A stretch of 64,000 bases of DNA from contig NZ_OW824151.1 in NCBI RefSeq assembly GCF_942548115.1, positions 124,001 through 188,000 of the forward strand, read 5' to 3'. Both the position numbers and the translations under genes were made by a program. This document shows positions 1 to 64,000 of this stretch, one piece after another. The first letter of the stretch is position 1; each line of letters begins with the position of its first letter. Origin of the DNA: Aeromicrobium sp. Leaf245 (GTDB lineage Bacteria > Actinomycetota > Actinomycetes > Propionibacteriales > Nocardioidaceae). The notes below the pieces were generated by a model, which saw only the letters and a program-made list of their open reading frames with translations, ran no database searches and was not told where the DNA came from.

Positions 1-585
1 GCCGTCGTACGGGCGAAGCTGGTTGGCGGTCGCGCGTCGGGTGAAGCCGAGCTCGGTCAGCATCCGCCCCGGGGCTGGGTTGGTGACTGCTACGGGTGCG
101 ACGACGCCGTGGATGGTGGCCGGCAGCCCGACCACGTGGGTCAGGGCGGTGCGCCACGCCCACGCGCGTGCTGGTGCTGATGTGTTCGCGGACAACCAGA
201 TCGACAGCTCGGCGACACCGGTGCGGGGGTCGATGGCGAAGGAGATCTCGCCCAGGACATCTCCGCCACCGTTGACCAGGACGAGAGGGACCAGCCGCCC
301 GGCGCGTGCCGCGGCCCGCTGAGCGGCAACCTTGTCGGCCCACGAGGTCAGCGACACCGACGCGTCCCAGTCCACGTCCGCAGACCCGATCGACGGCTGG
401 AGGCGGTCGGCTTCGCGCAGACACGTGTGGCGCCAACTTGGGCCGTCCAGAAGCTGTGGCGGCCGCAGGACGAGATCGTGGTTCCCAAAGCGTCCTGTCG
501 TGTGGACGGAGGCCGCTCGTGTGGACGCTGAGTCCAGGGTGAAGTCCTTCGGGGTCAGGGACCCGGGGCGTGGGTCGCAGGTCAT
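1..585 (-). CDS. GNAT-family N-acetyltransferase, C-terminus cut by window edge
   Basis: The minus strand is open from an ATG at 585 to the window edge (195 codons, no stop reached). It ends with a typical GNAT stretch: VPLVLVNGGGDVLGEISFAI, then VAELSIWLSANTSARAWAWR, then ML-TELGFTRRATANQLRPYDG. In RimJ/RimL-type enzymes these are the acetyl-CoA-binding core and the relative-from-neighbour GF motif. The ATG overlaps the stop of the DUF3152 gene as ATGA, so the gene is translationally coupled as the last known member of the minus-strand cassette. The substrate is unknown. Linking it to metal stress rests on position only. Confidence 0.75.
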   Translation of the reverse strand, partial: MTCDPRPGSLTPKDFTLDSASTRAASVHTTGRFGNHDLVLRPPQLLDGPSWRHTCLREADRLQPSIGSADVDWDASVSLTSWADKVAAQRAAARAGRLVPLVLVNGGGDVLGEISFAIDPRTGVAELSIWLSANTSAPARAWAWRTALTHVVGLPATIHGVVAPVAVTNPAPGRMLTELGFTRRATANQLRPYDG

Positions 586-1349
586 GGCCATGGGTTCGCC
601 GCGCATCCGTCCAGGCCCAGGGTCTGCTGGAGCATGACCGGTGCCTTGGCGCCAGGCGCAGGGCATGGTTGGTGGTTGAACCCGAGGGCGTGTCCGACCT
701 CGTGGTTGATGACGTACTGGCGGTACTTGCCCAGGTTGTCGTAGGAGTCGACGCCCTGGACCCACCGTTTGCCGTTGATGACCACGTCGTTGCCGTTGCG
801 ACACGACACTTCACCCCGGGTGCGTAGCGGCGCGCACAGGCGATCGGTCGTCGCCGGGCTGGCCAGCACCACACGCAAAGCCGCGTCTGGGGTGCGACGG
901 AACGAACGTTCGCCGGTGGCGGTCCAGCCCCGTCGGTCACCCAAGGTGGCGTCGACGGCGCGGGTGAACCGGCTGAGCTTCAGCCCAAGCCCGTCCTCAA
1001 CTTCCACCCGGTACGTGATGACGGTGCCGGCCTCACCCACGCGCTCACCCGTGCTCGTGGCCGCGGTGAACGTGCCGTCGGCCGCCTTGGGGACGGTCGT
1101 GGGATCAGGGGCTGGCGTTGGCCTCGCCGCGGCTGGCTCTGGCGCCTTGGTGGCAGGTGTTGCGGGGGCTGGTGGTGTGCTGAGGGAGGGGGCGATCCGG
1201 GCGGCGGGGTCGGGACGTGGCGGTGCCGTCCGGCCTGCGACGCCGGCGGCCACCAGCAACGTCGCCGCAGCGAGTGCGGCCACGGCTACCGATAGCCGCC
1301 GAACCGTCAGCTCACTCTTGGTCGGGTGGCGCCGCCGAGCGCCGCTCAC
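582..1349 (-). CDS. DUF3152-like secreted/anchored metzincin-type zinc protease
   Basis: The 255-residue product has a short basic N-terminus, one hydrophobic segment (about residues 19-38) and a Pro/Ala/Thr-rich linker to about residue 90. A globular domain then carries HEVGHALGFNH near residues 216-226. This is the full HExxHxxGxxH zinc motif of metzincins, followed by a Met (APVMLQQ) that could form the Met-turn. Two cysteine pairs fit an exported location. The GTG at 1349 is chosen because it overlaps the stop of the upstream gene as GTGA. It sits in an operon with copper-associated lipoproteins, so it probably acts outside the membrane. DUF3152 proteins are known from actinobacteria, but their substrate is not. 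Confidence 0.8.
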   Translation of the reverse strand: MSGARRRHPTKSELTVRRLSVAVAALAAATLLVAAGVAGRTAPPRPDPAARIAPSLSTPPAPATPATKAPEPAAARPTPAPDPTTVPKAADGTFTAATSTGERVGEAGTVITYRVEVEDGLGLKLSRFTRAVDATLGDRRGWTATGERSFRRTPDAALRVVLASPATTDRLCAPLRTRGEVSCRNGNDVVINGKRWVQGVDSYDNLGKYRQYVINHEVGHALGFNHQPCPAPGAKAPVMLQQTLGLDGCAANPWP

Positions 1350-2164
1350 AGCATGGCCTTCCAGGTGGCCCCGTCGTCGGTGCTCTCGTAGATGCCGGTC
1401 GTGGTGGCGGCGTACCAGGCGTCGTCGTTGGCCGTCAGCGCTTGCGGCTGTCCGGGCAGCTCGCCGCGGCCCTTCCAGGTCTGACCGTCCACCGAGGACC
1501 ACACGAGCCCGGCCGGCGAGATCCCGGCCAGCGTGGTGTCGCCGTCGATGTAGACCAGCGGCGGCGCAGTGCTGACTCGTTCGGTCTGACCGCCAATGAC
1601 CTGCCCCAGTGTGTAGTTGGCGCCGGTGACCAAGACGCTGTCGTCTGGGCCGATTGCCACGTCAATGGCCGGCAGCTGCGCCAGCGGGGTGAAGGCGCGT
1701 CCGTTGTCGGTGGACTCGACAACGGTCTGAGTGACCGCGTCGTAGGCCACGACTCTGGTTCCGGTGGTGTCGATGGCGTGCAGGTCGGCCTGCCCGGTCA
1801 GGCTGATCGGGTCGAGGGTGCGGCCGGCGTCGCTGCTGGTGACCAGTCCCATCGGGTTGGTCGCGCCGGCGGTTGCGGGGTGTCCGCTGGCGGCGAACTG
1901 GTCGGGACCGGTGACGGTGAAGCCCATCAGGTCGTGCGGGGCCTGTTCGACCCGTTGGGGGTTGCCGTCGTCGAGGGTGAACAGGCCGTCGTGGGTCGCT
2001 ATCCACAGCTCGCCGGTTGCTGGGTTGGGGCCGAGGCCGTGGACGTGCCCGAACGCTAGAGCGGTCGGGGCGTCTTGGGCTGGCTGCGAGCAGGCAGCTA
2101 GCAAGGTGAGCATCAGGGTCAGCGCTGTCGCGCCGACCCGAGCGGGAAGGTGTGTGTGAGTCAT
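1346..2164 (-). CDS. F510_1955-family beta-propeller-like lipoprotein
   Basis: The 272-residue protein begins with a lipoprotein signal peptide whose lipobox is LLAAC, placing it on the outer face of the membrane. The rest consists of repeated strands with BNR/sialidase-like Asp-box patterns: SSDAGRT, STDNGRAF, SSVDGQTW and STDDGATW. This fits the so-called F510_1955 glycosylhydrolase family, although no catalytic acid can be assigned, so an enzymatic role is unproven. Such genes often accompany DUF305 lipoproteins in copper-resistance loci, as here. The ATG at 2164 is preferred because it directly precedes the signal peptide; 66 further codons upstream look non-coding. It is coupled to the DUF3152 gene. 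Confidence 0.8.
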   Translation of the reverse strand: MTHTHLPARVGATALTLMLTLLAACSQPAQDAPTALAFGHVHGLGPNPATGELWIATHDGLFTLDDGNPQRVEQAPHDLMGFTVTGPDQFAASGHPATAGATNPMGLVTSSDAGRTLDPISLTGQADLHAIDTTGTRVVAYDAVTQTVVESTDNGRAFTPLAQLPAIDVAIGPDDSVLVTGANYTLGQVIGGQTERVSTAPPLVYIDGDTTLAGISPAGLVWSSVDGQTWKGRGELPGQPQALTANDDAWYAATTTGIYESTDDGATWKAML

Positions 2165-2234
2165 GGCGTCGTTGACCGTCCGACCCGCGCCCACACCCTG
2201 TTGCCAGGGTGAGCGCGGGCCGAGGTGTCGGCTC

Positions 2235-2816
2235 CTAGGAACCGAGCAGGTCCCGCATCGTGGCGATCTCGGCGGTTTGGTCCTTGCGGATCGTGCCCGC
2301 GAGCGCCTTCGCGTCGGCGTTCTTGCCGTCGCTCTGCTCAGCCTTGGCCATCTGGACCGCACCCTCGTGGTGCGCCAGCATCATGGTCAAGAACATCTGG
2401 TCGAACCCCGCGCCGGAGGACGCTTCGAGCTCGGCCAGCTGGTCGTCGCTCATCATGCCCGGCATCGAGCTGGAGTCGCCACCCATGTTCGAGTGGTCCA
2501 TCCCGCCCATGTCGTCGCCCTCGGCGGGGACGTCCTTGCCCCACTTGTTCAACCAGCCGGTCATCGTGTCGATCTCCGGGCCTTGGGCGGCCTCGATGTC
2601 CGCGGCAAGCTCCAGCACTGCGGCGGTGTCGGTGCGGGTCTTGGCCAACGCTGCCATCTCGGTGGCCTGGCGGTGGTGCGGGATCATGTCCTGGGCGAAC
2701 GAGACGTCCGCCTTGTTGAAGTCGGCATCGGCCGACGAGTCGTCACTGCTGGAACAGGCGGTCAGGGCTGCTGCCGCCACGGCGACCAGGGTCGCCACCT
2801 TCATTCGGGTACGCAC
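2235..2816 (-). CDS. DUF305 lipoprotein, copper-associated
   Basis: This is a 193-residue lipoprotein with lipobox ALTAC at residues 17-21. It carries two copies of the DUF305 signature: DMIPHHRQATEMA near residue 43 and MMLAHHEGAVQMA near residue 145. The Met- and His-rich stretch between them (GDDMGGMDHSNMGG, SMPGMM) suits Cu(I)/Ag(I) binding. DUF305 proteins such as CopM are periplasmic or surface copper binders. The GTG at 2816 is chosen over the ATG four codons later because an AAGGAG ribosome site lies 8 bases before the GTG. It is the second gene of the cassette and is followed by the F510 gene after 70 bases. Confidence 0.88.
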   Translation of the reverse strand: MRTRMKVATLVAVAAAALTACSSSDDSSADADFNKADVSFAQDMIPHHRQATEMAALAKTRTDTAAVLELAADIEAAQGPEIDTMTGWLNKWGKDVPAEGDDMGGMDHSNMGGDSSSMPGMMSDDQLAELEASSGAGFDQMFLTMMLAHHEGAVQMAKAEQSDGKNADAKALAGTIRKDQTAEIATMRDLLGS

Positions 2817-2895
2817 GAGCTGTTCTCCTTGGGGTCTGCTCGACAGGGGTCGCTTGAACGGCGTGAACCCGCAGGATCACGCCGAAAGCTGCCTG

Positions 2896-3348
2896 TCAGC
2901 AGCGGATGACAGTGGTGCGTTGTCGCGCCGTCATGGCCTCGAACGCACTGCGTAGCGTTCCTAGCCGTACCGATGTCGGCGGCGGGCGCTGCCACAGCAC
3001 CCACCGGAACACCCCACGGGGCCACCCGATCAACGCGACGAACGAGACCAGCAGAGCCAGGCACATCGCCATCAAGCCGCTGCAGTCGGCCATGCCGCCC
3101 TCGGTGCCTTGACCCATCGGATCGCCGCCGTCCGGAGCGGCCACCATGGCCACCTGTGCGACGTCGGAGTGATGCGCCGGCGTCGCCGACGAAGCCATCT
3201 GGGCGTGAGCGTCGTGCCCGCCACCGGACGCCGGCTCGAGCAGAAGGCTGTGCATCAACACGATGCCCAGGATCAGCGCAGGCGCCAGCAGCGCCATCAG
3301 CCACCGGGGGCCGACGGACGCTCTCACGCGTGCAACGGTGTACGACAT
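2896..3348 (-). CDS. DUF6153-like small membrane protein
   Basis: The 150-residue protein has two hydrophobic segments: one near residues 15-36 (WLMALLAPALILGIVLMHSL) and one near 95-115 (SGLMAMCLALLVSFVALIGW). An extracellular loop between them is rich in His, Met and Asp and could bind metal. The layout matches actinobacterial DUF6153 proteins, whose function is unknown but which often sit in copper loci. The ATG at 3348 is favoured because GAGG lies close upstream; an ATG three codons earlier lacks a usable ribosome site. It is the first gene of the minus-strand cassette and diverges from the DUF4396 gene across the CsoR-like palindrome. Confidence 0.72.
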   Translation of the reverse strand: MSYTVARVRASVGPRWLMALLAPALILGIVLMHSLLLEPASGGGHDAHAQMASSATPAHHSDVAQVAMVAAPDGGDPMGQGTEGGMADCSGLMAMCLALLVSFVALIGWPRGVFRWVLWQRPPPTSVRLGTLRSAFEAMTARQRTTVIRC

Positions 3349-3436
3349 CAGCCTCATCCTACGGACCCGCGCTCCAACCGGCCCGACAGAACGAGAACAG
3401 GCCATCGTGGTCTCGAACACTCGCCACCAGAGACCT

Positions 3437-3453
3437 ATACCCCCCGGGGGTAT
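3437..3453. promoter_or_regulatory. CsoR-like copper-responsive operator
   Basis: ATACCCCCCGGGGGTAT is a perfect palindrome with 8-base arms around one central base. It matches the ATACCC...GGGTAT type of site bound by actinobacterial CsoR repressors. It lies in the divergent interval between the DUF6153 and DUF4396 genes and touches a TATGCT -10-like element at 3451-3456 that points towards DUF4396. Copper release of a CsoR-type repressor would open both directions. No csoR gene is in the window, so the regulator must be encoded elsewhere. Confidence 0.75.
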
Positions 3454-3489
3454 GCTTGAGTGACCAGACAAAGGGCTCAGGAGGACGCG

Positions 3490-4176
3490 ATGGACCAGCA
3501 CGGCACACACCACCACCACGACATGGACCACACCGGCCACGGCGACGCGGGGCACAGCGGTCATGGGGGTGGCGTGAACTCGATGGCGGCCAGCGCGACA
3601 CTGCACTGCCTGACCGGGTGCGCCATCGGAGAGATCCTTGGTCTGATGATCGGGACCGCGGCGGGCCTGTCCAACGGCGTCACCATCGTCATCTCGGTGG
3701 CGCTGGCGTTCGTGTTCGGCTTCTCGCTGTCCTCGCTGCCGCTGGTGAAGGCCGGCCTGGGAGTGGGTGCTGCGTTGAGCGTGGTGCTGGCCGCGGACAC
3801 GCTGTCCATCGCGACGATGGAAGTCGTGGACAACCTGGTCATGGCTGTCATCCCCGGCGCCATGGACGCCGGGTTGGTCAACGTGCTGTTCTGGGTGGGG
3901 ATGATGATCTCGCTCACGGTGGCGTTCTTCGCCGCCTACCCGGTCAACCGGTACCTGCTCCAGCGAGGCAAGGGCCACGCTCTGACGCACGAGTACCACC
4001 AGGCCGCCCCCGCGGCTACCGGGTTCCGGCGCTTCATCCCGTCCATCCCGACCAACGCCCTGGTCGCGGTCATCGTCGCCTTCATGCTCGGCGGACTCGT
4101 CGTGTCGATCGCTGACGACCTCGGAGCGGGAAATGACTCGCACTCGGCCGCAAGTGCCGGACTGCTCGACCGCTGA
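3490..4176 (+). CDS. DUF4396 membrane protein with His-rich N-terminus
   Basis: The 228-residue product opens with a His-rich cytosolic tail (HGTHHHHDMDHTGHG and beyond) that looks metal-binding. About five membrane segments follow, one of them holding LHCLTGCAIGEILG, whose paired cysteines and buried glutamate could coordinate metal. DUF4396 proteins are common next to copper exporters but have no established reaction. The ATG at 3490 has AGGAGG six bases upstream; an in-frame ATG at 3460 lies inside the promoter and lacks one. The CsoR-like operator just upstream argues for induction by copper. Confidence 0.82.
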   Translation: MDQHGTHHHHDMDHTGHGDAGHSGHGGGVNSMAASATLHCLTGCAIGEILGLMIGTAAGLSNGVTIVISVALAFVFGFSLSSLPLVKAGLGVGAALSVVLAADTLSIATMEVVDNLVMAVIPGAMDAGLVNVLFWVGMMISLTVAFFAAYPVNRYLLQRGKGHALTHEYHQAAPAATGFRRFIPSIPTNALVAVIVAFMLGGLVVSIADDLGAGNDSHSAASAGLLDR

Positions 4177-4247
4177 ACCACCAAGGCGTCCGCCCGTCGG
4201 CGCCTTGACCTTACCCGGAGCTCACCAGACTGCGCTATCATCGCCGC

Positions 4248-4607
4248 ATGACGATGACATTGGATACAGCCGCTGCGACAGCCGAAGAGCCTCTGACCGC
4301 TGCTGCGTGCCTCTTTCACGGGTTCAGTGACCGCTCGCGCCTGGTGATCTTGCAGCACCTGTTGTCCGGCGAGCACCGGGTAGTTGAGCTGACCGAGCAC
4401 CTGGGCCTGGCCCAGTCGACCGTCTCCAAGCACCTTGCTTGCCTGAAGGAGTGCGGTCTTGTCACCTCCCGACCGCAAGGCCGAGCGTCGGTGTTCAGCG
4501 TCACCCACCCAGAAGCGACGACCCAGCTGCTGGCAGCGGCCGAGACGTTGCTGGACCTGACCGGCTTCGCCGTCACCCTGTGCCCGACCTACGGAGTCAA
4601 CCGATGA
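4248..4607 (+). CDS. cmtR: CmtR-like ArsR-family Cd/Pb-sensing repressor
   Basis: This is a 119-residue winged-helix ArsR/SmtB regulator. The recognition helix region reads LGLAQSTVSKHLACLKECGL. Its cysteines C65 and C69 (CLKEC) match CmtR Cys57 and Cys61, and C112 in the C-terminal tail matches Cys102; this triad binds Cd(II) or Pb(II) in mycobacterial CmtR. The alpha-5 zinc site of SmtB is absent. A TATCAT -10-like box at 4236-4241 ends 6 bases before the ATG, suggesting a leaderless transcript. The stop overlaps the start of the first CDF pump as ATGA, so sensor and pump are co-translated. Confidence 0.88.
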   Translation: MTMTLDTAAATAEEPLTAAACLFHGFSDRSRLVILQHLLSGEHRVVELTEHLGLAQSTVSKHLACLKECGLVTSRPQGRASVFSVTHPEATTQLLAAAETLLDLTGFAVTLCPTYGVNR

Positions 4608-5332
4608 GCACCCTCGATCTGGCAACCAAGCAGCGCCTCGGACGTCGCGCCAAGATGTTTGCCGGCCTGTCTGTGACGTACAACGTCGTCGAGGCCGTCA
4701 TTGCCATCACCGCTGGCGTCGTGGCCGGTTCCGTGGCGCTGGTCGGGTTCGGCCTGGACTCGGTCGTGGAGGTCTCAAGCGGCTTGATCATCTTGTGGCA
4801 GTTCTCCCACCGAATCCCGGAGTCCCGCGAGCAGCAGGCGCTGCGACTGTTGGCGTTCTCGTTCTTCGCCCTGGCCGCCTACGTCGGGTTCGAGTCCATC
4901 CGCAGCCTGCTGACCGGCGCCGAGTCCGACCCATCGACCGTGGGCATCGTCCTGGCAGCGGTGTCGCTGGTCGTGATGCCGTTCATCTCTTACGCGCAGC
5001 GCCGCACCGGCAAGGCCCTCGGCTCGAACGCGGTCGTCGCCGACGGCACCCAGACCCTGCTGTGCACGTACCTGTCCGCGGTGCTCCTGGTCGGTCTGGT
5101 CCTCAACGCCACGCTGGGCTGGTCGTGGGCTGATCCCATCGCCGGGCTCATCATCGCCGGCGTCGCCGTGCGTGAAGGACTCGAGGCATGGCGCGGCGAC
5201 GGCTGCTGCTCACCCATCAGCCGAGACAGCGACGACAACGCCGGATGCGGCTGCACCGACTGCCAGGACCACTGCTGCGCACCGGCCGCCGAACCCCAGG
5301 TCCTGCAGCTCGGCACAGACAGCAAGCCCTGA
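4604..5332 (+). CDS. CDF-superfamily cation transporter with Cys-rich tail
   Basis: This is a 242-residue inner-membrane protein with five to six predicted membrane segments. Conserved acidic positions GFGLDSVVEV and VVADGTQTLL lie in the segments that bind metal in cation diffusion facilitators. It lacks the usual cytosolic beta domain and ends instead in a soluble tail of about 45 residues containing CC, CGC, C and CC clusters, likely to bind Cd, Pb or Zn. The ATG overlaps the cmtR stop, and its own stop overlaps the next pump (TGATG). This is probably the target pump of the CmtR-like sensor. Confidence 0.85.
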   Translation: MSTLDLATKQRLGRRAKMFAGLSVTYNVVEAVIAITAGVVAGSVALVGFGLDSVVEVSSGLIILWQFSHRIPESREQQALRLLAFSFFALAAYVGFESIRSLLTGAESDPSTVGIVLAAVSLVVMPFISYAQRRTGKALGSNAVVADGTQTLLCTYLSAVLLVGLVLNATLGWSWADPIAGLIIAGVAVREGLEAWRGDGCCSPISRDSDDNAGCGCTDCQDHCCAPAAEPQVLQLGTDSKP

Positions 5333-6243
5333 TGGGATCCGGGCATAGCCACGGGCCCCCGGCAGGACACGCCGGAGCCCGCTACCGCGGCAAGCTGGCC
5401 ATCGCCTTCGGCCTCATCGCAACGTTCTTCGTCGTCGAGCTCGTCTACGGCCTGCTCGCGGACTCACTGGCCCTGATCTCCGATGCCGGCCACATGGCAG
5501 CCGACGTCGTCGCCCTAGGCGCGGCATTGGCCGCGACCAAGATCGCGACCCGCAAGGACACGACCGGCCGCCGCTCGTTCGGGTCCTACCGGGCCGAGGT
5601 CTTCGCGTCCGGCCTGACCGTCCTGCTGATGCTGGCAGTGTCGGTCTACGTGGTCATCGAGGCCATCAGCCGCATCGGCAGCGACCCCGACGTTTCCTCG
5701 GGGCCCATGGTCGTGGTCGGCGGGCTCGGTTTAGTCGTCAACATCGTCGTGATGCTCCTGCTGCGGGCCGGGTCCAAGGAGAGCCTGAACGTCAAGGGCG
5801 CCTACTTCGAGGTCGTCGCCGACACCGCCGGGTCCGTCGGCGTCGTCGCCGCCGGCATCCTCATCGCGACCACCGGGCAGGCATGGTGGGACACGGTCGT
5901 CGCCGTGGCCATCGGCGCGTTCGTCGCCGTCCGCGCCGTCATCCTCGGCCGGCAGGTCCTGGCCGTCCTGGGCCAGCACGTCCCAGAAGGGATGGCCATC
6001 GACGCCGTCGCTGACGACCTGGCCGCCATCCCCGGAGTCACCAACGTCCACGACCTGCACATCTGGGTCCTCACGTCGGGCATGAACGTGGCCACCGCCC
6101 ACCTCGTCGCCGACGACACCGACGAGTTCCCCCGCATCCTCGAACACGCCCGCACCACGTTGAAGACCACCTACGCCATCGAGCACGCCACCCTCCAGGT
6201 CGAACGCACCGCAGCACGCGAGTGCCACGAGATCGACTGGTGA
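5332..6243 (+). CDS. czcD: CzcD/ZitB-type CDF metal efflux protein
   Basis: This 303-residue proton-coupled exporter starts with a His-containing tail (GHSHGPPAGH) and has six membrane segments. The tetrahedral metal site motifs are visible: ISDAGHMAAD in segment 2 and VVADTAGSVG in segment 5. The C-terminal cytosolic domain contains VHDLHIWVLTSG, the usual dimer and metal-sensing strand. Length and motifs are standard for CzcD/ZitB (Zn, Co, Cd). The ATG at 5332 shares one base with the preceding stop. Two different CDF proteins in one coupled unit suggest complementary metal ranges. Confidence 0.92.
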   Translation: MGSGHSHGPPAGHAGARYRGKLAIAFGLIATFFVVELVYGLLADSLALISDAGHMAADVVALGAALAATKIATRKDTTGRRSFGSYRAEVFASGLTVLLMLAVSVYVVIEAISRIGSDPDVSSGPMVVVGGLGLVVNIVVMLLLRAGSKESLNVKGAYFEVVADTAGSVGVVAAGILIATTGQAWWDTVVAVAIGAFVAVRAVILGRQVLAVLGQHVPEGMAIDAVADDLAAIPGVTNVHDLHIWVLTSGMNVATAHLVADDTDEFPRILEHARTTLKTTYAIEHATLQVERTAARECHEIDW

Positions 6244-6268
6244 CCCACACCCAGGAACGAGACGACCG

Positions 6269-6928
6269 ATGAAGAGCATGACCAGACAGACCAAGATCGC
6301 GATCCTGTTCGGGCTCATCGCAGTAGCCCTGTTCGGCGGGGCGTTCGTGTACCAGAACCTCGCCGGCACCGAACCCGCCGACGCCACTGAACGCGAGAAC
6401 ATCACCGTTCGCGCTGACAGTCACCGTCTCGACACCGCCGACGACGGCAAGGTCACGCTCGTGGAGTTCCTCGATTTCGAGTGCGAGGCCTGCCGTGCCG
6501 CGTACCCGTTCGTCGAGCAGCTTCGCGAGCAGTACGACGGCCAGGTCACGTTCGTCCTGCGCTACTTCCCGATCCCAAGTCACACGAACGCGAACAACGC
6601 CGCGTATGCGGTGGAGTCCGCCGCCCGTCAGGGCAAGCTCGAGGACATGTACAAGCGGATGTACGACACCCAGGCCGAGTGGGGCGAGTCCCAAGACTCC
6701 AAGGCCGACCTGTTCCGCAGCTACGCCCAGGAGCTCGGCCTCGACATGGCTCAGTACGACGCCGACGTCGCCAGCCGCGATGTCGCAGCGCGCGTTGCCA
6801 AGGACGTGGCAGACGGGGAGCGGCTCGGCGTCACCGGTACACCGTCGTTCTTCCTCAACGGCGAACCCCTGACCCCGTCCACGACCGACGAGTTCATCGA
6901 CGCCATCGACGGCGCCCTCGCGAAGTAG
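6269..6928 (+). CDS. DsbA-family membrane-anchored thiol oxidoreductase
   Basis: The 219-residue protein has an N-terminal membrane anchor (about residues 9-28) and an external thioredoxin fold. The active site is FECEACRAAYPF (CxxC as CEAC), and the cis-proline loop is GVTGTPSFFLNG. It belongs to the DsbA-like/thioredoxin_4 family that forms or isomerises disulfides in exported proteins. It sits 25 bases after the CDF gene with a GAACGAGACGA-type weak ribosome site, so it probably belongs to the same unit. A role in protecting exported thiols from soft metals is a contextual guess. Confidence 0.88.
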   Translation: MKSMTRQTKIAILFGLIAVALFGGAFVYQNLAGTEPADATERENITVRADSHRLDTADDGKVTLVEFLDFECEACRAAYPFVEQLREQYDGQVTFVLRYFPIPSHTNANNAAYAVESAARQGKLEDMYKRMYDTQAEWGESQDSKADLFRSYAQELGLDMAQYDADVASRDVAARVAKDVADGERLGVTGTPSFFLNGEPLTPSTTDEFIDAIDGALAK

Positions 6929-6982
6929 GACACCGGTGAACCTTCTTACAGGTCGCACCGCTGCCCCGGCGCACGTCGGTTC

Positions 6983-7846
6983 ATGCGTGAACGCATGAGC
7001 ATGAGCCGTCCGGACGCGACCGCGTCATCGCTCGAGCGCGCGGTCCATGCCGCCGAGAAGCACCAGATCGCCCTGTACCTGGTTGCCATCGCAGCAGCAG
7101 TCGCCTTTGGACTCGCCGCACCCGAAGGTGCGGGGGCGTCCTTGGAGCACGCGATCGAACCGGTGCTTGCTGCGCTGCTGTTCGCGACGTTCCTGCAGGT
7201 CCCGTTCCTGGACATGGCTGCCAGCTTCCGCGACGTCCGCCTCCTCGGGGCCGTGCTCGGTCTGAACTTCCTCGCCGGGCCTCTGGTCGTGTGGGGTCTG
7301 ATCCAGTTCCTGGGCGACGACCAGGCCGTGCTGGTCGGGGTCCTGCTGGTCCTGCTGACCCCGTGCATCGACTACGTCATCGTGTTCTCCGGCTTGGCCG
7401 GGGGAGCGGAGGACCGCCTTGTCGCCGCGGCACCGCTGCTGATGCTCCTGCAGCTGGTGCTGCTGCCTGTCTACCTGTACCTGTTCGTCGGGTCCGACCT
7501 GGCCGACATCGTCGAGCCCGGACCGTTCCTGCACGCGTTCATCGTGCTGATCGCCATCCCACTGGGGCTGGCGGCGCTCACCCAAGCGCTGTCCAGGCGG
7601 TTCGCAGCTGCCAAGGCCGTGGAAGCACTGATGGCTGTGGCGTTGACCGGGTTCGAGCAGACGCGCTCGGTCGCAGCAGCCATCGCAGGCGACCACGAAG
7701 CCGCCGCCCGAGTCGAGCTCACCCTGCCCGACACCGGCGTCTGCGGTGGTGCAGGGACGTTCGACGACCAAGCTGCGGCCGACGGCGGCTGCTGCGGTGC
7801 GCCGGCCGCACCCGAACTCATCACGCTGGGTCGACCCAGCCTGTGA
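6983..7846 (+). CDS. ACR3-type arsenite carrier N-part fused to a foreign Cys-rich tail
   Basis: Residues 1 to about 220 resemble the bile-acid/ACR3 permease family, with about seven hydrophobic segments and the diagnostic LLTPCIDYVIVFSGLAGG. Full ACR3 proteins have ten segments and about 330-370 residues. After KAVEALMAVALTG the sequence changes to FEQTRSVAAAIAGDHEAAAR, LTLPDTGVC and GGCCGAP. That stretch looks to me like the tail of the FAD/NAD(P)-binding oxidoreductases found in actinobacterial ars operons, and is not membrane-like. The simplest reading is an in-frame deletion joining two neighbouring ars genes. Transport activity is doubtful. The start is uncertain among ATGs at 6983, 6995 and 7001. 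Confidence 0.7.
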   Translation: MRERMSMSRPDATASSLERAVHAAEKHQIALYLVAIAAAVAFGLAAPEGAGASLEHAIEPVLAALLFATFLQVPFLDMAASFRDVRLLGAVLGLNFLAGPLVVWGLIQFLGDDQAVLVGVLLVLLTPCIDYVIVFSGLAGGAEDRLVAAAPLLMLLQLVLLPVYLYLFVGSDLADIVEPGPFLHAFIVLIAIPLGLAALTQALSRRFAAAKAVEALMAVALTGFEQTRSVAAAIAGDHEAAARVELTLPDTGVCGGAGTFDDQAAADGGCCGAPAAPELITLGRPSL

Positions 7847-7931
7847 CACCCACAGCCCGCAGCTCGGCGACATCGCGCGACCACGAGCACTTCGGACGCA
7901 TCGCCGGCCTCATGACCTCGTCACGGCGGCG

Positions 7932-8174
7932 GTGCTCGAGGCGTTGGCCGAGTGCGGGCCGATGACCGCCGCGCAGATAGCGGACTGCTGGAAGGACCGG
8001 GACCCTTCCTTGCGACCGCTGGTCGTCCAGGCGTTGCCGTCCATGGTGTCGCAAAGCCTGTGGAAGCTGGACAACCTGGACCTGGTGCGTGCGGTCGACA
8101 AGGTCGTTGCCATCACCGCACTGGGACGCCAGCATCTGGGCGAGGAAGGTGGACACGATGGCACCAGCGGCTGA
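7932..8174 (+). CDS. Small winged-helix protein, probably N-terminally frameshifted
   Basis: This frame encodes a compact helix-turn-helix-like domain: VLEALAECGPMTAAQIADCW, then SMVSQSLWKLDNLDLVRAVD, then a beta wing ending in TALGRQHLGEE. It resembles MarR/ArsR-type winged helices but I cannot place it in a named family. No good start with a ribosome site exists in this frame; the GTG at 7932 is a placeholder. In the neighbouring frame a GTG at 7843 overlaps the preceding stop as GTGA and reads VTPTARSSATSRDHEHFGRIAGL, which would make a natural N-terminus. A single frameshift near 7905-7925 would join the two. It overlaps the next gene by 17 bases. Confidence 0.5.
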   Translation: MLEALAECGPMTAAQIADCWKDRDPSLRPLVVQALPSMVSQSLWKLDNLDLVRAVDKVVAITALGRQHLGEEGGHDGTSG

Positions 8175-8688
8175 AGACGTTGTGGTGGTGCCGATGACCG
8201 TGCAGGACTGGCCACACGTCGAGCGCATCTGCTCTGCTGGCATCGAAGCGGGCCATGCGACGTTCGAGTCGACAGCACCCACATGGGAGCAGTTCGACAG
8301 CTCCCGGCTGGTCGACCACCGCCTCGTCGCCGTGGCACCTGACGGGACGGTCGTGGGCTGGGCCGCGTGCGTGGCTGTGTCCGCACGTGCGGTGTACGCC
8401 GGCGTGGTCGAGCACTCGGTCTACGTCGCACTTGGTGTCCGCGGTACCGGCATCGGAGGGCTGCTGCTCGGCGCGCTCACGACCTCGACCGAACAAGCCG
8501 GCATCTGGACGATCCAGTCCAGTATCTTCACCGAGAACACCGCCAGCCTCAAGCTCCACGAACGCCATGGGTTCCGGACCATCGGCATCCGCGAACGCGT
8601 CGCCAAAGCCACCGTCGGCCCGGCGGCCGGACGCTGGCGCGACACGGTCCTGGTCGAACGCCGAAGCTCAGTCACGGGCAGCGACTGA
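8158..8688 (+). CDS. arsN1: Phosphinothricin/arsinothricin acetyltransferase-like GNAT (ArsN1-like)
   Basis: The 176-residue GNAT enzyme belongs to the PAT/Bar branch: WPHVERICSAGIEAGHATFE near the start, VVEHSVYVALGVRGTGIGG for acetyl-CoA binding, and TENTASLKLHERHGFRTIGI near the end. In that branch, Bar/PAT acetylates phosphinothricin and ArsN1 acetylates the arsenical antibiotic arsinothricin. The neighbouring arsenite carrier fragment favours the arsenic version, but sequence alone does not settle the substrate. The ATG at 8158 is preferred because AGGAAGGTGG lies at a suitable distance; an earlier ATG at 8089 lies inside the winged-helix gene. Confidence 0.8.
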   Translation: MAPAAEDVVVVPMTVQDWPHVERICSAGIEAGHATFESTAPTWEQFDSSRLVDHRLVAVAPDGTVVGWAACVAVSARAVYAGVVEHSVYVALGVRGTGIGGLLLGALTTSTEQAGIWTIQSSIFTENTASLKLHERHGFRTIGIRERVAKATVGPAAGRWRDTVLVERRSSVTGSD

Positions 8689-8790
8689 ACGTAGTGCCGC
8701 GTGCATCCAGCGCGAAGCTGCTGCCGAGACGTGAGGTGCGTCAACTGCAGGCCTCTGGATCCGCGAGCGGCACAGGAGCAGACTGAACGC

Positions 8791-8985
8791 ATGAGCGTTG
8801 TCCCGCGCAGAAGTGGCGCAGAACTGGCCAAGAACGACGCCATCGGCGAGGCGATCGTCCGTGCGGTGGAAAAGGCCCACTTCGGCGACATCCTCGCTGC
8901 GAGGGGCATCACGACCGTCGCGTTAGACGAGGACGGACGCATGGTCGAGTACCGGCCCGATGGCGGCACCACCGTCCTGAGCTGA
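8791..8985 (+). CDS. Small hypothetical protein
   Basis: This 64-residue frame starts at an ATG with AGGAG about 15 bases upstream. It contains a predicted helix (AELAKNDAIGEAIVRAVEKA) followed by short strands (ITTVALDEDGRMVEYRPDGG). Codon third positions are G/C-rich as in real genes. I do not recognise the family. The helix followed by a small sheet would suit an antitoxin or small regulator, but nothing shows this. It lies between the acetyltransferase and a DUF2384-like gene inside the accessory region. Confidence 0.5.
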   Translation: MSVVPRRSGAELAKNDAIGEAIVRAVEKAHFGDILAARGITTVALDEDGRMVEYRPDGGTTVLS

Positions 8986-8989
8986 GTCC

Positions 8990-9448
8990 GTGTCCACTGA
9001 GTCTGTCGGTGGCCGGAGCCACGATGGAACGGTGACCGACCCGACTGAGAAGTGGCACCAAGCGTTTCGTGACTTCCAGGCGCGTCTGCTTGAGTCCGGT
9101 GCACTGGACCTCGAAGCGCTGCGGTCCCGTCGGGACGACTCCAGCATCGCCACCACCGCAGCCTGGGCGCGGAGCCAAGGAAGCGCCGTCTTGGTCCTCG
9201 TTGACGCCGGTGGTCCCGTCTACCCGGCTTTCCAGTTCACGGATACCGGCGACCTACGACCCGAACTGTCTCCACACGTAGCCCTCCTCCGGGACGCTGG
9301 ACTGTCGCCATGGATGACCTGGGCTTGGCTCACTGAACCCGCCGCTCTGCTGTCCGGCCACATCCCGGAGCAGGTGCTGGTCTCCGACCCGCGCCGTGGC
9401 GGTCGAGCGGTCCAGCGGCGCGCAGATCGACATCGCGCCGTGGGGTGA
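8990..9448 (+). CDS. Xre/MbcA/ParS-type (DUF2384-like) protein, likely frameshifted near its end
   Basis: The 152-residue product has a helical N-terminal half (AFRDFQARLLESGALDLEAL, IATTAAWARSQGSAVLVLVD). The later part, VYPAFQFTDTGDLRPELSPH, then WMTWAWLTEPAALLSGHIPEQ and SDP, resembles the toxin-binding domain of MbcA/ParS antitoxins (W..WL..P...L.G..P....DP). After SDPRR the frame turns basic and stops. One base removed near 9392 would continue as RAVAVERSSGAQIDIAPWG to about 9543. No RES-type toxin partner is next to it. An internal GTG at 9032 is an alternative start. Assignment is tentative. Confidence 0.5.
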   Translation: MSTESVGGRSHDGTVTDPTEKWHQAFRDFQARLLESGALDLEALRSRRDDSSIATTAAWARSQGSAVLVLVDAGGPVYPAFQFTDTGDLRPELSPHVALLRDAGLSPWMTWAWLTEPAALLSGHIPEQVLVSDPRRGGRAVQRRADRHRAVG

Positions 9449-9822
9449 GCGGTACCTACCCTCGCGACGGTCCGCACTTGAGGGCTCCCCCTTCCAGACC
9501 TGGGCGTGGACGAGCCACCGTCGCTCGGTCGAGGCACGACATTGAAGCGACGGATTCCCGTGGCTTACAAGAGGTTCTTCACATCCCCGGCAACGGCAAG
9601 CTCCAAGCCCCGTGCAGCAGCGGGTGCCGCCCTGACGGCTTGTCGGACTGGACCTAGCAACTCTTCCTACTCCAGTAGCTCAGCGGCGGACAGCAAGCCG
9701 TCGTCCGACCGGTGGGCGCAGTGACTCGGCCGCACAAACTCGGCTGATGCTCCAGCGCAGAGTTCGTCCGCTTTCGGCCGTGCGCGATTGAGAAGCGTCA
9801 GACGTCCGGGACGAGTCCGGTC
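9449..9822 (+). other. Gene-poor 374-base interval
   Basis: No convincing complete gene is visible. The first 95 bases hold the out-of-frame continuation of the DUF2384-like protein. The rest has several short overlapping frames on both strands with no ribosome site and no recognisable motif. The interval leads into the recombinase-like gene and may hold its promoter, but I see no clear -35/-10 pair. Confidence 0.5.
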
Positions 9823-12156
9823 ATGAACGAATTCCCCGGAGAGCTCACACCCACCCCTGGCGCAGGCCCCGTTCCGTCTGGAGGGAGGGTTCCGAACGAA
9901 GTAAGCCGGATGGTGACGGCGTACAAGCCGCGACTGCTTGACGCAGCAGCCTGGGCCCTCGCAGGCGAGATCGTCCGCGACTGTGTCCTGGCCGCGAAAC
10001 CGCAGACGGTCAACGCGGCTCGTCTTCAGCTGCAGAACCTCGTCGGGTATCTGGCGGGCCCATCTGAATGGGACCGATCCACGACTCCAGACCTGTCCGT
10101 GCTGCTGACGGAGGGCCGTATCCGTGACGCGTACTCCGACCCCAGCCTCGGCGCGAAGTCCACCCGACGCGCGCGCATCGAGTCCCTGGGCACGTCTGCG
10201 CGCGCCATCGGCGTGCGTGAGAAGCTCGCTCCGAAGCGAGCCGTCCTAGACCTGACAGCGACCAGCCCGACCTTCGATTTCCCACCGGTCCCGAACGCGC
10301 CTCAGGCACAGGCCGCCACCAAGGTCCGCCAGCGCATCAAGCAGTACACGCCTCGTCGGCTCGACGGGGCGAAGTGGAAGCTGGCCGGACCGGCGGTATG
10401 GACTCTGGTGACCGCTTCGATGCCGACGACCATCGACGCCGTTGATCAACGTGTCAGCGCGTTGGTGGGTTTCCTATGCGACGTCCGCGTTTGGAGCGGC
10501 ACGACTACCCCGGTCCTGGACGAGCTGGTGACGGTCAAGAACATCACAGCCCACATCCAACGGACGCCGTTCAAGAGCCAGCACGCGAAAGCCCACCACC
10601 AGAAGACTTTGCTCGCGCTAGGGCGCGCCCAAGGAACCGTCCCGGTCGACGCCCCGCTTCGCAGCCGGTCGAAGGTCTACGACCCGTTCCTGGCATCGCT
10701 CGTGATGCTCCCGGTGCCGGTCAGTTCCCTCGCAGCGGCGCGGCGCCTGGCCGAGCCACCGCTGGTCGGGAAGTTCACGTTGGACTACATCGCGCAGAAC
10801 ATCGCCGAAGCCCGAGATGTCACTGCACAGGGCATGGCGGGCAGCACGGTCTGGGGTGCCGACGCTCTGGTGGCGTTGGCCGAGGTAAGCGACCATCCCC
10901 TGGGGGTAACCGTGACCACCTCCTCCGCAGCCGGATCCTCTCCGGTCTCGAAGGCACCCAAGTCCCGCCGTGCACTTCTCGCCGCGGCCACCGACGCCCA
11001 CGCACGTGCCACGCGGGCAGCGACCGTCGAGGAAGAAGGAACGCGCGCCGTTCTTCCCGATTCGTCTGCCGTCAGCGACGACGTACGTGCGGCGGTCGCC
11101 AGGTACGTCCCGCTCTTCAAGGCACAGCGCGGCGTGTGGGACACCAACCGCGACGTGGCCGAGCGCCTCGTCTACGCCTACCAGCCCAGCAGCTCCCGCA
11201 ACGCCCAGAACATCTGCGCGAACGTGAGCCCGTTCCTCTACTGGCACGCCACCCGCGGCAGCCGCGACCCGAAGCGCCCACTCGACCTGAACGGCATGTT
11301 CGAGTCCGACACCATCGAGGCCTACCTGGCTGCGTCGTCGTGGTCCGACGCGTCCCGGAGCGGCGCCCGGTCAGTGCTTCGACGCATCAACAAGAAGCTT
11401 CACCCGCACCGCGCACCCGTCTCGTTGTCCCACCAGGAGGTTGGCGCCCCCTACACGCAGGCCGAGTGCGAGGAGTTCGTCCGGTTGGCATGGCACCAGC
11501 CAAGCCTGCAGTCCCAACGCAGGCTCGCGTTCGTCTTCGCGCTCGCACTCGGCGCCGGGCTGGACGCCCAGGACCTGCGCGGGGTGCGTCGCTGCCACAT
11601 CAGCACCGTCATGGTGGCCGGCACCCAGATCACCGTCGTCACCGTCGCCGGTAGCGGCAACCGGTCACGCACCGTTCCCGTGCGGACCGCCTACGTGCCG
11701 CTGCTGGAACGCGCTCTCGCAGCCCACGATGCGCATGGCCTCAGCGGCGACGCGCTGGTGGTGTCGGACGTCGCCACCACCATCAACATGGTCTCGCGAG
11801 TGGTGGGTCGCGCGAAGGCCGAGGGCAAGACCTACACGATCAAGACCGCCAGGCTCCGGCACACCTGGCTGGTCGCTGTCATGAGCTCACCTGTCGCACT
11901 CGCCGACCTTCTCCAAGCCGCGGGCCTGCGCTCGGCACGCACGCTCACCGACCTGCTCCAGTACTGCCCACCGGCCGATCACGATGATGTGGCGCTCGCG
12001 CTGGGATCCTCCCGGCCAACTCCGACGGCCTGCAGGAGACCGTCGACGTCATCGAGGCGCGCCACCTCACACCCAACCCCATCGCCGAGATCCTTTCGGA
12101 CCGAGCGTTCTCCTTCTCCGTCGTCGAGAACTGGGCCAAGGTCCTGTCGGACCTAG
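9823..12156 (+). CDS. Tyrosine-recombinase-like protein with three core-binding-like repeats and degenerate catalytic site
   Basis: The frame has 777 codons. Three similar helical units occur at about residues 34-133 (YKPRLLDAAAW...LVGYLAG), 175-272 (YTPRRLDGAKW...LVGFLCD) and 428-540 (YVPLFKAQRGVWD...VSPFLYW), resembling integrase core-binding domains. Residues 545-716 resemble a tyrosine recombinase catalytic domain. However, the Arg-I box reads GAGLDAQDLRGV, with Asp at the Arg position, and box II reads TARLRHTW with Ala for His. The third-box His is also lost; only R679 and Y714 seem retained. From about residue 728 the sequence turns Ser/Arg/Pro-rich and looks out of frame. It is probably a non-catalytic or decayed mobile-element protein. 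The start is uncertain (ATG 9823 or 9910). Confidence 0.65.
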   Translation: MNEFPGELTPTPGAGPVPSGGRVPNEVSRMVTAYKPRLLDAAAWALAGEIVRDCVLAAKPQTVNAARLQLQNLVGYLAGPSEWDRSTTPDLSVLLTEGRIRDAYSDPSLGAKSTRRARIESLGTSARAIGVREKLAPKRAVLDLTATSPTFDFPPVPNAPQAQAATKVRQRIKQYTPRRLDGAKWKLAGPAVWTLVTASMPTTIDAVDQRVSALVGFLCDVRVWSGTTTPVLDELVTVKNITAHIQRTPFKSQHAKAHHQKTLLALGRAQGTVPVDAPLRSRSKVYDPFLASLVMLPVPVSSLAAARRLAEPPLVGKFTLDYIAQNIAEARDVTAQGMAGSTVWGADALVALAEVSDHPLGVTVTTSSAAGSSPVSKAPKSRRALLAAATDAHARATRAATVEEEGTRAVLPDSSAVSDDVRAAVARYVPLFKAQRGVWDTNRDVAERLVYAYQPSSSRNAQNICANVSPFLYWHATRGSRDPKRPLDLNGMFESDTIEAYLAASSWSDASRSGARSVLRRINKKLHPHRAPVSLSHQEVGAPYTQAECEEFVRLAWHQPSLQSQRRLAFVFALALGAGLDAQDLRGVRRCHISTVMVAGTQITVVTVAGSGNRSRTVPVRTAYVPLLERALAAHDAHGLSGDALVVSDVATTINMVSRVVGRAKAEGKTYTIKTARLRHTWLVAVMSSPVALADLLQAAGLRSARTLTDLLQYCPPADHDDVALALGSSRPTPTACRRPSTSSRRATSHPTPSPRSFRTERSPSPSSRTGPRSCRT

Positions 12157-12962
12157 GCGTCATGCAGGTCATGGACATGCACGACAACGACCGTGGCGCT
12201 CGCCCCCACCCGACGGACGGCTACGTCATGATCGACGGCTGGCCGCACGCCGCGTCCATCCCTGACCACCTGGTACGAATCGCCCGACCGACCAACCTCT
12301 CCGTGGGACCGGCACGGAAGAACGCCACGAAGCGCAAGAAGGCCAAGCGCGCGGCGCTCGTCGCTGAGGTCACGAAGTTCCGCGCACTCATTGCCGAGCG
12401 CGCCACCTACCGCTTCGAGCGCCACGGCAAGACTGCCGGCGGCAACTACCGGTACGAGTCGCCCGCCAGAGCGGGAAAGCTCCGCTGCGCCGGCTACCCC
12501 GAGTCGCTCCACCTGCCCGCCGACACACCCGAGTGCGTCCACCCCGCCGGGCAGCCCATTCCCAAGGCCTGTCGTCAGAGGACCATCACGGTCTCGGAGA
12601 ACGTCGGTCTCAAGCTTCGCCAGGAGCTGTACTGGGGCTCCGACGAGTGGATCGAGTCCTACGCCCGGCGCAGCCGCGTGGAGTCGAGCTTCGGCCTGCT
12701 CAAGGCATCAGACGGCGGCGGCATCAAGCGCGGCTGGACCCTCCACACCGGACTCATCCGCACCACGCTGCTCCTCGCCCTCCAAGTCACGGCCTCCAAC
12801 CTCAGGGTCCTGCTGAGCTGGGCCAAGCGCAACGGATGGACGGCCGACCCACTCACCAAGGTGGACCTCACGGACCACGGCTTCATCGAAGCCGGAGCTG
12901 ACGGCCTGCCCCTCACCGAAGCGACCACCGGCCCTCCCCGCGAGGACCAAACAGCCGCCTGA
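11988..12962 (+). pseudogene. 5'-truncated DDE-transposase-like remnant
   Basis: This frame is open from 11988 with no start signal and carries coherent protein from about 12003: GILPANSDGLQETVDVIEAR, then IAEILSDRAFSFSVVENWAK, then GYVMIDGWPHA. It continues with a basic stretch, a Cys/His region (LRCAGY...ECVHPAG) and the C-terminal block RRSRVESSFGLLK followed by a hydrophobic helix. The Asp of LSDRAFS and the Glu of RVESSFG could be the second and third residues of a DDE site. The part with the first Asp is missing. A start at 12162 would discard obviously conserved sequence, so I treat this as a truncated gene joined out of frame to the recombinase-like gene. Confidence 0.6.
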
Positions 12963-13144
12963 ACGCGGCGACCACCTGCACAACCTGACGACCCGCACGA
13001 CCCAGCCCGACGGCCCTTGGCCCGAGGGCTACACGTGTTGCTGAGCAAAGGCTAGGGACCGAGACGAGCCCGCTCTCGACGCAATCGCACGGGCCAACAC
13101 AGCGACTGCCGGCGCCAACCAGTGCCAAGAAGCTCCCGAAAGCA

Positions 13145-13183
13145 CGAAACTCCGCCCAGATCAACATCTGGGGCGGAGTTTCG
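13145..13183 (+). terminator. Strong hairpin, likely bidirectional terminator
   Basis: CGAAACTCCGCCC pairs with GGGCGGAGTTTCG, the stem extending with AGAT/ATCT around a short loop. It lies 183 bases after the transposase remnant and 38 bases beyond the 3' end of tRNA-Ser. It could stop transcription from both the island and the tRNA gene. There is no long U tract, as is common in high-GC actinobacteria. Confidence 0.65.
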
Positions 13184-13220
13184 TCACTTACTAGGGCACA
13201 GTTGTGTAAGTACCCCTCGG

Positions 13221-13307
13221 CGGTGGCGGTGGGATTTGAACCCACGGTGGGTTTGACCCCACACATCATTTCGAGTGATGCACCTTCGGCCGCTCGGACA
13301 CGCCACC
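13221..13307 (-). tRNA. tRNA-Ser(CGA)
   Basis: The minus strand gives an 87-base cloverleaf. The acceptor stem is GGTGGCG paired with CGCCACC with discriminator G. The D arm starts GTCCGAGCGGCCGAAGG. The anticodon stem-loop is GCATCA-CTCGAAA-TGATGT with anticodon CGA. A long variable arm of the class II type (TGTGGGGTCAAACCCACC region) and a T-arm GGGTTCAAATCCC follow. Anticodon CGA reads UCG serine codons. CCA is not encoded. The 3' end faces the metal-resistance island, the usual arrangement for integration into a tRNA gene. Confidence 0.93.
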
Positions 13308-13350
13308 GCGGGGTACCTTACCGGACCACCGCAGGGCGACCGCAGCGAGG

Positions 13351-14337
13351 TCAGCGGGCGATCGGGGCCGTGCCGGAGGTCAGCGGGGTCGCCTTGTGGG
13401 CCTTCCACGCGGCGTCGCCGACCTCGGCGACGATGGTCACGAGCGCACCCACCACGATGCCGAGGTTCACGTACTCGAGCACCTGCGAGCTCATGCCCAC
13501 GGCGTCGACGAAGGCGGGGTTGAACAGCGACTCGTCCCACGCCAGCCAGGCGACCGGCAGGGCGAACGCGGCGGACACGACGGCCATCGCACCCACGAGC
13601 GGCCACGTCCAGCGGCCGACCCGGTAGCGCCACACCTCGAGCGCGATGTTCAGCACGAGCACCCCGATGAGGAACGGCAGCCAGCCGGACCACAGGTCGG
13701 GGTCGAGCACCGCGACGTCGTCGCCGTCAGGGCCCTGTACCCAGCTGCGGAAGTTCTGGCCGATCAGCACCATGATGAAGAAGGCGATGAACACGATCGA
13801 CGCCACCGTGTCGACCAGGGAGACGTCGCGCTCCTGCGGCGCCTCGGGCAGGGAGTCGACGGTCCAGCCCGGCAGGCCGGGGTCGATGTCGACCCGCTCG
13901 AGGATCGCGAACGTGAGGGTCGTCCAGAAGGCCACGTGCAGCGCCACCTGGATCCCAGCCGCCACGCCGTCGCCGATCGCGGACGCCGCGTCGGGCTCGG
14001 TGATCAGGCTGACCGCCGCCACCACGACCGCGACCGTCGCCGGGATCCAGGCCAGCAGCCTGAGCAGCAGGCGCCAGTAGGTGAGGAAGTAGCGCGGGCC
14101 GATCAGGTGCAGCGGTCGGTCGGCGTACTGCGCGGCGAGCAGGCCCGGGTCGCCGAGCTCGGTGAGCACACCACGCTCCGCGCCGGCCTCGGGCTCGCCG
14201 GCGTCCGTGCGCGCCTCGACCATGTCGGCGATCGACGCTCGCAGCTCGCGGCCGATGTCGTCGCGTCGGTCCTCGGGCACCGAGCGCAGCACGGCGTGCA
14301 CGTAGCGGTCGGTCAGGGTGGTCGTCTGGGTGGTCAT
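13351..14337 (-). CDS. PadR-partner membrane protein
   Basis: The 328-residue protein has a soluble N-terminal part of about 75 residues (DRYVHAVLRSVPEDRRDDIG, a DUF1700/permease-prefix-like helix bundle). About seven hydrophobic segments follow, between residues 95 and 310. This pattern (HAAS-like domain plus membrane segments) is typical of proteins encoded next to PadR regulators. No catalytic motif is visible. The ATG at 14337 overlaps the stop of the PadR gene as ATGA, so the two are co-translated. A role in envelope stress or signalling is suggested only by analogy. Confidence 0.8.
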   Translation of the reverse strand: MTTQTTTLTDRYVHAVLRSVPEDRRDDIGRELRASIADMVEARTDAGEPEAGAERGVLTELGDPGLLAAQYADRPLHLIGPRYFLTYWRLLLRLLAWIPATVAVVVAAVSLITEPDAASAIGDGVAAGIQVALHVAFWTTLTFAILERVDIDPGLPGWTVDSLPEAPQERDVSLVDTVASIVFIAFFIMVLIGQNFRSWVQGPDGDDVAVLDPDLWSGWLPFLIGVLVLNIALEVWRYRVGRWTWPLVGAMAVVSAAFALPVAWLAWDESLFNPAFVDAVGMSSQVLEYVNLGIVVGALVTIVAEVGDAAWKAHKATPLTSGTAPIAR

Positions 14338-14675
14338 GGCAGATGCCCTTCCGTGAGGGACTCGATGGAGGTGCGTACGGCGTCGAGGTCGGCCAGCAGC
14401 GCGGCGAGGAGCTGCTCGCCGTCGCGGCTCGTCCGGTAGACCTTGCGGGGCCGGGACTCGGTGGTGTCCCACTCGCTCGTCAGCAGGCCCTGGTCCTCGA
14501 GACGCCGCAGCAGCGGGTAGAGCGTGTTGGCGTCGACGCTGAAGCCGGCGTCGGCGAGGGTCTGCAGCAGGCCGTAGCCGTAGCCGGGCTCGCGCAGGGC
14601 GGCGAGGCTGGCCACCACGACGGTGCCGCGGCGCAGCTCCTGCAGGTGGGTGCGGAGGTGGTCGGCCCGGGTCAT
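14334..14675 (-). CDS. PadR-family transcriptional regulator
   Basis: This 113-residue winged-helix protein has the PadR hallmark pattern: LREPGYGYGLLQTLADAGFS, then DANTLYPLLRRLEDQGLLTS, then RPRKVYRTSRDGEQLL, with a short C-terminal dimerisation helix. PadR proteins usually repress their own operon and the coupled membrane-protein gene. A perfect palindrome at 14686-14704, just ahead of the start, is the likely binding site. It diverges from the kinase gene at 14761. Confidence 0.92.
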   Translation of the reverse strand: MTRADHLRTHLQELRRGTVVVASLAALREPGYGYGLLQTLADAGFSVDANTLYPLLRRLEDQGLLTSEWDTTESRPRKVYRTSRDGEQLLAALLADLDAVRTSIESLTEGHLP

Positions 14676-14685
14676 GCCGTCACAT

Positions 14686-14704
14686 TACTGTGTGACACAC
14701 AGTA
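14686..14704. promoter_or_regulatory. Palindromic operator upstream of padR
   Basis: TACTGTGTGACACACAGTA has 9-base perfect arms around one central base. It lies 11 bases upstream of the padR start codon, where it would cover the promoter of padR and possibly of the divergent kinase gene. Autoregulatory PadR sites are typically such TGTGTGACACACA-like dyads. The assignment rests on position and symmetry. Confidence 0.7.
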
Positions 14705-14760
14705 TGTCTAGATCACACATCATCGTGCTTCGGACGGCTGCCGGTGAGCGATGCGGGAGA

Positions 14761-15399
14761 ATGCCGGACGTGGACCTCGACGACCTCGCCGCGCGCGTCA
14801 CCCGCCTGGCCGACGCCGCTGCGGGACCCCGCGTGCTGGTCGGCGTCGTCGGCGCCCCGGGCAGCGGCAAGTCCACGCTCGCGAAGCGGCTGGCCAACCG
14901 GCTCACCGCCGACGGCTGGCCGGCCGTGCGCGTGCCGATGGACGGCTTCCACCTGGCCGACCTCGCCCTCGCCGAACGCCGCCTGCTCGACCGCAAGGGC
15001 GCTCCGGAGACGTTCGACGCGCACGGCTACCTGAACCTGCTCCGACGCCTGCGCGCCGAGACCGGCAACGACGTGCTGGCCCCTGGCTTCGAGCGGGACC
15101 TCGAGCAGCCGATCGCCGCCTCGATCACCGTGGCACCGTCGCACCGTGTCGTCGTGACCGAGGGCAACTACCTGCTCGACGACGCCGACCCGTGGCCCGC
15201 GGTGCGCGCCGAGCTGGACGAGGTCTGGTTCGTCGACCTCGACGACGGTCGTCGTCGGTCGCGCCTCGTGGACCGCCACGTCAAGCACGGCAAGACCCGC
15301 GAGGCGGCACAGGCGTGGGTCGACGAGGTGGACGAGCCCAACGCGCGGCGGGTGCTGGCCCGGAGCGGGACTGCCGACCTCGTCGTCCCGTCGCCCTGA
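14761..15399 (+). CDS. Nucleoside/nucleotide kinase family protein (uridine-kinase-like)
   Basis: The 212-residue P-loop kinase has Walker A GAPGSGKST at residues 31-39. The PRK/uridine kinase-like motif MDGFHLAD follows, with a Walker B-like VVVTEGNYLL and a C-terminal RHVKHGKTREAAQAWVDEVD lid. Family members phosphorylate nucleosides, fructose or pantothenate-like alcohols; the acceptor here cannot be told. The ATG at 14761 follows a GGGAGA. It is a single gene divergent from padR and convergent with the next membrane gene 4 bases away. Confidence 0.85.
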   Translation: MPDVDLDDLAARVTRLADAAAGPRVLVGVVGAPGSGKSTLAKRLANRLTADGWPAVRVPMDGFHLADLALAERRLLDRKGAPETFDAHGYLNLLRRLRAETGNDVLAPGFERDLEQPIAASITVAPSHRVVVTEGNYLLDDADPWPAVRAELDEVWFVDLDDGRRRSRLVDRHVKHGKTREAAQAWVDEVDEPNARRVLARSGTADLVVPSP

Positions 15400-15403
15400 C
15401 CGC

Positions 15404-16249
15404 TCAGCCGGGTGCGGTCCGACCAGGGAGCCCCGCCACGGTCGCCGCCCACTCGAGCGACGGACTCGTCCCGAGCGCGTGGCGTTGCGCGGGCCGGGTG
15501 GCGTGGTCGATCAGCAGGCGGCGCAGCACGTCGGTGCGGTCGCCCAGGTAGGCGGACGGGATCGGGATCGCACGACCGCTGCGGTCCGTGGTGTCCACGC
15601 ACCACCACTCCCCTCGTCGCACTCGTTCGAGGCCGGGTGTCCGCTCGAGGCCGAGCGGGTCGACGATCTCGAGCGACTCCCACGACACCCGCGTGGACGC
15701 CGGCCCCCACACGTGCTCGACGCCCTCGGCCGTCAGGAACAGCCCACCCGCCTGCACCCCGCGCCGCGCCATCCAGAGGTTCGGCACGAGCAGGAGGACC
15801 ACGAACCCCGCGCCCAGGAGCGTCCAGGCACTGCTGTCCCCGAGCACCCAGGCCACGCCCTCGCCGACCACCACGATCGAGAACGCCGCGACGACGGCCC
15901 ACGGTCGCGCCAGGGCCCACCCCGGCCGGAGCCATGCGGTGGCGGGACGTCCGGAGGGAGCCGTGGCGAGCACCGGTCCGTCGTCGGCGTGCGGCGCACG
16001 GATCCACCGCCCCACCACGTCGACGGCCACCACCCAGCCGCTCCAGCACGCGAGGCCGAAGACCAGCGAGAGCAGCGGGCGTCCCATGGCCACGGTGACC
16101 GCCCAGACGACGGTGAAGAGCGACGAGAACAGCGTCGTGCCCAGCATCAGCAGCACCGCCCGCCAGGTGCGCCCGGCGTCGAGGGCGCGGCGGACGATGC
16201 CTGGCCCGTTGCGCGCACCCCAGGCGGCCGGTGCGACGAACTGCGCCAT
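15404..16249 (-). CDS. Membrane protein with PH-like soluble tail, function unknown
   Basis: The 281-residue protein has four hydrophobic segments (about residues 30-75 and 115-160) and then a cytosolic C-terminal half rich in beta strands (GLFLTAEGVEHVWGPASTRV, SWESLEIVDPLGL). The latter resembles a bacterial PH-like domain reading surface lipid or protein. I do not recognise a named family. The ATG at 16249 is the only well-placed start before the first membrane segment. It lies 16 bases downstream of the aminotransferase gene and may be co-transcribed with it. Confidence 0.7.
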   Translation of the reverse strand: MAQFVAPAAWGARNGPGIVRRALDAGRTWRAVLLMLGTTLFSSLFTVVWAVTVAMGRPLLSLVFGLACWSGWVVAVDVVGRWIRAPHADDGPVLATAPSGRPATAWLRPGWALARPWAVVAAFSIVVVGEGVAWVLGDSSAWTLLGAGFVVLLLVPNLWMARRGVQAGGLFLTAEGVEHVWGPASTRVSWESLEIVDPLGLERTPGLERVRRGEWWCVDTTDRSGRAIPIPSAYLGDRTDVLRRLLIDHATRPAQRHALGTSPSLEWAATVAGLPGRTAPG

Positions 16250-16265
16250 AGGTCGAGCCCCGTTC

Positions 16266-17414
16266 TCAGTCGAGCACGGCGCCGAGCCGGCCGAAGACGT
16301 CGCGCAGCACGTCGGGCGGGGTCGCGTACGTGAGGCGCGCGCGACCGTCACCGACACCGGACGAGCCGCCGAACGCGAGGCCGGAGGCGAGCGCGACGCG
16401 GGCCCGCTCGAGCAGCACGGCAGCAGGATCCGCGCCGAGGGCGTAGGGGCGCAGGTCGAGCCAAGCCGTGTAGGTGCCGGGGCCGGCGAGGAAGCCGGCG
16501 CGCGGGAGGTGCTCCGCCGCGAGGTCACCGAGCAGCGCCCGGTTCTCCGCGATGTCGGCGCGGAGGGCGTCGAGCCAGGGTCGGCCGTCGGTGAGCGCCG
16601 CGACGTGGGCAAGGGTGCCGAGATGGCTCGGACCGTGGCTCACGATCTCCGGCACCGAGGCGATCTCGTCGGCGGTGGCCGCACCCCCGGCCACCACGGC
16701 CGCCTTGGCGCCCGCGAGGTTGAAGGCCTTCGACGCCGACAGCACGGCATAGGCGTCATCGGTGCCGTCCACGGAGAGGTAGGGCACGAAGACGTCCCGC
16801 CCCGAGGTGGGGGCGAGGGGCGCGTGGATCTCGTCGACGACCACCCGGACCCGGTGCTCGTGCGCCAGCCGAGCAACGGTGCCCAGCTCCTCGGCGGTGT
16901 GCACGACGGCAGTGGGGTTGTGCGGGCTGCACATCAGGTAGGTGGCGCCGGGGCGCTGGGCGAACGTGGCGGCGAGCGCGCCGAGGTCGAGACGCCCGTC
17001 GTCGCCGAGCGGCACCTCCACCAGCGGTCGGCCCACGTGACCGACCGCGTCGAAGAACGGCTGGTAGACCGGCGGGTTCACGATGACCGGCACGTCGGCG
17101 GCGCCGGTGAGCCGCAGCACCTCCTCGATGCCGACCATCACGTCGGCGACGGCGAGCGTGCGTGCCGGGTCGAGCCCGGTCCAGCCCCAGCGGTCGGCGG
17201 CGAAGTCGGCGAGGGCCTCCGCGTACACGCGCGGCTGCGGGTAGCCGGTGTCGCCGCGGGTCACGGCGTCGCTCAGCGCACGCGCCACGGGCTCGGCGAG
17301 CGGCACGTCCATCTCGGCCACGAACATCGGGATGACGTCGGGGTCGTGCATCGTCCACTTGATGCTCGTGCGGCGGCGCAAGTCAGTCAGGGTCAGCTCG
17401 TGCAGCGGGTGCAT
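16266..17414 (-). CDS. patB: MalY/PatB-family aminotransferase (cystathionine beta-lyase)
   Basis: This 382-residue fold-type I PLP enzyme contains [17 protein letters not shown] (the NPTG-like loop), [13 protein letters not shown] with the cofactor-binding Asp, and the Schiff-base lysine in [12 protein letters not shown]. The start, [20 protein letters not shown], is diagnostic for MalY/PatB C-S lyases, which release homocysteine or sulfide from cystathionine or cysteine conjugates. Its length is normal. It is transcribed on the minus strand, probably with the following membrane protein. Confidence 0.9.
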
Positions 17415-17497
17415 GCGGCCAGCGTGCCACTCCCCCGGGACCTTGACACCCGGTCGGGGCTGGGGGACCGTCGGCTCGACCGAGCCGAGGGGGCACC

Positions 17498-17914
17498 GTG
17501 GCGCAGCACCGCCCGACGTCGACGGACCGCGGGCTCAGGCGCGGGTTCGCGCTCGCCTGGGTCTCCTGGGTCGCGGGCCTCGCGGCCTGGGCCTACGCCG
17601 TCGCCACCGGGTTCACCCTCGGCGGAGGGCTCAGTCCGGCGGAGGAGACGCGCGTCCTCGTGGGAGCCACCGTGGCGATCGGGCTGACCACCGTGCTGCC
17701 GGCCATGGGGCTCCTCGCGGCCCTGGTGAACCGACGCGTCGCCGCCGCCCTCGGACTGGGCGTCGCGGTGGCGCTGGCGCTCGTGCCCGTGCTGCTCATC
17801 GGCCCAGCCGTGGCGCGCGACTGGCGCGACCGCACGGCACCCGATCCGCCGTCGGGCGAGCCGAACGGCTGCGTGGCGTTCAGCGGCGGCTCGAACACCT
17901 GCCCCGGGGGCTGA
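17498..17914 (+). CDS. Small hypothetical membrane protein
   Basis: The 138-residue product starts at a GTG. It has three hydrophobic segments (about residues 18-40, 52-76 and 80-103) and an external C-terminal tail with two cysteines ([15 protein letters not shown]) that could form a disulfide. I do not recognise a family. It lies alone between the aminotransferase (divergent) and the dipeptidase gene, which starts 32 bases later and may share its transcript. Confidence 0.62.
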
Positions 17915-17946
17915 GCCGGGGCCGTCGCGCTGTCTACCGTGGTCCC

Positions 17947-19032
17947 ATGGACGACGTTCTCGGATCCTTGCTCACCGAGTCGGCAGCCCGCGAGGCCGTG
18001 GCGATCGCGCCGCTCATCGACGGGCACGACGACCTCGCCTGGGAGATGCGCGAGAGCGCCGGCTACTCCGTCGACGGGCTCGACCTGGACCGCGCGGCAG
18101 CGGGCGAGGACCCGGCGTTCCAGACCGACCTGGTCCGGCTGCGTCGCTCGGGGGTCGGCGGCCAGTTCTGGTCCGTCTACGCACCTTGCTCCCAGCGCGG
18201 GGCCGACGCCGTCACGTACACGCTCGAGCAGGTCGACTGGGTGCACCGGCTCGTCGCGCGCTACCCCGACCGGCTCGCGCTCTGCCGCACCGGCGACGAC
18301 GTGCGCGAGTCGTGGGCCTCGGCCCGCCTGGCGTCGCTGCTCGGCGCCGAGGGCGGCCACAGCATCGACGGCTCCCTCGCCGTCCTGCGACAGCTCGCTG
18401 CTCTGGGCGTGCGCTACATGACCCTCACCCACAACGAGAACACCCCGTGGGCCGACTCCGCCACCGACGAGCCCGAGCACGGTGGCCTGACCGACTTCGG
18501 CCGCGACGTGGTGCGCGAGATGAACGCGCTCGGCATGCTCGTCGACCTGTCCCACGTGGCGGCCACGACGATGCACGACGCCCTCGACGTCACCACCGCG
18601 CCGGTGATCTTCAGCCACTCCTCGTGCCGGGCCGTCACCGACCACCCGCGCAACGTCCCCGACGACGTCCTCGAACGGCTCCCCGGCAACGGTGGCGTCC
18701 TCATGGTCACCTACGTGCCGCCGTTCGTGAACGCCGACTTCGGCGCCTGGTTCGCCCACCGTGAGGTCGACCCCACCGACGCCGGCCCCATGCCGCGGGT
18801 CACCGTCGACGACGTCGTCGCGCACGTGGAGCACGCCCGCGAGGTCGTCGGCGTCGACCACCTGGGACTCGGCGGCGACTACGACGGGTTCGAGCTCTTC
18901 CCCGAGGCGATGGGGGACGTGACCGGTCACGCGGTCCTGCTCGACGCGCTCGCTCGGCGCGGGTGGTCGGCCGACGACCTCGCCCGCCTCACCGGGAAGA
19001 ACGTGCTGCGGGTGCTCGACGCGACGTCCTGA
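17947..19032 (+). CDS. Membrane dipeptidase (M19, renal dipeptidase family)
   Basis: The 361-residue metallopeptidase contains the expected binuclear zinc ligands: IDGHDDLAW (HxD), [10 protein letters not shown] with the bridging Glu, [29 protein letters not shown], and [13 protein letters not shown] near the end. M19 enzymes hydrolyse dipeptides, including D-amino-acid-containing ones, and are amidohydrolase-superfamily barrels. The ATG at 17947 gives the normal family length; the longer open frame upstream is not coding. Confidence 0.92.
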
Positions 19033-19120
19033 GTCGTCCCACCGAGCGCGTGGCAGACTCGACGTGAGCCAGGACACACCCGGCTCGGACGTCACGTCGG
19101 CCGGCACGTGGGGGGACACG

Positions 19121-20740
19121 ATGGACCAGCGACTCAGCCAGACCGCAGGCAGCGCCGAGGTGCCGCTGCTGGAGACCACGATCGGCGCCGACCTCGCCGC
19201 CACCGTCGCGCGGGTGCCCGACGCCGAGGCACTCGTGGAGTGCGCCACCGGCCGACGCTGGACCTACCGCGAGCTGGCCGCCGACGTCGAGGTGGTGGCC
19301 CGCGGCCTCGCGTCGCTCGGCATCGAGAAGGGCGACCGGGTCGGCATCTGGGCACCGAACTGCGCGGAGTGGACCCTGGTGCAGTACGCCACGGCCCGGC
19401 TCGGCGTGGTGCTCGTGAACGTCAACCCCGCCTACCGCGCGCACGAGCTGGGCTACGTCGTCGGCCAGTCGGGCATGCGCGCGATCGTTGCCGTCCCCGA
19501 GCTCAAGGGCAGCTCGTTCGCCGACATGATCGACGAGGTCCGTCCCGACCACCCCGGCCTCACCGACGTGCTGCTCATCGGCACCCCTTCGTGGGACGCG
19601 CTGCTCGACGCCGGCCGCGCGAGCGACCTCGACGTCGACGCGATCGAGGCCACCCTCGACCCCACGGACCCGATCAACATCCAGTACACGTCGGGCACCA
19701 CCGGCTTCCCCAAGGGCGCCACGCTCTCGCACTGCAACATCCTCAACAACGGCTTCGCCGTGGGCGAGCTGCTGCACTACACGTCCGACGACCGCATCGC
19801 CATCCCCGTGCCCTTCTACCACTGCTTCGGCATGGTGATGGGCAACCTGGCGGCCACCTCGCACGGCGCGACGATGGTGGTCCCGGCGCCGATGTTCGAC
19901 CCCGCCGCCACCCTGCGCGCGGCCGCCGAGGAGCGGTGCACGTCGCTCTACGGCGTGCCCACGATGTTCATCGCGATGCTCGCCGACCCGTCCTTCGACG
20001 ACCACGACCTGTCGGCCCTGCGCACCGGCATCATGGCCGGCTCGCCGTGCCCCGTGGAGGTCATGAAGCAGGTCATCCAGCGGATGGGAGCCGAGGAGGT
20101 CTCGATCTGCTACGGCATGACCGAGACGTCGCCGGTCTCCACGCAGACCCGCACCGACGACAGCGTCGAACGACGCGTGAGCACCGTCGGTCGGGTCCAC
20201 CCGAACCTCGAGACGAAGGTGGTCGACCCGGCCACGGGCGAGGTCGTGCCACGCGGCACGGCCGGCGAGCTCTGCACGCGCGGGTACTCGGTGATGATCG
20301 GCTACTGGCAGGAGCCGGAGAAGACGGCCGAGGCCATCGACGCCGACGGCTGGATGCACACCGGGGACCTGGCCGTCATGGACGACGACGGCTACCTGAG
20401 CATCACCGGACGCATCAAGGACATGGTGATCCGTGGCGGCGAGAACATCTACCCGCGCGAGATCGAGGAGTTCCTGATCACGCATCCCGACGTCCTCGAC
20501 GCCCAGGTCGTCGGCGTGCCCGACGCGAGGTACGGCGAGGAGCTCATGGCGTGGCTGCGCATGCGCGACGGCTCCGAGCCGCTCACCGTGGAGGCCGTCC
20601 GGGACTTCTGCACCGGACGCCTCGCGCACTACAAGGTGCCGCGCTACGTGCACGTGGTCGAGGAGTTCCCGATGACGGTCACCGGCAAGGTGCGCAAGGT
20701 GCAGATGCGCGAGGACGCCCGCGCACTGCTGGGCCTCTGA
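19121..20740 (+). CDS. fadD: Fatty-acyl-CoA synthetase (FadD-type, AMP-forming)
   Basis: This is an acyl-adenylate-forming ligase of about 540 residues. It has the P-loop [19 protein letters not shown], the adenine motif [29 protein letters not shown] with the ribose-binding Asp, [20 protein letters not shown] at the hinge, and the catalytic lysine in [11 protein letters not shown]. It activates a carboxylic acid, most likely a medium- or long-chain fatty acid, for beta-oxidation. The ATG at 19121 gives the usual length; a GTG at 19064 in frame is an alternative. It is convergent with the next gene (4-base gap). Confidence 0.92.
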
Positions 20741-20744
20741 CCCG

Positions 20745-21812
20745 TCACTCCTGCGACGTCGGCCGCACCCAGGTGTCGGCGTCGATGCCGTAGACCCAGC
20801 GACGGCCGGGCCACTCCGTGAGCGACCACAGCTGCCCACGCTGCGGCCACCACGTGATGTCCTCGGGCCCGGTGGGCAGCACGCCTCGGCGGCGCGTGAG
20901 GGCACCGGGCCGCCCGATCCACAGGTCGCCCGGGTTGTCCTCGCCCGCGCTCGCGGTGATCACCCACGTGCCGTCGACCAGGACGGCACCCTGCATGCGT
21001 GGCGCGACCGCGTCGTGCACCTCGATCGGCACGGCCGGCTCGGTCTCGCCCGAGCGCAGCAGGTGGGTGTCGCGGTCGAGCTCGTAGCGGACCATGCGAT
21101 GGCTGCCGCCCTTGCGGCCGTACTCGCCGGCGACGAGGTGGTCGACGTCGCCCCGGCGGTCGAGCGACATGAACGAGTAGGTCATCGGTCGGACACCGGC
21201 GTCGGTGTCGGCGGCGTAGTGGGTCCGCTGGGGCAGCACGTACCGGTAGCCGCGGGTGCGCCACCGGTTGCGCACGCGGATCACGTCGTCGAGGGCGAAG
21301 ACGCGGACGCCTCCGGAGCTGCCCGCCACGAACAGGTGGTCGCCGTACCAGACGATGCCCCCGGCGTGGACCCGCACGGGACGCAGCAGGTGCAGACCGA
21401 GCACCCGACGCGGTGCCACGAGCAGCACGTGCCGGTAGCGGGGCGCGGCGTCGTCGGCGTGGTCGATGACGGAGATGCGCGAGCCCAGCGTCAACCAGCC
21501 GAGGACGCCGTGCGCGTACCAGCTGACGACGACGACCGGGCGACCCTCGAAGGTGCCCGACTGCGGGTCGGGGCCGTAGGCGTCGGCCGACGTCGTGATG
21601 CCCTGCGGCCACCACCGCTGCGACGTCGCGTCGCGCTCCTCCCACTGCATGCCGCCGACCGCGGCCTCCCCCGGGACCTCGGCGCGGCTGCCCCGACGGT
21701 CGAGGTCGGCCAGGACGCCGCGGAGTCCGACGCGCCGGAACCGTCCGAAGAAGCGCTCGGAGAGACGCCGCGACGGCGGTGCCGGCACGAGTCGGTACGG
21801 GACGGGAGCCAC
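20745..21812 (-). CDS. Conserved hypothetical protein, beta-propeller-like
   Basis: The 355-residue protein is rich in Trp and beta strands with repeating blocks (QGITTSADAYGP, VHAGGIVWYGDHLFVAGSSG, GAVLVDGTWVITASAGEDNPG, RGQLWSLTEWPGRRWVYGID). This suggests a propeller that binds a ligand or polymer. There is no signal peptide, lipobox or catalytic motif I can identify. A GTG at 21812 is the best start since the gene must begin before the divergent hydrolase at 21895; frame conservation seems to begin about there. Function not assigned. Confidence 0.68.
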   Translation of the reverse strand: MAPVPYRLVPAPPSRRLSERFFGRFRRVGLRGVLADLDRRGSRAEVPGEAAVGGMQWEERDATSQRWWPQGITTSADAYGPDPQSGTFEGRPVVVVSWYAHGVLGWLTLGSRISVIDHADDAAPRYRHVLLVAPRRVLGLHLLRPVRVHAGGIVWYGDHLFVAGSSGGVRVFALDDVIRVRNRWRTRGYRYVLPQRTHYAADTDAGVRPMTYSFMSLDRRGDVDHLVAGEYGRKGGSHRMVRYELDRDTHLLRSGETEPAVPIEVHDAVAPRMQGAVLVDGTWVITASAGEDNPGDLWIGRPGALTRRRGVLPTGPEDITWWPQRGQLWSLTEWPGRRWVYGIDADTWVRPTSQE

Positions 21813-21894
21813 CTCCTCACCGTAGGCGCTCGCGGCGACGTCGGCCGAGAACAGCGGTAGCGTCGAGACCCGGGACGGACGACGAGAGGACGAC

Positions 21895-23115
21895 GTGCAG
21901 AAGGCCAGCTCACGCCTGCGTGCGGTTCCGTACACCCTCGGCCGAGTCGTCCTTGCCCTGCTCCTCGCGGTGGCGGCCCTGGGCCAGCTGGTGGCGTGGA
22001 CGTCACCGTCGTGGTGGGTCCCGCTGCTGCAGTACTGGCCGGTGCAGTACGTCGTCCTCGCCACAGGCGTGTGGCGCGACGCACTCGGCGTGTGGAACGT
22101 CGTCCTCGTCGCGATCCTGCTCGGCCTGCTCCTGGCCATCGGTCGGGCCCGCGGCAGCGGCCTGCTGCGACCGGCCACCGTGGTGGCCGCGGCGGTGCTC
22201 GCGTCGTCGCTCGGCCTGTGGTCGTACCAGGTGGTCGACGCCAGGCAGGCGGGCGCGGACGTCGGGGTCTTCGCTCCTGTCGTCCCGTTCCTGAAGGGGA
22301 CGGTCGCCCCCGATCGCAGCGTCACCGTCGGCACGGTCGACGGCACGGACCTCGACGCGGACCTCTACCTCCCCGACGGGACCGGCGACGGCGACGGTGT
22401 CCCGGTGGTCGTCTACGTGCACGGAGGCGGCTTCACGGGTGGCGCCCCGGCACCCAGCCCGTACTACCCGCCGCTGCTCGAGCGGGGCTATGCGGTGCTC
22501 GACGTCAGCTATCGCCTGGCCAGCCCCGAACGTCAGACGTGGGACACCGCCGTCGCCGACGTCGGCTGTGCACTCACGTGGGTCACCACCGAGGGTCCCG
22601 GCGTCGGCCTGGACCCCGAGCGGGTGGGCACCATGGGCGACTCCGCCGGGGGGCAGCTGGCGATCAACGCCGCCAACCTCGGAGCCCTCGAGGAGCTCGA
22701 CCCGTCGTGCCGGACCCGCGGCGAGCTCCCGGAGGTCTCCGCGGTCGTCGCCGGCTACCCCGCGGTGGACGGTTCGGCCGCCTACGACCAGTCCGGGCTC
22801 GGCCGCGCCTACGGCGACCAGTACGTCGGCGGCCCGCCCGAGGAGTACCCCGAGCGGTACGCGCTCACCGACTCCGTGAACCATCTCGGCCGTGGCAACC
22901 CGCCGCTGCTGATCTACCAGGGCAGCGCGGACCACCTGATCCTGCCGGGGCCGGTGCGCGACTTCGCCCGCGCGTCGCAGGAGGCCGGCACCACCACGCG
23001 CTACGTCGAGCTGCCCGGCCAGGAGCACACGACCGGCGGCGGTCTCGGCACCCTGTCGTTCGGCGACCTCGTCGGCCGCGACCTGACGACGCAGTGGTTC
23101 GTCGAGCACCTCTGA
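21895..23115 (+). CDS. Membrane-anchored alpha/beta hydrolase (esterase/lipase)
   Basis: The 406-residue product has three N-terminal hydrophobic segments (residues 15-38, 70-90 and 95-112). An alpha/beta hydrolase domain of the hormone-sensitive-lipase/BD-FAE type follows, with oxyanion motif VYVHGGGFTGG, the nucleophile elbow MGDSAGGQLA, a late Asp (IYQGSADHLILP) and the catalytic His in LPGQEHTTGGG. It probably faces outside and hydrolyses small esters or lipids. The GTG start lies just after AGGACGAC, a usable ribosome site. Confidence 0.88.
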   Translation: MQKASSRLRAVPYTLGRVVLALLLAVAALGQLVAWTSPSWWVPLLQYWPVQYVVLATGVWRDALGVWNVVLVAILLGLLLAIGRARGSGLLRPATVVAAAVLASSLGLWSYQVVDARQAGADVGVFAPVVPFLKGTVAPDRSVTVGTVDGTDLDADLYLPDGTGDGDGVPVVVYVHGGGFTGGAPAPSPYYPPLLERGYAVLDVSYRLASPERQTWDTAVADVGCALTWVTTEGPGVGLDPERVGTMGDSAGGQLAINAANLGALEELDPSCRTRGELPEVSAVVAGYPAVDGSAAYDQSGLGRAYGDQYVGGPPEEYPERYALTDSVNHLGRGNPPLLIYQGSADHLILPGPVRDFARASQEAGTTTRYVELPGQEHTTGGGLGTLSFGDLVGRDLTTQWFVEHL

Positions 23116-23280
23116 GGTAGACGGGCCTCGGGAGCGTCGCGCCCTGCCCGCTGCCGGGCTTCGTCGGGCTGCGCCGGCGCGGGCGGTCGTGGGGCTCGGT
23201 CTCCGAGAGGGCCTCGACCGGGTGACTCCCAGCGCGTCGGCCGGGCCTGCGGGCCTCCGTCGCGCTGGTCCACCCCGAGC

Positions 23281-23326
23281 GGTGGATCCTCAACCGCAGC
23301 AACCCTTCTGGCGTTGAGGATCCACC
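23281..23326. repeat. Palindromic intergenic repeat, copy 1
   Basis: GGTGGATCCTCAAC and GTTGAGGATCCACC are 14-base perfect arms around an 18-base loop. The same arm sequence recurs in a second hairpin 64 bases further on, so this is a repeated element and not only a terminator of the hydrolase gene 165 bases upstream. Confidence 0.85.
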
Positions 23327-23344
23327 ACCCCACCCCGCCCGGAC

Positions 23345-23406
23345 CCCCCATCGGTGGATCCTCAACCGCAGCGCCGCTCCTGAGGTTGAGGATCCACCGA
23401 TGGGGG
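23345..23406. repeat. Palindromic intergenic repeat, copy 2 (23-bp arms)
   Basis: The arms 23345-23367 and 23384-23406 are perfectly complementary over 23 bases, beginning CCCCCATCGGTGGATCC, with a 16-base loop. The inner 14 bases are identical to copy 1, and both loops begin GCAGC. It lies between the 3' ends of the hydrolase and the DUF2277 gene, so it may also end transcription from both. Confidence 0.85.
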
Positions 23407-23485
23407 CGCGGCCGGCGGGCTCGGTCGCGCCGACGGCCCCTGCACCGTCGAGGCCTTTCGGAGAGCACGTCGACGACGAGCTGCG

Positions 23486-23562
23486 GCAGCGCAGCCCCAC
23501 CCCGAGCCCGACCCACAGCAGCGCAGCCCCACCCCAGGCCCGACCGTCAGCAGCGCAGCCTC
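23486..23562. repeat. 32-bp tandem repeat, about 2.4 copies
   Basis: Units starting at 23486, 23518 and 23550 each begin GCAGCGCAGCC. The first two continue with nearly identical CCACCCC...GCCCGACC sequence at a 32-base period. The third decays after about 12 bases. The array is non-coding on both strands and sits downstream of the two palindromes, in the rest of the 487-base gap between 23116 and 23602. Confidence 0.7.
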
Positions 23563-23602
23563 GCCGCCGAGCGCCTAGTGCCGAGTGCCCGCGCGACTCG
23601 CC

Positions 23603-23905
23603 CTACGCCGACCCGACCCCCGTGCGGATCCGCACCTCACGCTCCATGCGCTTCTCGTGGCGCGCGCGACCCTTCAGCGCCTCGGCCTCACGGCTCTTCG
23701 GCGGCGCCTTGGTCACCAGGCCGTCGAGGAGAGTGCGCGTGGCGGCCGCGATGTCGTCGATGGCCTGCTCGAACGCCTCGGCGTTCGCCTGCGAGGGTCT
23801 CGTCGACCCGCTGACCTTGCGCACGAACTGCAGGGCGGCCTCGCGCACCTCGTCGTCAGTGGTCGGCGGCTCGAAGTTGTGGAGCACGCGGATGTTGCGG
23901 CACAT
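23603..23905 (-). CDS. DUF2277 domain-containing protein
   Basis: The 100-residue protein starts MCRNIRVLHNFEPP, the signature of DUF2277, and continues with helices (DDEVREAALQFVRKVSGSTR, AFEQAIDDIAAATRTLLDGL) and a basic tail. The family is small, cytosolic and of unknown role; its conserved N-terminal CRNI may bind metal or nucleic acid. The start is fixed by that conserved N-terminus. It stands alone on the minus strand, 40 bases beyond the FMN reductase gene. Confidence 0.88.
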   Translation of the reverse strand: MCRNIRVLHNFEPPTTDDEVREAALQFVRKVSGSTRPSQANAEAFEQAIDDIAAATRTLLDGLVTKAPPKSREAEALKGRARHEKRMEREVRIRTGVGSA

Positions 23906-23945
23906 CCTCCGACGGTAGCCCCGGCGGGCGGGACGCGGAAGGTCC

Positions 23946-24554
23946 TCAGGCGCCGCGGCTCGGATCGGAGATGCGCAGCATGGTCTCGCTGAACAGGTCG
24001 ATCTCGTCCTCGCGGGTGCGTCCGGTACCCGCACCGCCCAGCAGCGACATCAGCTCGCCGACGGCGCGGTCGACGCGCGACGTGAGCGCACCCTCGCCCT
24101 CGGCGCTCCAGTCGTGCGGCGACGCGAACACGCCGGTCGGCACGGGCACGGCCTGCAGGTAGGCCATGAGCGGACGCATGGCGTGCTCGACGGCCAGCGA
24201 GTGGCGCGCGGTGCCACCGGTGGCGCCGAGCAGCACCGGCTTGCCGATCAGCTGGTCGGGCTCGAGCACGTCGGCGAACGACTTGAAGAGTCCGCCGTAG
24301 GACGCCTGGAAGATCGGCGTGACGAAGCCGAGGGCGTCGGCCGCGCCCACCTGGTCGATCACGTGCTGCAGACGCGGCGACGCGAACCCGGTGAGCGTCG
24401 CGTCGACGACGTCATGGGCGAGCGGTCGCAGCTCGACGACCTCCACGGATGCACCCGGCTCGGCTCGACGGACGCCCGCGGCCATCTGGTCGGCGAGCAG
24501 CCGCGTGGTCGACGGCGAGCCGAGCCCGGCGGAGACGATGACGACGCGGGTCAT
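23946..24554 (-). CDS. NADPH-dependent FMN reductase (CE1759 family)
   Basis: The 202-residue flavodoxin-like reductase has the flavin phosphate loop VSAGLGSPSTTRLLADQM near its start and FVTPIFQASYGGLFKSFADV for the isoalloxazine site, then GKPVLLGATGGTARHSLAVE. It supplies reduced FMN. The start overlaps the stop of the luciferase-like monooxygenase gene (ATGA), and this pairing is the CE1758/CE1759 two-component arrangement known in actinobacteria. The substrate of the pair is not established. Confidence 0.9.
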   Translation of the reverse strand: MTRVVIVSAGLGSPSTTRLLADQMAAGVRRAEPGASVEVVELRPLAHDVVDATLTGFASPRLQHVIDQVGAADALGFVTPIFQASYGGLFKSFADVLEPDQLIGKPVLLGATGGTARHSLAVEHAMRPLMAYLQAVPVPTGVFASPHDWSAEGEGALTSRVDRAVGELMSLLGGAGTGRTREDEIDLFSETMLRISDPSRGA

Positions 24555-25672
24555 GCGTGGGCTCCCGCGTCGAGGTCCCGCTCGGCCTCCGCCGCGTCTC
24601 GCGCCGCCACGCGCGACGCGTGGGTGGGCGCATCGGGGACGCCGGCCGGACGTCGCGCCTCGAACTCCGCACGCAGGGTGGGCAGCACCTCGCCGATCAT
24701 GTCGATCTGGTGCAGCACCTCCTTCAGCGGCAGACCGGCGTGGTCGACGAGGAACAGCTGGCGCTGGTAGTCACCGAAGTAGTCGGCGAACGTCAGCGTC
24801 TTCTCGATGAACTCCTGCGGGCTGCCGACGGTGAGCGGCGTCTGCGCGGTGAAGTCCTCCAGGCTCGGGCCGTGGCCGTAGACCGGCGCCTTGTCGAAGT
24901 AGGGGCGGAACTCCCGCATCGCGTCCTGGCTGTTCTTGCGCATGAACACCTGGCCGCCGAGCCCGACGATCGCCTGCTCGGGCTCGCCGTGGCCGTAGTG
25001 GGCGAAGCGCTGCCGGTAGAAGTTGATCAGCCGGATGTAGTGCTCCTTGGGCCAGAAGATGTTGTTGGCGAAGTAGCCGTCGCCGTAGTACGCGGCCAGC
25101 TCGGCCACCTCGGGCGTGCGGATGGACGCGTGCCACACCATCGGCGGCACGCCGTCGAGCGGGCGGGGCGTGGCCGTGAAGCCGCGCAGCGGCGTGCGGA
25201 ACTGGCCCTCCCAGTCCACGACGTCCTCGTCCCACAGCCGTCGCAGCAGCTGGTAGTTCTCGACCGTCAGCTCCACCGCGCGCGTCGGGTCCTGCCCGAA
25301 CCAGGAGTAGACGGGGGCGGAGTTGCCGCGCCCGAGCATGAGGTCGACGCGCCCGTCGGACAGGTGCTGCAGGACCGCGTAGTCCTCGGCCAGCTTGACC
25401 GGGTCGTTCGTGGTGATCTGCGCGATGGCCGTGGAGAAGACGATCCGCTCGGTCTGCGCGGCCATGTAGGCCATGAGCGTCGTCGGCGAGGTGGTGACGA
25501 ACGGCGGGTTGTGCTGCTGCCCGCTCGCGAAGACGTCGAGCCCGACCTCCTCGGTCTTCCTCGCGATCTCCACCAGCGCCTTGAGGCGCGCGTTCTCGGT
25601 GGGCGTCGTGCCGTCGGTCGGGTCCTGCGTGACGTCACCGACGGTGAAGATGCCGAACTGCATGCTGCTCAT
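24551..25672 (-). CDS. FMN-dependent luciferase-like monooxygenase (CE1758 family)
   Basis: The 373-residue TIM-barrel enzyme of the bacterial luciferase group has FGIFTVGDVTQDPTDGTTPT, GLDVFASGQQHNPPFVTTSP, ERIVFSTAIAQITTNDPVKL and DGRVDLMLGRGNSAPVYSWF. The lengths and motifs match CE1758-type proteins, which use FMNH2 from the adjacent reductase. AGGAGG lies before the ATG. The promoter zone holds AGTTCAACCTTCAACT (25706-25721), a short dyad with a doubled TTCAAC that could be a regulator site; this is weak. Confidence 0.9.
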   Translation of the reverse strand: MSSMQFGIFTVGDVTQDPTDGTTPTENARLKALVEIARKTEEVGLDVFASGQQHNPPFVTTSPTTLMAYMAAQTERIVFSTAIAQITTNDPVKLAEDYAVLQHLSDGRVDLMLGRGNSAPVYSWFGQDPTRAVELTVENYQLLRRLWDEDVVDWEGQFRTPLRGFTATPRPLDGVPPMVWHASIRTPEVAELAAYYGDGYFANNIFWPKEHYIRLINFYRQRFAHYGHGEPEQAIVGLGGQVFMRKNSQDAMREFRPYFDKAPVYGHGPSLEDFTAQTPLTVGSPQEFIEKTLTFADYFGDYQRQLFLVDHAGLPLKEVLHQIDMIGEVLPTLRAEFEARRPAGVPDAPTHASRVAARDAAEAERDLDAGAHA

Positions 25673-25737
25673 GGGAGCCTCCTTGCCTCGATACTCCCAT
25701 CAACTAGTTCAACCTTCAACTTGTTCCCGGTCACGCC

Positions 25738-25777
25738 GTGCCTGAGATCCCCAGGTCGACCTGGGAATCTCAGGCAC
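25738..25777 (-). terminator. Hairpin after the secreted helical protein gene
   Basis: GTGCCTGAGAT pairs with ATCTCAGGCAC, and inside it CCCAGG and CCTGGG pair around TCGA, giving a nearly continuous 40-base hairpin. It lies 33 bases beyond the stop of the minus-strand gene at 25810 and upstream of the monooxygenase promoter, so a terminator role is likely. Confidence 0.65.
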
Positions 25778-25809
25778 GCGGCGGCGGCGGTGGCGTCACC
25801 CAGCGCGGG

Positions 25810-26345
25810 TCAGGCGGGCGCGGGGGCCTCGACCACGGGCGGCTCGGGCACCTCGGCGCAGTCCTCGGCGATCTGCTTCTGCGTCGCGAGGTCGGCCTTC
25901 GCGGTGTTCCAGGCCGCCTTGAGCGTCGCGCGGTCGGCCTTGACCTGGCGCTGGAGCGTCGCGAAGGACGCCCGCTGCGCGCGTGCGGCCTCCTTGGCCT
26001 CCACCCGCGCCGTCGCCCGCGCCGCCTTCGCTGCATCACGCAGCGCGGGGTCCTTCGCGGCGGCCGCCGTCAGACGGCCGGCCTTCCTGGCCGCCGCACG
26101 CGCCTCGGCGGTCTCGTCGACCTTGACCTGCTTCACGAGCGCCTTCATGGCGGTCCGCGTGTGGGTGACGTACGCCTTCTGCGCTGCGCGCGCGTCGGCC
26201 TCGGCCTTCGTGAGCGCGGCCTGGACGACGGCCGGGTCGCAGCTCGAGCTGCGTCGTCGGCACTGGCCGGCGCCGTCGCGCCGGCCACGCCGATGAGCGT
26301 GATGACGGCCGCCGCACACGTGCGGCCGATGATGGTGGTGTTCAC
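25810..26345 (-). pseudogene. Secreted Ala/Lys-rich helical protein interrupted by a frameshift
   Basis: A GTG at 26345 with GGGAGGGAG upstream begins a clear signal peptide (TTIIGRTCAAAVITLIGVAG, cleavage after APASA). This frame loses sense after DDAA. From about 26245 the sequence continues sensibly one frame over as SSCDPAVVQAALTKAEADAR, running to the stop at 25810. The mature part is a long alpha-helical, Ala/Lys/Arg-rich, coiled-coil-like chain with a Pro-rich end. A one-base indel near 26236-26255 splits the gene. It may be a real mutation or a sequence error. Function unknown. Confidence 0.65.
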
Positions 26346-26474
26346 GGTTCTCCCTCCCGTGGTGGACATGACCACGTCACTGTGACACCGGTCGCACCCC
26401 TTCGGACCGGGAACGACGGAAGTAGGAATCACCTCCGAGGACGGCGCCTCGGCGAGGTCCGTCCGACCCGCCCG

Positions 26475-26578
26475 TTCCCATCACCTGATGGGAATCGCGA
26501 GCTCACCCTGGTCCTCCCCCACTCACCATGGAGGGTCCTCCATGGAGAGTGGGGGATTCCCATCAGGTGATGGGAATC
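26475..26578. repeat. Nested palindromic element with terminal GATTCCCATCA dyads
   Basis: The segment starts with TTCCCATCA-CC-TGATGGGAA and ends with GATTCCCATCA-GG-TGATGGGAATC. The two ends are reverse complements, so the whole 104 bases folds on itself. The middle (CCCCACTC..CCATGGAGG and CCTCCATGG..GAGTGGGG) adds a second stem around GGT. Another copy of the terminal dyad with matching flank is at 34658-34681. This is most of the gap between 26346 and 26606; no gene is visible there. Confidence 0.85.
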
Positions 26579-26606
26579 GAGGGACGGGTGGGGCGGAGGC
26601 GGACCG

Positions 26607-27143
26607 CTACGAGCGGCCGTGCTCGGCGAGGAGCAGCTGGTACCGACCGCCGGCGGCGATCATGTCCTGCGTCCGGTCGTTGAGGACCTCTCCCTGCAGC
26701 ACGAGGTCCTTCGCCCGGACGGTGACGGTGGCCGCCCGCCAGTCGACCTCCATCTCGTCCCAGCGCTCGACCGACGTCGAGATGCCCGGCACGGTCAGCA
26801 GCGGCATGCCGTTGCTGACCTCGCCGCGCCAGAAGCCCGGCGAGAAGGACTCCGCGACCACGCCGACGATGCCCTCGTTGCGCATCGCCGTCATCGCCAC
26901 GTAGTGCGGGTGCCCGTAGCCGAAGTTCCGTCCTCCCACGAGCCAGTCGCCCTCGCGCACCTTGTCGGTGAAGTCCTCCTCGTACGCCTTCATGCAGACG
27001 CTGTGCAGGTGCTCCGGGTCGGTGTACTTGATGTTCTGCACGCCGATCATCAGGTCGATGTCGTGGTCGTCGCCGAAGATCCAGGCCACGCGACCGGTCA
27101 GCACGTCGGGCAGCACCTGCGGCGCGGCCGTCGTCGCGGTCAC
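26607..27143 (-). CDS. Aconitase/isopropylmalate-dehydratase-type hydro-lyase, small subunit
   Basis: The 178-residue swivel-domain subunit has GRVAWIFGDDHDIDLMIGVQ and the hallmark LVGGRNFGYGHPHYVAMTAM (family pattern G-x-N-F-G-x-G-S-S-R-E), here with GHPHY in place of GSSRE. The missing Ser/Arg suggests a substrate different from isopropylmalate or citrate. The GTG at 27143 overlaps the large-subunit stop (GTGA). Together they form a [4Fe-4S] hydratase/dehydratase, last in the operon. Dimethylmaleate-hydratase-like (DmdB) or another alkylmalate dehydratase is my preferred reading. Confidence 0.85.
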   Translation of the reverse strand: MTATTAAPQVLPDVLTGRVAWIFGDDHDIDLMIGVQNIKYTDPEHLHSVCMKAYEEDFTDKVREGDWLVGGRNFGYGHPHYVAMTAMRNEGIVGVVAESFSPGFWRGEVSNGMPLLTVPGISTSVERWDEMEVDWRAATVTVRAKDLVLQGEVLNDRTQDMIAAGGRYQLLLAEHGRS

Positions 27144-28408
27144 GGGTTCACCACCTCGCGCGGGTCGGTGAGCCGACCGGTCAGCGCGCTCGCCGCGACG
27201 GTCGTCGCCGAGCCCATGTAGATGTCGGCGTCGGGGCTGCCCATGCGACCGGAGATGTTCAGCACCCCGGTCGACACGCAGGCCTCGCCGGCCTCGAGCG
27301 GCTTCGCGTAGCCGAAGCAGAAGTCGCAGGTGGACTCCACGACGTGGGCGCCGGCGGAACGCAGCGTGTCCAGCAGACCCTCGGACTCGGCCTGCTCGTA
27401 GATGCGACGCGACGTCGGCACGACGTTGAGCTCCACACCGTGCGCCACCTTCTCGCCCTTGAGGATCCCGGCCGCGGCCCGGATGTCCTCGATGCGGCCG
27501 CTCGCGCAGGAGCCGATGAAGGCGCGCTGGATCTTCTGCCCGTGCACCTCCGCCACGTCGCGGGTGTTCGACGCACGCGCCGACCCCGGCATGACGATCT
27601 GCGGGCTCAGGGCGTCGAGGTCGATGTCGTAGCGGGCCGTGTACTCGGCGTCGGGGTCGCTGTAGAGCGGCTCGAAGTCGCGCTGGGCGACCTTGCGGCT
27701 GTACTCGAGGCTCATCTCGTCGGGGTTGAAGATCGCCGACACCCCGCCGGCGAACATCGCCATGCCGCACAGGGCCTGGCGCTGGCCGAGGGCCATCGAC
27801 TCCGCACCCGGGCCGGTGTACTCCATGACCTGGAAGGCCACGCCGTCCGCGCCGATGTCGGAGATGATCCGGTGGATCAGGTCACGACTCTCCACGCCGG
27901 GCGCGAAGGACCCGGTCAGGTGGAAGCGCGTGCTGGCCGGGACGTCCAGGTGGATGCCGCCGGTGACCCAGCCCTCGAGCAGGTCGCGGCGCACGCCCAT
28001 GCCGAGCGCACCGAACGCGCCGAGGCTGGAGATGTGGCCGTCGAAGTGGATGAGGAACGACCCGGGCATCGCGTAGCCCAGCTCGGCGGCCACCTGGTGG
28101 CCGATGCCCTCGCCCTCGTGGAAGTGCACGCCGTTCTCGTGCGCCCAGTCGCGGGTGACCTGGTGGACCTCGGCCTCGCGCTCGTTCTTGTTGGTGAGCA
28201 TGTGGTCGATGAACAGGACGTACCGGTCGGGCTCGGCGACCTTCGTGACCCCGAAGTCCTCGCGCATCTGCTTGAAGAAGCGGTCGGTGTACCCCGGGAA
28301 GTCGTACGCGATCATGTAGTCGGGGCGGACGGGGTAGTTCTCGCCGGGGGTCACCGCGTCGCGGTCGCCGACGCGGGCCAGGATCTTCTGCGTGATGGTC
28401 TGTCCCAT
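27140..28408 (-). CDS. Aconitase/isopropylmalate-dehydratase-type hydro-lyase, large subunit
   Basis: The 422-residue catalytic subunit carries the [4Fe-4S] cysteines in FIGSCASGRIEDIRAAAGIL and in STCDFCFGYAKPLEAGE, plus RYVLFIDHMLTNKNEREAEV and FHEGEGIGHQVAAELGYAMP near the N-terminus. Its length and cysteine spacing match the LeuC/HacA/DmdA group. It dehydrates or hydrates a 2-hydroxy diacid at the iron-sulfur cluster together with the small subunit. The ATG at 28408 lies 2 bases after the lyase stop. Operon context suggests it prepares a substituted malate for the lyase. Confidence 0.9.
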   Translation of the reverse strand: MGQTITQKILARVGDRDAVTPGENYPVRPDYMIAYDFPGYTDRFFKQMREDFGVTKVAEPDRYVLFIDHMLTNKNEREAEVHQVTRDWAHENGVHFHEGEGIGHQVAAELGYAMPGSFLIHFDGHISSLGAFGALGMGVRRDLLEGWVTGGIHLDVPASTRFHLTGSFAPGVESRDLIHRIISDIGADGVAFQVMEYTGPGAESMALGQRQALCGMAMFAGGVSAIFNPDEMSLEYSRKVAQRDFEPLYSDPDAEYTARYDIDLDALSPQIVMPGSARASNTRDVAEVHGQKIQRAFIGSCASGRIEDIRAAAGILKGEKVAHGVELNVVPTSRRIYEQAESEGLLDTLRSAGAHVVESTCDFCFGYAKPLEAGEACVSTGVLNISGRMGSPDADIYMGSATTVAASALTGRLTDPREVVNP

Positions 28409-28410
28409 GG

Positions 28411-29280
28411 TCACGCCTCCTCGAGGGTCTCGGGCATGTACAGGGACTGCTTGTGCAGGACCTCGTCGAAGCCGATGAGCTTCAGGAAGTCGGCGTGCTC
28501 CATGTAGTCGCGGCTGACGTCGGCCGGCGGCTCGCCCGCCGACAGGCGCTCGAGCGACGCGCGGGTGGCGGTCGTGGCCGCGAGCAGGATCTGCGTCGGG
28601 AGCAGCGCGAGGCCGACGCCGATCTCGCGCAGCACCTCGCTCGTGAACTGCTCGGCCGTCCACGTCCACGCGGTGAGCGAGCACATGAGCGGCACACCCA
28701 CCTCGGCGTGCAGACGGGCCCACGACTCGGCGTCGGGGAAGCCCTTGGAGATGGGCATGATCATCTCGGCGCCGGCCTCCACGTAGGCGACGGCGCGACG
28801 GATGGCGTCGTCACCGATGCCGTCGGTGCGCCCGATGAGGACGAGCTCGTCGCCCACCTCGTCGCGCACGGCGCGGACCTTGCCCGCCGCCTCCTTGGCG
28901 GGGAGCAGCGTCGGTGCGCCGCTCGTGGCCGCGGGGCAGCGCTTGGGCGCCAGCTGGTCCTCCATGAAGACCGCGGACACGCCCGCGTCCGCGAACATGC
29001 GTGCGGTGCGGGCGGCGTTGACGGCGTTGCCGTAGCCGGTGTCGATGTCGGCGACGACCGGGAGGCGCGAGGCGCCGCGGATGCGACGTACGGCGTCGAG
29101 GTTCTCCGACATGGAGTACATCTCGGCGTCGGGCAGGCCGAGGGACGCCGAGATGGCGAACCCCGACGCGCAGAGCGCCGTGAAGCCGCTCTGCTCGGCG
29201 ATCCGGGCGGTCAGGCCGTCCCAGACGCCGGGGGCGTAGACCAGCCCGTCGGCGAGCTGGCTCCTGAAGTGGTTCGTCAT
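28411..29280 (-). CDS. Isocitrate lyase/PEP mutase superfamily lyase
   Basis: The 289-residue barrel has CASGFAISASLGLPDAEMYS, PVVADIDTGYGNAVNAARTA with the Mg-binding Asp residues, FMEDQLAPKRC, and LVLIGRTDGIGDDAIRRAVA. These match 2-methylisocitrate/2,3-dimethylmalate lyases and oxaloacetate decarboxylases. The gating loop that reads KKCGH or KRCGH in classical lyases is KRCPA here, so the substrate may differ. It probably splits a substituted malate into pyruvate or glyoxylate plus an acid. It lies between the IclR regulator and the hydro-lyase genes, coupled to the latter. Confidence 0.88.
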   Translation of the reverse strand: MTNHFRSQLADGLVYAPGVWDGLTARIAEQSGFTALCASGFAISASLGLPDAEMYSMSENLDAVRRIRGASRLPVVADIDTGYGNAVNAARTARMFADAGVSAVFMEDQLAPKRCPAATSGAPTLLPAKEAAGKVRAVRDEVGDELVLIGRTDGIGDDAIRRAVAYVEAGAEMIMPISKGFPDAESWARLHAEVGVPLMCSLTAWTWTAEQFTSEVLREIGVGLALLPTQILLAATTATRASLERLSAGEPPADVSRDYMEHADFLKLIGFDEVLHKQSLYMPETLEEA

Positions 29281-29299
29281 CGTGCTTCCTTCCTTCGTG

Positions 29300-30106
29300 T
29301 CACCGAGGCGCGGGCGCCCCGAGGCGCTCGGAGAGCGCCGCGCAGGCTTCGCGCACGGCGGTGACGATGTGGTCGAGGCGGTCCGGGCCGAAGCCCTGGG
29401 CGGCGCCTCCGAGGCTGAGGGTGCAGCTGAGGGCACCGGTGGGACCGAACACGGGCGCGCTCACGACGGCGACGCCGTTGTTGAGGTCCTCGTCGGCGAA
29501 GACGTAGCCCTGCTCGCGGATGCGGGCGAACTTCGTCTCCAGGGCGTCGCGCGTGACGTCGGTCTTGTCGGTGTAGCGCTTGCGTGGTGCGGAGAGCACC
29601 CGTTCGCGGATGGTGTCGTCCCAGGCCGCCATGACGGTGGGCCCGCCGGCCACGTGGTACGGCAGCACGGTGCCGAGGGTGACCGTGTTGACCTTCAGGG
29701 GGCTCTCGCCCTCGACCATCTCGACGACCACGGCCCCCTCGTCCGAGGGCACCAGCAGGAACGCGGTGTCGCCGAAGTGGCCCGCGAGCGACCGCAGGTG
29801 GGGCAGCGCCTCGTTGCGGATGCTGAACTGGCGCTGCGACGCGTGCGCGAGCTTGAGCATGCGGATGCTGAGCCGGTAGCCGTCGCGAGGACCGCGCTCG
29901 ACCCAGCCGGCCATCTGCAGCGACGACAGGAGCCGGTGCACGGTCGTCTTGCCGATGCCGGTCGCCGCGGCGATCTCCCCGAGGCTGTACTCGCTGTCGC
30001 CGCCGCCGAGCACCTCGACGACGTTGCACGACTTGATGACCGACGCGACGTAGTTGCGAGGGTCCACCTCGTCGGCGCTGCCCGCCGGTCCCGTGACGTC
30101 CTTCAT
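29300..30106 (-). CDS. IclR-family transcriptional regulator
   Basis: This 268-residue protein has an N-terminal winged helix (YSLGEIAAATGIGKTTVHRL, LSSLQMAGWVERGPRDGYRL) and a C-terminal effector-binding domain (GTVLPYHVAGGPTVMAAWDD, ITEQGY-like REQGYVFADEDLNNGVAVVS). IclR proteins sense small acids and control catabolic operons. The start overlaps the stop of livF (ATGA), so the regulator is made with its own operon. A GTTCCG/CGGAAC palindrome in the operon promoter is the probable site. Confidence 0.93.
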   Translation of the reverse strand: MKDVTGPAGSADEVDPRNYVASVIKSCNVVEVLGGGDSEYSLGEIAAATGIGKTTVHRLLSSLQMAGWVERGPRDGYRLSIRMLKLAHASQRQFSIRNEALPHLRSLAGHFGDTAFLLVPSDEGAVVVEMVEGESPLKVNTVTLGTVLPYHVAGGPTVMAAWDDTIRERVLSAPRKRYTDKTDVTRDALETKFARIREQGYVFADEDLNNGVAVVSAPVFGPTGALSCTLSLGGAAQGFGPDRLDHIVTAVREACAALSERLGAPAPR

Positions 30107-30795
30107 CCGAGGTACGCCTTCTGGATGTCCTCGCTGTGCGCCAGCTTCTCCGGCGTGCCGGACATGTGCACCTCGCCGCGCTGCAGCAGGTACGCGTGGT
30201 CGGCCACCTCGAGCGCCCGCGTGGCGTCCTGCTCGATGAGCAGGATGCTCTGGCCCTCGGCGTGCAGGGCCGCGATGGCGCCGTAGATGACGTCGATGAC
30301 CGACGGGGCCAGACCCATGGACGGCTCGTCGAGCAGGAGCACCTGCGGGTCGGTCATGAGCGCACGGCCCATGGCGAGCATCTGCTGCTCGCCGCCGCTC
30401 ATGGAGCCGGCCTGCTGCGTCCGGCGCTCGGCCAGCCGCGGGAAGAGCTCGTAGACGCGGTCGAGCAGCTCGGGTCGGGACCGTCCGGAGAAGGTGCTGA
30501 GCGCGAGGTTCTCGGCCACGGTGAGCGGCGAGACGACGTGCCGACCCTCGGGGACGAGCGCCAGGCCCAGCCGCGTGATGCGGTGCAGCGGCAGCTTCTG
30601 GACGGGCTTGCCGTCGAGGACGATGTCGCCGGTCTTCTCGCGGTGCACACCCGCGATGGATCGGACCAACGTCGACTTGCCGGCGCCGTTGGCGCCGAGG
30701 ACGGCCACGAGGTTCCCCTCGGGGACCTCCAGGCTGACGTCACGGACGGCGCGGATCGCTCCGTAGCTCGCGCAGAGCCGGGATACCTGAAGCAT
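30103..30795 (-). CDS. livF: LIV-type ABC transporter ATPase (LivF)
   Basis: The 230-residue ATPase has Walker A GANGAGKST, signature MSGGEQQMLAMGRALM, Walker B VLLLDEPSMGLAP and the LivF-specific LVPEGRHVVSPLTVAENL. It powers the hydrophobic-amino-acid-type (HAAT) importer encoded upstream. An AAGGAG site precedes the ATG, and the frame overlaps livG by 56 bases. In this operon the importer probably carries a short organic acid or its precursor, not leucine. Confidence 0.93.
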   Translation of the reverse strand: MLQVSRLCASYGAIRAVRDVSLEVPEGNLVAVLGANGAGKSTLVRSIAGVHREKTGDIVLDGKPVQKLPLHRITRLGLALVPEGRHVVSPLTVAENLALSTFSGRSRPELLDRVYELFPRLAERRTQQAGSMSGGEQQMLAMGRALMTDPQVLLLDEPSMGLAPSVIDVIYGAIAALHAEGQSILLIEQDATRALEVADHAYLLQRGEVHMSGTPEKLAHSEDIQKAYLG

Positions 30796-31558
30796 CGTTC
30801 TCCTTTCCGAAGTAGGCCTTCTGGACGGCGGGGTCGTCGACGCACTCCTGCGGGGTGCCGTGCGACAGCACCTCGCCGAAGCTCATGACGTAGGCGGCGT
30901 CGCAGTAGTCGAGGATCAGCCGCATGTTGTGCTCGACGACGAGCACCGTGAGGCCCTGGTCGCGGACCGAGCGGATGAGCTCACCGACCGCCACGGACTC
31001 CTCGCGGTTCATGCCCGCCGTCGGCTCGTCGAGGAGCACCAGGCGCGGGTCGGTGGCGAGAGCACGAGCGATCTCCACCCGTCGCTGCGTGCCGTAGGGC
31101 AGCGTCTCGGCCAGCTCACGCCGTTCCGTCACGCCTACCCGGGTGAGGAGGGCGTCGGCGCGCTCGAGGCACTCGCGCCGCTCCCGCCGCTCGCCCGGCC
31201 ACATCACGAGGCTGGACAGCGACGACGCCTTCCGCGACGCGTACATGCCCGCCACCACCTGCTCCAGGACGCTGAAGCCGCTGAGCAGCCGCACGTTCTG
31301 GTAGGTGCGGGTGATGCCGCGTCGGCTGATCTGGTGCGGCGCCAGGCCCGCCATCTCGTCGCCCTCGAAGAGGACCGAGCCCTCGTCCGGCGTGTAGAAG
31401 CCGGTCACCAGGTTCACGAGGCTGGTCTTGCCGGCGCCGTTGGGACCCATGAGCCCCATGACGGTGCCCTGCGGCACGACCATGTCGACACCGTTGACGG
31501 CGGTCACGCCGCCGAACCGCTTGGTCAGTCCCTCGATGGTCAGCAGTGCGTCGCTCAT
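30740..31558 (-). CDS. livG: LIV-type ABC transporter ATPase (LivG)
   Basis: The 272-residue ATPase has Walker A GPNGAGKTS, the Q-loop RTYQNVRLL, signature LPYGTQRRVEIARALATDP, Walker B LVLLDEPTAGMN and the C-terminal YFGKE tail typical of LivG. The ATG at 31558 overlaps the livM stop (ATGA). The signature reads PYGTQRR where many family members have SYGQQRR, a mild change. It pairs with LivF as the second nucleotide-binding subunit. Confidence 0.93.
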   Translation of the reverse strand: MSDALLTIEGLTKRFGGVTAVNGVDMVVPQGTVMGLMGPNGAGKTSLVNLVTGFYTPDEGSVLFEGDEMAGLAPHQISRRGITRTYQNVRLLSGFSVLEQVVAGMYASRKASSLSSLVMWPGERRERRECLERADALLTRVGVTERRELAETLPYGTQRRVEIARALATDPRLVLLDEPTAGMNREESVAVGELIRSVRDQGLTVLVVEHNMRLILDYCDAAYVMSFGEVLSHGTPQECVDDPAVQKAYFGKENDASGIPALRELRSDPRRP

Positions 31559-32445
31559 CGGGCCACCTCCGGCTCGGGCTCGGCCACGGGCGTGTCGTCG
31601 GTCCGACGCAGCCGCCGGACCCACTGGCGTCGCGGGTCGATGAGACCGCGCGGCATGAAGACCATGATCAGCACCAGCAGGGCACCGGTCATGAGCTCGT
31701 CGACCCCGTCGACGTAGGAGCGCACCACCTCGGGCAGGCCGACGAAGACGATCGCGCCCACGATGGGTCCGGCCCAGTGGTAGGTGCCGCCGAGGACCAT
31801 CGCCGCGACCATGGTGAAGGCCAGCGTGATGAAGAACGTGTCCGGGCCGATGTACTGGAGCAGGTTGGCCAGCACCACCCCGGCCATGCCCGCCACGAGT
31901 CCGCTCGCCGCGAACGCGACCGCGCGGACGGTGAACGGGTTGACGCCGAGGGCCGCGGCGACCGCTGCGTCCTCGCGGACCGCGTGGGCGGCCATGCCGT
32001 ACCGCGAGCGGCGCAGGCGGGCGAGGGCGTAGCAGACGATCGCGACCAGGACGACGACCGTGATCAGGTCGATCTTGCGGGTCACGCCCGTGCCGACGCT
32101 GCCGCCGGTGTACTCCTCGGCCGAGAGCACCACGACGCGGGTGATGAGCACCAGCGCCACCGTGGCCATCGCCATCCAGTGGCTCTCCAGCTTGAGCAGG
32201 AGCACCGACAGGATCGCGGCGACCGCCAGGCCGAGGCCGGCGCCGACGAGGAGCTGGACGACGATGCCCGCGCCCATGTGCAGGTCGAGGTACGCGGCGC
32301 TGAAGCCGCCGACCGCGCCGAACGAGGCGCCGGCGAGGCTGAACACGCCCGCCCACATCGCGATCCAGCTGCCGAGCGCGAACAGCGCGTTGGCCATCGC
32401 GAACTCGACGACGGTCCGGTACTGGTCCCAGAGGCCGCCCATCAT
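31555..32445 (-). CDS. livM: LIV-type ABC transporter permease (LivM)
   Basis: This 296-residue permease has eight or more membrane segments and the HAAT permease loop SRYGMAAHAVREDAAVAAAL followed by the conserved NPFTVRAVAFAASGLVAGMA. That loop contacts the ATPases. The ATG at 32445 overlaps the livH stop (ATGA); a second ATG follows immediately. It forms the channel with LivH. Confidence 0.92.
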   Translation of the reverse strand: MMGGLWDQYRTVVEFAMANALFALGSWIAMWAGVFSLAGASFGAVGGFSAAYLDLHMGAGIVVQLLVGAGLGLAVAAILSVLLLKLESHWMAMATVALVLITRVVVLSAEEYTGGSVGTGVTRKIDLITVVVLVAIVCYALARLRRSRYGMAAHAVREDAAVAAALGVNPFTVRAVAFAASGLVAGMAGVVLANLLQYIGPDTFFITLAFTMVAAMVLGGTYHWAGPIVGAIVFVGLPEVVRSYVDGVDELMTGALLVLIMVFMPRGLIDPRRQWVRRLRRTDDTPVAEPEPEVAR

Positions 32446-33338
32446 GCCCTCACGGTCTGCATCGCGGTGGCGGAGCCGAACAGGCCCCGCGGCCGGAACA
32501 CCAGGAAGGCGAGCAGCAGCCCGAAGGTCACCGCGTCGCGCAGGCTGCCCGACACGTACTGCGCGGTCAGCACCTCGGCGACGCCGATCAGCAGCCCGCC
32601 GAGCACCGTGCCGCGCACGTCGCCGAAGCCACCGATGATGACCGCCGCGAAGCCCTTGAGGAGCAGCGCCTCGCCCAGCATGAAGTTCACGGTGCTCGTG
32701 TTGAGACCCATCGTGATGCCGGCCAGGCCGGCGACCGCTCCGGAGAGGAAGGCGGTCGTGGCCACGATGAGCACGGGGTTGACCCCACCCAGCGAGGCCG
32801 CCATGGGCGAGTGGCCCACGGCCCGCATCGCAGCGCCGACCTTCGTGCGGTGCAGCAGGGCGTAGAGGCCGATGCCGACGACCGCGACGGCCACCAGGCT
32901 CACCAGCTGGGTGCGCCCCAGGGTGAGGCCGAGGAAGCTGATCGAGCCGCTCGGGGCCGCGTCGGGCGAGAAGCGCGACGTCGTGGCGCCCGTGACCATC
33001 CGGGCGAGCGCGAGGAGGAAGATCCACACACCGATGCTCGTGATGAGCGCCGGCAGCAGGTCCCCCCCTCGTCGCCGGATGGGTTGGAAGGCGACGAAGT
33101 CGACCACCACGGCCAGGAGGCCCGAGACGAGCACCCCGGCGATGAGCGCCGGCCAGAAGCCGATGCCCGCGTCGTTGACGAGGAAGAGCACCGTGAGGGC
33201 TCCCCAGGTCGCGAAGGTCCCGTGGGCGGCGTTGAGCACGCCGAGGGTGGCGAGCATGAGGCCGAAGCCGACGCCGAAGACGGCGTACACGGAGCCGAGC
33301 GCCAGCCCGTTCAGGATCTGCTGTGCCAGGACGTCCAT
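32442..33338 (-). CDS. livH: LIV-type ABC transporter permease (LivH)
   Basis: This 298-residue permease starts with the LivH-typical QQILNGLALGSVYAVFGVGF and holds the EAA-like loop TKVGAAMRAVGHSPMAASLG. About eight membrane segments are visible, with a KGFAAVIIGGFGDVRGTVLG block near the C-terminus, the standard LivH/LivM signature. It follows the substrate-binding protein gene by 36 bases and is coupled to livM. Confidence 0.93.
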   Translation of the reverse strand: MDVLAQQILNGLALGSVYAVFGVGFGLMLATLGVLNAAHGTFATWGALTVLFLVNDAGIGFWPALIAGVLVSGLLAVVVDFVAFQPIRRRGGDLLPALITSIGVWIFLLALARMVTGATTSRFSPDAAPSGSISFLGLTLGRTQLVSLVAVAVVGIGLYALLHRTKVGAAMRAVGHSPMAASLGGVNPVLIVATTAFLSGAVAGLAGITMGLNTSTVNFMLGEALLLKGFAAVIIGGFGDVRGTVLGGLLIGVAEVLTAQYVSGSLRDAVTFGLLLAFLVFRPRGLFGSATAMQTVRA

Positions 33339-33374
33339 GTCATCGCCTCCTCTCCTGGTCGTGGTGGTCGTGGA

Positions 33375-34517
33375 TCACGCGCCCGCGCCCTTCCAGAGCT
33401 GCGGGACGCCGGCGTCGTCGATCTGCACGATCTGGAAGTCCTCGCTCGTGCCCTGCCCGTTCTCGAAGGTCAGCGGGCCCCACGGGGACTCCAGCTCGGA
33501 GATGGCGGCCAGCGACTTCGCGACGGCAGCGGCGTCGGCGCCGTCACCGGCGTCGGCCGCGCCCTTGGCGGCGTACTTGACCGCGACGTAGCCCTGCGAG
33601 GCGAACAGGTCCGGCGTCTCGTCGTACTTCTCCTCGTAGGCCTTCGTGAACTCCTGCGCAGAAGCGTTCTCGCTCGCCGGCGTGTACTCCACGGAGTAGT
33701 AGGTGTCGGCCAGGGTCTCGCCGAAGGACTTGAGCAGCGGGCCCGTCGCGACGGCGTTGTTGGCGAGGATGACGCCCTCGTAGCCCTTCTCGCGCAGGGC
33801 CTTGGTGATCGTGGCCGCGGCCTCGCCGAGCGTGTAGACGGTCACCATGTCGGCGTCCTTGGACAGGATCTCGGTCACGGCACCGCTGAAGTCGGTGTCG
33901 GCGACGAGCGTCTTGACCGTGCCCAGGTCCTCGGCACCGGCCTCCTCCGTCGAGCTGCGGGCGGCCTCGCTCTGCGCGACCAGGCCGTCGTTGTCGCTGG
34001 CGGTCACGTGCACGGCGCTCTCGATGCCGAGCTCCTCGACGAGCTGGGCCGCGACCGGCGCGATGCCCTGCTGCGGCAGCAGCGCGGGACGGAGCACGTA
34101 GGGCGGGTCCTCCAGGTCGGGGGTGGTGGCGCCGTAGACGACCAGCGGCACCTTCTTCTGCGTGGCGAGCGGCTTCATCGCGCCGGCCACGGCGCTGGAG
34201 ATGCAGCAGACGACCTCGCTGACACCCTCCTGGCCGGTGAGCTTGTTGAACGCGGTGATGCTCTTGGCCGGGTCCTCCGAGCCCTCCTCGACGACGAGCT
34301 CGACCCCCTCCAGCTCGGCGGCGAGCTCGGCACCCTTGAGGTAGGACGAGCCGGCGAAGGCGAACGGGCCCTGCTCGGCGGCGATGAGCCCGACCTTCAC
34401 GTCGGAGTCGGAGCCGGCGCCGTCGGAGGAGCCGCAGGCGGTGAGGGCTGTCGCTGTGACCAGCGTCAGGGACAGTGCCGCCAGTCGGCGAGCGAGGGGG
34501 GTGATCGTCATGGCCAT
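33375..34517 (-). CDS. LIV-type ABC transporter substrate-binding lipoprotein
   Basis: The 380-residue lipoprotein has lipobox ALTAC near residue 27 and the periplasmic-binding type I fold: DVKVGLIAAEQGPFAFAGSS, then KGAELAAELEG, GVSEVVCCISSAVAGAMKPL and VLRPALLPQQGIAPVAAQLV. It captures the ligand for the LivHMGF importer. The ligand pocket cannot be read from sequence; the downstream hydro-lyase and lyase suggest a di- or tricarboxylate. It is the first gene of the nine-gene operon, just below the IclR-type palindrome. Confidence 0.9.
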   Translation of the reverse strand: MAMTITPLARRLAALSLTLVTATALTACGSSDGAGSDSDVKVGLIAAEQGPFAFAGSSYLKGAELAAELEGVELVVEEGSEDPAKSITAFNKLTGQEGVSEVVCCISSAVAGAMKPLATQKKVPLVVYGATTPDLEDPPYVLRPALLPQQGIAPVAAQLVEELGIESAVHVTASDNDGLVAQSEAARSSTEEAGAEDLGTVKTLVADTDFSGAVTEILSKDADMVTVYTLGEAAATITKALREKGYEGVILANNAVATGPLLKSFGETLADTYYSVEYTPASENASAQEFTKAYEEKYDETPDLFASQGYVAVKYAAKGAADAGDGADAAAVAKSLAAISELESPWGPLTFENGQGTSEDFQIVQIDDAGVPQLWKGAGA

Positions 34518-34527
34518 CCTTCTGTAG

Positions 34528-34544
34528 GTTCCGTATTGCGGAAC
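34528..34544. promoter_or_regulatory. IclR-type operator of the organic-acid operon
   Basis: GTTCCGTATTGCGGAAC has 6-base perfect arms around five A/T-rich central bases. Many IclR-family sites have just this TTCCGNNNNNCGGAA form. It lies 11 bases upstream of the first operon gene and fits the IclR protein encoded inside the operon. Confidence 0.75.
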
Positions 34545-34657
34545 GCGTACCGCTATCCGGATGACGTTATGGATGTGACCTGGCTCATGTCAAGACCTTC
34601 CTCGACATTGGTCGGACGTCCTTGCATCGGCCGTCCAGTCGATCCGCCCGGCTTCGC

Positions 34658-34681
34658 GATTCCCATCACCTGATGGGAATC
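34658..34681. repeat. Dispersed GATTCCCATCA palindrome
   Basis: GATTCCCATCA and TGATGGGAATC are 11-base arms separated by CC. The sequence continues GAGGGACGGTGGGGCG, nearly the same flank as after the copy at 26555-26578, so it belongs to a dispersed repeat family. It lies between the tadA stop and the IclR-regulated promoter. Nothing else is seen in the 220-base gap except the IclR-type site. Confidence 0.85.
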
Positions 34682-34737
34682 GAGGGACGGTGGGGCGCGA
34701 CCGAGCACGCAGACCCCCCGGTCGACCGGAGGATCCG

Positions 34738-35208
34738 TCAGCGGCGGGCGGCGAAGAAGTCGCGCAGGAGGGCGGAGGACTCGTCGGCCAGCAGCCCCGA
34801 CGCGACCTCGGGGCGATGGTTGAGCCGACGGTCGCGCACGACGTCCCACAGGGAGCCGACGGCTCCCGCCTTGTCGTCCCACGCGCCGAGGACGAGGCGG
34901 GCGACACGGGAGGAGACGACCGCGCCCGCGCACATGGTGCACGGCTCGAGCGTCACGACGAGCGTGCAGCCGTCGAGGCGCCAGGTACCCAGCGTCGCGG
35001 CCGCCGCGCGCAGGGCCACGAGCTCCGCGTGGCCGAGCGGGTCCTCGTCGCGCTCGCGCGTGTTGAGGCCCTCGCCCACCACACGACCGCCCGGGTCGAG
35101 CACCACGGCCCCCACCGGGACGTCACCCGACACGAGCGCCTCCCGCGCGAGCTCGAGGGCGCGACGCATCGCGGTCTCGTCGTCCCACGACGCGGCTGGC
35201 TCGGTCAC
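34738..35208 (-). CDS. tadA: tRNA-specific adenosine deaminase TadA
   Basis: The 156-residue zinc deaminase has the catalytic HAELVAL (His ligand, Glu proton shuttle) and the zinc cysteines in LEPCTMCAGAVVSSRV, with DPLGHAE and GDVPVGAVV, all as in TadA. It converts A34 to inosine in the anticodon of tRNA-Arg(ACG). The GTG at 35208 is the best start for the normal length. It is a single gene on the minus strand, separated from araA by a hairpin region. Confidence 0.92.
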   Translation of the reverse strand: MTEPAASWDDETAMRRALELAREALVSGDVPVGAVVLDPGGRVVGEGLNTRERDEDPLGHAELVALRAAAATLGTWRLDGCTLVVTLEPCTMCAGAVVSSRVARLVLGAWDDKAGAVGSLWDVVRDRRLNHRPEVASGLLADESSALLRDFFAARR

Positions 35209-35272
35209 TCCCTGATCGTCCCAGACTGCGGGCCGCGCCGGCACGCACGATTCTGCCTTCGCGGGGTAGACG

Positions 35273-35326
35273 TCGAAGGATGCTGCGTCGACGACGGGAT
35301 CCCGCCACGAACGCAGCATCCTTCGA
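35273..35326 (-). terminator. 16-bp inverted repeat below araA
   Basis: TCGAAGGATGCTGCGT (35273-35288) and ACGCAGCATCCTTCGA (35311-35326) are perfect 16-base arms with a 22-base loop. Next to it GAACCTTGCGTCG occurs twice (35346 and 35375). The location between the araA stop and the tadA start suits a terminator of the arabinose operon, but the extra repeats suggest a mobile or repetitive origin. Confidence 0.6.
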
Positions 35327-35405
35327 GCCCGGGTGCTCGGACGCCGAACCTTGCGTCGTCCGCGCAGCAACGCAGAACCTTGCGTCGCCCCGGGGCTGGC
35401 CGGCG

Positions 35406-36911
35406 TCAGATCCCGTCGGCCAGGCGGTAGTACGCCGCGTTCCAGCGCAGCTCCTGCAGGAACCGGTGCGGCGTCGTGTGGGCGTCGATGTGCACGAGCT
35501 CGGTGCGCAGGATCTCCGCGAGGTCCTGGAACGCCTCGATGCCGACGGCCGTGGTGAGCACCGTGTGGTGCGGACCGCCCGACATGAGCCACGCCTCTGC
35601 CGCCGTGGGCAGGTTCGGGTGCGCCTGCCACACGGCGCACGCCACCGGCAGGTTCGGCAGCGGCTCGTCCGGAGCCACGAGAGTGACGTCGTTGGCGGTC
35701 AGGCGGAACCGGTCGCCCAGGTCGGCCAGGCCGACGACCACGGCCTCGCCCGGGTCGGCGACGAAGCGCAGACGCACCGGGTCCTCGCGGTTGCCCATGC
35801 TCAGGGGGTGCGCCTCGGCCGACGGCCGCTGCGAGCTGATGGTCGGGCAGACCTCGAGCATGTGCGCGCCCAGGGACTTCTGGTTCCCCGGCTCGAGGTG
35901 GTACGTGTAGTCCTCCATGAAGGAGGTGCCGCCGGGCAGCCCGGCCGTCATCGTCTTGGTGGTGCGCACCAGCACCGACGTCTTCCAGTCGCCTTCGCCG
36001 CCGAAGCCGTAGCCGTCGGCCATGAGCCGCTGCACCGCGATGCCCGGCAGCTGACGCAGGCCGCCGAGGTCCTCGAAGTTCGTGGTGAACGCGCCGTACC
36101 CGCCGTCCTCGAGGAACCGGCGCAGGCCGACCTCGATCTGGGCGGCGTCGCTCAGGAGGTGGTGCCGCTCGCCACCGGCGCGCAGGTCGGCGGCGACGTC
36201 GTAGAGGTCCTCGTACTCGGCGACCACCTTGTCGACGGCACCCGGCTCCACCGCGTCGACCACGTCGACGAGGTCGTTGACGCCGAACGTGTTGACCGAG
36301 ACGCCGAAGCGGCGCTGCGCCTCGACCTTGTCGCCCTCGGTGACCGCGACGTCGCGCATGTTGTCGCCGAAGCGAGCCAGCCGCAGGCTGCGCAGGTCGC
36401 GCGCCGCCGTGGCCGCACGCGCCCAGGTGGCGATCCGCTCGCCGACCGCCGGGTCGCTCACGTGACCGGCGATGGTCTTGCGCGCGACACCGAGCCGGGT
36501 CTGGACGAAGCCGAACTCCCGGTCGCCGTGGGCGGCCTGGTTGAGGTTCATGAAGTCCATGTCGATCGTGGACCACGGGATGTCGCGGTGCCACTGCGTG
36601 TGCAGGTGCAGGAACGGCTTCTGCAGCGCGTCGAGGCCCTGGATCCACATCTTGGCCGGGGAGAACGTGTGCATCCAGCCGATGAGGCCCACGCACGCGT
36701 CGTCGGCATTGGCCTCCAGCACCACGCGCCGGATGGCGTCCGCGGTGGTGAGCACCGGCTTCCAGACCACCGGGACGGGGATCCGGTCGTCGCCGTCGAC
36801 CATGGCCGCGACCTCGCGCGACTGCTCGGCCACCTGCGCCAGCGTCTCGTCGCCGTAGAGGGACTGGCTCCCGGTGAGGAACCAGACCTCACGGGCCTCC
36901 TGCTTGCTCAT
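35406..36911 (-). CDS. araA: L-arabinose isomerase
   Basis: The 501-residue enzyme has [20 protein letters not shown] at the start and [20 protein letters not shown]. The metal/substrate site motifs are [17 protein letters not shown] and [20 protein letters not shown], matching AraA Glu306, Glu333, His350 and His450 regions. It converts L-arabinose to L-ribulose in the cytosol using Mn(II). GAGGGAG precedes the ATG. It is the last gene of the operon, 19 bases after araD. Confidence 0.96.
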
Positions 36912-36930
36912 GCGTGATCTCCCTCGAGGG

Positions 36931-37605
36931 CTATTGCCCGTAGACGTTCTGGTAGCGGTCGAACAGGCTCGTGACCTGCTGCTCGGCGATGGGGACGGGC
37001 TCGCCCAGCTGGCGGGCCACGTGCACCGTGCGGGCCACGTCCTCGCACATGACGGCGGCCTTGACGGCCGAGCGGGCGTCCTTGCCGATGCTGAACACGC
37101 CGTGGTTCTGCATGAGCACGGCCGGGGACCTGCTGCCCTCGAGCGTCTCGACGATGCCGCGGCCGATGGAGTCGTCACCGATGAGCGCGAACGGTCCGAC
37201 GGGGATGTCGCCACCGAACTCGTCGGCCATCATCGTGAGCACACACGGGATCGGCTCGGCCCGCGACGCCCACGCCGTGGCGTAGGTGGAGTGCGTGTGC
37301 ACCACGCCCCCGACGTGCGGCATGTGCCGGTAGACGTAGGCCTGGGCGGCGGTGTCCGAGCTGGGCGCGAGGTCGCCCTCGAGCACCTCGCCGTCGAGGT
37401 CGCACAGCACCATGTTCTCGGGCGTCAGGTCGTCGTAGGAGACGCCGCTGGGCTTGATCAGCATGAGGTCGTGACCGGGCACGCGCGCCGAGACGTTGCC
37501 GGCGGTCCAGACCACCAGCGCGTAGCGGGTCAGCTCGGCGTGCAGTGCGCACACCTGCTCGCGGAGCGTCGTGATCGCTGCCGACACGTCGGCGGTGACG
37601 GTCAC
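36931..37605 (-). CDS. araD: L-ribulose-5-phosphate 4-epimerase
   Basis: The 224-residue class II aldolase-family epimerase has [20 protein letters not shown] and the zinc ligands in [13 protein letters not shown] plus [12 protein letters not shown]. The enzyme converts L-ribulose 5-phosphate to D-xylulose 5-phosphate, feeding the pentose phosphate pathway. The GTG at 37605 overlaps the araB stop, so araB, araD and araA are expressed together. Confidence 0.94.
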
Positions 37606-39308
37606 GACGGATCCTTCCGGGCGTGGCGACGACGGACGGCGTCGCGACGGACCGCGCGCAGCCGGTGCATGACGTCGTTCCCGCCTCGACCGAAGTGATC
37701 GTGCAGCGCGGTGTACTCGCCGAACAGGACGTCGTACCGCAGTGCGGCGTCCTCGTCCGGGGTGAACACACCGCGCTGCACCGACCCCATCACCTTCGCG
37801 GCGGCGCGTATGTCCGCGTACGCGCCGGCCGCGACGGCGGCATGGAGGGCAGAGCCCAGTGCTGGGCCCTGCTCGGACCCGACGACGGACAGCGGCAGGC
37901 GCGTCACGTCGGCGTAGATCTGCATGAGCAGGCGGTTCTTCGACAGCCCCCCGGCCACCACGAGCTCCTCGACGGGGACGCCGGAGGACGTGAAGGCCTC
38001 GATGATGGTGCGTGTGCCGAAGGCGGTGGCCTCGATGAGGGCGCGGTACACGTCCTCCGGCCGGGTGGCCAGCGTCTGGCCGACGACGAGCCCCGAGAGC
38101 TCGTGGTCGACCAGCACCGAGCGGTTGCCGCTGTGCCAGTCGAGGGCGACGAGACCGTGCTCGCCCACCTCCTGCTCCGCCGCGAGGGCGGTGAGGTGCT
38201 CGTGCACGGAGCGGCCGTGCGCGGCCGCCTCCTCGTGCACGGACGGCGGCACGCCGTGCTCGACGAACCAGCCGAAGATGTCACCGACACCGCTCTGTCC
38301 GGCCTCGTAGCCCCAGCTGCCGGCGACGATGCCGCCGTCGACGACACCGCACATGCCGGGCACGTCCCGCAGCACGCCGGCGCTCACCACGTGGCACGTG
38401 GAGGTGCCCATGATGGCGACCATCTGGCCGTGGTCGACGGCCTGGGCCGCGGGGGCGCTCACGTGGGCGTCGACGTTGCCCACGGCCACGGCGATGCCCT
38501 CGGGCAGTCCGGTCCAGGCGGCGGCGCGGGCGGTCAGCGTGCCGGCGCGGTCGCCGAGCTGGCCGATGGGCTGCTCGACCTTGTCGGTCACGTAGCCCGC
38601 GAAGCGGGGGTCGAGCGCGGCCAGGAAGTCGCTCGACGGGTACGCGCCGTCCTGCAGCACGCCCTTGTACCCGGCGGAGCAGGCGTTGCGCACGTAGGTG
38701 CCGCACAGCTCCCACACGATCCAGTCGGCCGCCTCGACCCAGCGCTCGGTCCGCGCGTACAGGTCGGGATCCTCCTCGAGCAGCTGCAGCCCCTTGGCCA
38801 GCTCCCACTCCGAGGACAGGAGTCCGCCGTAGCGCGCCAGCCAGGGCTCGGCACGCTCGGCGGCCAGGCCGTTGACGCGGTCGGCCTGGCCCTGCGCGGC
38901 GTGGTGCTTCCAGAGCTTGACGTAGGCGTGGGGCCGGTCGGCGAGGCCGTCGACCTCGTTCAGCGGGGTGCCGTCGACCAGCGTCGGCACCATGGTGCAG
39001 GCGGTGAAGTCGGTGGCGATGCCGACGACGTCGGCCGGGTCGATGCCCGCCTCGCGCACGGCGGCGGGCACGGCGACCTGCAGCACCTCGCGGTAGTCCT
39101 GCGGCACCTGCAGCGCCCAGTCGGGCTCGAGGTCGACGTCGGCGCCGCCGGTGAGGCTCGCCGGCAGCGTGCGCTCGAGCACCGCGTGCGGGTACGCGTG
39201 CACGGCCGAGGCCAGCTCGGCGCCGTCGCTGACACGGACGACGAGCGCACGGCCCGAGAGGGTCCCGTAGTCGACGCCCACCACGTAGGTCTCGCGCGCG
39301 GCGCTCAT
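37602..39308 (-). CDS. araB: Ribulokinase
   Basis: This 568-residue FGGY-family kinase opens with YVVGVDYGTLSGRALVVRV and contains VGIATDFTACTMVPTLVDGT, IMGTSTCHVVS and VVAGGLSKNRLLMQIYADVT for ATP binding. These are AraB rather than xylulokinase motifs. It phosphorylates L-ribulose. GGAGG lies 8 bases before the ATG, which also overlaps the LacI stop as ATGA. The C-terminal Arg-rich tail is a little longer than usual. Confidence 0.95.
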   Translation of the reverse strand: MSAARETYVVGVDYGTLSGRALVVRVSDGAELASAVHAYPHAVLERTLPASLTGGADVDLEPDWALQVPQDYREVLQVAVPAAVREAGIDPADVVGIATDFTACTMVPTLVDGTPLNEVDGLADRPHAYVKLWKHHAAQGQADRVNGLAAERAEPWLARYGGLLSSEWELAKGLQLLEEDPDLYARTERWVEAADWIVWELCGTYVRNACSAGYKGVLQDGAYPSSDFLAALDPRFAGYVTDKVEQPIGQLGDRAGTLTARAAAWTGLPEGIAVAVGNVDAHVSAPAAQAVDHGQMVAIMGTSTCHVVSAGVLRDVPGMCGVVDGGIVAGSWGYEAGQSGVGDIFGWFVEHGVPPSVHEEAAAHGRSVHEHLTALAAEQEVGEHGLVALDWHSGNRSVLVDHELSGLVVGQTLATRPEDVYRALIEATAFGTRTIIEAFTSSGVPVEELVVAGGLSKNRLLMQIYADVTRLPLSVVGSEQGPALGSALHAAVAAGAYADIRAAAKVMGSVQRGVFTPDEDAALRYDVLFGEYTALHDHFGRGGNDVMHRLRAVRRDAVRRRHARKDPS

Positions 39309-40348
39309 CCCTGTCCTCCTGCGGTAGCCCCGGTGGGACGGGGCGCCGTGCTGGAACGCACGACGAGGTGCGGCGCCACGAGCCGGTCGAGGTCCTCGTC
39401 CTCGCCCACGATCGCGGCGTGGAGCACGGCGATCGCGCGACGACCGACGGCCGGGAAGTCCTGCCGGACCGTCGTGAGCGGCGGGATCAGGTAGCCCGCC
39501 TCCGGCGAGTCGTCGAAGCCGACGACGCTCACGTCGGCCGGCACGGAGCGTCCGGACTCGTGCAGGGCACGCAGCACGCCGATGGCCATCTGGTCGTTGG
39601 CCACGAAGATCGCGTCGACGTCGTGCTGGGTGGCCAGCTCCAGCCCGAGCGCGTAGCCGCACTCGGCGGTCCAGTCGCCCTCGAGGCACGGCCCGGGCTC
39701 GAGCCCGGCCGCGACGAGCGCGTCGCGCCACCCCTGGGCGCGAGCCTCGGCCTCGGTCCAGCCTCGCGGGCCGCTGACGTGCGCGATCCGCGTGTGGCCG
39801 AGGTCGAGGAGGTGCCGGGTGGCCTCGCTCGCGCCGAGGTGCTGGTCGACGCCGACCGCGAACTTGGCCCGCGTCAGGTCGCCCTCGACCACCACGAGCG
39901 GGACGCCCGGGTCCTGGCGGCGGATGAGGTCGAGCGCCTCGTGCTGGGCGGCGATCATGACGATGCCCTCGACGGACTGGCGTCGCAGGTGCTCGATCGC
40001 GTCCTGCAGGCCGTCGGCGGTGATGGTCTTCAGCCCGACCGAGCCGGCGAAGTAGCCGGCCTCGCGCGCGGCCTCCTCGACCGTGCGGTGGATGCTGTTC
40101 GGCCCGTACAGCCCGGTCTCGGTGCTGATGATGCCGATGATCGACGAACGCCGTGTCACGAGCGTGCGCGCCGCGGTGTTGGGCCGGTAGTCGAGCTCCT
40201 TGATGGCCGCGAGGACGCGGTCGCGAGTGGCCTCGCCGACGTGCGGCAGACCGTTCACCACGCGCGAGACCGTCTGGTGGGACACCCCGGCGAGCGCGGC
40301 CACGTCGGCCATCACCGGGGTGCGGGGCCCCTCGTGCTTGAGCGTCAT
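39305..40348 (-). CDS. LacI-family regulator of the arabinose operon
   Basis: This 347-residue repressor has an N-terminal helix-turn-helix MADVAALAGVSHQTVSRVVN and hinge LDYRPNTAARTLVTRRS. The periplasmic-binding-like domain has AIFVANDQMAIGVLRALHES and VSVVGFDDSPEAGYLIPPLT. It sits between the permease and araB genes with ATGA overlaps on both sides, so it is autoregulated with its operon. The two lac-like operators upstream of ytfQ are its natural targets, and arabinose or a derivative the probable inducer. Confidence 0.93.
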   Translation of the reverse strand: MTLKHEGPRTPVMADVAALAGVSHQTVSRVVNGLPHVGEATRDRVLAAIKELDYRPNTAARTLVTRRSSIIGIISTETGLYGPNSIHRTVEEAAREAGYFAGSVGLKTITADGLQDAIEHLRRQSVEGIVMIAAQHEALDLIRRQDPGVPLVVVEGDLTRAKFAVGVDQHLGASEATRHLLDLGHTRIAHVSGPRGWTEAEARAQGWRDALVAAGLEPGPCLEGDWTAECGYALGLELATQHDVDAIFVANDQMAIGVLRALHESGRSVPADVSVVGFDDSPEAGYLIPPLTTVRQDFPAVGRRAIAVLHAAIVGEDEDLDRLVAPHLVVRSSTAPRPTGATAGGQG

Positions 40349-41349
40349 GCCTGCCTCCTCGTGAAGAACCGCTGCATGACGACGAACACCAGGAGGAGCA
40401 CGCCGATCGAGATCTTCGTCCACCACGAGCTGAGCGTCCCGTCGAAGGAGATGAAGGTCTGGATGGTGCCCAGGACGAGCACGCCGAGCAACGACCCCAG
40501 CACCATGCCACGGCCGCCGACGAGCAGCGTCCCGCCGATCACCACGGCGGCGATCGCGTCCAGCTCCATGCCCACGGCGTGCAGGCTGTAGCCCGACAGC
40601 ATGTAGAGCGAGAACAGCAGCCCGGCGAGGGCGGAGCAGAAGCCGCTCACCACGTACACGCCGACCTTCACACGGGCCACGCGCAGGCCCATGAGGACGG
40701 CCGACGGCTCGCTGCCGCCGACGGCGTACACCGTGCGTCCGAAGCGGGTCAGGTGCAGCACCCACGCGGCGATCCCGACGACGGCCAGCGCCAGCAGCGC
40801 GGTCCAGGTGACGTAGACGTCGCCGGGCAGCGTCACCGTGCCGGAGGCCAGGGTGGAGAAGAACGGGTCGCGGATCGGGATCGACTCCACGCTGATCAGA
40901 TAGCACAGGCCCCGCGCGAGGAACATGCCCGCGAGCGTGGCGATGAAGGGCTGGATGCCGAGGTAGTGGATCACCAGCCCGTGGCCCAGGCCGATCACGG
41001 TGCCGGTGAGCAGCACGGCGATGATCGCGAGCGCCGGGTTCCAGCCTGCCTGCAGGGTCGAGGCGGCCACCATGGTCGAGAGGGCCACCACCGAGCCGAC
41101 GCTGAGGTCGATGCCGCCCGTGAGGATCACGAACGTCATGCCGACGGCCAGGACGATGAGGAAGGCGTTGTCGACGAAGAGGTTCGCGACGACCTGCGGC
41201 GAGGAGAAGCCCTCGTAGCGCGACGACCCGAGGCCGAACATGCCGACGAACACGGCGAAGGTGGCGATCACCGGCAGGTAGCGGTCCGGCGGGCGGTATC
41301 CCTTCAGCCGGTCCAGCGCCGAGCCGGTGGAGACGGTCGCGGTGGTCAT
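40345..41349 (-). CDS. yjfF: Sugar ABC transporter permease (YjfF-type)
   Basis: The 334-residue ribose/galactofuranose-type permease (BPD_transp_2) has VVANLFVDNAFLIVLAVGMT, FVILTGGIDLSVGSVVALST and GMELDAIAAVVIGGTLLVGG, with about ten membrane segments. It is the second permease of a YtfQRT-YjfF-like importer, which in E. coli carries galactofuranose and in other bacteria L-arabinose. It is coupled to ytfT and to the LacI gene by 4-base overlaps. Confidence 0.9.
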   Translation of the reverse strand: MTTATVSTGSALDRLKGYRPPDRYLPVIATFAVFVGMFGLGSSRYEGFSSPQVVANLFVDNAFLIVLAVGMTFVILTGGIDLSVGSVVALSTMVAASTLQAGWNPALAIIAVLLTGTVIGLGHGLVIHYLGIQPFIATLAGMFLARGLCYLISVESIPIRDPFFSTLASGTVTLPGDVYVTWTALLALAVVGIAAWVLHLTRFGRTVYAVGGSEPSAVLMGLRVARVKVGVYVVSGFCSALAGLLFSLYMLSGYSLHAVGMELDAIAAVVIGGTLLVGGRGMVLGSLLGVLVLGTIQTFISFDGTLSSWWTKISIGVLLLVFVVMQRFFTRRQA

Positions 41350-42377
41350 GCCACACCTGCCTTCGCGCGGGTCGAGGATCGTCGGGCCGCGAGGGCGCCG
41401 CGCGCCTGGGGCGACTGCAGCAGGCACACCGCGATGACGGCCACGGCCTTGAACAGGTAGTTCGTCTCGGCCGGGATGCCGATCGTCGGGATCGTCGTCG
41501 CGAGCGTCTGGATGAACAGCGCGCCGACGAACGTGCCGGTGAGGGAGAACCGACCACCGGCCAGCGACGTGCCGCCGATGACCACGGCGAGGATCGCGTC
41601 GAGCTCGATCCACAGGCCGGCGTTGTTGGCGTCGGCCGCACTCGTGTTCGCGGCGATCATGAGGCCCGCGATGCCGGCGCAGAACGCGGCGAACACGTAG
41701 ACCGTCCAGATGATGGTGCGGCTGCGGACACCGGCGAGACGGCTCGCCTCGGGGTTGATGCCCACCGACTCGATGAGCATGCCGAGCGCGGTGCGCCGGG
41801 TCAGGATCGCGGTGGCGGCGAACACGACGAGCGCCACCAGCACCGCGACGGGCACGGCCAGGAAGAAGCCGGCACCGATGAGTCGGAACGTCGGGTTGTT
41901 GACCGTGGTGATCTGCCCGTCGGTCACGAGCATGGCCAGACCACGCCCGGCGGTCATGAGCACGAGCGTCGCGATGATCGGCTGGATGCCCAGCACCGAG
42001 ACGAGGAAACCGTTCCACAGGCCCAGCAGCACGGCGACGGCGAGCGCCATCGACATCGCGACGATGGCGGTGGCCGCGGCCGACTCCTGCGAGGATCCCG
42101 CGATCTGCACGCAGGCCACGGCCCCGGAGATCGCCGCGATCGCGCCGACCGACAGGTCGATGCCGCGGGTGGCGATGACCAGCGTCATCCCCAGTGCCAC
42201 CAGGAGCACCGGGGCACCGTTGCGCAGGATGTCGATCACGCTGCCGTAGAGGCGCCCGTCCTGCAGACGGATCGAGAGGAAGCCGGGGTTCACCACGACG
42301 TTGAGCACGACGAGGGCGAGCAGGGCCAGGACCGGCCACACGAGAGAGCTGCGGAGCAGCGTGCGCACGTCAGGCAC
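41346..42377 (-). CDS. ytfT: Sugar ABC transporter permease (YtfT-type)
   Basis: The 343-residue permease contains GAPVLLVALGMTLVIATRGI, DLSVGAIAAISGAVACVQIA and LWIELDAILAVVIGGTSLAG, the twin motifs of ribose-type permeases. A GTG at 42377 with GGGAG 8 bases upstream is chosen; it overlaps the ytfR gene by 8 bases. A GTG at 42368 is an alternative. It forms a heterodimeric channel with the YjfF-like protein. Confidence 0.9.
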   Translation of the reverse strand: MPDVRTLLRSSLVWPVLALLALVVLNVVVNPGFLSIRLQDGRLYGSVIDILRNGAPVLLVALGMTLVIATRGIDLSVGAIAAISGAVACVQIAGSSQESAAATAIVAMSMALAVAVLLGLWNGFLVSVLGIQPIIATLVLMTAGRGLAMLVTDGQITTVNNPTFRLIGAGFFLAVPVAVLVALVVFAATAILTRRTALGMLIESVGINPEASRLAGVRSRTIIWTVYVFAAFCAGIAGLMIAANTSAADANNAGLWIELDAILAVVIGGTSLAGGRFSLTGTFVGALFIQTLATTIPTIGIPAETNYLFKAVAVIAVCLLQSPQARGALAARRSSTRAKAGVA

Positions 42378-44052
42378 GGGTCGCTCCCTTCGGGTCGGCG
42401 GGGCCGTGTGCGGGCTGGTCGGACACGTGCTTGCCCTCCTGCACCGCGGTGTCGGGACCGCGGTCGGTGACCACCTCGAGCGAGACCGCCGACTCACCGC
42501 CTCCGGCGATCGTGTGCAGCACGTCGGACACCTCGAGGTCGATGTTGACCTGCTCGTCGATCTTGCGGCGGTCGCGCATGACGACCACCCGGTCGGAGAG
42601 GCGCAGCACCTCCTCCAGCTCGGCGGAGATGAAGACGACGGCCATGCCCTCACGCGCCAGCTCGGCGACGAGCTGCTGGATCTGCGCCTTGGCGCCCACG
42701 TCGATGCCGCGGGTGGGCTCGTCGAGCACCAGCAGCCGTGGCTCGGTGATGAGCCAGCGGGCCAGCAGCACCTTCTGCTGGTTGCCGCCGCTGAGGTTGC
42801 GCATGAGGGCGTTCGGGTCGGCCGGGCGGATGTCGAGCGTCTCGATGTAGCGCTGGACCAGCTCGTCCCTCGTCCCCTGCGGCACCCGGCGCAGCCAGCC
42901 GCGGGAGGCCTGCAGCGCGAGGATCATGTTGTCGGCGACGGTGAGGTCGCCCACGACGCCCTCGGCGCGACGGTCCTCGCTGGAGAAGGCGACGCCCGCC
43001 CCGATCGCGTGCCGGGGGGTGCGCCACGAACGGGTGCGCCCTCCCACCTGCACCTCGCCCTCGTCGGCGACGTCGGCACCGAACAGCAGCCGCGCCAGCT
43101 CGGTACGTCCCGACCCGAGCAGGCCGGCGACGCCGACGACCTCGCCGGCGTGCAGCTCGAGGTCCGTGGCCTGCAGCTCGCCCTTGCGTCCGAGCCCCAG
43201 CACCTTCAGCACGGGCTCGGCGGCAGGCGCAGCGGGGTCGGCCGGCTCGCGGTCGAGGCGCTCGAGCACCTCGAGCTCACGGCCGATCATCTCCTGCACG
43301 AGCTCGAGCTGGGTGAGCGCGGCGGTGCGGTGCTCGGCGATGAACCGTCCGTTGCGCAGCACCGTCATGCGGTCGGACAGCTCGAAGACCTGGTCGAGGA
43401 AGTGTGAGACGAACAGGATGGCGACGCCCTGGTCACGCAGCGTGCGCACGACGTCGAAGAGCACCCGGACCTCGTCGGCGTCGAGGCTCGAGGTGGGCTC
43501 GTCGAGCACGAGCACCTTCGCCTCGACGTCGACCGCGCGCGCGATCGCCACCAGCTGCTGCACGGCGATGGGATGGCGACCGAGGGTCGATGCGGGGTCG
43601 ACGTCGAGACCGAGCCGACGCAGCACCTCGCCGGCGTGCCGGTTCATGGCGCGGGTGTCGATGCGGCCCAGCCGACGCGGCTCGCGGCCGAGGAGCATGT
43701 TCTCGGCGACCGTCAGGTTCGTGCAGAGGTTGACCTCCTGGTACACCGTGCTGATGCCCGCGGCCTGGCTCTCGGTCGGTCCCGAGAAGCGGTGCTCGGT
43801 GCCCCCGACGCGGATCGAGCCGGCGTCGATGGAGTACACGCCCGTGAGCGCCTTGATCAGCGTGGACTTGCCGGCGCCGTTCTCGCCCATGAGGGCGTGC
43901 ACCTCACCGGGATACAGACGCAGGCCCACGCCGTCGAGGGCCTTGACCCCCGGGAAGCCGATCTCGATGCCGGTCATCACGACCACGGGGTCGACGTCGG
44001 GCGTGGCGCCGGGGGCGGGGGCGGCCGCTCTTGCGGCGGTGCCTGCACTCAT
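42370..44052 (-). CDS. ytfR: Sugar ABC transporter ATPase (YtfR-type, two ABC domains)
   Basis: The 560-residue protein has two ABC modules. The first has Walker A GENGAGKST and Walker B VLVLDEPTSSLD. The second has a degenerate Walker A (GLLGSGRTE), signature LSGGNQQKVLLARWL and LVLDEPTRGIDVGAKAQIQQ. This asymmetric arrangement is normal for RbsA/YtfR carbohydrate ATPases. The C-terminal tail is longer than usual (about 45 extra residues). It follows ytfQ after a 134-base gap containing a hairpin. Confidence 0.93.
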   Translation of the reverse strand: MSAGTAARAAAPAPGATPDVDPVVVMTGIEIGFPGVKALDGVGLRLYPGEVHALMGENGAGKSTLIKALTGVYSIDAGSIRVGGTEHRFSGPTESQAAGISTVYQEVNLCTNLTVAENMLLGREPRRLGRIDTRAMNRHAGEVLRRLGLDVDPASTLGRHPIAVQQLVAIARAVDVEAKVLVLDEPTSSLDADEVRVLFDVVRTLRDQGVAILFVSHFLDQVFELSDRMTVLRNGRFIAEHRTAALTQLELVQEMIGRELEVLERLDREPADPAAPAAEPVLKVLGLGRKGELQATDLELHAGEVVGVAGLLGSGRTELARLLFGADVADEGEVQVGGRTRSWRTPRHAIGAGVAFSSEDRRAEGVVGDLTVADNMILALQASRGWLRRVPQGTRDELVQRYIETLDIRPADPNALMRNLSGGNQQKVLLARWLITEPRLLVLDEPTRGIDVGAKAQIQQLVAELAREGMAVVFISAELEEVLRLSDRVVVMRDRRKIDEQVNIDLEVSDVLHTIAGGGESAVSLEVVTDRGPDTAVQEGKHVSDQPAHGPADPKGATRA

Positions 44053-44136
44053 GTCACTCCTCGGGACAAGGGGGATCGGCCGGGCGGGGTCGATCGGATG
44101 GCGGGTCGACCGGTCGGCCGGGTGGGGCGACTCGGG

Positions 44137-44162
44137 GCGGGGGTCGTGGCAGCGACCCCCGC
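44137..44162 (-). terminator. Hairpin between ytfQ and ytfR
   Basis: GCGGGGGTCG and CGACCCCCGC form a 10-base GC-rich stem with a 6-base loop. It lies 25 bases after the ytfQ stop. In binding-protein operons such hairpins protect the first gene's mRNA or partly end transcription, so that the binding protein is made in excess. That function is inferred from position. Confidence 0.6.
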
Positions 44163-44186
44163 GCCCGGGTCGGGTCGTTCAGGCGG

Positions 44187-45179
44187 TCAGTACTGGCGGT
44201 CGGCCAGCACGTCCTTCGCCTGCTCGGGGGTGAAGGTCCCCTCCTCGGTGACGACCCGCTTCGGGACCTCGTCACCGGCGACGACCTTCTTCGCGAGGTC
44301 CATCAGCTGCGGGCCGAGCAGCGGGTTGCACTCGACGATGAAGTTGATCTTGCCCTCGCTGAGCGCGGTCATCCCGTCCTTCACGGCGTCGACCGTGATG
44401 ATCTTGATGTCCTCGCCCGGCTTCTTGCCGGCCGCCTCGATGGCCTCGATGGCTCCCAGACCCATGTCGTCGTTGTGCGCGTAGACGACGTCGATGTCGT
44501 CGTTGGACTGCAGGAAGGCCTCCATGACCTTCTTGCCGCCGTCACGCGTGAAGTCGCCCGTCTGCGAGGCCACGATCTTGATGGCGTCGTCGGAGGACGT
44601 GACGTCCTCGAAGCCGGCCTTGCGGTCGATGGCCGGTGCGGCGCCGGTGGTGCCCTGGAGCTCGACGACGTTGATGTCGCCGTTGCCGTCGACGTCGGCG
44701 TCCTCGGCGTTGTCGACCAGCCACTGGCCGGCCTTCTCGCCCTCCTCTACGAAGTCGGAGCCGAGGAACGTGGCGTAGAGCGACTCGTCCTCGGAGTCGA
44801 CCGCGCGGTCGGTCAGGATCACGGGGATCTTGGCGCGCTTGGCCTCCTGCAGGACCGCGTCCCAGCCGGTCTCGACGACCGGGCTGAAGGCGATCACGTC
44901 GACCTTCTGCTGGATGTAGGAGCGGATCGCCTTGATCTGGTTCTCCTGCTTCTGCTGCGCGTCGGAGAACTTGAGGTCGACCCCCTCGGCCTTGGCGGTC
45001 TCCTGGACGGACTTCGTGTTGGCGGTGCGCCAGCCGCTCTCGGCGCCGACCTGGGCGAAGCCCATCGTGATCGCGTCGCTCCCGCCGTCGGATCCGCCGC
45101 TGTCGGAGCTGCTGCCGCACGCCGTCATGCCTCCCAGCAGGGCGAGCCCTGCCGTCACGGTGATGACCTTCTTCAACAT
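44187..45179 (-). CDS. ytfQ: Sugar ABC transporter substrate-binding lipoprotein (YtfQ-type)
   Basis: The 330-residue lipoprotein has lipobox GMTAC, a Ser/Gly linker and the YtfQ-like ITMGFAQVGAESGWRTANTK, which is nearly diagnostic. Later motifs are IDVIAFSPVV-type, VILTDRAVD and DVVYAHNDDMGLGAIEAIEA. In E. coli YtfQ binds galactofuranose; here the arabinose genes downstream favour L-arabinose, perhaps arabinofuranose. It is the first gene of the operon, downstream of two LacI operators. Confidence 0.92.
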   Translation of the reverse strand: MLKKVITVTAGLALLGGMTACGSSSDSGGSDGGSDAITMGFAQVGAESGWRTANTKSVQETAKAEGVDLKFSDAQQKQENQIKAIRSYIQQKVDVIAFSPVVETGWDAVLQEAKRAKIPVILTDRAVDSEDESLYATFLGSDFVEEGEKAGQWLVDNAEDADVDGNGDINVVELQGTTGAAPAIDRKAGFEDVTSSDDAIKIVASQTGDFTRDGGKKVMEAFLQSNDDIDVVYAHNDDMGLGAIEAIEAAGKKPGEDIKIITVDAVKDGMTALSEGKINFIVECNPLLGPQLMDLAKKVVAGDEVPKRVVTEEGTFTPEQAKDVLADRQY

Positions 45180-45295
45180 TGCACTACCTCCATGTGGGTC
45201 GGCGCCCTTCCGGGCGCCAGGGGGGTCGTGTGGCGGGCGGACAACCGATCACACTCCGATGCCAGATCACGTGACCTGCATCACTGCTTGCCCGA

Positions 45296-45311
45296 TTGTT
45301 AACGCTCACAA
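45296..45311. promoter_or_regulatory. LacI-family operator, imperfect copy
   Basis: TTGTTAACGCTCACAA differs at two positions from the perfect palindrome 45 bases away. It lies closer to ytfQ and probably forms a paired site with the second operator, allowing cooperative binding of the LacI-family repressor encoded in the operon. Confidence 0.75.
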
Positions 45312-45340
45312 CACGCCGGGTCAAGGGTTTCGCCAAAGAA

Positions 45341-45356
45341 TTGTGAGCGCTCACAA
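45341..45356. promoter_or_regulatory. LacI-family operator, perfect palindrome
   Basis: TTGTGAGCGCTCACAA is a perfect 16-base palindrome with the CG centre typical of LacI/GalR proteins, and is almost identical to the idealised lac operator core. It lies 29 bases upstream of the alditol oxidase start and 162 bases upstream of ytfQ, so one repressor could control both directions. Confidence 0.85.
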
Positions 45357-45384
45357 CCTGACCGGGGGCGTGCGACCATGGAGC

Positions 45385-46641
45385 GTGACCCACGACCCAC
45401 GCCGAACCAGCTGGTCGGGCACGGTGCCCTACCACTTCGCCCGCGAGCAACGTCCCCACGACCTCGACGCACTGCGCGAGCTCGTGGCCGGTTCCACGCG
45501 CCTGCGGCCCGTCGGGACCGCCCACACCTTCAACGACCTGCCCGACGCCGCCGCGGGTGCCGAGGTCGCTGCCGTGAGCGTCGCGGCCTTCGACGAGCTG
45601 CAGGTCGGTGACGACGGCACGTGGGTCCGGGTCGGGGCGGGCCTGACCCACGCGCAGCTCGCGGTCGCGCTCGAGCCGCACGGCCTGGCGCTCGAGAACC
45701 TCGCCTCCCTGCCGCACCTGAACGTCGCCGGAGCCGTGTCCACCGCCACCCACGGGTCCGGCGTCCGCACGGGCAACCTCGCGACCCAGGTGCGCGCCGT
45801 CGAGCTGGTGCTGGCCTCCGGCGACGTCGTCACGGTGCGTCGCGGCGAGCCCGACTTCGACGGCACGGTCGTCGGTCTCGGTGCGCTGGGCGTCGTGACC
45901 GCGCTCGAGCTCGACGTCGTCCCGGCCGCCGACCACCGTCAGGTGGTGCTGCTCGACGGCGACCCCGAGACGTTGCCGGACCGGCTCGCGTCCGTCCTGG
46001 CGCTCGGCCGCAGCGTCAGCGTCTTCACGCTGTGGGACGGCTCGCCCGACCGCGTGTGGGTCAAGTCCCGCGACGGCGACCCCGAGCTCGACCTGACGGC
46101 GACGGGGCTCGCGCCCATGACCGGCGAGCAGCACCCGATCCCCGGCCTCGACCCCGTGCACTGCACCGCCCAGCAGGGCGTCCCCGGACCGTGGGTGGAA
46201 CGGCTCCCGCACTTCCGCCCCGGCTTCCTGCCCAGCGTGGGCGACGAGGTGCAGTCCGAGTTCCACGTCCCGTTCGAGCACGCGGCCGACGCGGCCCGCG
46301 CCGTGCGCGCCGTGGGCGAGCACCTCGCCGTCGCGCTGCAGGTCGCCGAGATCCGTGCCGTGGCCGCCGACACCCTGTGGCTCAGTCCGCAGTTCGGGCA
46401 GACCACCTGCTCGTTCCACTTCACGTGGGTCGGCGACACCGTCCTGGCCGACGCCGCGGCGCGCGTGGTGGAGGAGGCGTTGGCCCCCTTCGCACCCCGA
46501 CCGCACTGGGGCAAGCACTTCACCCTCGACGTCCGCCGGGCCTACCCCCGCCTCGACGACTTCCGCGCCCTGCGCGACCGTCTCGACCCCGACCGCACCT
46601 TCGTCAACCCCTGGCTCGAGCGCGTGCTGCTCGACGGTTGA
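45385..46641 (+). CDS. AldO-like alditol oxidase (FAD-linked)
   Basis: The 418-residue flavoprotein has the exact length of Streptomyces AldO and the same order of motifs. RPVGTAHTFND contains the His (residue 47) that matches the covalently flavinylated His46 of AldO. NLASLPHLNVAGAVSTATHG, VPGPWVERLPHFRPGF, AADTLWLSPQFG and RPHWGKHFTLD follow. AldO oxidises xylitol, sorbitol and related alditols to aldoses with O2. Placed divergently from the arabinose operon across shared operators, it may produce arabinose or xylose from alditols. D-arabinono-lactone oxidase is the alternative name. A GTG at 45370 is another possible start. Confidence 0.87.
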   Translation: MTHDPRRTSWSGTVPYHFAREQRPHDLDALRELVAGSTRLRPVGTAHTFNDLPDAAAGAEVAAVSVAAFDELQVGDDGTWVRVGAGLTHAQLAVALEPHGLALENLASLPHLNVAGAVSTATHGSGVRTGNLATQVRAVELVLASGDVVTVRRGEPDFDGTVVGLGALGVVTALELDVVPAADHRQVVLLDGDPETLPDRLASVLALGRSVSVFTLWDGSPDRVWVKSRDGDPELDLTATGLAPMTGEQHPIPGLDPVHCTAQQGVPGPWVERLPHFRPGFLPSVGDEVQSEFHVPFEHAADAARAVRAVGEHLAVALQVAEIRAVAADTLWLSPQFGQTTCSFHFTWVGDTVLADAAARVVEEALAPFAPRPHWGKHFTLDVRRAYPRLDDFRALRDRLDPDRTFVNPWLERVLLDG

Positions 46642-46697
46642 CCCGTCGGCCCGAATCGAGCGGCGAAGGTGGATCGCCGGGGCACTAGGCTCGACGC

Positions 46698-47339
46698 ATG
46701 CACGTCCACGTCGCCGACCACCCGCTCGTCTCCCACAAGCTCACGGTGCTGCGCGACGCGTCCACCGACTCCCCCACGTTCCGACGGCTCGCCGACGAGC
46801 TGGTCACGCTGCTCGCCTACGAGGCCACGCGCGACGTGCGGGTCGAGACGGTCGCCGTGACGACCCCCGTGGCCGAGGCCCAGGGCGTACGCCTGGCCGA
46901 TCCGCGTCCGCTCGTCGTCCCGATCCTGCGCGCGGGCCTGGGCATGCTCGAGGGCATGCAGCGCCTGCTGCCCACCGCCGAGGTCGGCTTCCTCGGCATG
47001 GTGCGCAACGAGGAGACCCTCGAGGCCGACACCTACGCCGAGCGCCTGCCCGACGACCTGTCCGGCCGCCAGTGCTACGTGCTCGACCCGATGCTCGCGA
47101 CGGGCGGCAGCCTGGCGGCTGCCATCCAGTTCCTCGTCGACCGCGGCGCCGACCACATCACGGCCGTGTGCCTGCTGGCCGCTCCCGAGGGCGTCGCGCG
47201 CATCGAGCGCGAGATGGAGGAGATCGGCGTGCCGGTGAACCTCGTGGTCGCAGGCCTCGACGAGCGGCTCGACGAGAACGGCTACATCGTCCCCGGTCTC
47301 GGTGACGCCGGCGACCGGCTGTACGGCGTCGCCGACTGA
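46698..47339 (+). CDS. upp: Uracil phosphoribosyltransferase
   Basis: The 213-residue salvage enzyme has [20 protein letters not shown] at its start, [20 protein letters not shown], the PRPP-binding loop [20 protein letters not shown], and the uracil-binding C-terminus [18 protein letters not shown]. All are standard for Upp. It makes UMP from uracil and PRPP. The gene stands alone 56 bases after the oxidase. Confidence 0.96.
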
Positions 47340-47387
47340 CGCGACACCCACGCTGCGCGCCACCGCTTCCTCCGGCAGGCTGAGCAG

Positions 47388-48845
47388 GTGCACGAGGATC
47401 CGGTCGACGTCCCCGCAGGACCGTCGACGTCCCCGCAGGACGAGGGCCCGCACCCGCAGCGCTGGCGCATCCTCGCCGTCACCCTGGTGGTCGGGTTCAT
47501 GTCGCTGCTCGACGTCACGATCGTCAACGTCGCGATCCCGTCGATCCAGGAGGGTCTCGACACCACGCCGGGCACCGTGCAGTGGGTGGTGTCCGGGTAC
47601 GCGCTCACGTTCGGCCTGACCCTCGTCGCCGGCGGACGGCTCGGCGACGCCTACGGCCGGCGCCGGCTGATGCTCATCGGGCTGGCCGGCTTCGTGGCCT
47701 CGAGCGCGGCGGCAGGTCTCGCGCCCACGGCCGAGCTGGTGGTCGTGGCGCGGCTGCTCCAGGGTGCGTCGGCAGGGTTCCTCACCCCGCAGAGCTCCGG
47801 GCTGATCCAGCAGCTGTTCTCCGGCGCCGAGCGTGGACGGGCGTTCGGGTACTTCGGCCTCACCGTCTCGATCGCCTCGGCCACGGGGCCGCTGCTCGGC
47901 GGGCTCGTGATCGGGCTGGTCGGGGAGGACCTCGGGTGGCGACTCCTGTTCCTCGTCAACGTGCCGATCGGGCTCGTCGCCGCGATCGCCGTCGCGCGCA
48001 TGGTCCCCGGCCGCCAGGCCGACGGCGGGCCCGGGCGCATCGACGTCCCGGGCGCCGTCCTGCTCGGCCTCTCGGTGCTGTGCCTGCTGTACCCGCTGGT
48101 GAGCCTGGAGTCCGGCGCGCGCTGGCCGCTCGTGCTGCTGGTGGGCGTGCCGCTCTTCGGCTGGGCCTTCGGCGCCTGGGAGCACCGCCTCAAGCGGCGC
48201 GGACACGAGCCCCTGCTCGACCTCGACCTGCTGCGCCGGCTTCCCGGCTTCGGCAACGGGATGCTCGTGGGCACGGTCTACTTCACCGGCTTCACGGGTG
48301 TGTTCCTCGTGGCGTCGGTGTGGCTGCAGGGCTCGCGCGACGTCAGCGCCCTGCACGCCGGGCTGCTGCTGACGCCCTTCGCGCTCGGCTCGGCCATCAC
48401 GTCGCCGCTGGCGGGTCGCTTGGTGAGCACGGTCGGACGATCGCTCACGGTCGGCGCTCTCATCGTCATGATGGTCGGCGTGCTGGGGGCCGCCCTGGTG
48501 GCGCCCGGTCGGGCGACCGACGAGCTGTGGTGGGCGCTCGCCCCGTTCCTGCTGCTGGCCGGCCTCGGCGGTGGCGCCGTCGTGTCGCCGAACATCACCC
48601 TCACGCTGCAGGAGGTCCCGCCGCGCATGGGCGGGGCGGCCGGCGGTGCACTGCAGACCGGCCAGCGCATCGGCTCGTCGCTCGGCGCCGCCCTCCTGGC
48701 CACCACCTACCAGGTGGTGGCGGGCGGGTCCGGCGGCGACACCGGCATCCGGGTGGCCCTCTTCGTGGCGCTGGCCGTGCTGGCCCTCGCGCTCGCCGCC
48801 GCCGTCCTCGCGCTGCGCTCGTCGCGGCGCCTCGCCGGCGCCTGA
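47388..48845 (+). CDS. MFS multidrug exporter (DHA2/EmrB-QacA type, 14 segments)
   Basis: The 485-residue transporter carries motif D1 LLDVTIVNVAIPSIQEGLDT, motif A GGRLGDAYGRRRLMLIGLAG, motif B RLLQGASAGFLTPQSSGLIQ and motif C GYFGLTVSIASATGPLLGGL, with about 14 membrane segments. This is the proton-driven DHA2 group, exporting drugs or metabolites. It starts at a GTG 48 bases after upp. A short direct duplication (GTCGACGTCCCCGCAGGACC, near 47402 and 47422) encodes repeated VDVPAG/STSPQD residues at the N-terminus. Confidence 0.9.
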   Translation: MHEDPVDVPAGPSTSPQDEGPHPQRWRILAVTLVVGFMSLLDVTIVNVAIPSIQEGLDTTPGTVQWVVSGYALTFGLTLVAGGRLGDAYGRRRLMLIGLAGFVASSAAAGLAPTAELVVVARLLQGASAGFLTPQSSGLIQQLFSGAERGRAFGYFGLTVSIASATGPLLGGLVIGLVGEDLGWRLLFLVNVPIGLVAAIAVARMVPGRQADGGPGRIDVPGAVLLGLSVLCLLYPLVSLESGARWPLVLLVGVPLFGWAFGAWEHRLKRRGHEPLLDLDLLRRLPGFGNGMLVGTVYFTGFTGVFLVASVWLQGSRDVSALHAGLLLTPFALGSAITSPLAGRLVSTVGRSLTVGALIVMMVGVLGAALVAPGRATDELWWALAPFLLLAGLGGGAVVSPNITLTLQEVPPRMGGAAGGALQTGQRIGSSLGAALLATTYQVVAGGSGGDTGIRVALFVALAVLALALAAAVLALRSSRRLAGA

Positions 48846-48861
48846 GCGCCGCCGTCCAGCG

Positions 48862-49182
48862 TCAGGCGGCGTGCTTGCAGGTGCTGCAGGAGCAGTCGGT
48901 GCACACGCAGTTGGCACAGCTGTCGGAGCAGTGGGCGCACGAGCAGACGTTGTGGTTGCAGGTCTCGCACGTGCAGTCGTCGCACACGCAGGTCGCGCAG
49001 CTGTCCGAGCAGTGGGCGCACGAGCAGGTGGCGCACTCGTCGTAGTGACCCTCGTGCTCACGGTGCACGTGGCCATCGTGCAGGTAGTCGACGTGGTCCT
49101 CGTGCACCACGGCGTCGTGGCCGCAGCCCGGTCCGTGGGTGTGGTCGTGCTTCTCGGCCTCGCGGTGGTCGATGACGGTCAT
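48862..49182 (-). CDS. Cys/His-rich metallothionein-like protein with two tandem Cys repeats
   Basis: The 106-residue product has 20 cysteines and 16 histidines. Residues 1-49 are His/Asp/Glu-rich (HDHTHGPGCGHD, VDYLHDGHVHREHEGHYDE). Residues 50-104 hold 19 cysteines in two 23-residue repeats (53-75 and 80-102) that are identical at 19 positions and keep all ten cysteines in CxC, CxxC and CxxxC spacing. The DNA repeats with an 81-base period. It probably buffers or sequesters Zn, Cd or Cu. It is coupled by ATGA to a SmtB/CzrA-like sensor gene, recalling smtA-smtB. I know no named family with this two-part design. Confidence 0.85.
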   Translation of the reverse strand: MTVIDHREAEKHDHTHGPGCGHDAVVHEDHVDYLHDGHVHREHEGHYDECATCSCAHCSDSCATCVCDDCTCETCNHNVCSCAHCSDSCANCVCTDCSCSTCKHAA

Positions 49183-49490
49183 GGGTGGTTCTCCTGGGTG
49201 TGATGGAAGGCGTCGAGGAGCACGTGAGCCACGTGCTCGTCGGTGAGGGAGTAGACGACCTCGCGGCCGCGCCGCTCGCCGTCGACGAGGTGCGCGGTGC
49301 GCAGGATCCTCAGGTGCTGGGAGACGAGCGGCTGGGACCGCCCGGTCCACGCGACGAGCTCGCCCACGGTCTGCTCCCCCTCGCAGAGCCGGTGCACGAT
49401 GGCGGCGCGCAGCGGTGTCGACATCGCGTCGAACAGCGCAGCGACGGCGTCGTACGCCGCCACGTCACCCCGCTCAGGCATCCGGCTCAC
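49179..49490 (-). CDS. SmtB/CzrA-type zinc-sensing ArsR-family repressor
   Basis: The 103-residue winged-helix repressor has recognition helix region GRSQPLVSQHLRILRTAHLV. In its last helix D84, H86, H97 and E100 have exactly the spacing of the alpha-5 zinc site of CzrA (D84, H86, H97, H100) and SmtB (D104, H106, H117, E120). No alpha-3 cysteine pair is present. Zn(II) binding should release DNA and switch on the coupled metallothionein-like gene. The upstream stretch 49495-49535 contains imperfect CATATG-centred symmetry that could be the operator; this is weak. Confidence 0.9.
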   Translation of the reverse strand: MSRMPERGDVAAYDAVAALFDAMSTPLRAAIVHRLCEGEQTVGELVAWTGRSQPLVSQHLRILRTAHLVDGERRGREVVYSLTDEHVAHVLLDAFHHTQENHP

Positions 49491-49570
49491 TCATGCAGAC
49501 ATGGTCATATGGCAATACCTGCATGTCAACTCGGGAACGAGACCCACCCGCGGGTACGGGTGGGCCTGGC

Positions 49571-50959
49571 TCAGAGAGCGCGCAGGATGTCCTCGACGCG
49601 GTCCTTCGCGTCGCCGAACAGCATCTGGGAGTTCTCGCGGAAGAACAGCGGGTTCTGCACGCCGGCGTAGCCCGCGGCCATCGAGCGCTTGAACACCACG
49701 ACGTTCTTGGCCTCCCAGACGCGCAGCACCGGCATGCCCGCGATGGGGCTCGTCGGGTCCTCGGCCGCGGCCGGGTTCACCGTGTCGTTGGCGCCGATCA
49801 CGAGCACCACGTCGACGTCGGCGAGGTCGTCGTTGACCTCGTCCATCTCGAGCACGATGTCGTAGGGAACCTTGGCCTCCGCCAGCAGCACGTTCATGTG
49901 GCCGGGCAGGCGGCCCGCCACCGGGTGGATGCCGAACTTCACGTCGACGCCGCGCTCGCGCAGCTTGCGGGTCAGGTCGGCCACGGGGTACTGCGCCTGG
50001 GCCACCGCCATGCCGTAGCCCGGCGTGATGACGACGCTCGACGCGTCCTTGAGCATCTCGGCCACGCCGTCGGCGTCGATCTCGCGGTGCTCGCCGTAGT
50101 CCGTGGCGTCGCCGGCGGATGCCTCGATGCCGAAGCCGCCGGCGATCACGGAGATGAACGAGCGGTTCATCGCCTGGCACATGATGTAGCTGAGGTAGGC
50201 GCCGGACGACCCGACGAGGGCGCCGGTGACGATCAGCAGGTTGTTGCTCAGCAGGAAGCCGGCGGCGGCCGCGGCCCAGCCCGAGTAGCTGTTGAGCATC
50301 GACACGACGACCGGCATGTCGCCGCCACCGATGGACGCCACGAGGTGCCAGCCGAGCGCGAGCGCCAGGGCGGTGACCAGGACGAGCAGCCAGATGTTCG
50401 GGTTCGCGACGAACACGACCGTCAGCACGAAGAACAGCACGAGCGCGCCGAGGTTGAGGTAGTTCTTGCCCGGCAGGACGAGGGGCGCGGACTTGATGCG
50501 GGCGCTCAGCTTGAGGAACGCGACGATCGAGCCGGTGAACGTGACCGCACCGATGAAGACGCCGACGAAGACCTCGCCCGAGTGGATCCGCTCCAGCGAC
50601 TCGAGCGGGTACTCGGGGTGCTCGAGGTAGCCGTTCCAGCCCACCAGCACGGCGGCCAGACCGACGAAGGAGTGCAGCAGCGCGATGAGCTCGGGCATGC
50701 CGGTCATCTCGACGACGCGAGCCCGCCAGAGACCGATCGCAGCACCGATGGCCACGGCACCGACGAGCAGGACGATGCCCACGGTCTCGGCGTCCTCGAC
50801 GGCCAGGATGATCGTGGCCACGAGCGCGATGGCCATGCCGGCGATGCCGTAGGCCACGCCCGACGACGCGGTCTCGTGCTTGCTGAGCCCCGCGAGGCTC
50901 AGGATGAACAGCAGGGCGGCGACGATGTACGCCGCGGTGGCGATGCTCTCAGCGGTCAC
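49571..50959 (-). CDS. pntB: NAD(P) transhydrogenase beta subunit
   Basis: The 462-residue membrane subunit has nine or so membrane segments. The NADP-binding domain III follows with [60 protein letters not shown] and NDTVNPAA, all hallmark PntB motifs. It couples proton entry to hydride transfer from NADH to NADP+. The GTG at 50959 has AAGGG 10 bases upstream and follows pntA by 5 bases. Confidence 0.95.
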
Positions 50960-50964
50960 AGCGA

Positions 50965-52515
50965 TCAGCCCTTCGAGAACATGCTGAGCATGCGTCGGGT
51001 CACGGCGAAGCCGCCGAAGATGTTGATGGACGCGAGCAGCACCGCCACGAACGCGAGCAGGCGGATGGCCCACTCGTTGTCGGCACCCTCACCGACGCCG
51101 ATCTGCAGCAGGGCACCGACGACGATGATGCCGCTGATGGCGTTCGTGACGCTCATCAGCGGGGTGTGCAGCGCGTGGTGGACCTTGCCGATGACGTAGT
51201 AGCCGATGACGATCGACAGCGTGAGCACGAAGAAGTGCTCGGGCAGCGGCGGCGGTGCGAACGCATTGACCAGGAACAGCGCGGCGATGCCCGCGGCGAT
51301 GAGCAGGTACTTGCCGCGCTGCGTCAGGCCGGGCCTCGGGGCGGGCGCCTCCTTGACGGCCGGCATCTCGGCGGTCGGAGCCGGGGCGGCGGAGACCTGG
51401 ACCGGCGGCGGGGGCCAGAGCACGTCGCCCTCGTGCACCACCGTCACGCCGCGCTGCACGACGTCGTCGTGGTCGAGGACCAGCTGACCGTCCTTGCCGG
51501 GCGTGAGCAGCGTCAGCAGGTTGACGAGGTTCTGGCCGTACAGCTGCGAGGCCTGCGTCGGCAGGCGACCGGGCAGGTCGGTGTAGCCGAGGATCGTCAC
51601 GCCGTTCGCGGTCACGACCTTCTCGCCCGCCACGGACCCGGCCACGTTGCCGCCCTGCGCGGCGGCCATGTCGACGACGACGCTGCCCGGCTTCATCGCG
51701 GCCACGTCGGCCTCGGTGAGCAGCCGCGGCGCCTGGCGGCCGGGGATGAGGGCCGTGGTGATGACGATGTCGACGTCGGCGGCCTGCTCGGAGTAGATCT
51801 CCGCGGCGCGTCGGTCGTACTCCTCGCTGGTGGCCTTGGCGTAGCCGTCGGTGGACTTCTCGACCTCCACGTCGACGGCCAGGTACTCGCCTCCGATGGA
51901 CTTGACCTGGTCGGCCACCTCGGGGCGGGGGTCGGTGGCGCGCACGATGGCGCCGAGGCTCGACGCAGCACCGATGGCGGCCAGCCCGGCCACACCGGCG
52001 CCGGCCACGAGGACCTTGGCGGGCGGGACCTTGCCGGCAGCCGTGACCTGGCCGGTGAAGAAGCGGCCGAACTCGTGCGCGGCCTCGACGACGGCGCGGT
52101 AGCCGGCGATGTTGGCCATGGACGAGAGCACGTCCATCGACTGGGCGCGCGAGATGCGCGGCACGGCGTCCATCGCGAGCACGGTGAGCGGACGAGCGGC
52201 GAGGGCCTCGAGCAGCTCCGGGCTCGTCGCGGGCGCGATGAGGCTGACGAGCGTGGCGTGGTCGTTCAGCCGCGAGATCTCGTCGGTCGTCGGAGCGTTG
52301 ACCTTGAGCACGACGTCGGCGGACCAGGCGTCGGCTCCGGGCACGACCGAGGCACCGGCCTCGGCGAAGGCCGCGTCGGCGAAGGCCGCGCGGGCACCCG
52401 CGCCGGACTCCACGAGCACCTCGTAGCCGAGCTTCTCCAGACGTACGACCGTCGCGGGAGTCGCGGCCACCCGGGTCTCCCCTGGGCGCGACTCGGCGAC
52501 CACTCCGATCCTCAT
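50965..52515 (-). CDS. pntA: NAD(P) transhydrogenase alpha subunit
   Basis: The 516-residue subunit has the alanine-dehydrogenase-like NAD domain ([58 protein letters not shown]). It continues through a Pro/Ala linker into a C-terminal membrane domain with three or four segments. This equals the fused PntA of E. coli, where some bacteria split it into PntAA and PntAB. It is the first gene of the pntAB unit. Confidence 0.95.
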
Positions 52516-52635
52516 TCCGCGGACACTAGCGGAGGGCCTCGGGGGCGACCACCTCATGAGACGCGTGTCTCAGGGAGCGGATCCGCGCGACGAGCGGCAG
52601 GTGGCGCGGGACGAGTGGTCGCATCCGGACCCTGC

Positions 52636-53298
52636 TCAGCAGCCTGCGAGCACCTCCCGGAGCGCAGTCTTCTCGGCGGAGTCGACGGCCAGGCCCCAAC
52701 GGTGCTTGACCGCGATCCAGTCCGACACGTAGGTGCAGCGGTACGACGTCGCGGGGGGCATCCAGGAGTCGGGGTCCTGGTCGCTCTTGGACCTGTTCGA
52801 CGACGCGGAGACGGCGATGAGGCTGCGCCCGTCCCCCAGGTCGTTGGCGAAGTCCTCGCGCTTCGTCGCGCTCCAGCCCGAGGCGCCAGAGATCCACGCC
52901 TCCTTGAGCGGGACCATGTGGTCGATGTCCATGCCGCCCGCGTCGGTGAAGCGCACCCCGTCGTAGGCCGACGTCCACGACCCGCTGGTGATGGTGCACG
53001 TGCCGGTGTGGCCGGTCGACGTCGAGGACTCGTCCTTCAGCACCTCGGCCCGCGTGGTGCAGCCGTCGCCGTCGGCGTCGATCCAGTGCCGGAAGGCGTC
53101 ACGGTCGTACGTGGTCCCGCCGGCCTCCGACCGGACGGTCAGCTCGGCCAGCTGGGTCTCCGGCGAGGCCGACGCGGCCGGGGCCACGAGCACGGTCGCC
53201 ACGAGTGTGGTGGCGAGCGCGACGAGAAGCGTGCGAAGCCGCCGCGGTGGCACGAGGTCGGACGAGTGGTGAGCAGGCGCGATGACAGGCACCGACAT
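52636..53298 (-). CDS. Secreted HNH-family endonuclease (GmrSD/DUF1524-like)
   Basis: The 220-residue protein has a signal peptide (hydrophobic core near residues 22-40, cleavage after ASA). Its nuclease domain reads AFRHWIDADGDGCTTRAEVL, then GGMDIDHMVPLKEAWISGAS with the catalytic DIDH, and LIAVSASSNRSKSDQDPDSW with the HNH Asn. Four cysteines could form disulfides outside the cell. Such secreted nucleases scavenge nucleic acids or degrade competitor DNA. The ATG at 53298 directly precedes the signal peptide. Confidence 0.88.
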   Translation of the reverse strand: MSVPVIAPAHHSSDLVPPRRLRTLLVALATTLVATVLVAPAASASPETQLAELTVRSEAGGTTYDRDAFRHWIDADGDGCTTRAEVLKDESSTSTGHTGTCTITSGSWTSAYDGVRFTDAGGMDIDHMVPLKEAWISGASGWSATKREDFANDLGDGRSLIAVSASSNRSKSDQDPDSWMPPATSYRCTYVSDWIAVKHRWGLAVDSAEKTALREVLAGC

Positions 53299-53546
53299 GG
53301 TGGGACTCCCCCCGAAGTCACTGGTCAGGTCGAGAGGACCGTAGGCACGGCAGCCGTCCGAGGGGAAGGGACCGACGCCGTCGTTCACCAGAACGTCATG
53401 CCCCCGGCGTCTCGACGCGTCGGCGACGATCCACCGACGACGGACCGTCGCCAGCGCGTCAGGTCGCGGGTCGCACGGCCCACCACGCGGCTATTCATGA
53501 TCCTGACTACTTGACTCCTCGAACTACTCGCATCTACGGTCGCGGC

Positions 53547-53894
53547 ATGAGCGAACCGTCGGAGGCCGAGTGGCTGCGCGGGGCCCTGCCCTTCCTGGCC
53601 CTCCTCACGCTGCGCGACGGCGCGCTGCACGGCTACGCGATCGCGCAACGACTCGAGGAGCTGAGCCTGTTCGGTCTCAAGGTCGGCACGCTCTACCCCG
53701 TGCTCAACCGGCTGGAGTCGCAGGACCTGGTGCGAGCCGAGTGGGTCGCGGGCGACGGCGGCCCCGGCCGCAAGCAGTACGCGCTCACCGACGCCGGCCG
53801 TACTCGCCTCGACTCCATGAGCGACGCGTGGGGCGACTTCGCCTCCCGGGTGGCCGCCGCGATCGCCCCCACGACCACGAGGAGCACCCGATGA
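53547..53894 (+). CDS. PadR-family transcriptional regulator
   Basis: The 115-residue winged-helix regulator has LRDGALHGYAIAQRLEELSL, KVGTLYPVLNRLESQDLVRA and GPGRKQYALTDAGRTRLDSM, the standard PadR profile. The ATG at 53547 is preferred over one 12 codons earlier, which is not family-like. It overlaps the following membrane gene by ATGA. The upstream 120 bases contain ACTACTTGACTCCTCGAACTACTCG-type loose symmetry that might be an autoregulatory site; not convincing on its own. Confidence 0.9.
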   Translation: MSEPSEAEWLRGALPFLALLTLRDGALHGYAIAQRLEELSLFGLKVGTLYPVLNRLESQDLVRAEWVAGDGGPGRKQYALTDAGRTRLDSMSDAWGDFASRVAAAIAPTTTRSTR

Positions 53895-54904
53895 GCGCCA
53901 CCGAGCTGACCTGGCCGCAGAAGCAGGACGGCGACTGGGCCGACACCTTCACCTGGCACGCAGCCTGGGCCACGGCCGCCCGCAAGGACGACATCCGAGG
54001 CTGGCTCGACGTCGTGCACGAGGCCGTCGTCGACTCCGGCGGCACGGCCGAGGAGCTCTTCGGCCCGGCGCGCGACGCGGCGGAGACCTTCGCCCAGGAC
54101 CTCCCCCCGGAGCAGCGTGCGGCCGGCGACCTCGACGAGGGCACGTGGTCCGACCTCCCACGCACGCTTCTGGCGATGGCGGGGTGGTTCCTGATGGCGC
54201 TCGGCATCGCCAGGCTCGTGAGCGAGGGCTGGAGCACCGACCTCACCGCCCCCGGGGCCGCGGTCTTCGCGGCGCTGGTCCTCGGCGCGGGAGGGCTGGG
54301 CACGGCCGGCCTGGCCTGGCGGTCGGGACGACCGGTCGCCACCGGCGCGTGGGTGCTCGCCAGCCTCGCGCTCGTCGTCGTGGCGGTCTACGCGGCGATG
54401 GAGCTCCTGGACCGGGAGCGGAGCCTCGGCTCGGTGCCGACCCTGACGCTCCCGGCGATCGGCGCTGTCCTGCTCGTGGTCTGGTGGAGGCTGCCCGAGC
54501 GCAAGCCCGCGATCGACGACAGCTCCCGCACCTGGCCCGCCGAGCGCTGGTTCACCCGCATGGAGTGGCTTCTGCGCGGACGTCACAAGATGCCGCGCGA
54601 GACGGCCCGTCGACTCACGGCCGAGACGCGCGCCCACGCGGAGGAGACCGGCGAGCATCCGTTCGAGTCGTTCGGTCCGCCGCAGGTGCACGCGCTCGCC
54701 CTGGCCGAGGCCGACCTCCGCACGGTGGTCTACCGCGACCGGTCCGAGCGTCGCTGGCACCTGCTGTTCGCGATCTTCGCGGCCGCGGTCGTGGTGACCA
54801 ACGTCGTCAGCGGCAACGTCGACTGGTCGACCTGGGTGTTCGTCGGGGCGGGCCTCCTGTCGCTGGGTCTCGCGCTGCACCGGAGGCCGAGCCCCGCGCA
54901 CTGA
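53891..54904 (+). CDS. PadR-partner membrane protein
   Basis: The 337-residue protein has a soluble N-terminal helix bundle (TFTWHAAWATAARKDDIRGW, residues 18-90). Five or six hydrophobic segments follow, four around residues 95-205 and two at the C-terminus (LLFAIFAAAVVVTNVVSG, WVFVGAGLLSLGLALH). It resembles the partner membrane proteins of PadR regulators, of unknown role. Its stop is followed by a very strong hairpin. This PadR/membrane pair is the second of its kind in the window. Confidence 0.78.
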   Translation: MSATELTWPQKQDGDWADTFTWHAAWATAARKDDIRGWLDVVHEAVVDSGGTAEELFGPARDAAETFAQDLPPEQRAAGDLDEGTWSDLPRTLLAMAGWFLMALGIARLVSEGWSTDLTAPGAAVFAALVLGAGGLGTAGLAWRSGRPVATGAWVLASLALVVVAVYAAMELLDRERSLGSVPTLTLPAIGAVLLVVWWRLPERKPAIDDSSRTWPAERWFTRMEWLLRGRHKMPRETARRLTAETRAHAEETGEHPFESFGPPQVHALALAEADLRTVVYRDRSERRWHLLFAIFAAAVVVTNVVSGNVDWSTWVFVGAGLLSLGLALHRRPSPAH

Positions 54905-54912
54905 CGTCCGGA

Positions 54913-54954
54913 CATGACGGCGGGCAGGACCCGAGAGTCCTGCCCGCCGTCATG
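54913..54954. terminator. Bidirectional terminator hairpin, 18-bp arms
   Basis: CATGACGGCGGGCAGGAC and GTCCTGCCCGCCGTCATG are perfect 18-base arms around CCGAGA. It lies between the stops of two convergent genes (membrane protein ending at 54904 and lipoprotein ending at 54970) and so can serve both strands. Confidence 0.88.
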
Positions 54955-54969
54955 CTCCCAACCGGGAGG

Positions 54970-55665
54970 TCAGTTGCCGTCGTCACCCGAGGTGGTGTTG
55001 ACGGTGATCTTGGCGATGCCCACGAGCAGCTCGGGGGTGACCGCGTCGGTGTCGAACGTCTGGTTCAGCAGGTCGGCGGCGACCGGGCTGATGAGCACCT
55101 GGGTGCCCTCGAGGATCGCCGTGTCGCCCTCGGACTGCAGCGGCTTCAGCGTGCTGCCGTTCAGCGTGAAGATGTAGGCGCTGGTCACGGCAGTCTCGCC
55201 GTTGACCGCCACGTCGCCGTAGACGCGCGAGGCGCCCGGGTCGACGTTCAGGTTCGTGATCTCGACCTCGGTGTCGCCGGCGGTCAGCGAGAAGCCCGAG
55301 CCCTCGTGCTGGATCTGGCCGATCACGTAGGGCGAGACCTCGCCCGGCGTGAAGACCTCGACGTTGCCGCCGGTGATCGGGAAGACGAGCGAGCCGTCCT
55401 CGAGCGCGCCGTCGCCGACGGTGCCCGGGGTGAGTCCGAGGGACTCGAGGGCGTCGGTGAAGCCGGTGTCGAGCGCGACGGCGGTGTCCTCACCGGTCAG
55501 CGCGGTGATCGAGGCGACGGCCTTCGGAGGCGTCGAGCTCGAGGAGCTGCTGTCCGACGAGGAGCCGGAGTCCGAGCCCGAGCTGCAGGCGGCGAGGGGG
55601 AGTGCGGCGACGGCCACGACGGCCAGGCTCGCGAAGAACTTCTTGGTGGGGTGCAGGGTGCTCAT
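54970..55665 (-). CDS. Lipoprotein, function unknown
   Basis: The 231-residue lipoprotein has lipobox PLAAC at residues 23-27 and a long Ser-rich linker (residues 28-45). The mature domain is beta-rich: DGSLVFPITGGNVEVFTPGE, GQIQHEGSGFSLTAGDTEVE and GDVAVNGETAVTSAYIFTLN. It recalls surface-exposed beta-sandwich proteins but matches no family I can name with confidence. It is transcribed alone towards the bidirectional terminator. Confidence 0.75.
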   Translation of the reverse strand: MSTLHPTKKFFASLAVVAVAALPLAACSSGSDSGSSSDSSSSSSTPPKAVASITALTGEDTAVALDTGFTDALESLGLTPGTVGDGALEDGSLVFPITGGNVEVFTPGEVSPYVIGQIQHEGSGFSLTAGDTEVEITNLNVDPGASRVYGDVAVNGETAVTSAYIFTLNGSTLKPLQSEGDTAILEGTQVLISPVAADLLNQTFDTDAVTPELLVGIAKITVNTTSGDDGN

Positions 55666-55785
55666 TGGAGCCACGTCCTTGATGGGGGGCACCCGCCATG
55701 TCTTGGCGGGTGGAAGTACCCCTAGTTCGCCACCATGTCGATCACGTATTGGTGTGGTGACCCGCGACACCCCGTCCAGGACGGC

Positions 55786-56730
55786 TCAGTAGTACCAGGG
55801 GAACTCCGACCAGTCGGGGTCGCGCTTCTCGAGGAACTGGTCGCGGCCCTCCTGCGCCTCGTCGGTCATGTAGGCCAGGCGGGTGGTCTCGCCCATGAGC
55901 ACCTGCTGGCCGACGAGTCCGTCGTCGATCATGTTGAAGGAGTACTTGAGCATGCGCTGCGCGGTGGGGCTCTTGCCGTTGATCATGCGGCCCCACTCCA
56001 GCGCCGTGGCCTCGAGCTCGGCGTGCGGGACCGCGCGGTTGACGGTGCCCATCCGGACGCCGTCCTCGGCGGAGTACTCCTCGGCCAGGAAGAAGATCTC
56101 GCGGGCGAACTTCTGACCCACCTGGCGGGCGAGGTAGGCCGAGCCGAAGCCACCGTCGAAGCTGCCGACGTCGGCGTCGGTCTGCTTGAAGCGGGCGTGC
56201 TCGGCGCTCGCGATGGTGAGGTCGGAGACGACGTGCAGGCTGTGACCGCCGCCGGCCGCCCAGCCCGGCACGACGCAGACGACGACCTTCGGCATGAAGC
56301 GGATGAGCCGCTGCACCTCGAGGATGTGCAGGCGGGCCAGCCGCGCCTTGTCCACCGGGCTGGGCTCCTCGGCCCCGGTGTCCGACCCCGACGCCGACAC
56401 GTCCTCGTACTGGTAGCCGAACCGGCCGCGGATGCGCTGGTCGCCGCCGGTGCAGAAGGATCGCTTGCCGTTCTTCTCGCTCGGGCCGTTGCCGGTGAGC
56501 AGCACGCAGCCGACGTCTGCCGACGTGCGTGCGTGGTCGAGGACCTGCAGCAGCTCGTCGACGGTGTGCGGGCGGAACGCGTTGAGCACGTCGGGGCGGT
56601 CGAAGGCCACGCGGACCGTGCCGTGCTCGACGGCGCGGTGGTACGTGACGTCGGTCAGGTGCTCGAAGCCGGCCACCTCGTTCCACGCGGAGGGGTCGAA
56701 GGTCTCGGACACGCCGGGCAGTGCACTCAT
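55786..56730 (-). CDS. menB: 1,4-dihydroxy-2-naphthoyl-CoA synthase
   Basis: The 314-residue crotonase-fold enzyme has FCTGGDQRIRG, VVPGWAAGGGHSLHVVSDLT, FKQTDADVGSFDGGFGSAYL, ARQVGQKFAREIFFLAEEY and KSPTAQRMLKYSFN, the MenB set as in mycobacteria. It closes the ring of O-succinylbenzoyl-CoA in menaquinone synthesis. An acidic insertion (EDVSASGSDTGAEEPSPVDK) is slightly longer than in the mycobacterial enzyme. No other men genes are in the window. Confidence 0.95.
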   Translation of the reverse strand: MSALPGVSETFDPSAWNEVAGFEHLTDVTYHRAVEHGTVRVAFDRPDVLNAFRPHTVDELLQVLDHARTSADVGCVLLTGNGPSEKNGKRSFCTGGDQRIRGRFGYQYEDVSASGSDTGAEEPSPVDKARLARLHILEVQRLIRFMPKVVVCVVPGWAAGGGHSLHVVSDLTIASAEHARFKQTDADVGSFDGGFGSAYLARQVGQKFAREIFFLAEEYSAEDGVRMGTVNRAVPHAELEATALEWGRMINGKSPTAQRMLKYSFNMIDDGLVGQQVLMGETTRLAYMTDEAQEGRDQFLEKRDPDWSEFPWYY

Positions 56731-56803
56731 GGCGCGAACGTATCGTTGACCGCCGCACCCGTGTCTGCTGACCTGTCTGCATGGACGCCCCCGAGGAGTC
56801 GGC

Positions 56804-57331
56804 ATGACCGCACCCACCCCCACCGGTCGCCACGAGCGACGCGGCACCGACGACCACCTCGTCTGGGAACGGACCTTCCGCGCCCCGATCGACGACATCT
56901 GGGCGTCGGTCACCGAGTCCGACCGCCTGGCCCGCTGGTTCGGCACCTGGACCGGCGACCCGGCCGACGGCTTCGTGACGGTTCAGATGAACGCCGAGGG
57001 CGACGCCGCCGAGCCGTCCCGCTTCGAGATCCGCGCGTGCGACGCCCCGACCCACCTCGCCGTCGACGTCGTGGACGAGGGCGGGGCCTGGTACCTCGAC
57101 CTCGAGCTGCGGGAGTCCGACGGCACCACGACGCTCCTCTTCGCCCAGCGGATCCACGACGTCTCGATCGTCGAGCACACCGGCCCCGGCTGGGAGTGGT
57201 ACCTCGACCGGCTCGTGACCTCGGCGTCCGGAGCGGACCCCGACGACCTGGACTTCGACGCCTACCTCGCCGCCACGCACGACCACTACCGCGCACTCCA
57301 GGACACGCTCACCCCCGACCGACCCCGGTGA
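56804..57331 (+). CDS. SRPBCC (AHSA1-like) domain protein
   Basis: The 175-residue protein has the START/Bet v1-like layout: VWERTFRAPIDDIWASVTES, DRLARWFGTWTGDPADG, then strands FEIRACDAPTHLAVDVVDEG and LELRESDGTTTLLFAQRI, and a final long helix GPGWEWYLDRLV. Such proteins bind small hydrophobic ligands or modulate chaperones. No partner ArsR gene is adjacent. It is divergent from menB (73 bases between starts) and lies 65 bases before the SDR gene. Confidence 0.82.
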   Translation: MTAPTPTGRHERRGTDDHLVWERTFRAPIDDIWASVTESDRLARWFGTWTGDPADGFVTVQMNAEGDAAEPSRFEIRACDAPTHLAVDVVDEGGAWYLDLELRESDGTTTLLFAQRIHDVSIVEHTGPGWEWYLDRLVTSASGADPDDLDFDAYLAATHDHYRALQDTLTPDRPR

Positions 57332-57374
57332 CTCCCACGTCGCACGATGCGTCACACCTGCGTGACGAACTCAG

Positions 57375-57387
57375 ATACCGTCGGTAT
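57375..57387. promoter_or_regulatory. TetR-like operator upstream of the SDR gene
   Basis: ATACCGTCGGTAT has 6-base perfect arms around one base. It lies 9 bases before the SDR start codon. Short ATACCG-type dyads of this sort are common targets of TetR-family repressors controlling lipid-related oxidoreductases. No TetR gene is in the window. Confidence 0.6.
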
Positions 57388-57396
57388 GTTGACCGC

Positions 57397-58317
57397 ATGG
57401 CACTCTTCGCCCGCAAGGGCTTCTCCGGCAAGGTCCTGGTCGTCACCGGTGCGGCGCGCGGCATCGGCGCCGGGGTCGCGCGGGCCTACGTCGCGAAGGG
57501 CGGCCGCGTCGCGCTGCTGGGCCTGGAGCCCGAGCTGCTCGAGGCGCTCGCCACCGAGCTGGGCCCTGCGGCGGCCTGGTGGGAGGCCGACGCCCGCGAC
57601 GGCCGCGCCATGACCGCCGCCATCGATGCCGCTGCCGCCCACTTCGGCCGCATCGACCACGTGCTCGCCAACGCCGGGATCGCCTCGTACGGCACGGTCC
57701 GCCAGATCGACGAGGACTCCTTCGAGCGGGTCATCGACATCAACGTCAACGGTGTCTACCGCACCCTGCACGCGTCGATCCCGCACCTGGAGAAGTCCAA
57801 GGGCTACGCGCTCGTCGTCGCCTCCCTCGCCTCCTTCACCAACCTGGCCGGCCTCGCGTCGTACAACGCCAGCAAGGCCGGCGCCGAGTCGCTGGCGCTC
57901 GTCGCCCGCCAGGAGGTCGCGCACCTCGGCGTCAAGGTCGGCGTCGCCCACCCGTCGTGGATCGACACCGACATCGTCCGCGGCGCCGAGGCCGACCTGC
58001 CGACGTTCAAGGTCATCCGCGGCAAGCTCCCGTTCCCGGCGAACGCCACCACCACGCTGGCCGAGTGCGTCGACGCGATCGTCGCGGGACTCGCCAAGCG
58101 GAAGACCCGCGTCTACGTGCGCCGCGGCGTCGTCGTGGCCAACTGGACCAAGCCGCTCGTGAACTCCCCGATCGGCTGGGCCGTCATGCGCCCGCAGCTG
58201 AAGAAGCACGTGCCCGACCTCGAGCGCGAGGTCGCGGCGCTGGGCCGCTTCCAGCACGCCCACGTCCCCTTGACCGACCCCAAGAAGCCGGTGGTCGAGG
58301 AGCCCGAGGGCCCCTGA
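57397..58317 (+). CDS. Short-chain dehydrogenase/reductase
   Basis: The 306-residue Rossmann enzyme has the cofactor motif VVTGAARGIGAGVARAYVAK, LANAGIASYG, and the catalytic Ser-Tyr-Lys in VVASLASFTNLAGLASYNAS-KAG. A C-terminal extension of about 60 residues beyond the classical core is helical and may contact a membrane or fatty substrate, as in mycobacterial lipid SDRs. The substrate is unknown. The palindrome just upstream suggests repression by a TetR-type protein. Confidence 0.9.
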   Translation: MALFARKGFSGKVLVVTGAARGIGAGVARAYVAKGGRVALLGLEPELLEALATELGPAAAWWEADARDGRAMTAAIDAAAAHFGRIDHVLANAGIASYGTVRQIDEDSFERVIDINVNGVYRTLHASIPHLEKSKGYALVVASLASFTNLAGLASYNASKAGAESLALVARQEVAHLGVKVGVAHPSWIDTDIVRGAEADLPTFKVIRGKLPFPANATTTLAECVDAIVAGLAKRKTRVYVRRGVVVANWTKPLVNSPIGWAVMRPQLKKHVPDLEREVAALGRFQHAHVPLTDPKKPVVEEPEGP

Positions 58318-58339
58318 CAGCCCGTCCGGCCCAGCCGCG

Positions 58340-58981
58340 TCAGGCCTGGACGGACCCGGCGAGGCTCACCATGTGGCCCAGCCGGGCCAGCTCGGAGGCC
58401 AGGAACTCCGGTCCGCCGTGGCGTCCGACCACGACGACGAACACCTGACCGCTGCGGTCCTTCGCCTGGGTGCCGGCGAGCAACGTCGACGACCAGGCGT
58501 CCACGGAGTCGAGCGCACGCGAGCTGCGGATCGAGAGCCACGACGCCGCGTCAGGCACCAGCTTCGGCGCCGAGGGCGAGGCACTGAGCACGGCCGCCTC
58601 CCCGTCGACCCGGTGCACGGCCATGGCCCAGTCGGTGCGGAAGGTGGGCGGCACGACCTCCACGAGCCGTTCGATCGCGTGCGCGGGCTCGGCGGTGAAC
58701 GCCTCGACGGCCTCGAGGTCCATGCTGAGGTTCGCGCCGGCGTTGTAGCGGCTGATCCAGTGGACCCGCACGCCCTCGAGCTCGTGGCAGGCCGTGATGA
58801 GCGCGTCGGCCATGACCTGGGGCGGCAGCTCGAGGAGCACGTCGTCCACGGCCTTGCCGTCGGAGCGGTGCTCCACGATCTCGATGGCCTCGATGTCGGC
58901 ACCTGCACCACCGAGCGCCGACGCCATCGCGCCCAGGGAGCCCGGTACGTCGGGCAGCTCCACGCGCAGCAGGTAGGCCAT
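58340..58981 (-). CDS. ACT-domain amino-acid-binding protein
   Basis: The 213-residue protein starts with an ACT domain (YLLRVELPDVPGSLGAMASA, then LGGAGADIEAIEIVEH), the fold used for allosteric amino-acid sensing. A second half of unknown fold follows (residues 85-213, AVLSASPSAPKLVPDAASWL). No enzyme domain is attached. The ATG at 58981 has GGTGAG 8 bases upstream; a GTG two codons earlier is poorer. It is divergent from the DUF3817 gene. Confidence 0.82.
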   Translation of the reverse strand: MAYLLRVELPDVPGSLGAMASALGGAGADIEAIEIVEHRSDGKAVDDVLLELPPQVMADALITACHELEGVRVHWISRYNAGANLSMDLEAVEAFTAEPAHAIERLVEVVPPTFRTDWAMAVHRVDGEAAVLSASPSAPKLVPDAASWLSIRSSRALDSVDAWSSTLLAGTQAKDRSGQVFVVVVGRHGGPEFLASELARLGHMVSLAGSVQA

Positions 58982-59037
58982 GGGCACATCTCACCACGCC
59001 GGTGTTTCTTTTGCGTTGCGCCGCTACCCTGGCCGCC

Positions 59038-59448
59038 GTGAACGCCGCCAGCCGCACCGATGCCCCCTCCCCCGACGGCACCCACCCGGCCTGGGTCCGA
59101 CCGACCTTCCGCGCCCTCGCGTTCGCCGAGGCCGTGTCATGGGCCGTCCTGCTCGTCACGATGTTCTTCAAGTGGGTGGTCCAGGACGACCCGCACAGCG
59201 GCATCGAGGGTGGCGTCCCGATCTCCGGCCCCATCCACGGCGCCTTCTTCGTGGCCTACTGCGCGTCCGCCCTCGTCGCCTGGCGCACCTTCGGCTGGAA
59301 TTTCAAGACACTCGTCCTCGCGCTGCTCGCCGCGATCCCGCCGTTCTTCACGGTCGTGTTCGAGGTGCTGGCCGACCGACGCGGGCTCCTCGGCCGCCCG
59401 GCACGAGTCGACTCCCGGACCACGTCCGCCCCCACGCCTCAGGCCTGA
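59038..59448 (+). CDS. DUF3817 membrane protein
   Basis: The 136-residue protein has three membrane segments and the DUF3817 pattern: FRALAFAEAVSWAVLLVTMF, KWVVQDDPHSG, GPIHGAFFVAYCASALVAWR and NFKTLVLALLAAIPPFFTVV, then a soluble tail. The family is small and uncharacterised. A GTG at 59038 directly precedes the coherent sequence. Its 3' end overlaps the convergent GGDEF gene by 10 bases. Confidence 0.85.
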   Translation: MNAASRTDAPSPDGTHPAWVRPTFRALAFAEAVSWAVLLVTMFFKWVVQDDPHSGIEGGVPISGPIHGAFFVAYCASALVAWRTFGWNFKTLVLALLAAIPPFFTVVFEVLADRRGLLGRPARVDSRTTSAPTPQA

Positions 59449-60452
59449 TCCAGGCCCCGCCGGGCCTGCTTCCGCTCGTACATCCGCGCGTCGGCCCGGG
59501 CCAGCAGCGCCGCCGGGTCGTCGTCGGCCCGCGCCTCGGCCACCCCGACGGACCAGGAGGCCGGCGCTCCCTCGGCGAGCCGTCGGGCCACGACGTCACC
59601 CACCCCGTGATCCGCGCCCGGCAGCACCACGAGGAACTCGTCACCACCGAGCCGGCCCACCTCGTCGCCGGGTCGGAGCCCTGAGCGCAGGTGGTCGACG
59701 ATCGCCCGCAGCATCGCGTCCCCGGCCGGGTGACCGTCCCGGTTGTTGATCGCGCGCAGGTCGTCCACGTCGAGCGCCAGCACCGTGAGCGGCGTGCCGA
59801 GTCGCGCCCTGCGCGCCAGGTGCTGCGTCACGAGGGCGTGCGCACCTCGCCGGTTGAGGGCTCCGGTGAGCTCGTCGGTGCGGGCCAGCAGGTCGAGTCG
59901 CGCCCGGAGCCTGCCCAGGACCTCCGTCGCCACCACCACCTGCACGGCCACGGTGACGGCAGGCACCAGCAACGTCTCGTCGGAGTGGCTGGCGATCGCG
60001 AGTCCCCACACCGCCGTGCCGGCGTACGCGATCACCCGCGCCAACCCGATGGCCAGGAACCAGACCGCGAACACCGAGAGCATCGGAGCGCTCGAGCCGT
60101 TCGCGAACGCCGCCAGCTCGCGATCCGTCCCCCAGGTGAGCGCCGCGAGGGCCCCGAACGCCAGGGCGACCATCACGGCCACGTCACGCTGCTCGAGCAG
60201 CACGCCCCGCACCAGCGTCCAGACCAGGGCCGCGGCCGACGTGAGCAGCAGCGCCACGAGCACGGACCTCGGGTTGTTGTCGGGTCGCCACGTGAGCAGG
60301 GTCAGCGACAGCATCGCCACGGCGATCAGGTTCAGCAGCACCGTGGCCACGCTCATCGCCGGGTACGTGCGGCCGGCGAGGGCGACGGAACCTGGCACGT
60401 GCACCCCTGCTTCCCCACCCCGACCCGCTCGGCCCCGATCGTCGGGGTCCAT
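59439..60452 (-). CDS. Membrane-bound GGDEF diguanylate cyclase
   Basis: The protein of about 337 residues has six or so N-terminal membrane segments and a C-terminal GGDEF domain: ARTDELTGALNRRGAHALVT, then VDDLRAINNRDGHPAGDAML, then RLGGDEFLVVLPG. The catalytic GGDEF motif is intact. RPGD lies exactly five residues before it, giving an intact inhibitory I-site. It should make cyclic di-GMP with product inhibition. No EAL domain is attached. Start codons at 60452 (ATG) and 60458 (GTG) are both possible. Confidence 0.92.
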   Translation of the reverse strand: MDPDDRGRAGRGGEAGVHVPGSVALAGRTYPAMSVATVLLNLIAVAMLSLTLLTWRPDNNPRSVLVALLLTSAAALVWTLVRGVLLEQRDVAVMVALAFGALAALTWGTDRELAAFANGSSAPMLSVFAVWFLAIGLARVIAYAGTAVWGLAIASHSDETLLVPAVTVAVQVVVATEVLGRLRARLDLLARTDELTGALNRRGAHALVTQHLARRARLGTPLTVLALDVDDLRAINNRDGHPAGDAMLRAIVDHLRSGLRPGDEVGRLGGDEFLVVLPGADHGVGDVVARRLAEGAPASWSVGVAEARADDDPAALLARADARMYERKQARRGLDQA

Positions 60453-60535
60453 GATCACCGATCAGCGAAGGCACCGGGGCCGGAACGGCCGGACGGGGGA
60501 CCAAAGCCTCTGCCGGGCGCCGATACCCTGACGCC

Positions 60536-61288
60536 GTGGAGCAACACGCGCGCGGCGCCCAGCGGATCAACCGGTCCAACGGCGCCCGGTTCCTGGCCGA
60601 GCCGCCCGTGCGGATCATCGGGGCCCTGACGATCCGCTCCGACACGCACGTGGGCGCCTTCACCGAGTTCGGCAAGATCGTGGAGATCCAGTCGGCCGAC
60701 GTCGGTCGGTACGGCGAGATCGGGCCGGGCAGCATCCTCGGCGCCATCAGCCACCCCACCACGTGGCTCAGCGCCTCCGCCTTCCAGTACCGCGCCAGCA
60801 CCTGGGGGTGGCACCCGAGCGCGGACGCCGTCGAGACGGTCGACCCGGAGGCGGACGGACGGACCTCGTTCCGTGGCACCCGCGGCGAGGAGCCCGCCGT
60901 CATCGGCAACGACGTGCACCTGGGTGCCAACGTGGTGGTGCTCAAGGGCGTGCGCATCGGCGACGGCTGCGTCGTCGCCGCCGGCGCGGTCGTCACGAAG
61001 GACCTCCCGCCGTACTCGATCGCCGCCGGGCTGCCGGCCAGGGTCCTGCGCCGCCGGCTCCCCGACGACGTCGTCGACGAGCTGCTCCGGCTGCAGTGGT
61101 GGCGCTTCTCCCCCAACCAGCTGAGCGGCGTCCCCTTCGCCGACCCCCGTGCGGCCGCCGCAGAGATCGGCCGCCGCGTCGACGCCGGCCTCGAACCCTA
61201 CGCGCCGGGGTTCGTCGAGATCGTCAAGCCGACCGCGCCGGCCCCCGCGTCGCGCTGGCGTCGCGCGGCCCGTCGCCTGCGCGGCTGA
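60536..61288 (+). CDS. Left-handed beta-helix acyltransferase (hexapeptide repeat)
   Basis: The 250-residue enzyme has hexapeptide repeats in two blocks: [20 protein letters not shown] with [18 protein letters not shown], whose His may be catalytic, and later [53 protein letters not shown]. This is the xenobiotic/CatB-like or sugar O-acetyltransferase group using acetyl-CoA. The acceptor is not evident. It starts at a GTG, divergent from the GGDEF gene. Confidence 0.88.
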
Positions 61289-61294
61289 ACCGCC

Positions 61295-61404
61295 CGGCGG
61301 GGGTTCCGCACCACGGGCGGAGAACGGCACCGGCGGGGGTTCCGGGCCGCGGGCGGAGAAACGGCACCGGCGGGGGTTCCGGGCCGCGGGCGGAGAACCG
61401 ACAC
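61295..61404. repeat. Three tandem copies of a 36-37-bp repeat
   Basis: Units at 61295-61330, 61331-61367 and 61368-61404 each begin CGGCGGGGGTTCCG and run through GGGCGGAGAA. Units 2 and 3 differ at about three positions, and unit 1 also at the centre (CACCA for GGCCG). The array lies between the acyltransferase stop and the next promoter. It contains no gene and lacks the alternating spacers of a CRISPR array. Confidence 0.85.
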
Positions 61405-61490
61405 GGCACCGCCACAGGGTGCACCGCAGGGGCACCGGCGATAGTGTCGACAGCGAGAAGCACCATCGACCACCGAGGAGCCGTGTCAGC

Positions 61491-62033
61491 ATGCCGCTGA
61501 GGAAGAACAAGACCGTCAAGGACAAGCTCCAGAGCCGCCTCGAGGACCTCCTCGCCCAGGCCGACGACGTCCGCCAGCAGCTCGTGGACCACGCTCCCGA
61601 GGTGCGCGACAGCGTCGTCGCCAAGACCCAGTCCGGTGCCGCCGACGTGCGCGACATCGTCGCGGCGAAGGCCAGCCACGGCGTCGCCGAGCTGCGCGAG
61701 CGCCTCCCGGAGCTGCGCGACGAGCTGCTCGAGCGCACGCCCGAGCTCAACGAGAAGACCTACGACAAGCTGCCGAAGCGCGTGGCCGACCGCCTGCCCG
61801 ACGAGGTCAAGCCGAAGAAGAAGCGTCGTCTGCGTCGCATCGTCGGCCTGGGCCTGATCGCCGGCGCCGGTGCTGCCGCCTTCGCCACGCTCAAGGGCAA
61901 GCAGGCTCCGCCCCCGCCGCCGTACCAGCCGGCTCCGGCGCCCGCGCCGCGTCCGCCGTCGGGCTCGACGCCCCCCAGCGCCGCCCCCACCGCCGACTCG
62001 CTCGACGCGGTCGACGGACCCGGCTCGAAGTAG
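61491..62033 (+). CDS. Coiled-coil membrane-anchored protein with Pro-rich tail
   Basis: The 180-residue protein has a long amphipathic helical part (residues 8-105) with repeated blocks such as RLEDLLAQADDVRQQLVDHA, ELRERLPELRDELLERTPEL and KLPKRVADRLPDEV. A basic patch KKKRRLRR and a short membrane segment (IVGLGLIAGAGAAAFATL) follow, then a Pro/Ala/Ser-rich tail. It recalls actinobacterial ATP-synthase-tail-like or YtxH-like coiled proteins, but I cannot name it. The ATG at 61491 has GAGGAG about 15 bases upstream. Confidence 0.75.
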   Translation: MPLRKNKTVKDKLQSRLEDLLAQADDVRQQLVDHAPEVRDSVVAKTQSGAADVRDIVAAKASHGVAELRERLPELRDELLERTPELNEKTYDKLPKRVADRLPDEVKPKKKRRLRRIVGLGLIAGAGAAAFATLKGKQAPPPPPYQPAPAPAPRPPSGSTPPSAAPTADSLDAVDGPGSK

Positions 62034-62049
62034 CCGTAGCAGCACCCGT

Positions 62050-62086
62050 ACGTCGGGCCGGGACCGCCGAGGTCCCGGCCCGACGT
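62050..62086 (+). terminator. Hairpin terminator before ku
   Basis: ACGTCGGGCCGGGACC and GGTCCCGGCCCGACGT are perfect 16-base arms around GCCGA. It starts 17 bases after the coiled-coil gene stop and 59 bases before ku, separating the two transcripts. Confidence 0.85.
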
Positions 62087-62144
62087 GCGTGCGGGCCGGC
62101 CGCGCGCCTTCCCCAACTCCGTCCACCTAGGGAAGACTGGTCTC

Positions 62145-62987
62145 ATGCGCTCGCTCTGGAAGGGCTCGATCAGCTTCGGGCTGGTCAACGTGCCGGTGCG
62201 CGTCTACAGCGCCACCGAGAACCACGACGTGTCCCTGCACCAGGTGCACGCGGACGACGGCGGCCGCATCCGCTACCAGCGCCGGTGCGAGATCTGCGGC
62301 GAGGTCGTGGCCTACGAGGACATCGCGAAGGCCTACGACGACGGCGAGAACACGGTCGTCCTGACCCCGGAGGACTTCGCCTCGCTGCCGGCCGAGACGG
62401 CCAAGGAGATCGAGGTCGTGGAGTTCGTCCCGGCCAAGCAGATCGACCCGATCCGGCTCGACAAGGCCTACTTCCTGGAGCCGGACAAGACGGCCATCAA
62501 GCCCTACACCCTCCTGCGGCGCGCCCTGGAGGACACCGACCGCAGCGCGGTCGTGCGGTTCGCGCTGCGGCAGAAGACGCGGCTCGCGGTGCTGCGGGTG
62601 CGCGACAAGACGCTCCTGCTGCAGACGATGCTGTGGGACGACGAGATCCGCGAGGCGGAGTTCGACGTGCTCGACCAGGTGCCGCGGATCAGCGCCAAGG
62701 AGCGCGACATGGCCGCCCAGCTGGTCGACTCCCTGGCAGCCGACTTCGACGCGTCGCAGTTCACCGACGACTACCAGGAGCAGCTGCGCACGCTCGTGGA
62801 GGCCAAGCTGGAGCAGGGCGACACGATCGACACCGCGGCCACGTTCGGCGAGAAGGACGACGAGGGCGAGGACGCCGAGGTCGTCGACCTGATGGAGGCG
62901 CTGAAGCGCAGCGTCGAGCGCAGCAAGGAGCGGCGTGGTCAGGGCTCGGGAGACGCGACCAAGCCGCGCGCCCGCAAGAAGGCCTGA
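62145..62987 (+). CDS. ku: Non-homologous end-joining protein Ku
   Basis: The 280-residue bacterial Ku has the N-terminal SLWKGSISFGLVNVPVRVYS, then HQVHADDGGRIRYQRRCEIC with a CxxC pair, LDKAYFLEPDK, and RISAKERDMAAQLVDSLAAD. A C-terminal lysine/arginine tail (KPRARKKA) stimulates ligation in homologues. Ku binds broken DNA ends and recruits LigD. The ligD gene begins 8 bases after its stop, so the two NHEJ proteins are co-expressed. Confidence 0.97.
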   Translation: MRSLWKGSISFGLVNVPVRVYSATENHDVSLHQVHADDGGRIRYQRRCEICGEVVAYEDIAKAYDDGENTVVLTPEDFASLPAETAKEIEVVEFVPAKQIDPIRLDKAYFLEPDKTAIKPYTLLRRALEDTDRSAVVRFALRQKTRLAVLRVRDKTLLLQTMLWDDEIREAEFDVLDQVPRISAKERDMAAQLVDSLAADFDASQFTDDYQEQLRTLVEAKLEQGDTIDTAATFGEKDDEGEDAEVVDLMEALKRSVERSKERRGQGSGDATKPRARKKA

Positions 62988-62995
62988 CCGCGGTC

Positions 62996-64000
62996 GTGGC
63001 GGGTCGCGGGTCGTCCCAGACCGTGCAGGTCGACGGTCGCCGCCTGCGCGTCACCAACCTCGACAAGGTGCTCTACCCGGCGTCGGGCACGACCAAGGCC
63101 GAGGTGATCTCGTACTACGTGGCGGTCGCCGACCGGCTGCTGCCGTGGGCGACCGGTCGTCCGGCCACCCGGAAACGGTGGCCGAACGGCGTCGGGGACA
63201 CCGAGCATCCTGGTGAGCTCTTCTTCGAGAAGAACCTGCCCGACTCGGCGCCGGACTGGGTGCGCCGGGTGGTGGTACGGCACAAGAGCCACGTGAACGT
63301 GTACCCGATCGTGGACTCCGCGGCCACCCTGGCGTGGCTGGGGCAGGTGGCGGCGCTCGAGCTGCACGTGCCGCAGTGGCGGGTCGACGCCGACGGCACG
63401 CCCCGCCATCCCGACCGCCTGGTGCTGGACCTCGATCCCGGTCCCGGGGCGGGTCTGGCCGAGTGCGTGGAGGTGGCACTCGCCGCGCGCGAGCTGCTCG
63501 ACGACGTGGGGCTCACGGCCTGGCCCGTCACGAGCGGCAGCAAGGGACTGCACCTGTACGCCCGGCTCACCGGCGAGCACGGACCCGACTACGTGAACGC
63601 CTTCGCCAAGCAGGTCGCCGCGGCCCTGGAGGACGCGATGCCCGACCTCGTGGTCTCGTCGATGAAGAAGTCACTGCGCGACGGCAAGGTGCTCGTGGAC
63701 TGGAGCCAGAACAACCAGGCCAAGACCACGATCGCTCCCTACTCGCTGCGTGGCCGCGCGGCGCCGGACGGCGAGGGCCCCTTCGTCGCTGCGCCACGGC
63801 ACTGGGACGAGCTCGGTCCCGACCTGCGGCACCTGACGATGGCCGAGGTGCTGGAGCGCTCCGACGACCCCCTCTCCGGCCTGGGGGCGGGGAGCAGCGA
63901 CATCGACGCGGCCGCGTCCGGGACCGCAGCGCCCGACCGCCTGACGGTCTACCGGTCCATGCGCGACCCCAGCCGCACGCCCGAGCCCGTCCCCGCCGAC
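62996..64000 (+). CDS. ligD: Multidomain ATP-dependent DNA ligase LigD, polymerase domain (cut by window edge)
   Basis: The frame is open from the GTG at 62996 to the window end (335 codons). It shows the LigD polymerase (PrimPol) domain: VDGRRLRVTNLDKVLYPASG, GELFFEKNLPDSAPDWVRRV, the catalytic DLDPGPGAGL, VTSGSKGLHLYARL and DWSQNNQAKTTIAPYSLRGR. The last residues, LTVYRSMRDPSRTPEPVPAD, look like the start of the 3'-phosphoesterase domain. The order is therefore POL-PE-(LIG), as in mycobacterial LigD. The ligase domain lies outside the window. Confidence 0.95.
   Translation, partial: MAGRGSSQTVQVDGRRLRVTNLDKVLYPASGTTKAEVISYYVAVADRLLPWATGRPATRKRWPNGVGDTEHPGELFFEKNLPDSAPDWVRRVVVRHKSHVNVYPIVDSAATLAWLGQVAALELHVPQWRVDADGTPRHPDRLVLDLDPGPGAGLAECVEVALAARELLDDVGLTAWPVTSGSKGLHLYARLTGEHGPDYVNAFAKQVAAALEDAMPDLVVSSMKKSLRDGKVLVDWSQNNQAKTTIAPYSLRGRAAPDGEGPFVAAPRHWDELGPDLRHLTMAEVLERSDDPLSGLGAGSSDIDAAASGTAAPDRLTVYRSMRDPSRTPEPVPAD

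Follow-up and report, generated by a model that had tools for sequence, protein, structure and literature searches.

A two-gene module encodes an ArsR/SmtB-family repressor and a 106-residue His-rich and Cys-repeat protein, and we consider it likely that the pair forms a self-contained zinc-response operon, in which zinc would relieve ArsR and the 106-residue protein would buffer or store zinc. The module lies in the window, by which we mean the whole 64,000-nucleotide stretch of DNA analysed, taken from the 3.46-Mb one-contig genome of an actinobacterium. It is real, well conserved and uncatalogued, and its sequence features indicate that it most likely serves zinc. The most telling part of the finding is the link between the His module of the protein and Zur-type zinc import. 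The sequence-only reading had proposed a metal sensor coupled to a metallothionein-like protein outside known families, which stood, and a recent internal duplication, which did not. Features are listed in Table 1.

Table 1. Features of the module, with positions in the window.
Feature	Position	Strand	Remarks
TTGACA and 34-bp imperfect palindrome	49492..49529	-	palindrome 49492-49525, 13/17 pairs; likely promoter and ArsR operator
ArsR/SmtB-family repressor gene	49179..49490	-	alpha-5 motif DxHx10Hx2E; GTG start, or ATG at 49481
106-residue His-rich and Cys-repeat protein, CDS with stop	48862..49182	-	
His-rich module	49036..49182	-	residues 1-49; has relatives among stand-alone short proteins, many of which sit in znuACB operons
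Cys unit 1	48955..49035	-	residues 50-76: Cx2CxCx2Cx3Cx2CxCx2CxCx2C-N
Cys unit 2	48871..48954	-	residues 77-104: Hx2CxCx2Cx3Cx2CxCx2CxCx2C-x-H

A sensor-type gene overlaps the gene of a Cys- and His-rich protein

Both genes lie on the minus strand and overlap by ATGA, and the operon appears to consist of two genes. We recovered the frames and the overlap that had been read as coupling them. A transporter-like frame (named by eye) is convergent to the operon and ends at 48845. Counts of 20 Cys and 16 His in the 106 residues agreed with those given earlier.

We aligned 31 long forms including that of the window, chosen as full-length matches, with same-genome repeats dropped and variant L054 left out. 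All 20 Cys, H77 and H104 were invariant (31/31), as were 11 His of the His half and some other residues. The Cys pattern was also kept in the four long forms outside the alignment (L130, L131, L136 and L137; 4/4), where Asp replaces Asn76 in L131 and L137 has one extra Cys. The dN/dS of the gene was 0.130, 0.145 and 0.138 against the close relatives L005, L006 and L007, and 0.316 against L009. Because Cys and His are kept in all 31 long forms and in four more, and because dN/dS among close relatives is low (0.13-0.145), the 106-residue frame is not a chance frame.

A GTDB genome scan yielded 58 loci. In the phylum sample, 45 of 396 genomes matched the 106-residue protein; the match was full-length in two, both of the window genus, and the others were one one-unit form and, for the remainder, the His half only or nearly so. 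In the family sample, matches at E <= 0.01 were found in 226/294 genomes, 16 of them full-length long forms. With the Cys half as query, 12 of 345 genomes of the class matched, and all 12 matches were fused to the His module.

The Cys half consists of two units of an old duplication

Residues 50-102 hold 19 of the 20 Cys. C50, H77 and H104 are spaced 27 residues apart, with a DNA period of 81 bases, and the unit consensus across long forms is [C/H]x2CxCx2Cx3-5Cx2CxCx2CxCx2C-x-H, where the x3 spacer of the window units is x3-5 in relatives. An earlier description as two 23-residue repeats with an 81-base period was right about the 81 bases, whereas the 23 residues are the core (C53-C75 and C80-C102) of a unit of 26-27 residues.

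The window units share 61 of 78 bases, and the internal duplication is common to all 31 aligned long forms. Across these 31, a protein's own two units had a non-Cys identity of 0.33 to each other, and same-position units of different proteins had 0.44 and 0.43. With near window relatives set aside, the nearest unit in another protein held the same position in 59.4/62 cases. Because the units cluster by position, their duplication is old. The recent internal duplication suggested from the sequence alone was thus rejected, since units group by position across proteins and not within a protein. Within-protein identity was exceptionally high in the window clade (0.59-0.65) and in L057 (0.59), which may reflect later homogenisation. 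One-unit forms were found in two genomes (L092/L126 and L138), and in the variant L054 the Cys part is shorter and of another kind.

Metallothioneins in the broad sense are small, Cys-rich proteins with CxC and CxxC motifs and no aromatics in the Cys part. The 106-residue protein has these sequence features: Cys make up 20 of its 106 residues, and Y33 and Y47, its sole aromatics (F, W and Y counted), both lie outside the Cys part. Relatives L052 and L053 have one Phe each in the Cys part. Judged by its sequence, the protein looks like a metallothionein-like, uncatalogued kind of metal-soaking protein.

We also weighed a role of the Cys units as structural modules similar to zinc fingers, or as redox/Fe-S modules, used for protein contacts or electron transfer and not for metal storage. 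A PDB search gave weak matches, of which Synaptotagmin-like protein 4, a DUF1610 protein and Ariadne-1 were the best (E 0.18-0.58), and a photosystem I Fe-S centre at a non-significant E of 8-10. None of the PDB matches was significant, however, and little beyond the Cys is common to the two units (non-Cys identity 0.33), which is what one would expect if they were a metal scaffold and not a fold. Such a role is very improbable. AlphaFold gave no confident fold for the full protein or the His half (pLDDT 54 and 62).

The repressor carries an alpha-5 metal motif

ArsR matched the winged-helix model PF01022 at 46.5 bits (cut-off 22) and NF033788 at 85.2 bits (cut-off 55). Its alpha-5 metal motif is complete, as had been claimed, with D84, H86, H97 and E100 all present as DxHx10Hx2E, a published alpha-5 signature (PMC8790569). 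After 6 duplicate loci were dropped, we observed the motif in 32/32 ArsR whose gene precedes a family gene; these adjoin 22 long forms, 2 one-unit or variant forms and 8 His-only or His-His forms. It was also encoded upstream of the four long forms outside the alignment (4/4), 140 bases away in L130. Among 13 PF01022 matches in the own genome, one carries the motif, namely this ArsR; all 13 are over cut-off, but several weak ones come from long frames and are perhaps not metal sensors. The window holds a second ArsR-type gene (~4332-4469, plus strand), which is without the motif. BLAST with the window ArsR placed arsR directly upstream in 22 of the 31 long loci and found no adjacent arsR in the other 9.

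The cargo might mainly be another soft metal (Cd, Cu(I) or Hg), with ArsR answering to that metal. Thiolate-rich domains generally bind Cd and Cu(I) tightly, which counts for this possibility. MymT, a different actinobacterial metallothionein, serves copper (PMC7387436), and the metals reported to be sensed by alpha-5 sites include Cu, Co and Ni besides Zn (PMC8790569), which leaves zinc unproved as the sensed metal. The single Cys of ArsR (C36) is present in only 4/23 ArsR beside long or variant forms, however, so a thiolate Cd/Pb site in ArsR is unlikely. The CmtR model scored 45.8 of 150 bits, far under its cut-off, and the His module has zinc-import genes for neighbours. With these points against it, we regard a cargo made up mainly of another soft metal as quite unlikely.

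A recurrent palindrome marks the arsR promoter

The promoter of arsR bears a TTGACA element, joined in many loci by a 34-bp palindrome that ends in the start codon and is probably the ArsR operator. The best centre of the palindrome was identical in 13/23 arsR promoters (22 long forms and L054), some of them from near-identical relatives. Pairing reached 16/17 in L015, compared with 13/17 in the window. Taken alone, the palindrome differed from random stretches of the locus (p <= 0.05) in 9/23 long or variant promoters, including that of the window (p 0.025).

With a leave-one-out matrix, the highest-scoring site of the locus fell at the arsR or long-gene promoter, with a score >= 15, in 23/31 long loci, four of which are without adjacent arsR (L011, L041, L046 and L047). 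The score was below 15 in the other eight (L009, L012, L016, L042, L044, L052, L053 and L057). The variant L054 scored 39, and among other forms 2/50 loci scored above 15, both of them arsR-linked His-His forms (L073 and L079). The own genome contains one perfect TTGACATGCA-N22-TGCATG, at the window promoter, and one two-mismatch site elsewhere; a backward control of this spaced pattern in the same genome gave no sites. A generic scan of 48780-49700 for sigma-70 promoters and terminators found nothing. Read by eye at 49479-49494 (minus strand), the window has 13 extra bases that put the ATG apparently used by relatives at the palindrome end (49494) out of frame. The window arsR must start at GTG 49490 or ATG 49481.

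The His half is a module of zinc-import operons

The His half is a separate module, which in Nocardioidaceae closes znuACB zinc-import operons. It was also found alone, in short proteins, and as His-His doubles. The earlier remark that the His-rich half is like small zinc-associated proteins is borne out, as znuACB operons contain it as a small gene of its own. We observed znuC and znuB directly upstream of the short form in 14/14 loci (L020-L033; names given by eye and carried over by BLAST). Of 8 plasmid records with a match, 3 give the short form the name 'zinc transporter permease', which suggests that it was so labelled because it follows znuB.

For Zur sites we used a matrix built from five published C. 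glutamicum sites (PMC2823685). It superseded a scan with a consensus, the result of which was thin (10 sites versus 4 in one shuffle). The best Zur-like site of the locus preceded znuA in 7/7 inspected short-form loci (scores 12.8-25.5); these were five of L020-L033 and two other short-form matches of the family sample, extended. In L042, L044 and L016 the long form stands behind znu genes, and znu, COG0523 or ZIP genes (names by eye) lie beside several relatives. Zur-like boxes (scores 16-29) were found near the operon in four long loci, before znuA in L042 and near arsR in L014, L019 and L045. They complicate the zinc-derepression reading, as the operon could be expressed at low zinc there.

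These arrangements (the short form just behind znuC-znuB, the Zur-like sites before znuA, the long forms behind znu genes and the boxes at four long loci) all favour a zinc-import accessory over a detoxifier. Such a protein would catch zinc from ZnuACB, pass it on or store it, and be needed mainly when zinc is scarce or fluctuating. However, the palindrome and the alpha-5 ArsR, in the window and in most relatives, point to release at high metal, and the window promoter (L004) had no Zur-like site scoring 11 or more. The own-genome znuACB does have a Zur-like box, but no His module lies behind it, and it is ~2.4 Mb from the locus of the 106-residue protein (record coordinates). We found no second His module in the own genome, where matches besides the gene itself appeared only at E 0.48 and 2.16. 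An import accessory is rather unlikely for the window protein.

Several neighbourhoods of relatives were observed in addition. A COG0523-type GTPase gene (by eye) is convergent to the long gene in L005-L007, L034 and L035, ~331-1353 past the gene start. It is absent at the corresponding place in the window, and for such a partner the own genome gave four weak PF02492 matches only, three over cut-off (best E 2.8e-5). In L008 and L039 a convergent ZIP-like transporter gene (by eye) lies just past the long gene. In L070 an arsR-short-form pair is followed by a COG0523-like GTPase gene, in front of which stands a strong Zur-like box (score 28.4), 274 bases past the match start. His-His doubles with a variant second copy (L065, L087, L088 and L091, also L108 and L115) occur within the phylum and also on contigs of myxobacterial, acidobacterial and Leptospiraceae origin; those of L065 and L087 have a gene for a CDF-like exporter (by eye) immediately upstream. 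The short His module is also encoded on two faecal contigs recorded as 'Bacteriophage sp.' (MT837699.1 and MT836058.1).

Proposed zinc-response cycle

Under the zinc-response reading that we prefer, apo-ArsR would bind the 34-bp palindrome that covers the arsR promoter and keep transcription low. When cell zinc goes up, the alpha-5 site would fill and ArsR would let go, upon which ArsR and the 106-residue protein would be produced together. The protein would then take up surplus zinc, and probably cadmium too. Its Cys units, which have 19 Cys and 2 His between them and about 9 Cys apiece, may form metal-thiolate clusters, and the His half, the module common to zinc-import operons, may bind zinc faster and more weakly. 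Once zinc was tied up, ArsR would close the promoter again.

We further propose, tentatively and at close to even chances, that the protein represents an undescribed metallothionein family, in which 27-residue, [C/H]-bounded units of nine Cys are joined to a zinc-import His module and control has been re-wired from Zur (low zinc) to an SmtB-type switch (high zinc). If this is true, one His module serves opposite ends of zinc homeostasis.

Few bacterial metallothioneins have been characterised. SmtA and MymT are among those named as such (PMC7387436). The present work adds a well-conserved family that was missed by the profile libraries searched and has its own sensor and an operator-like site. 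The family is a modular series of His, His-His, one-Cys-unit and two-Cys-unit forms. With it, actinobacterial zinc storage, and the division of work between Zur and SmtB-type control, become directly testable.

Comparison with known families and systems

A search against metallothionein profiles, which had been named as a check, returned no family: Pfam and NCBIfam models matched 0 of the 31 long forms at E <= 1, while an SmtA positive control matched PF02069 at 3.9e-21. PF02069 had no match in the own genome at E <= 10, and in the family sample it matched 1/245 genomes at E <= 0.001, 0 over cut-off. Alignment of the Cys half to SmtA with hhalign gave a probability of 0.5% with 1 column aligned. 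Membership of a known metallothionein family was rejected, as the profiles were silent while the SmtA control worked. Because, in addition, the Cys half could not be aligned to SmtA, we conclude that the module would work like smtB-smtA without being a PF02069 member. No description of the 106-residue protein was found in the literature covered (titles and abstract starts, with most subscription journals outside coverage), and none of five His-module peptide motifs matched a paper.

An in-silico survey of actinobacterial metallothioneins and metallohistins was reportedly made by Schmidt in 2010; going by its title, its predicted proteins are likewise small, Cys/His-rich and from the same phylum. 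A possible metallothionein of Frankia, described as having histidines and 3 or 4 CXXC motifs and discussed for chromate resistance (PMC4531530), also mixes Cys motifs with His in an actinobacterium. The suggestion of a new metallothionein class is weakened, since the 2010 survey and the Frankia supplement may include such proteins.

Outside the phylum, His residues and a metallothionein are also combined in a His-rich Pseudomonas metallothionein, reportedly the subject, by title, of work by Habjanic in 2018. Pseudomonas metallothionein operons are said to lack metal-responsive regulators (PMC7387436).

The likeness to smtB-smtA that had been pointed out, and with it the reading as a metal-sensor and metallothionein-like module, is supported. 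As in cyanobacterial smtB-smtA and its relatives (BmtA, BxmR and AzuR), a repressor of the alpha-5 SmtB type goes with a small protein rich in Cys and His, and the promoter has a palindromic operator, a probable one in the module. BxmR and BmtA are described as sharing an operon, and azuR is placed within znuABC (PMC8790569, PMC7387436). Unlike SmtA, the 106-residue protein has another Cys spacing, tandem units and a separate His module. smtB-smtA is a divergon, whereas arsR and the gene of the 106-residue protein are an overlapping same-strand pair. ArsR/SmtB operators are described as a 12-2-12 imperfect inverted repeat, and the recurrent 34-bp palindrome of the module may be of a different layout. 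The short 'zinc transporter permease' proteins share the His module (residues 1-49) with the 106-residue protein but are without Cys units, and many stand behind znuC-znuB, with Zur-like boxes before znuA.
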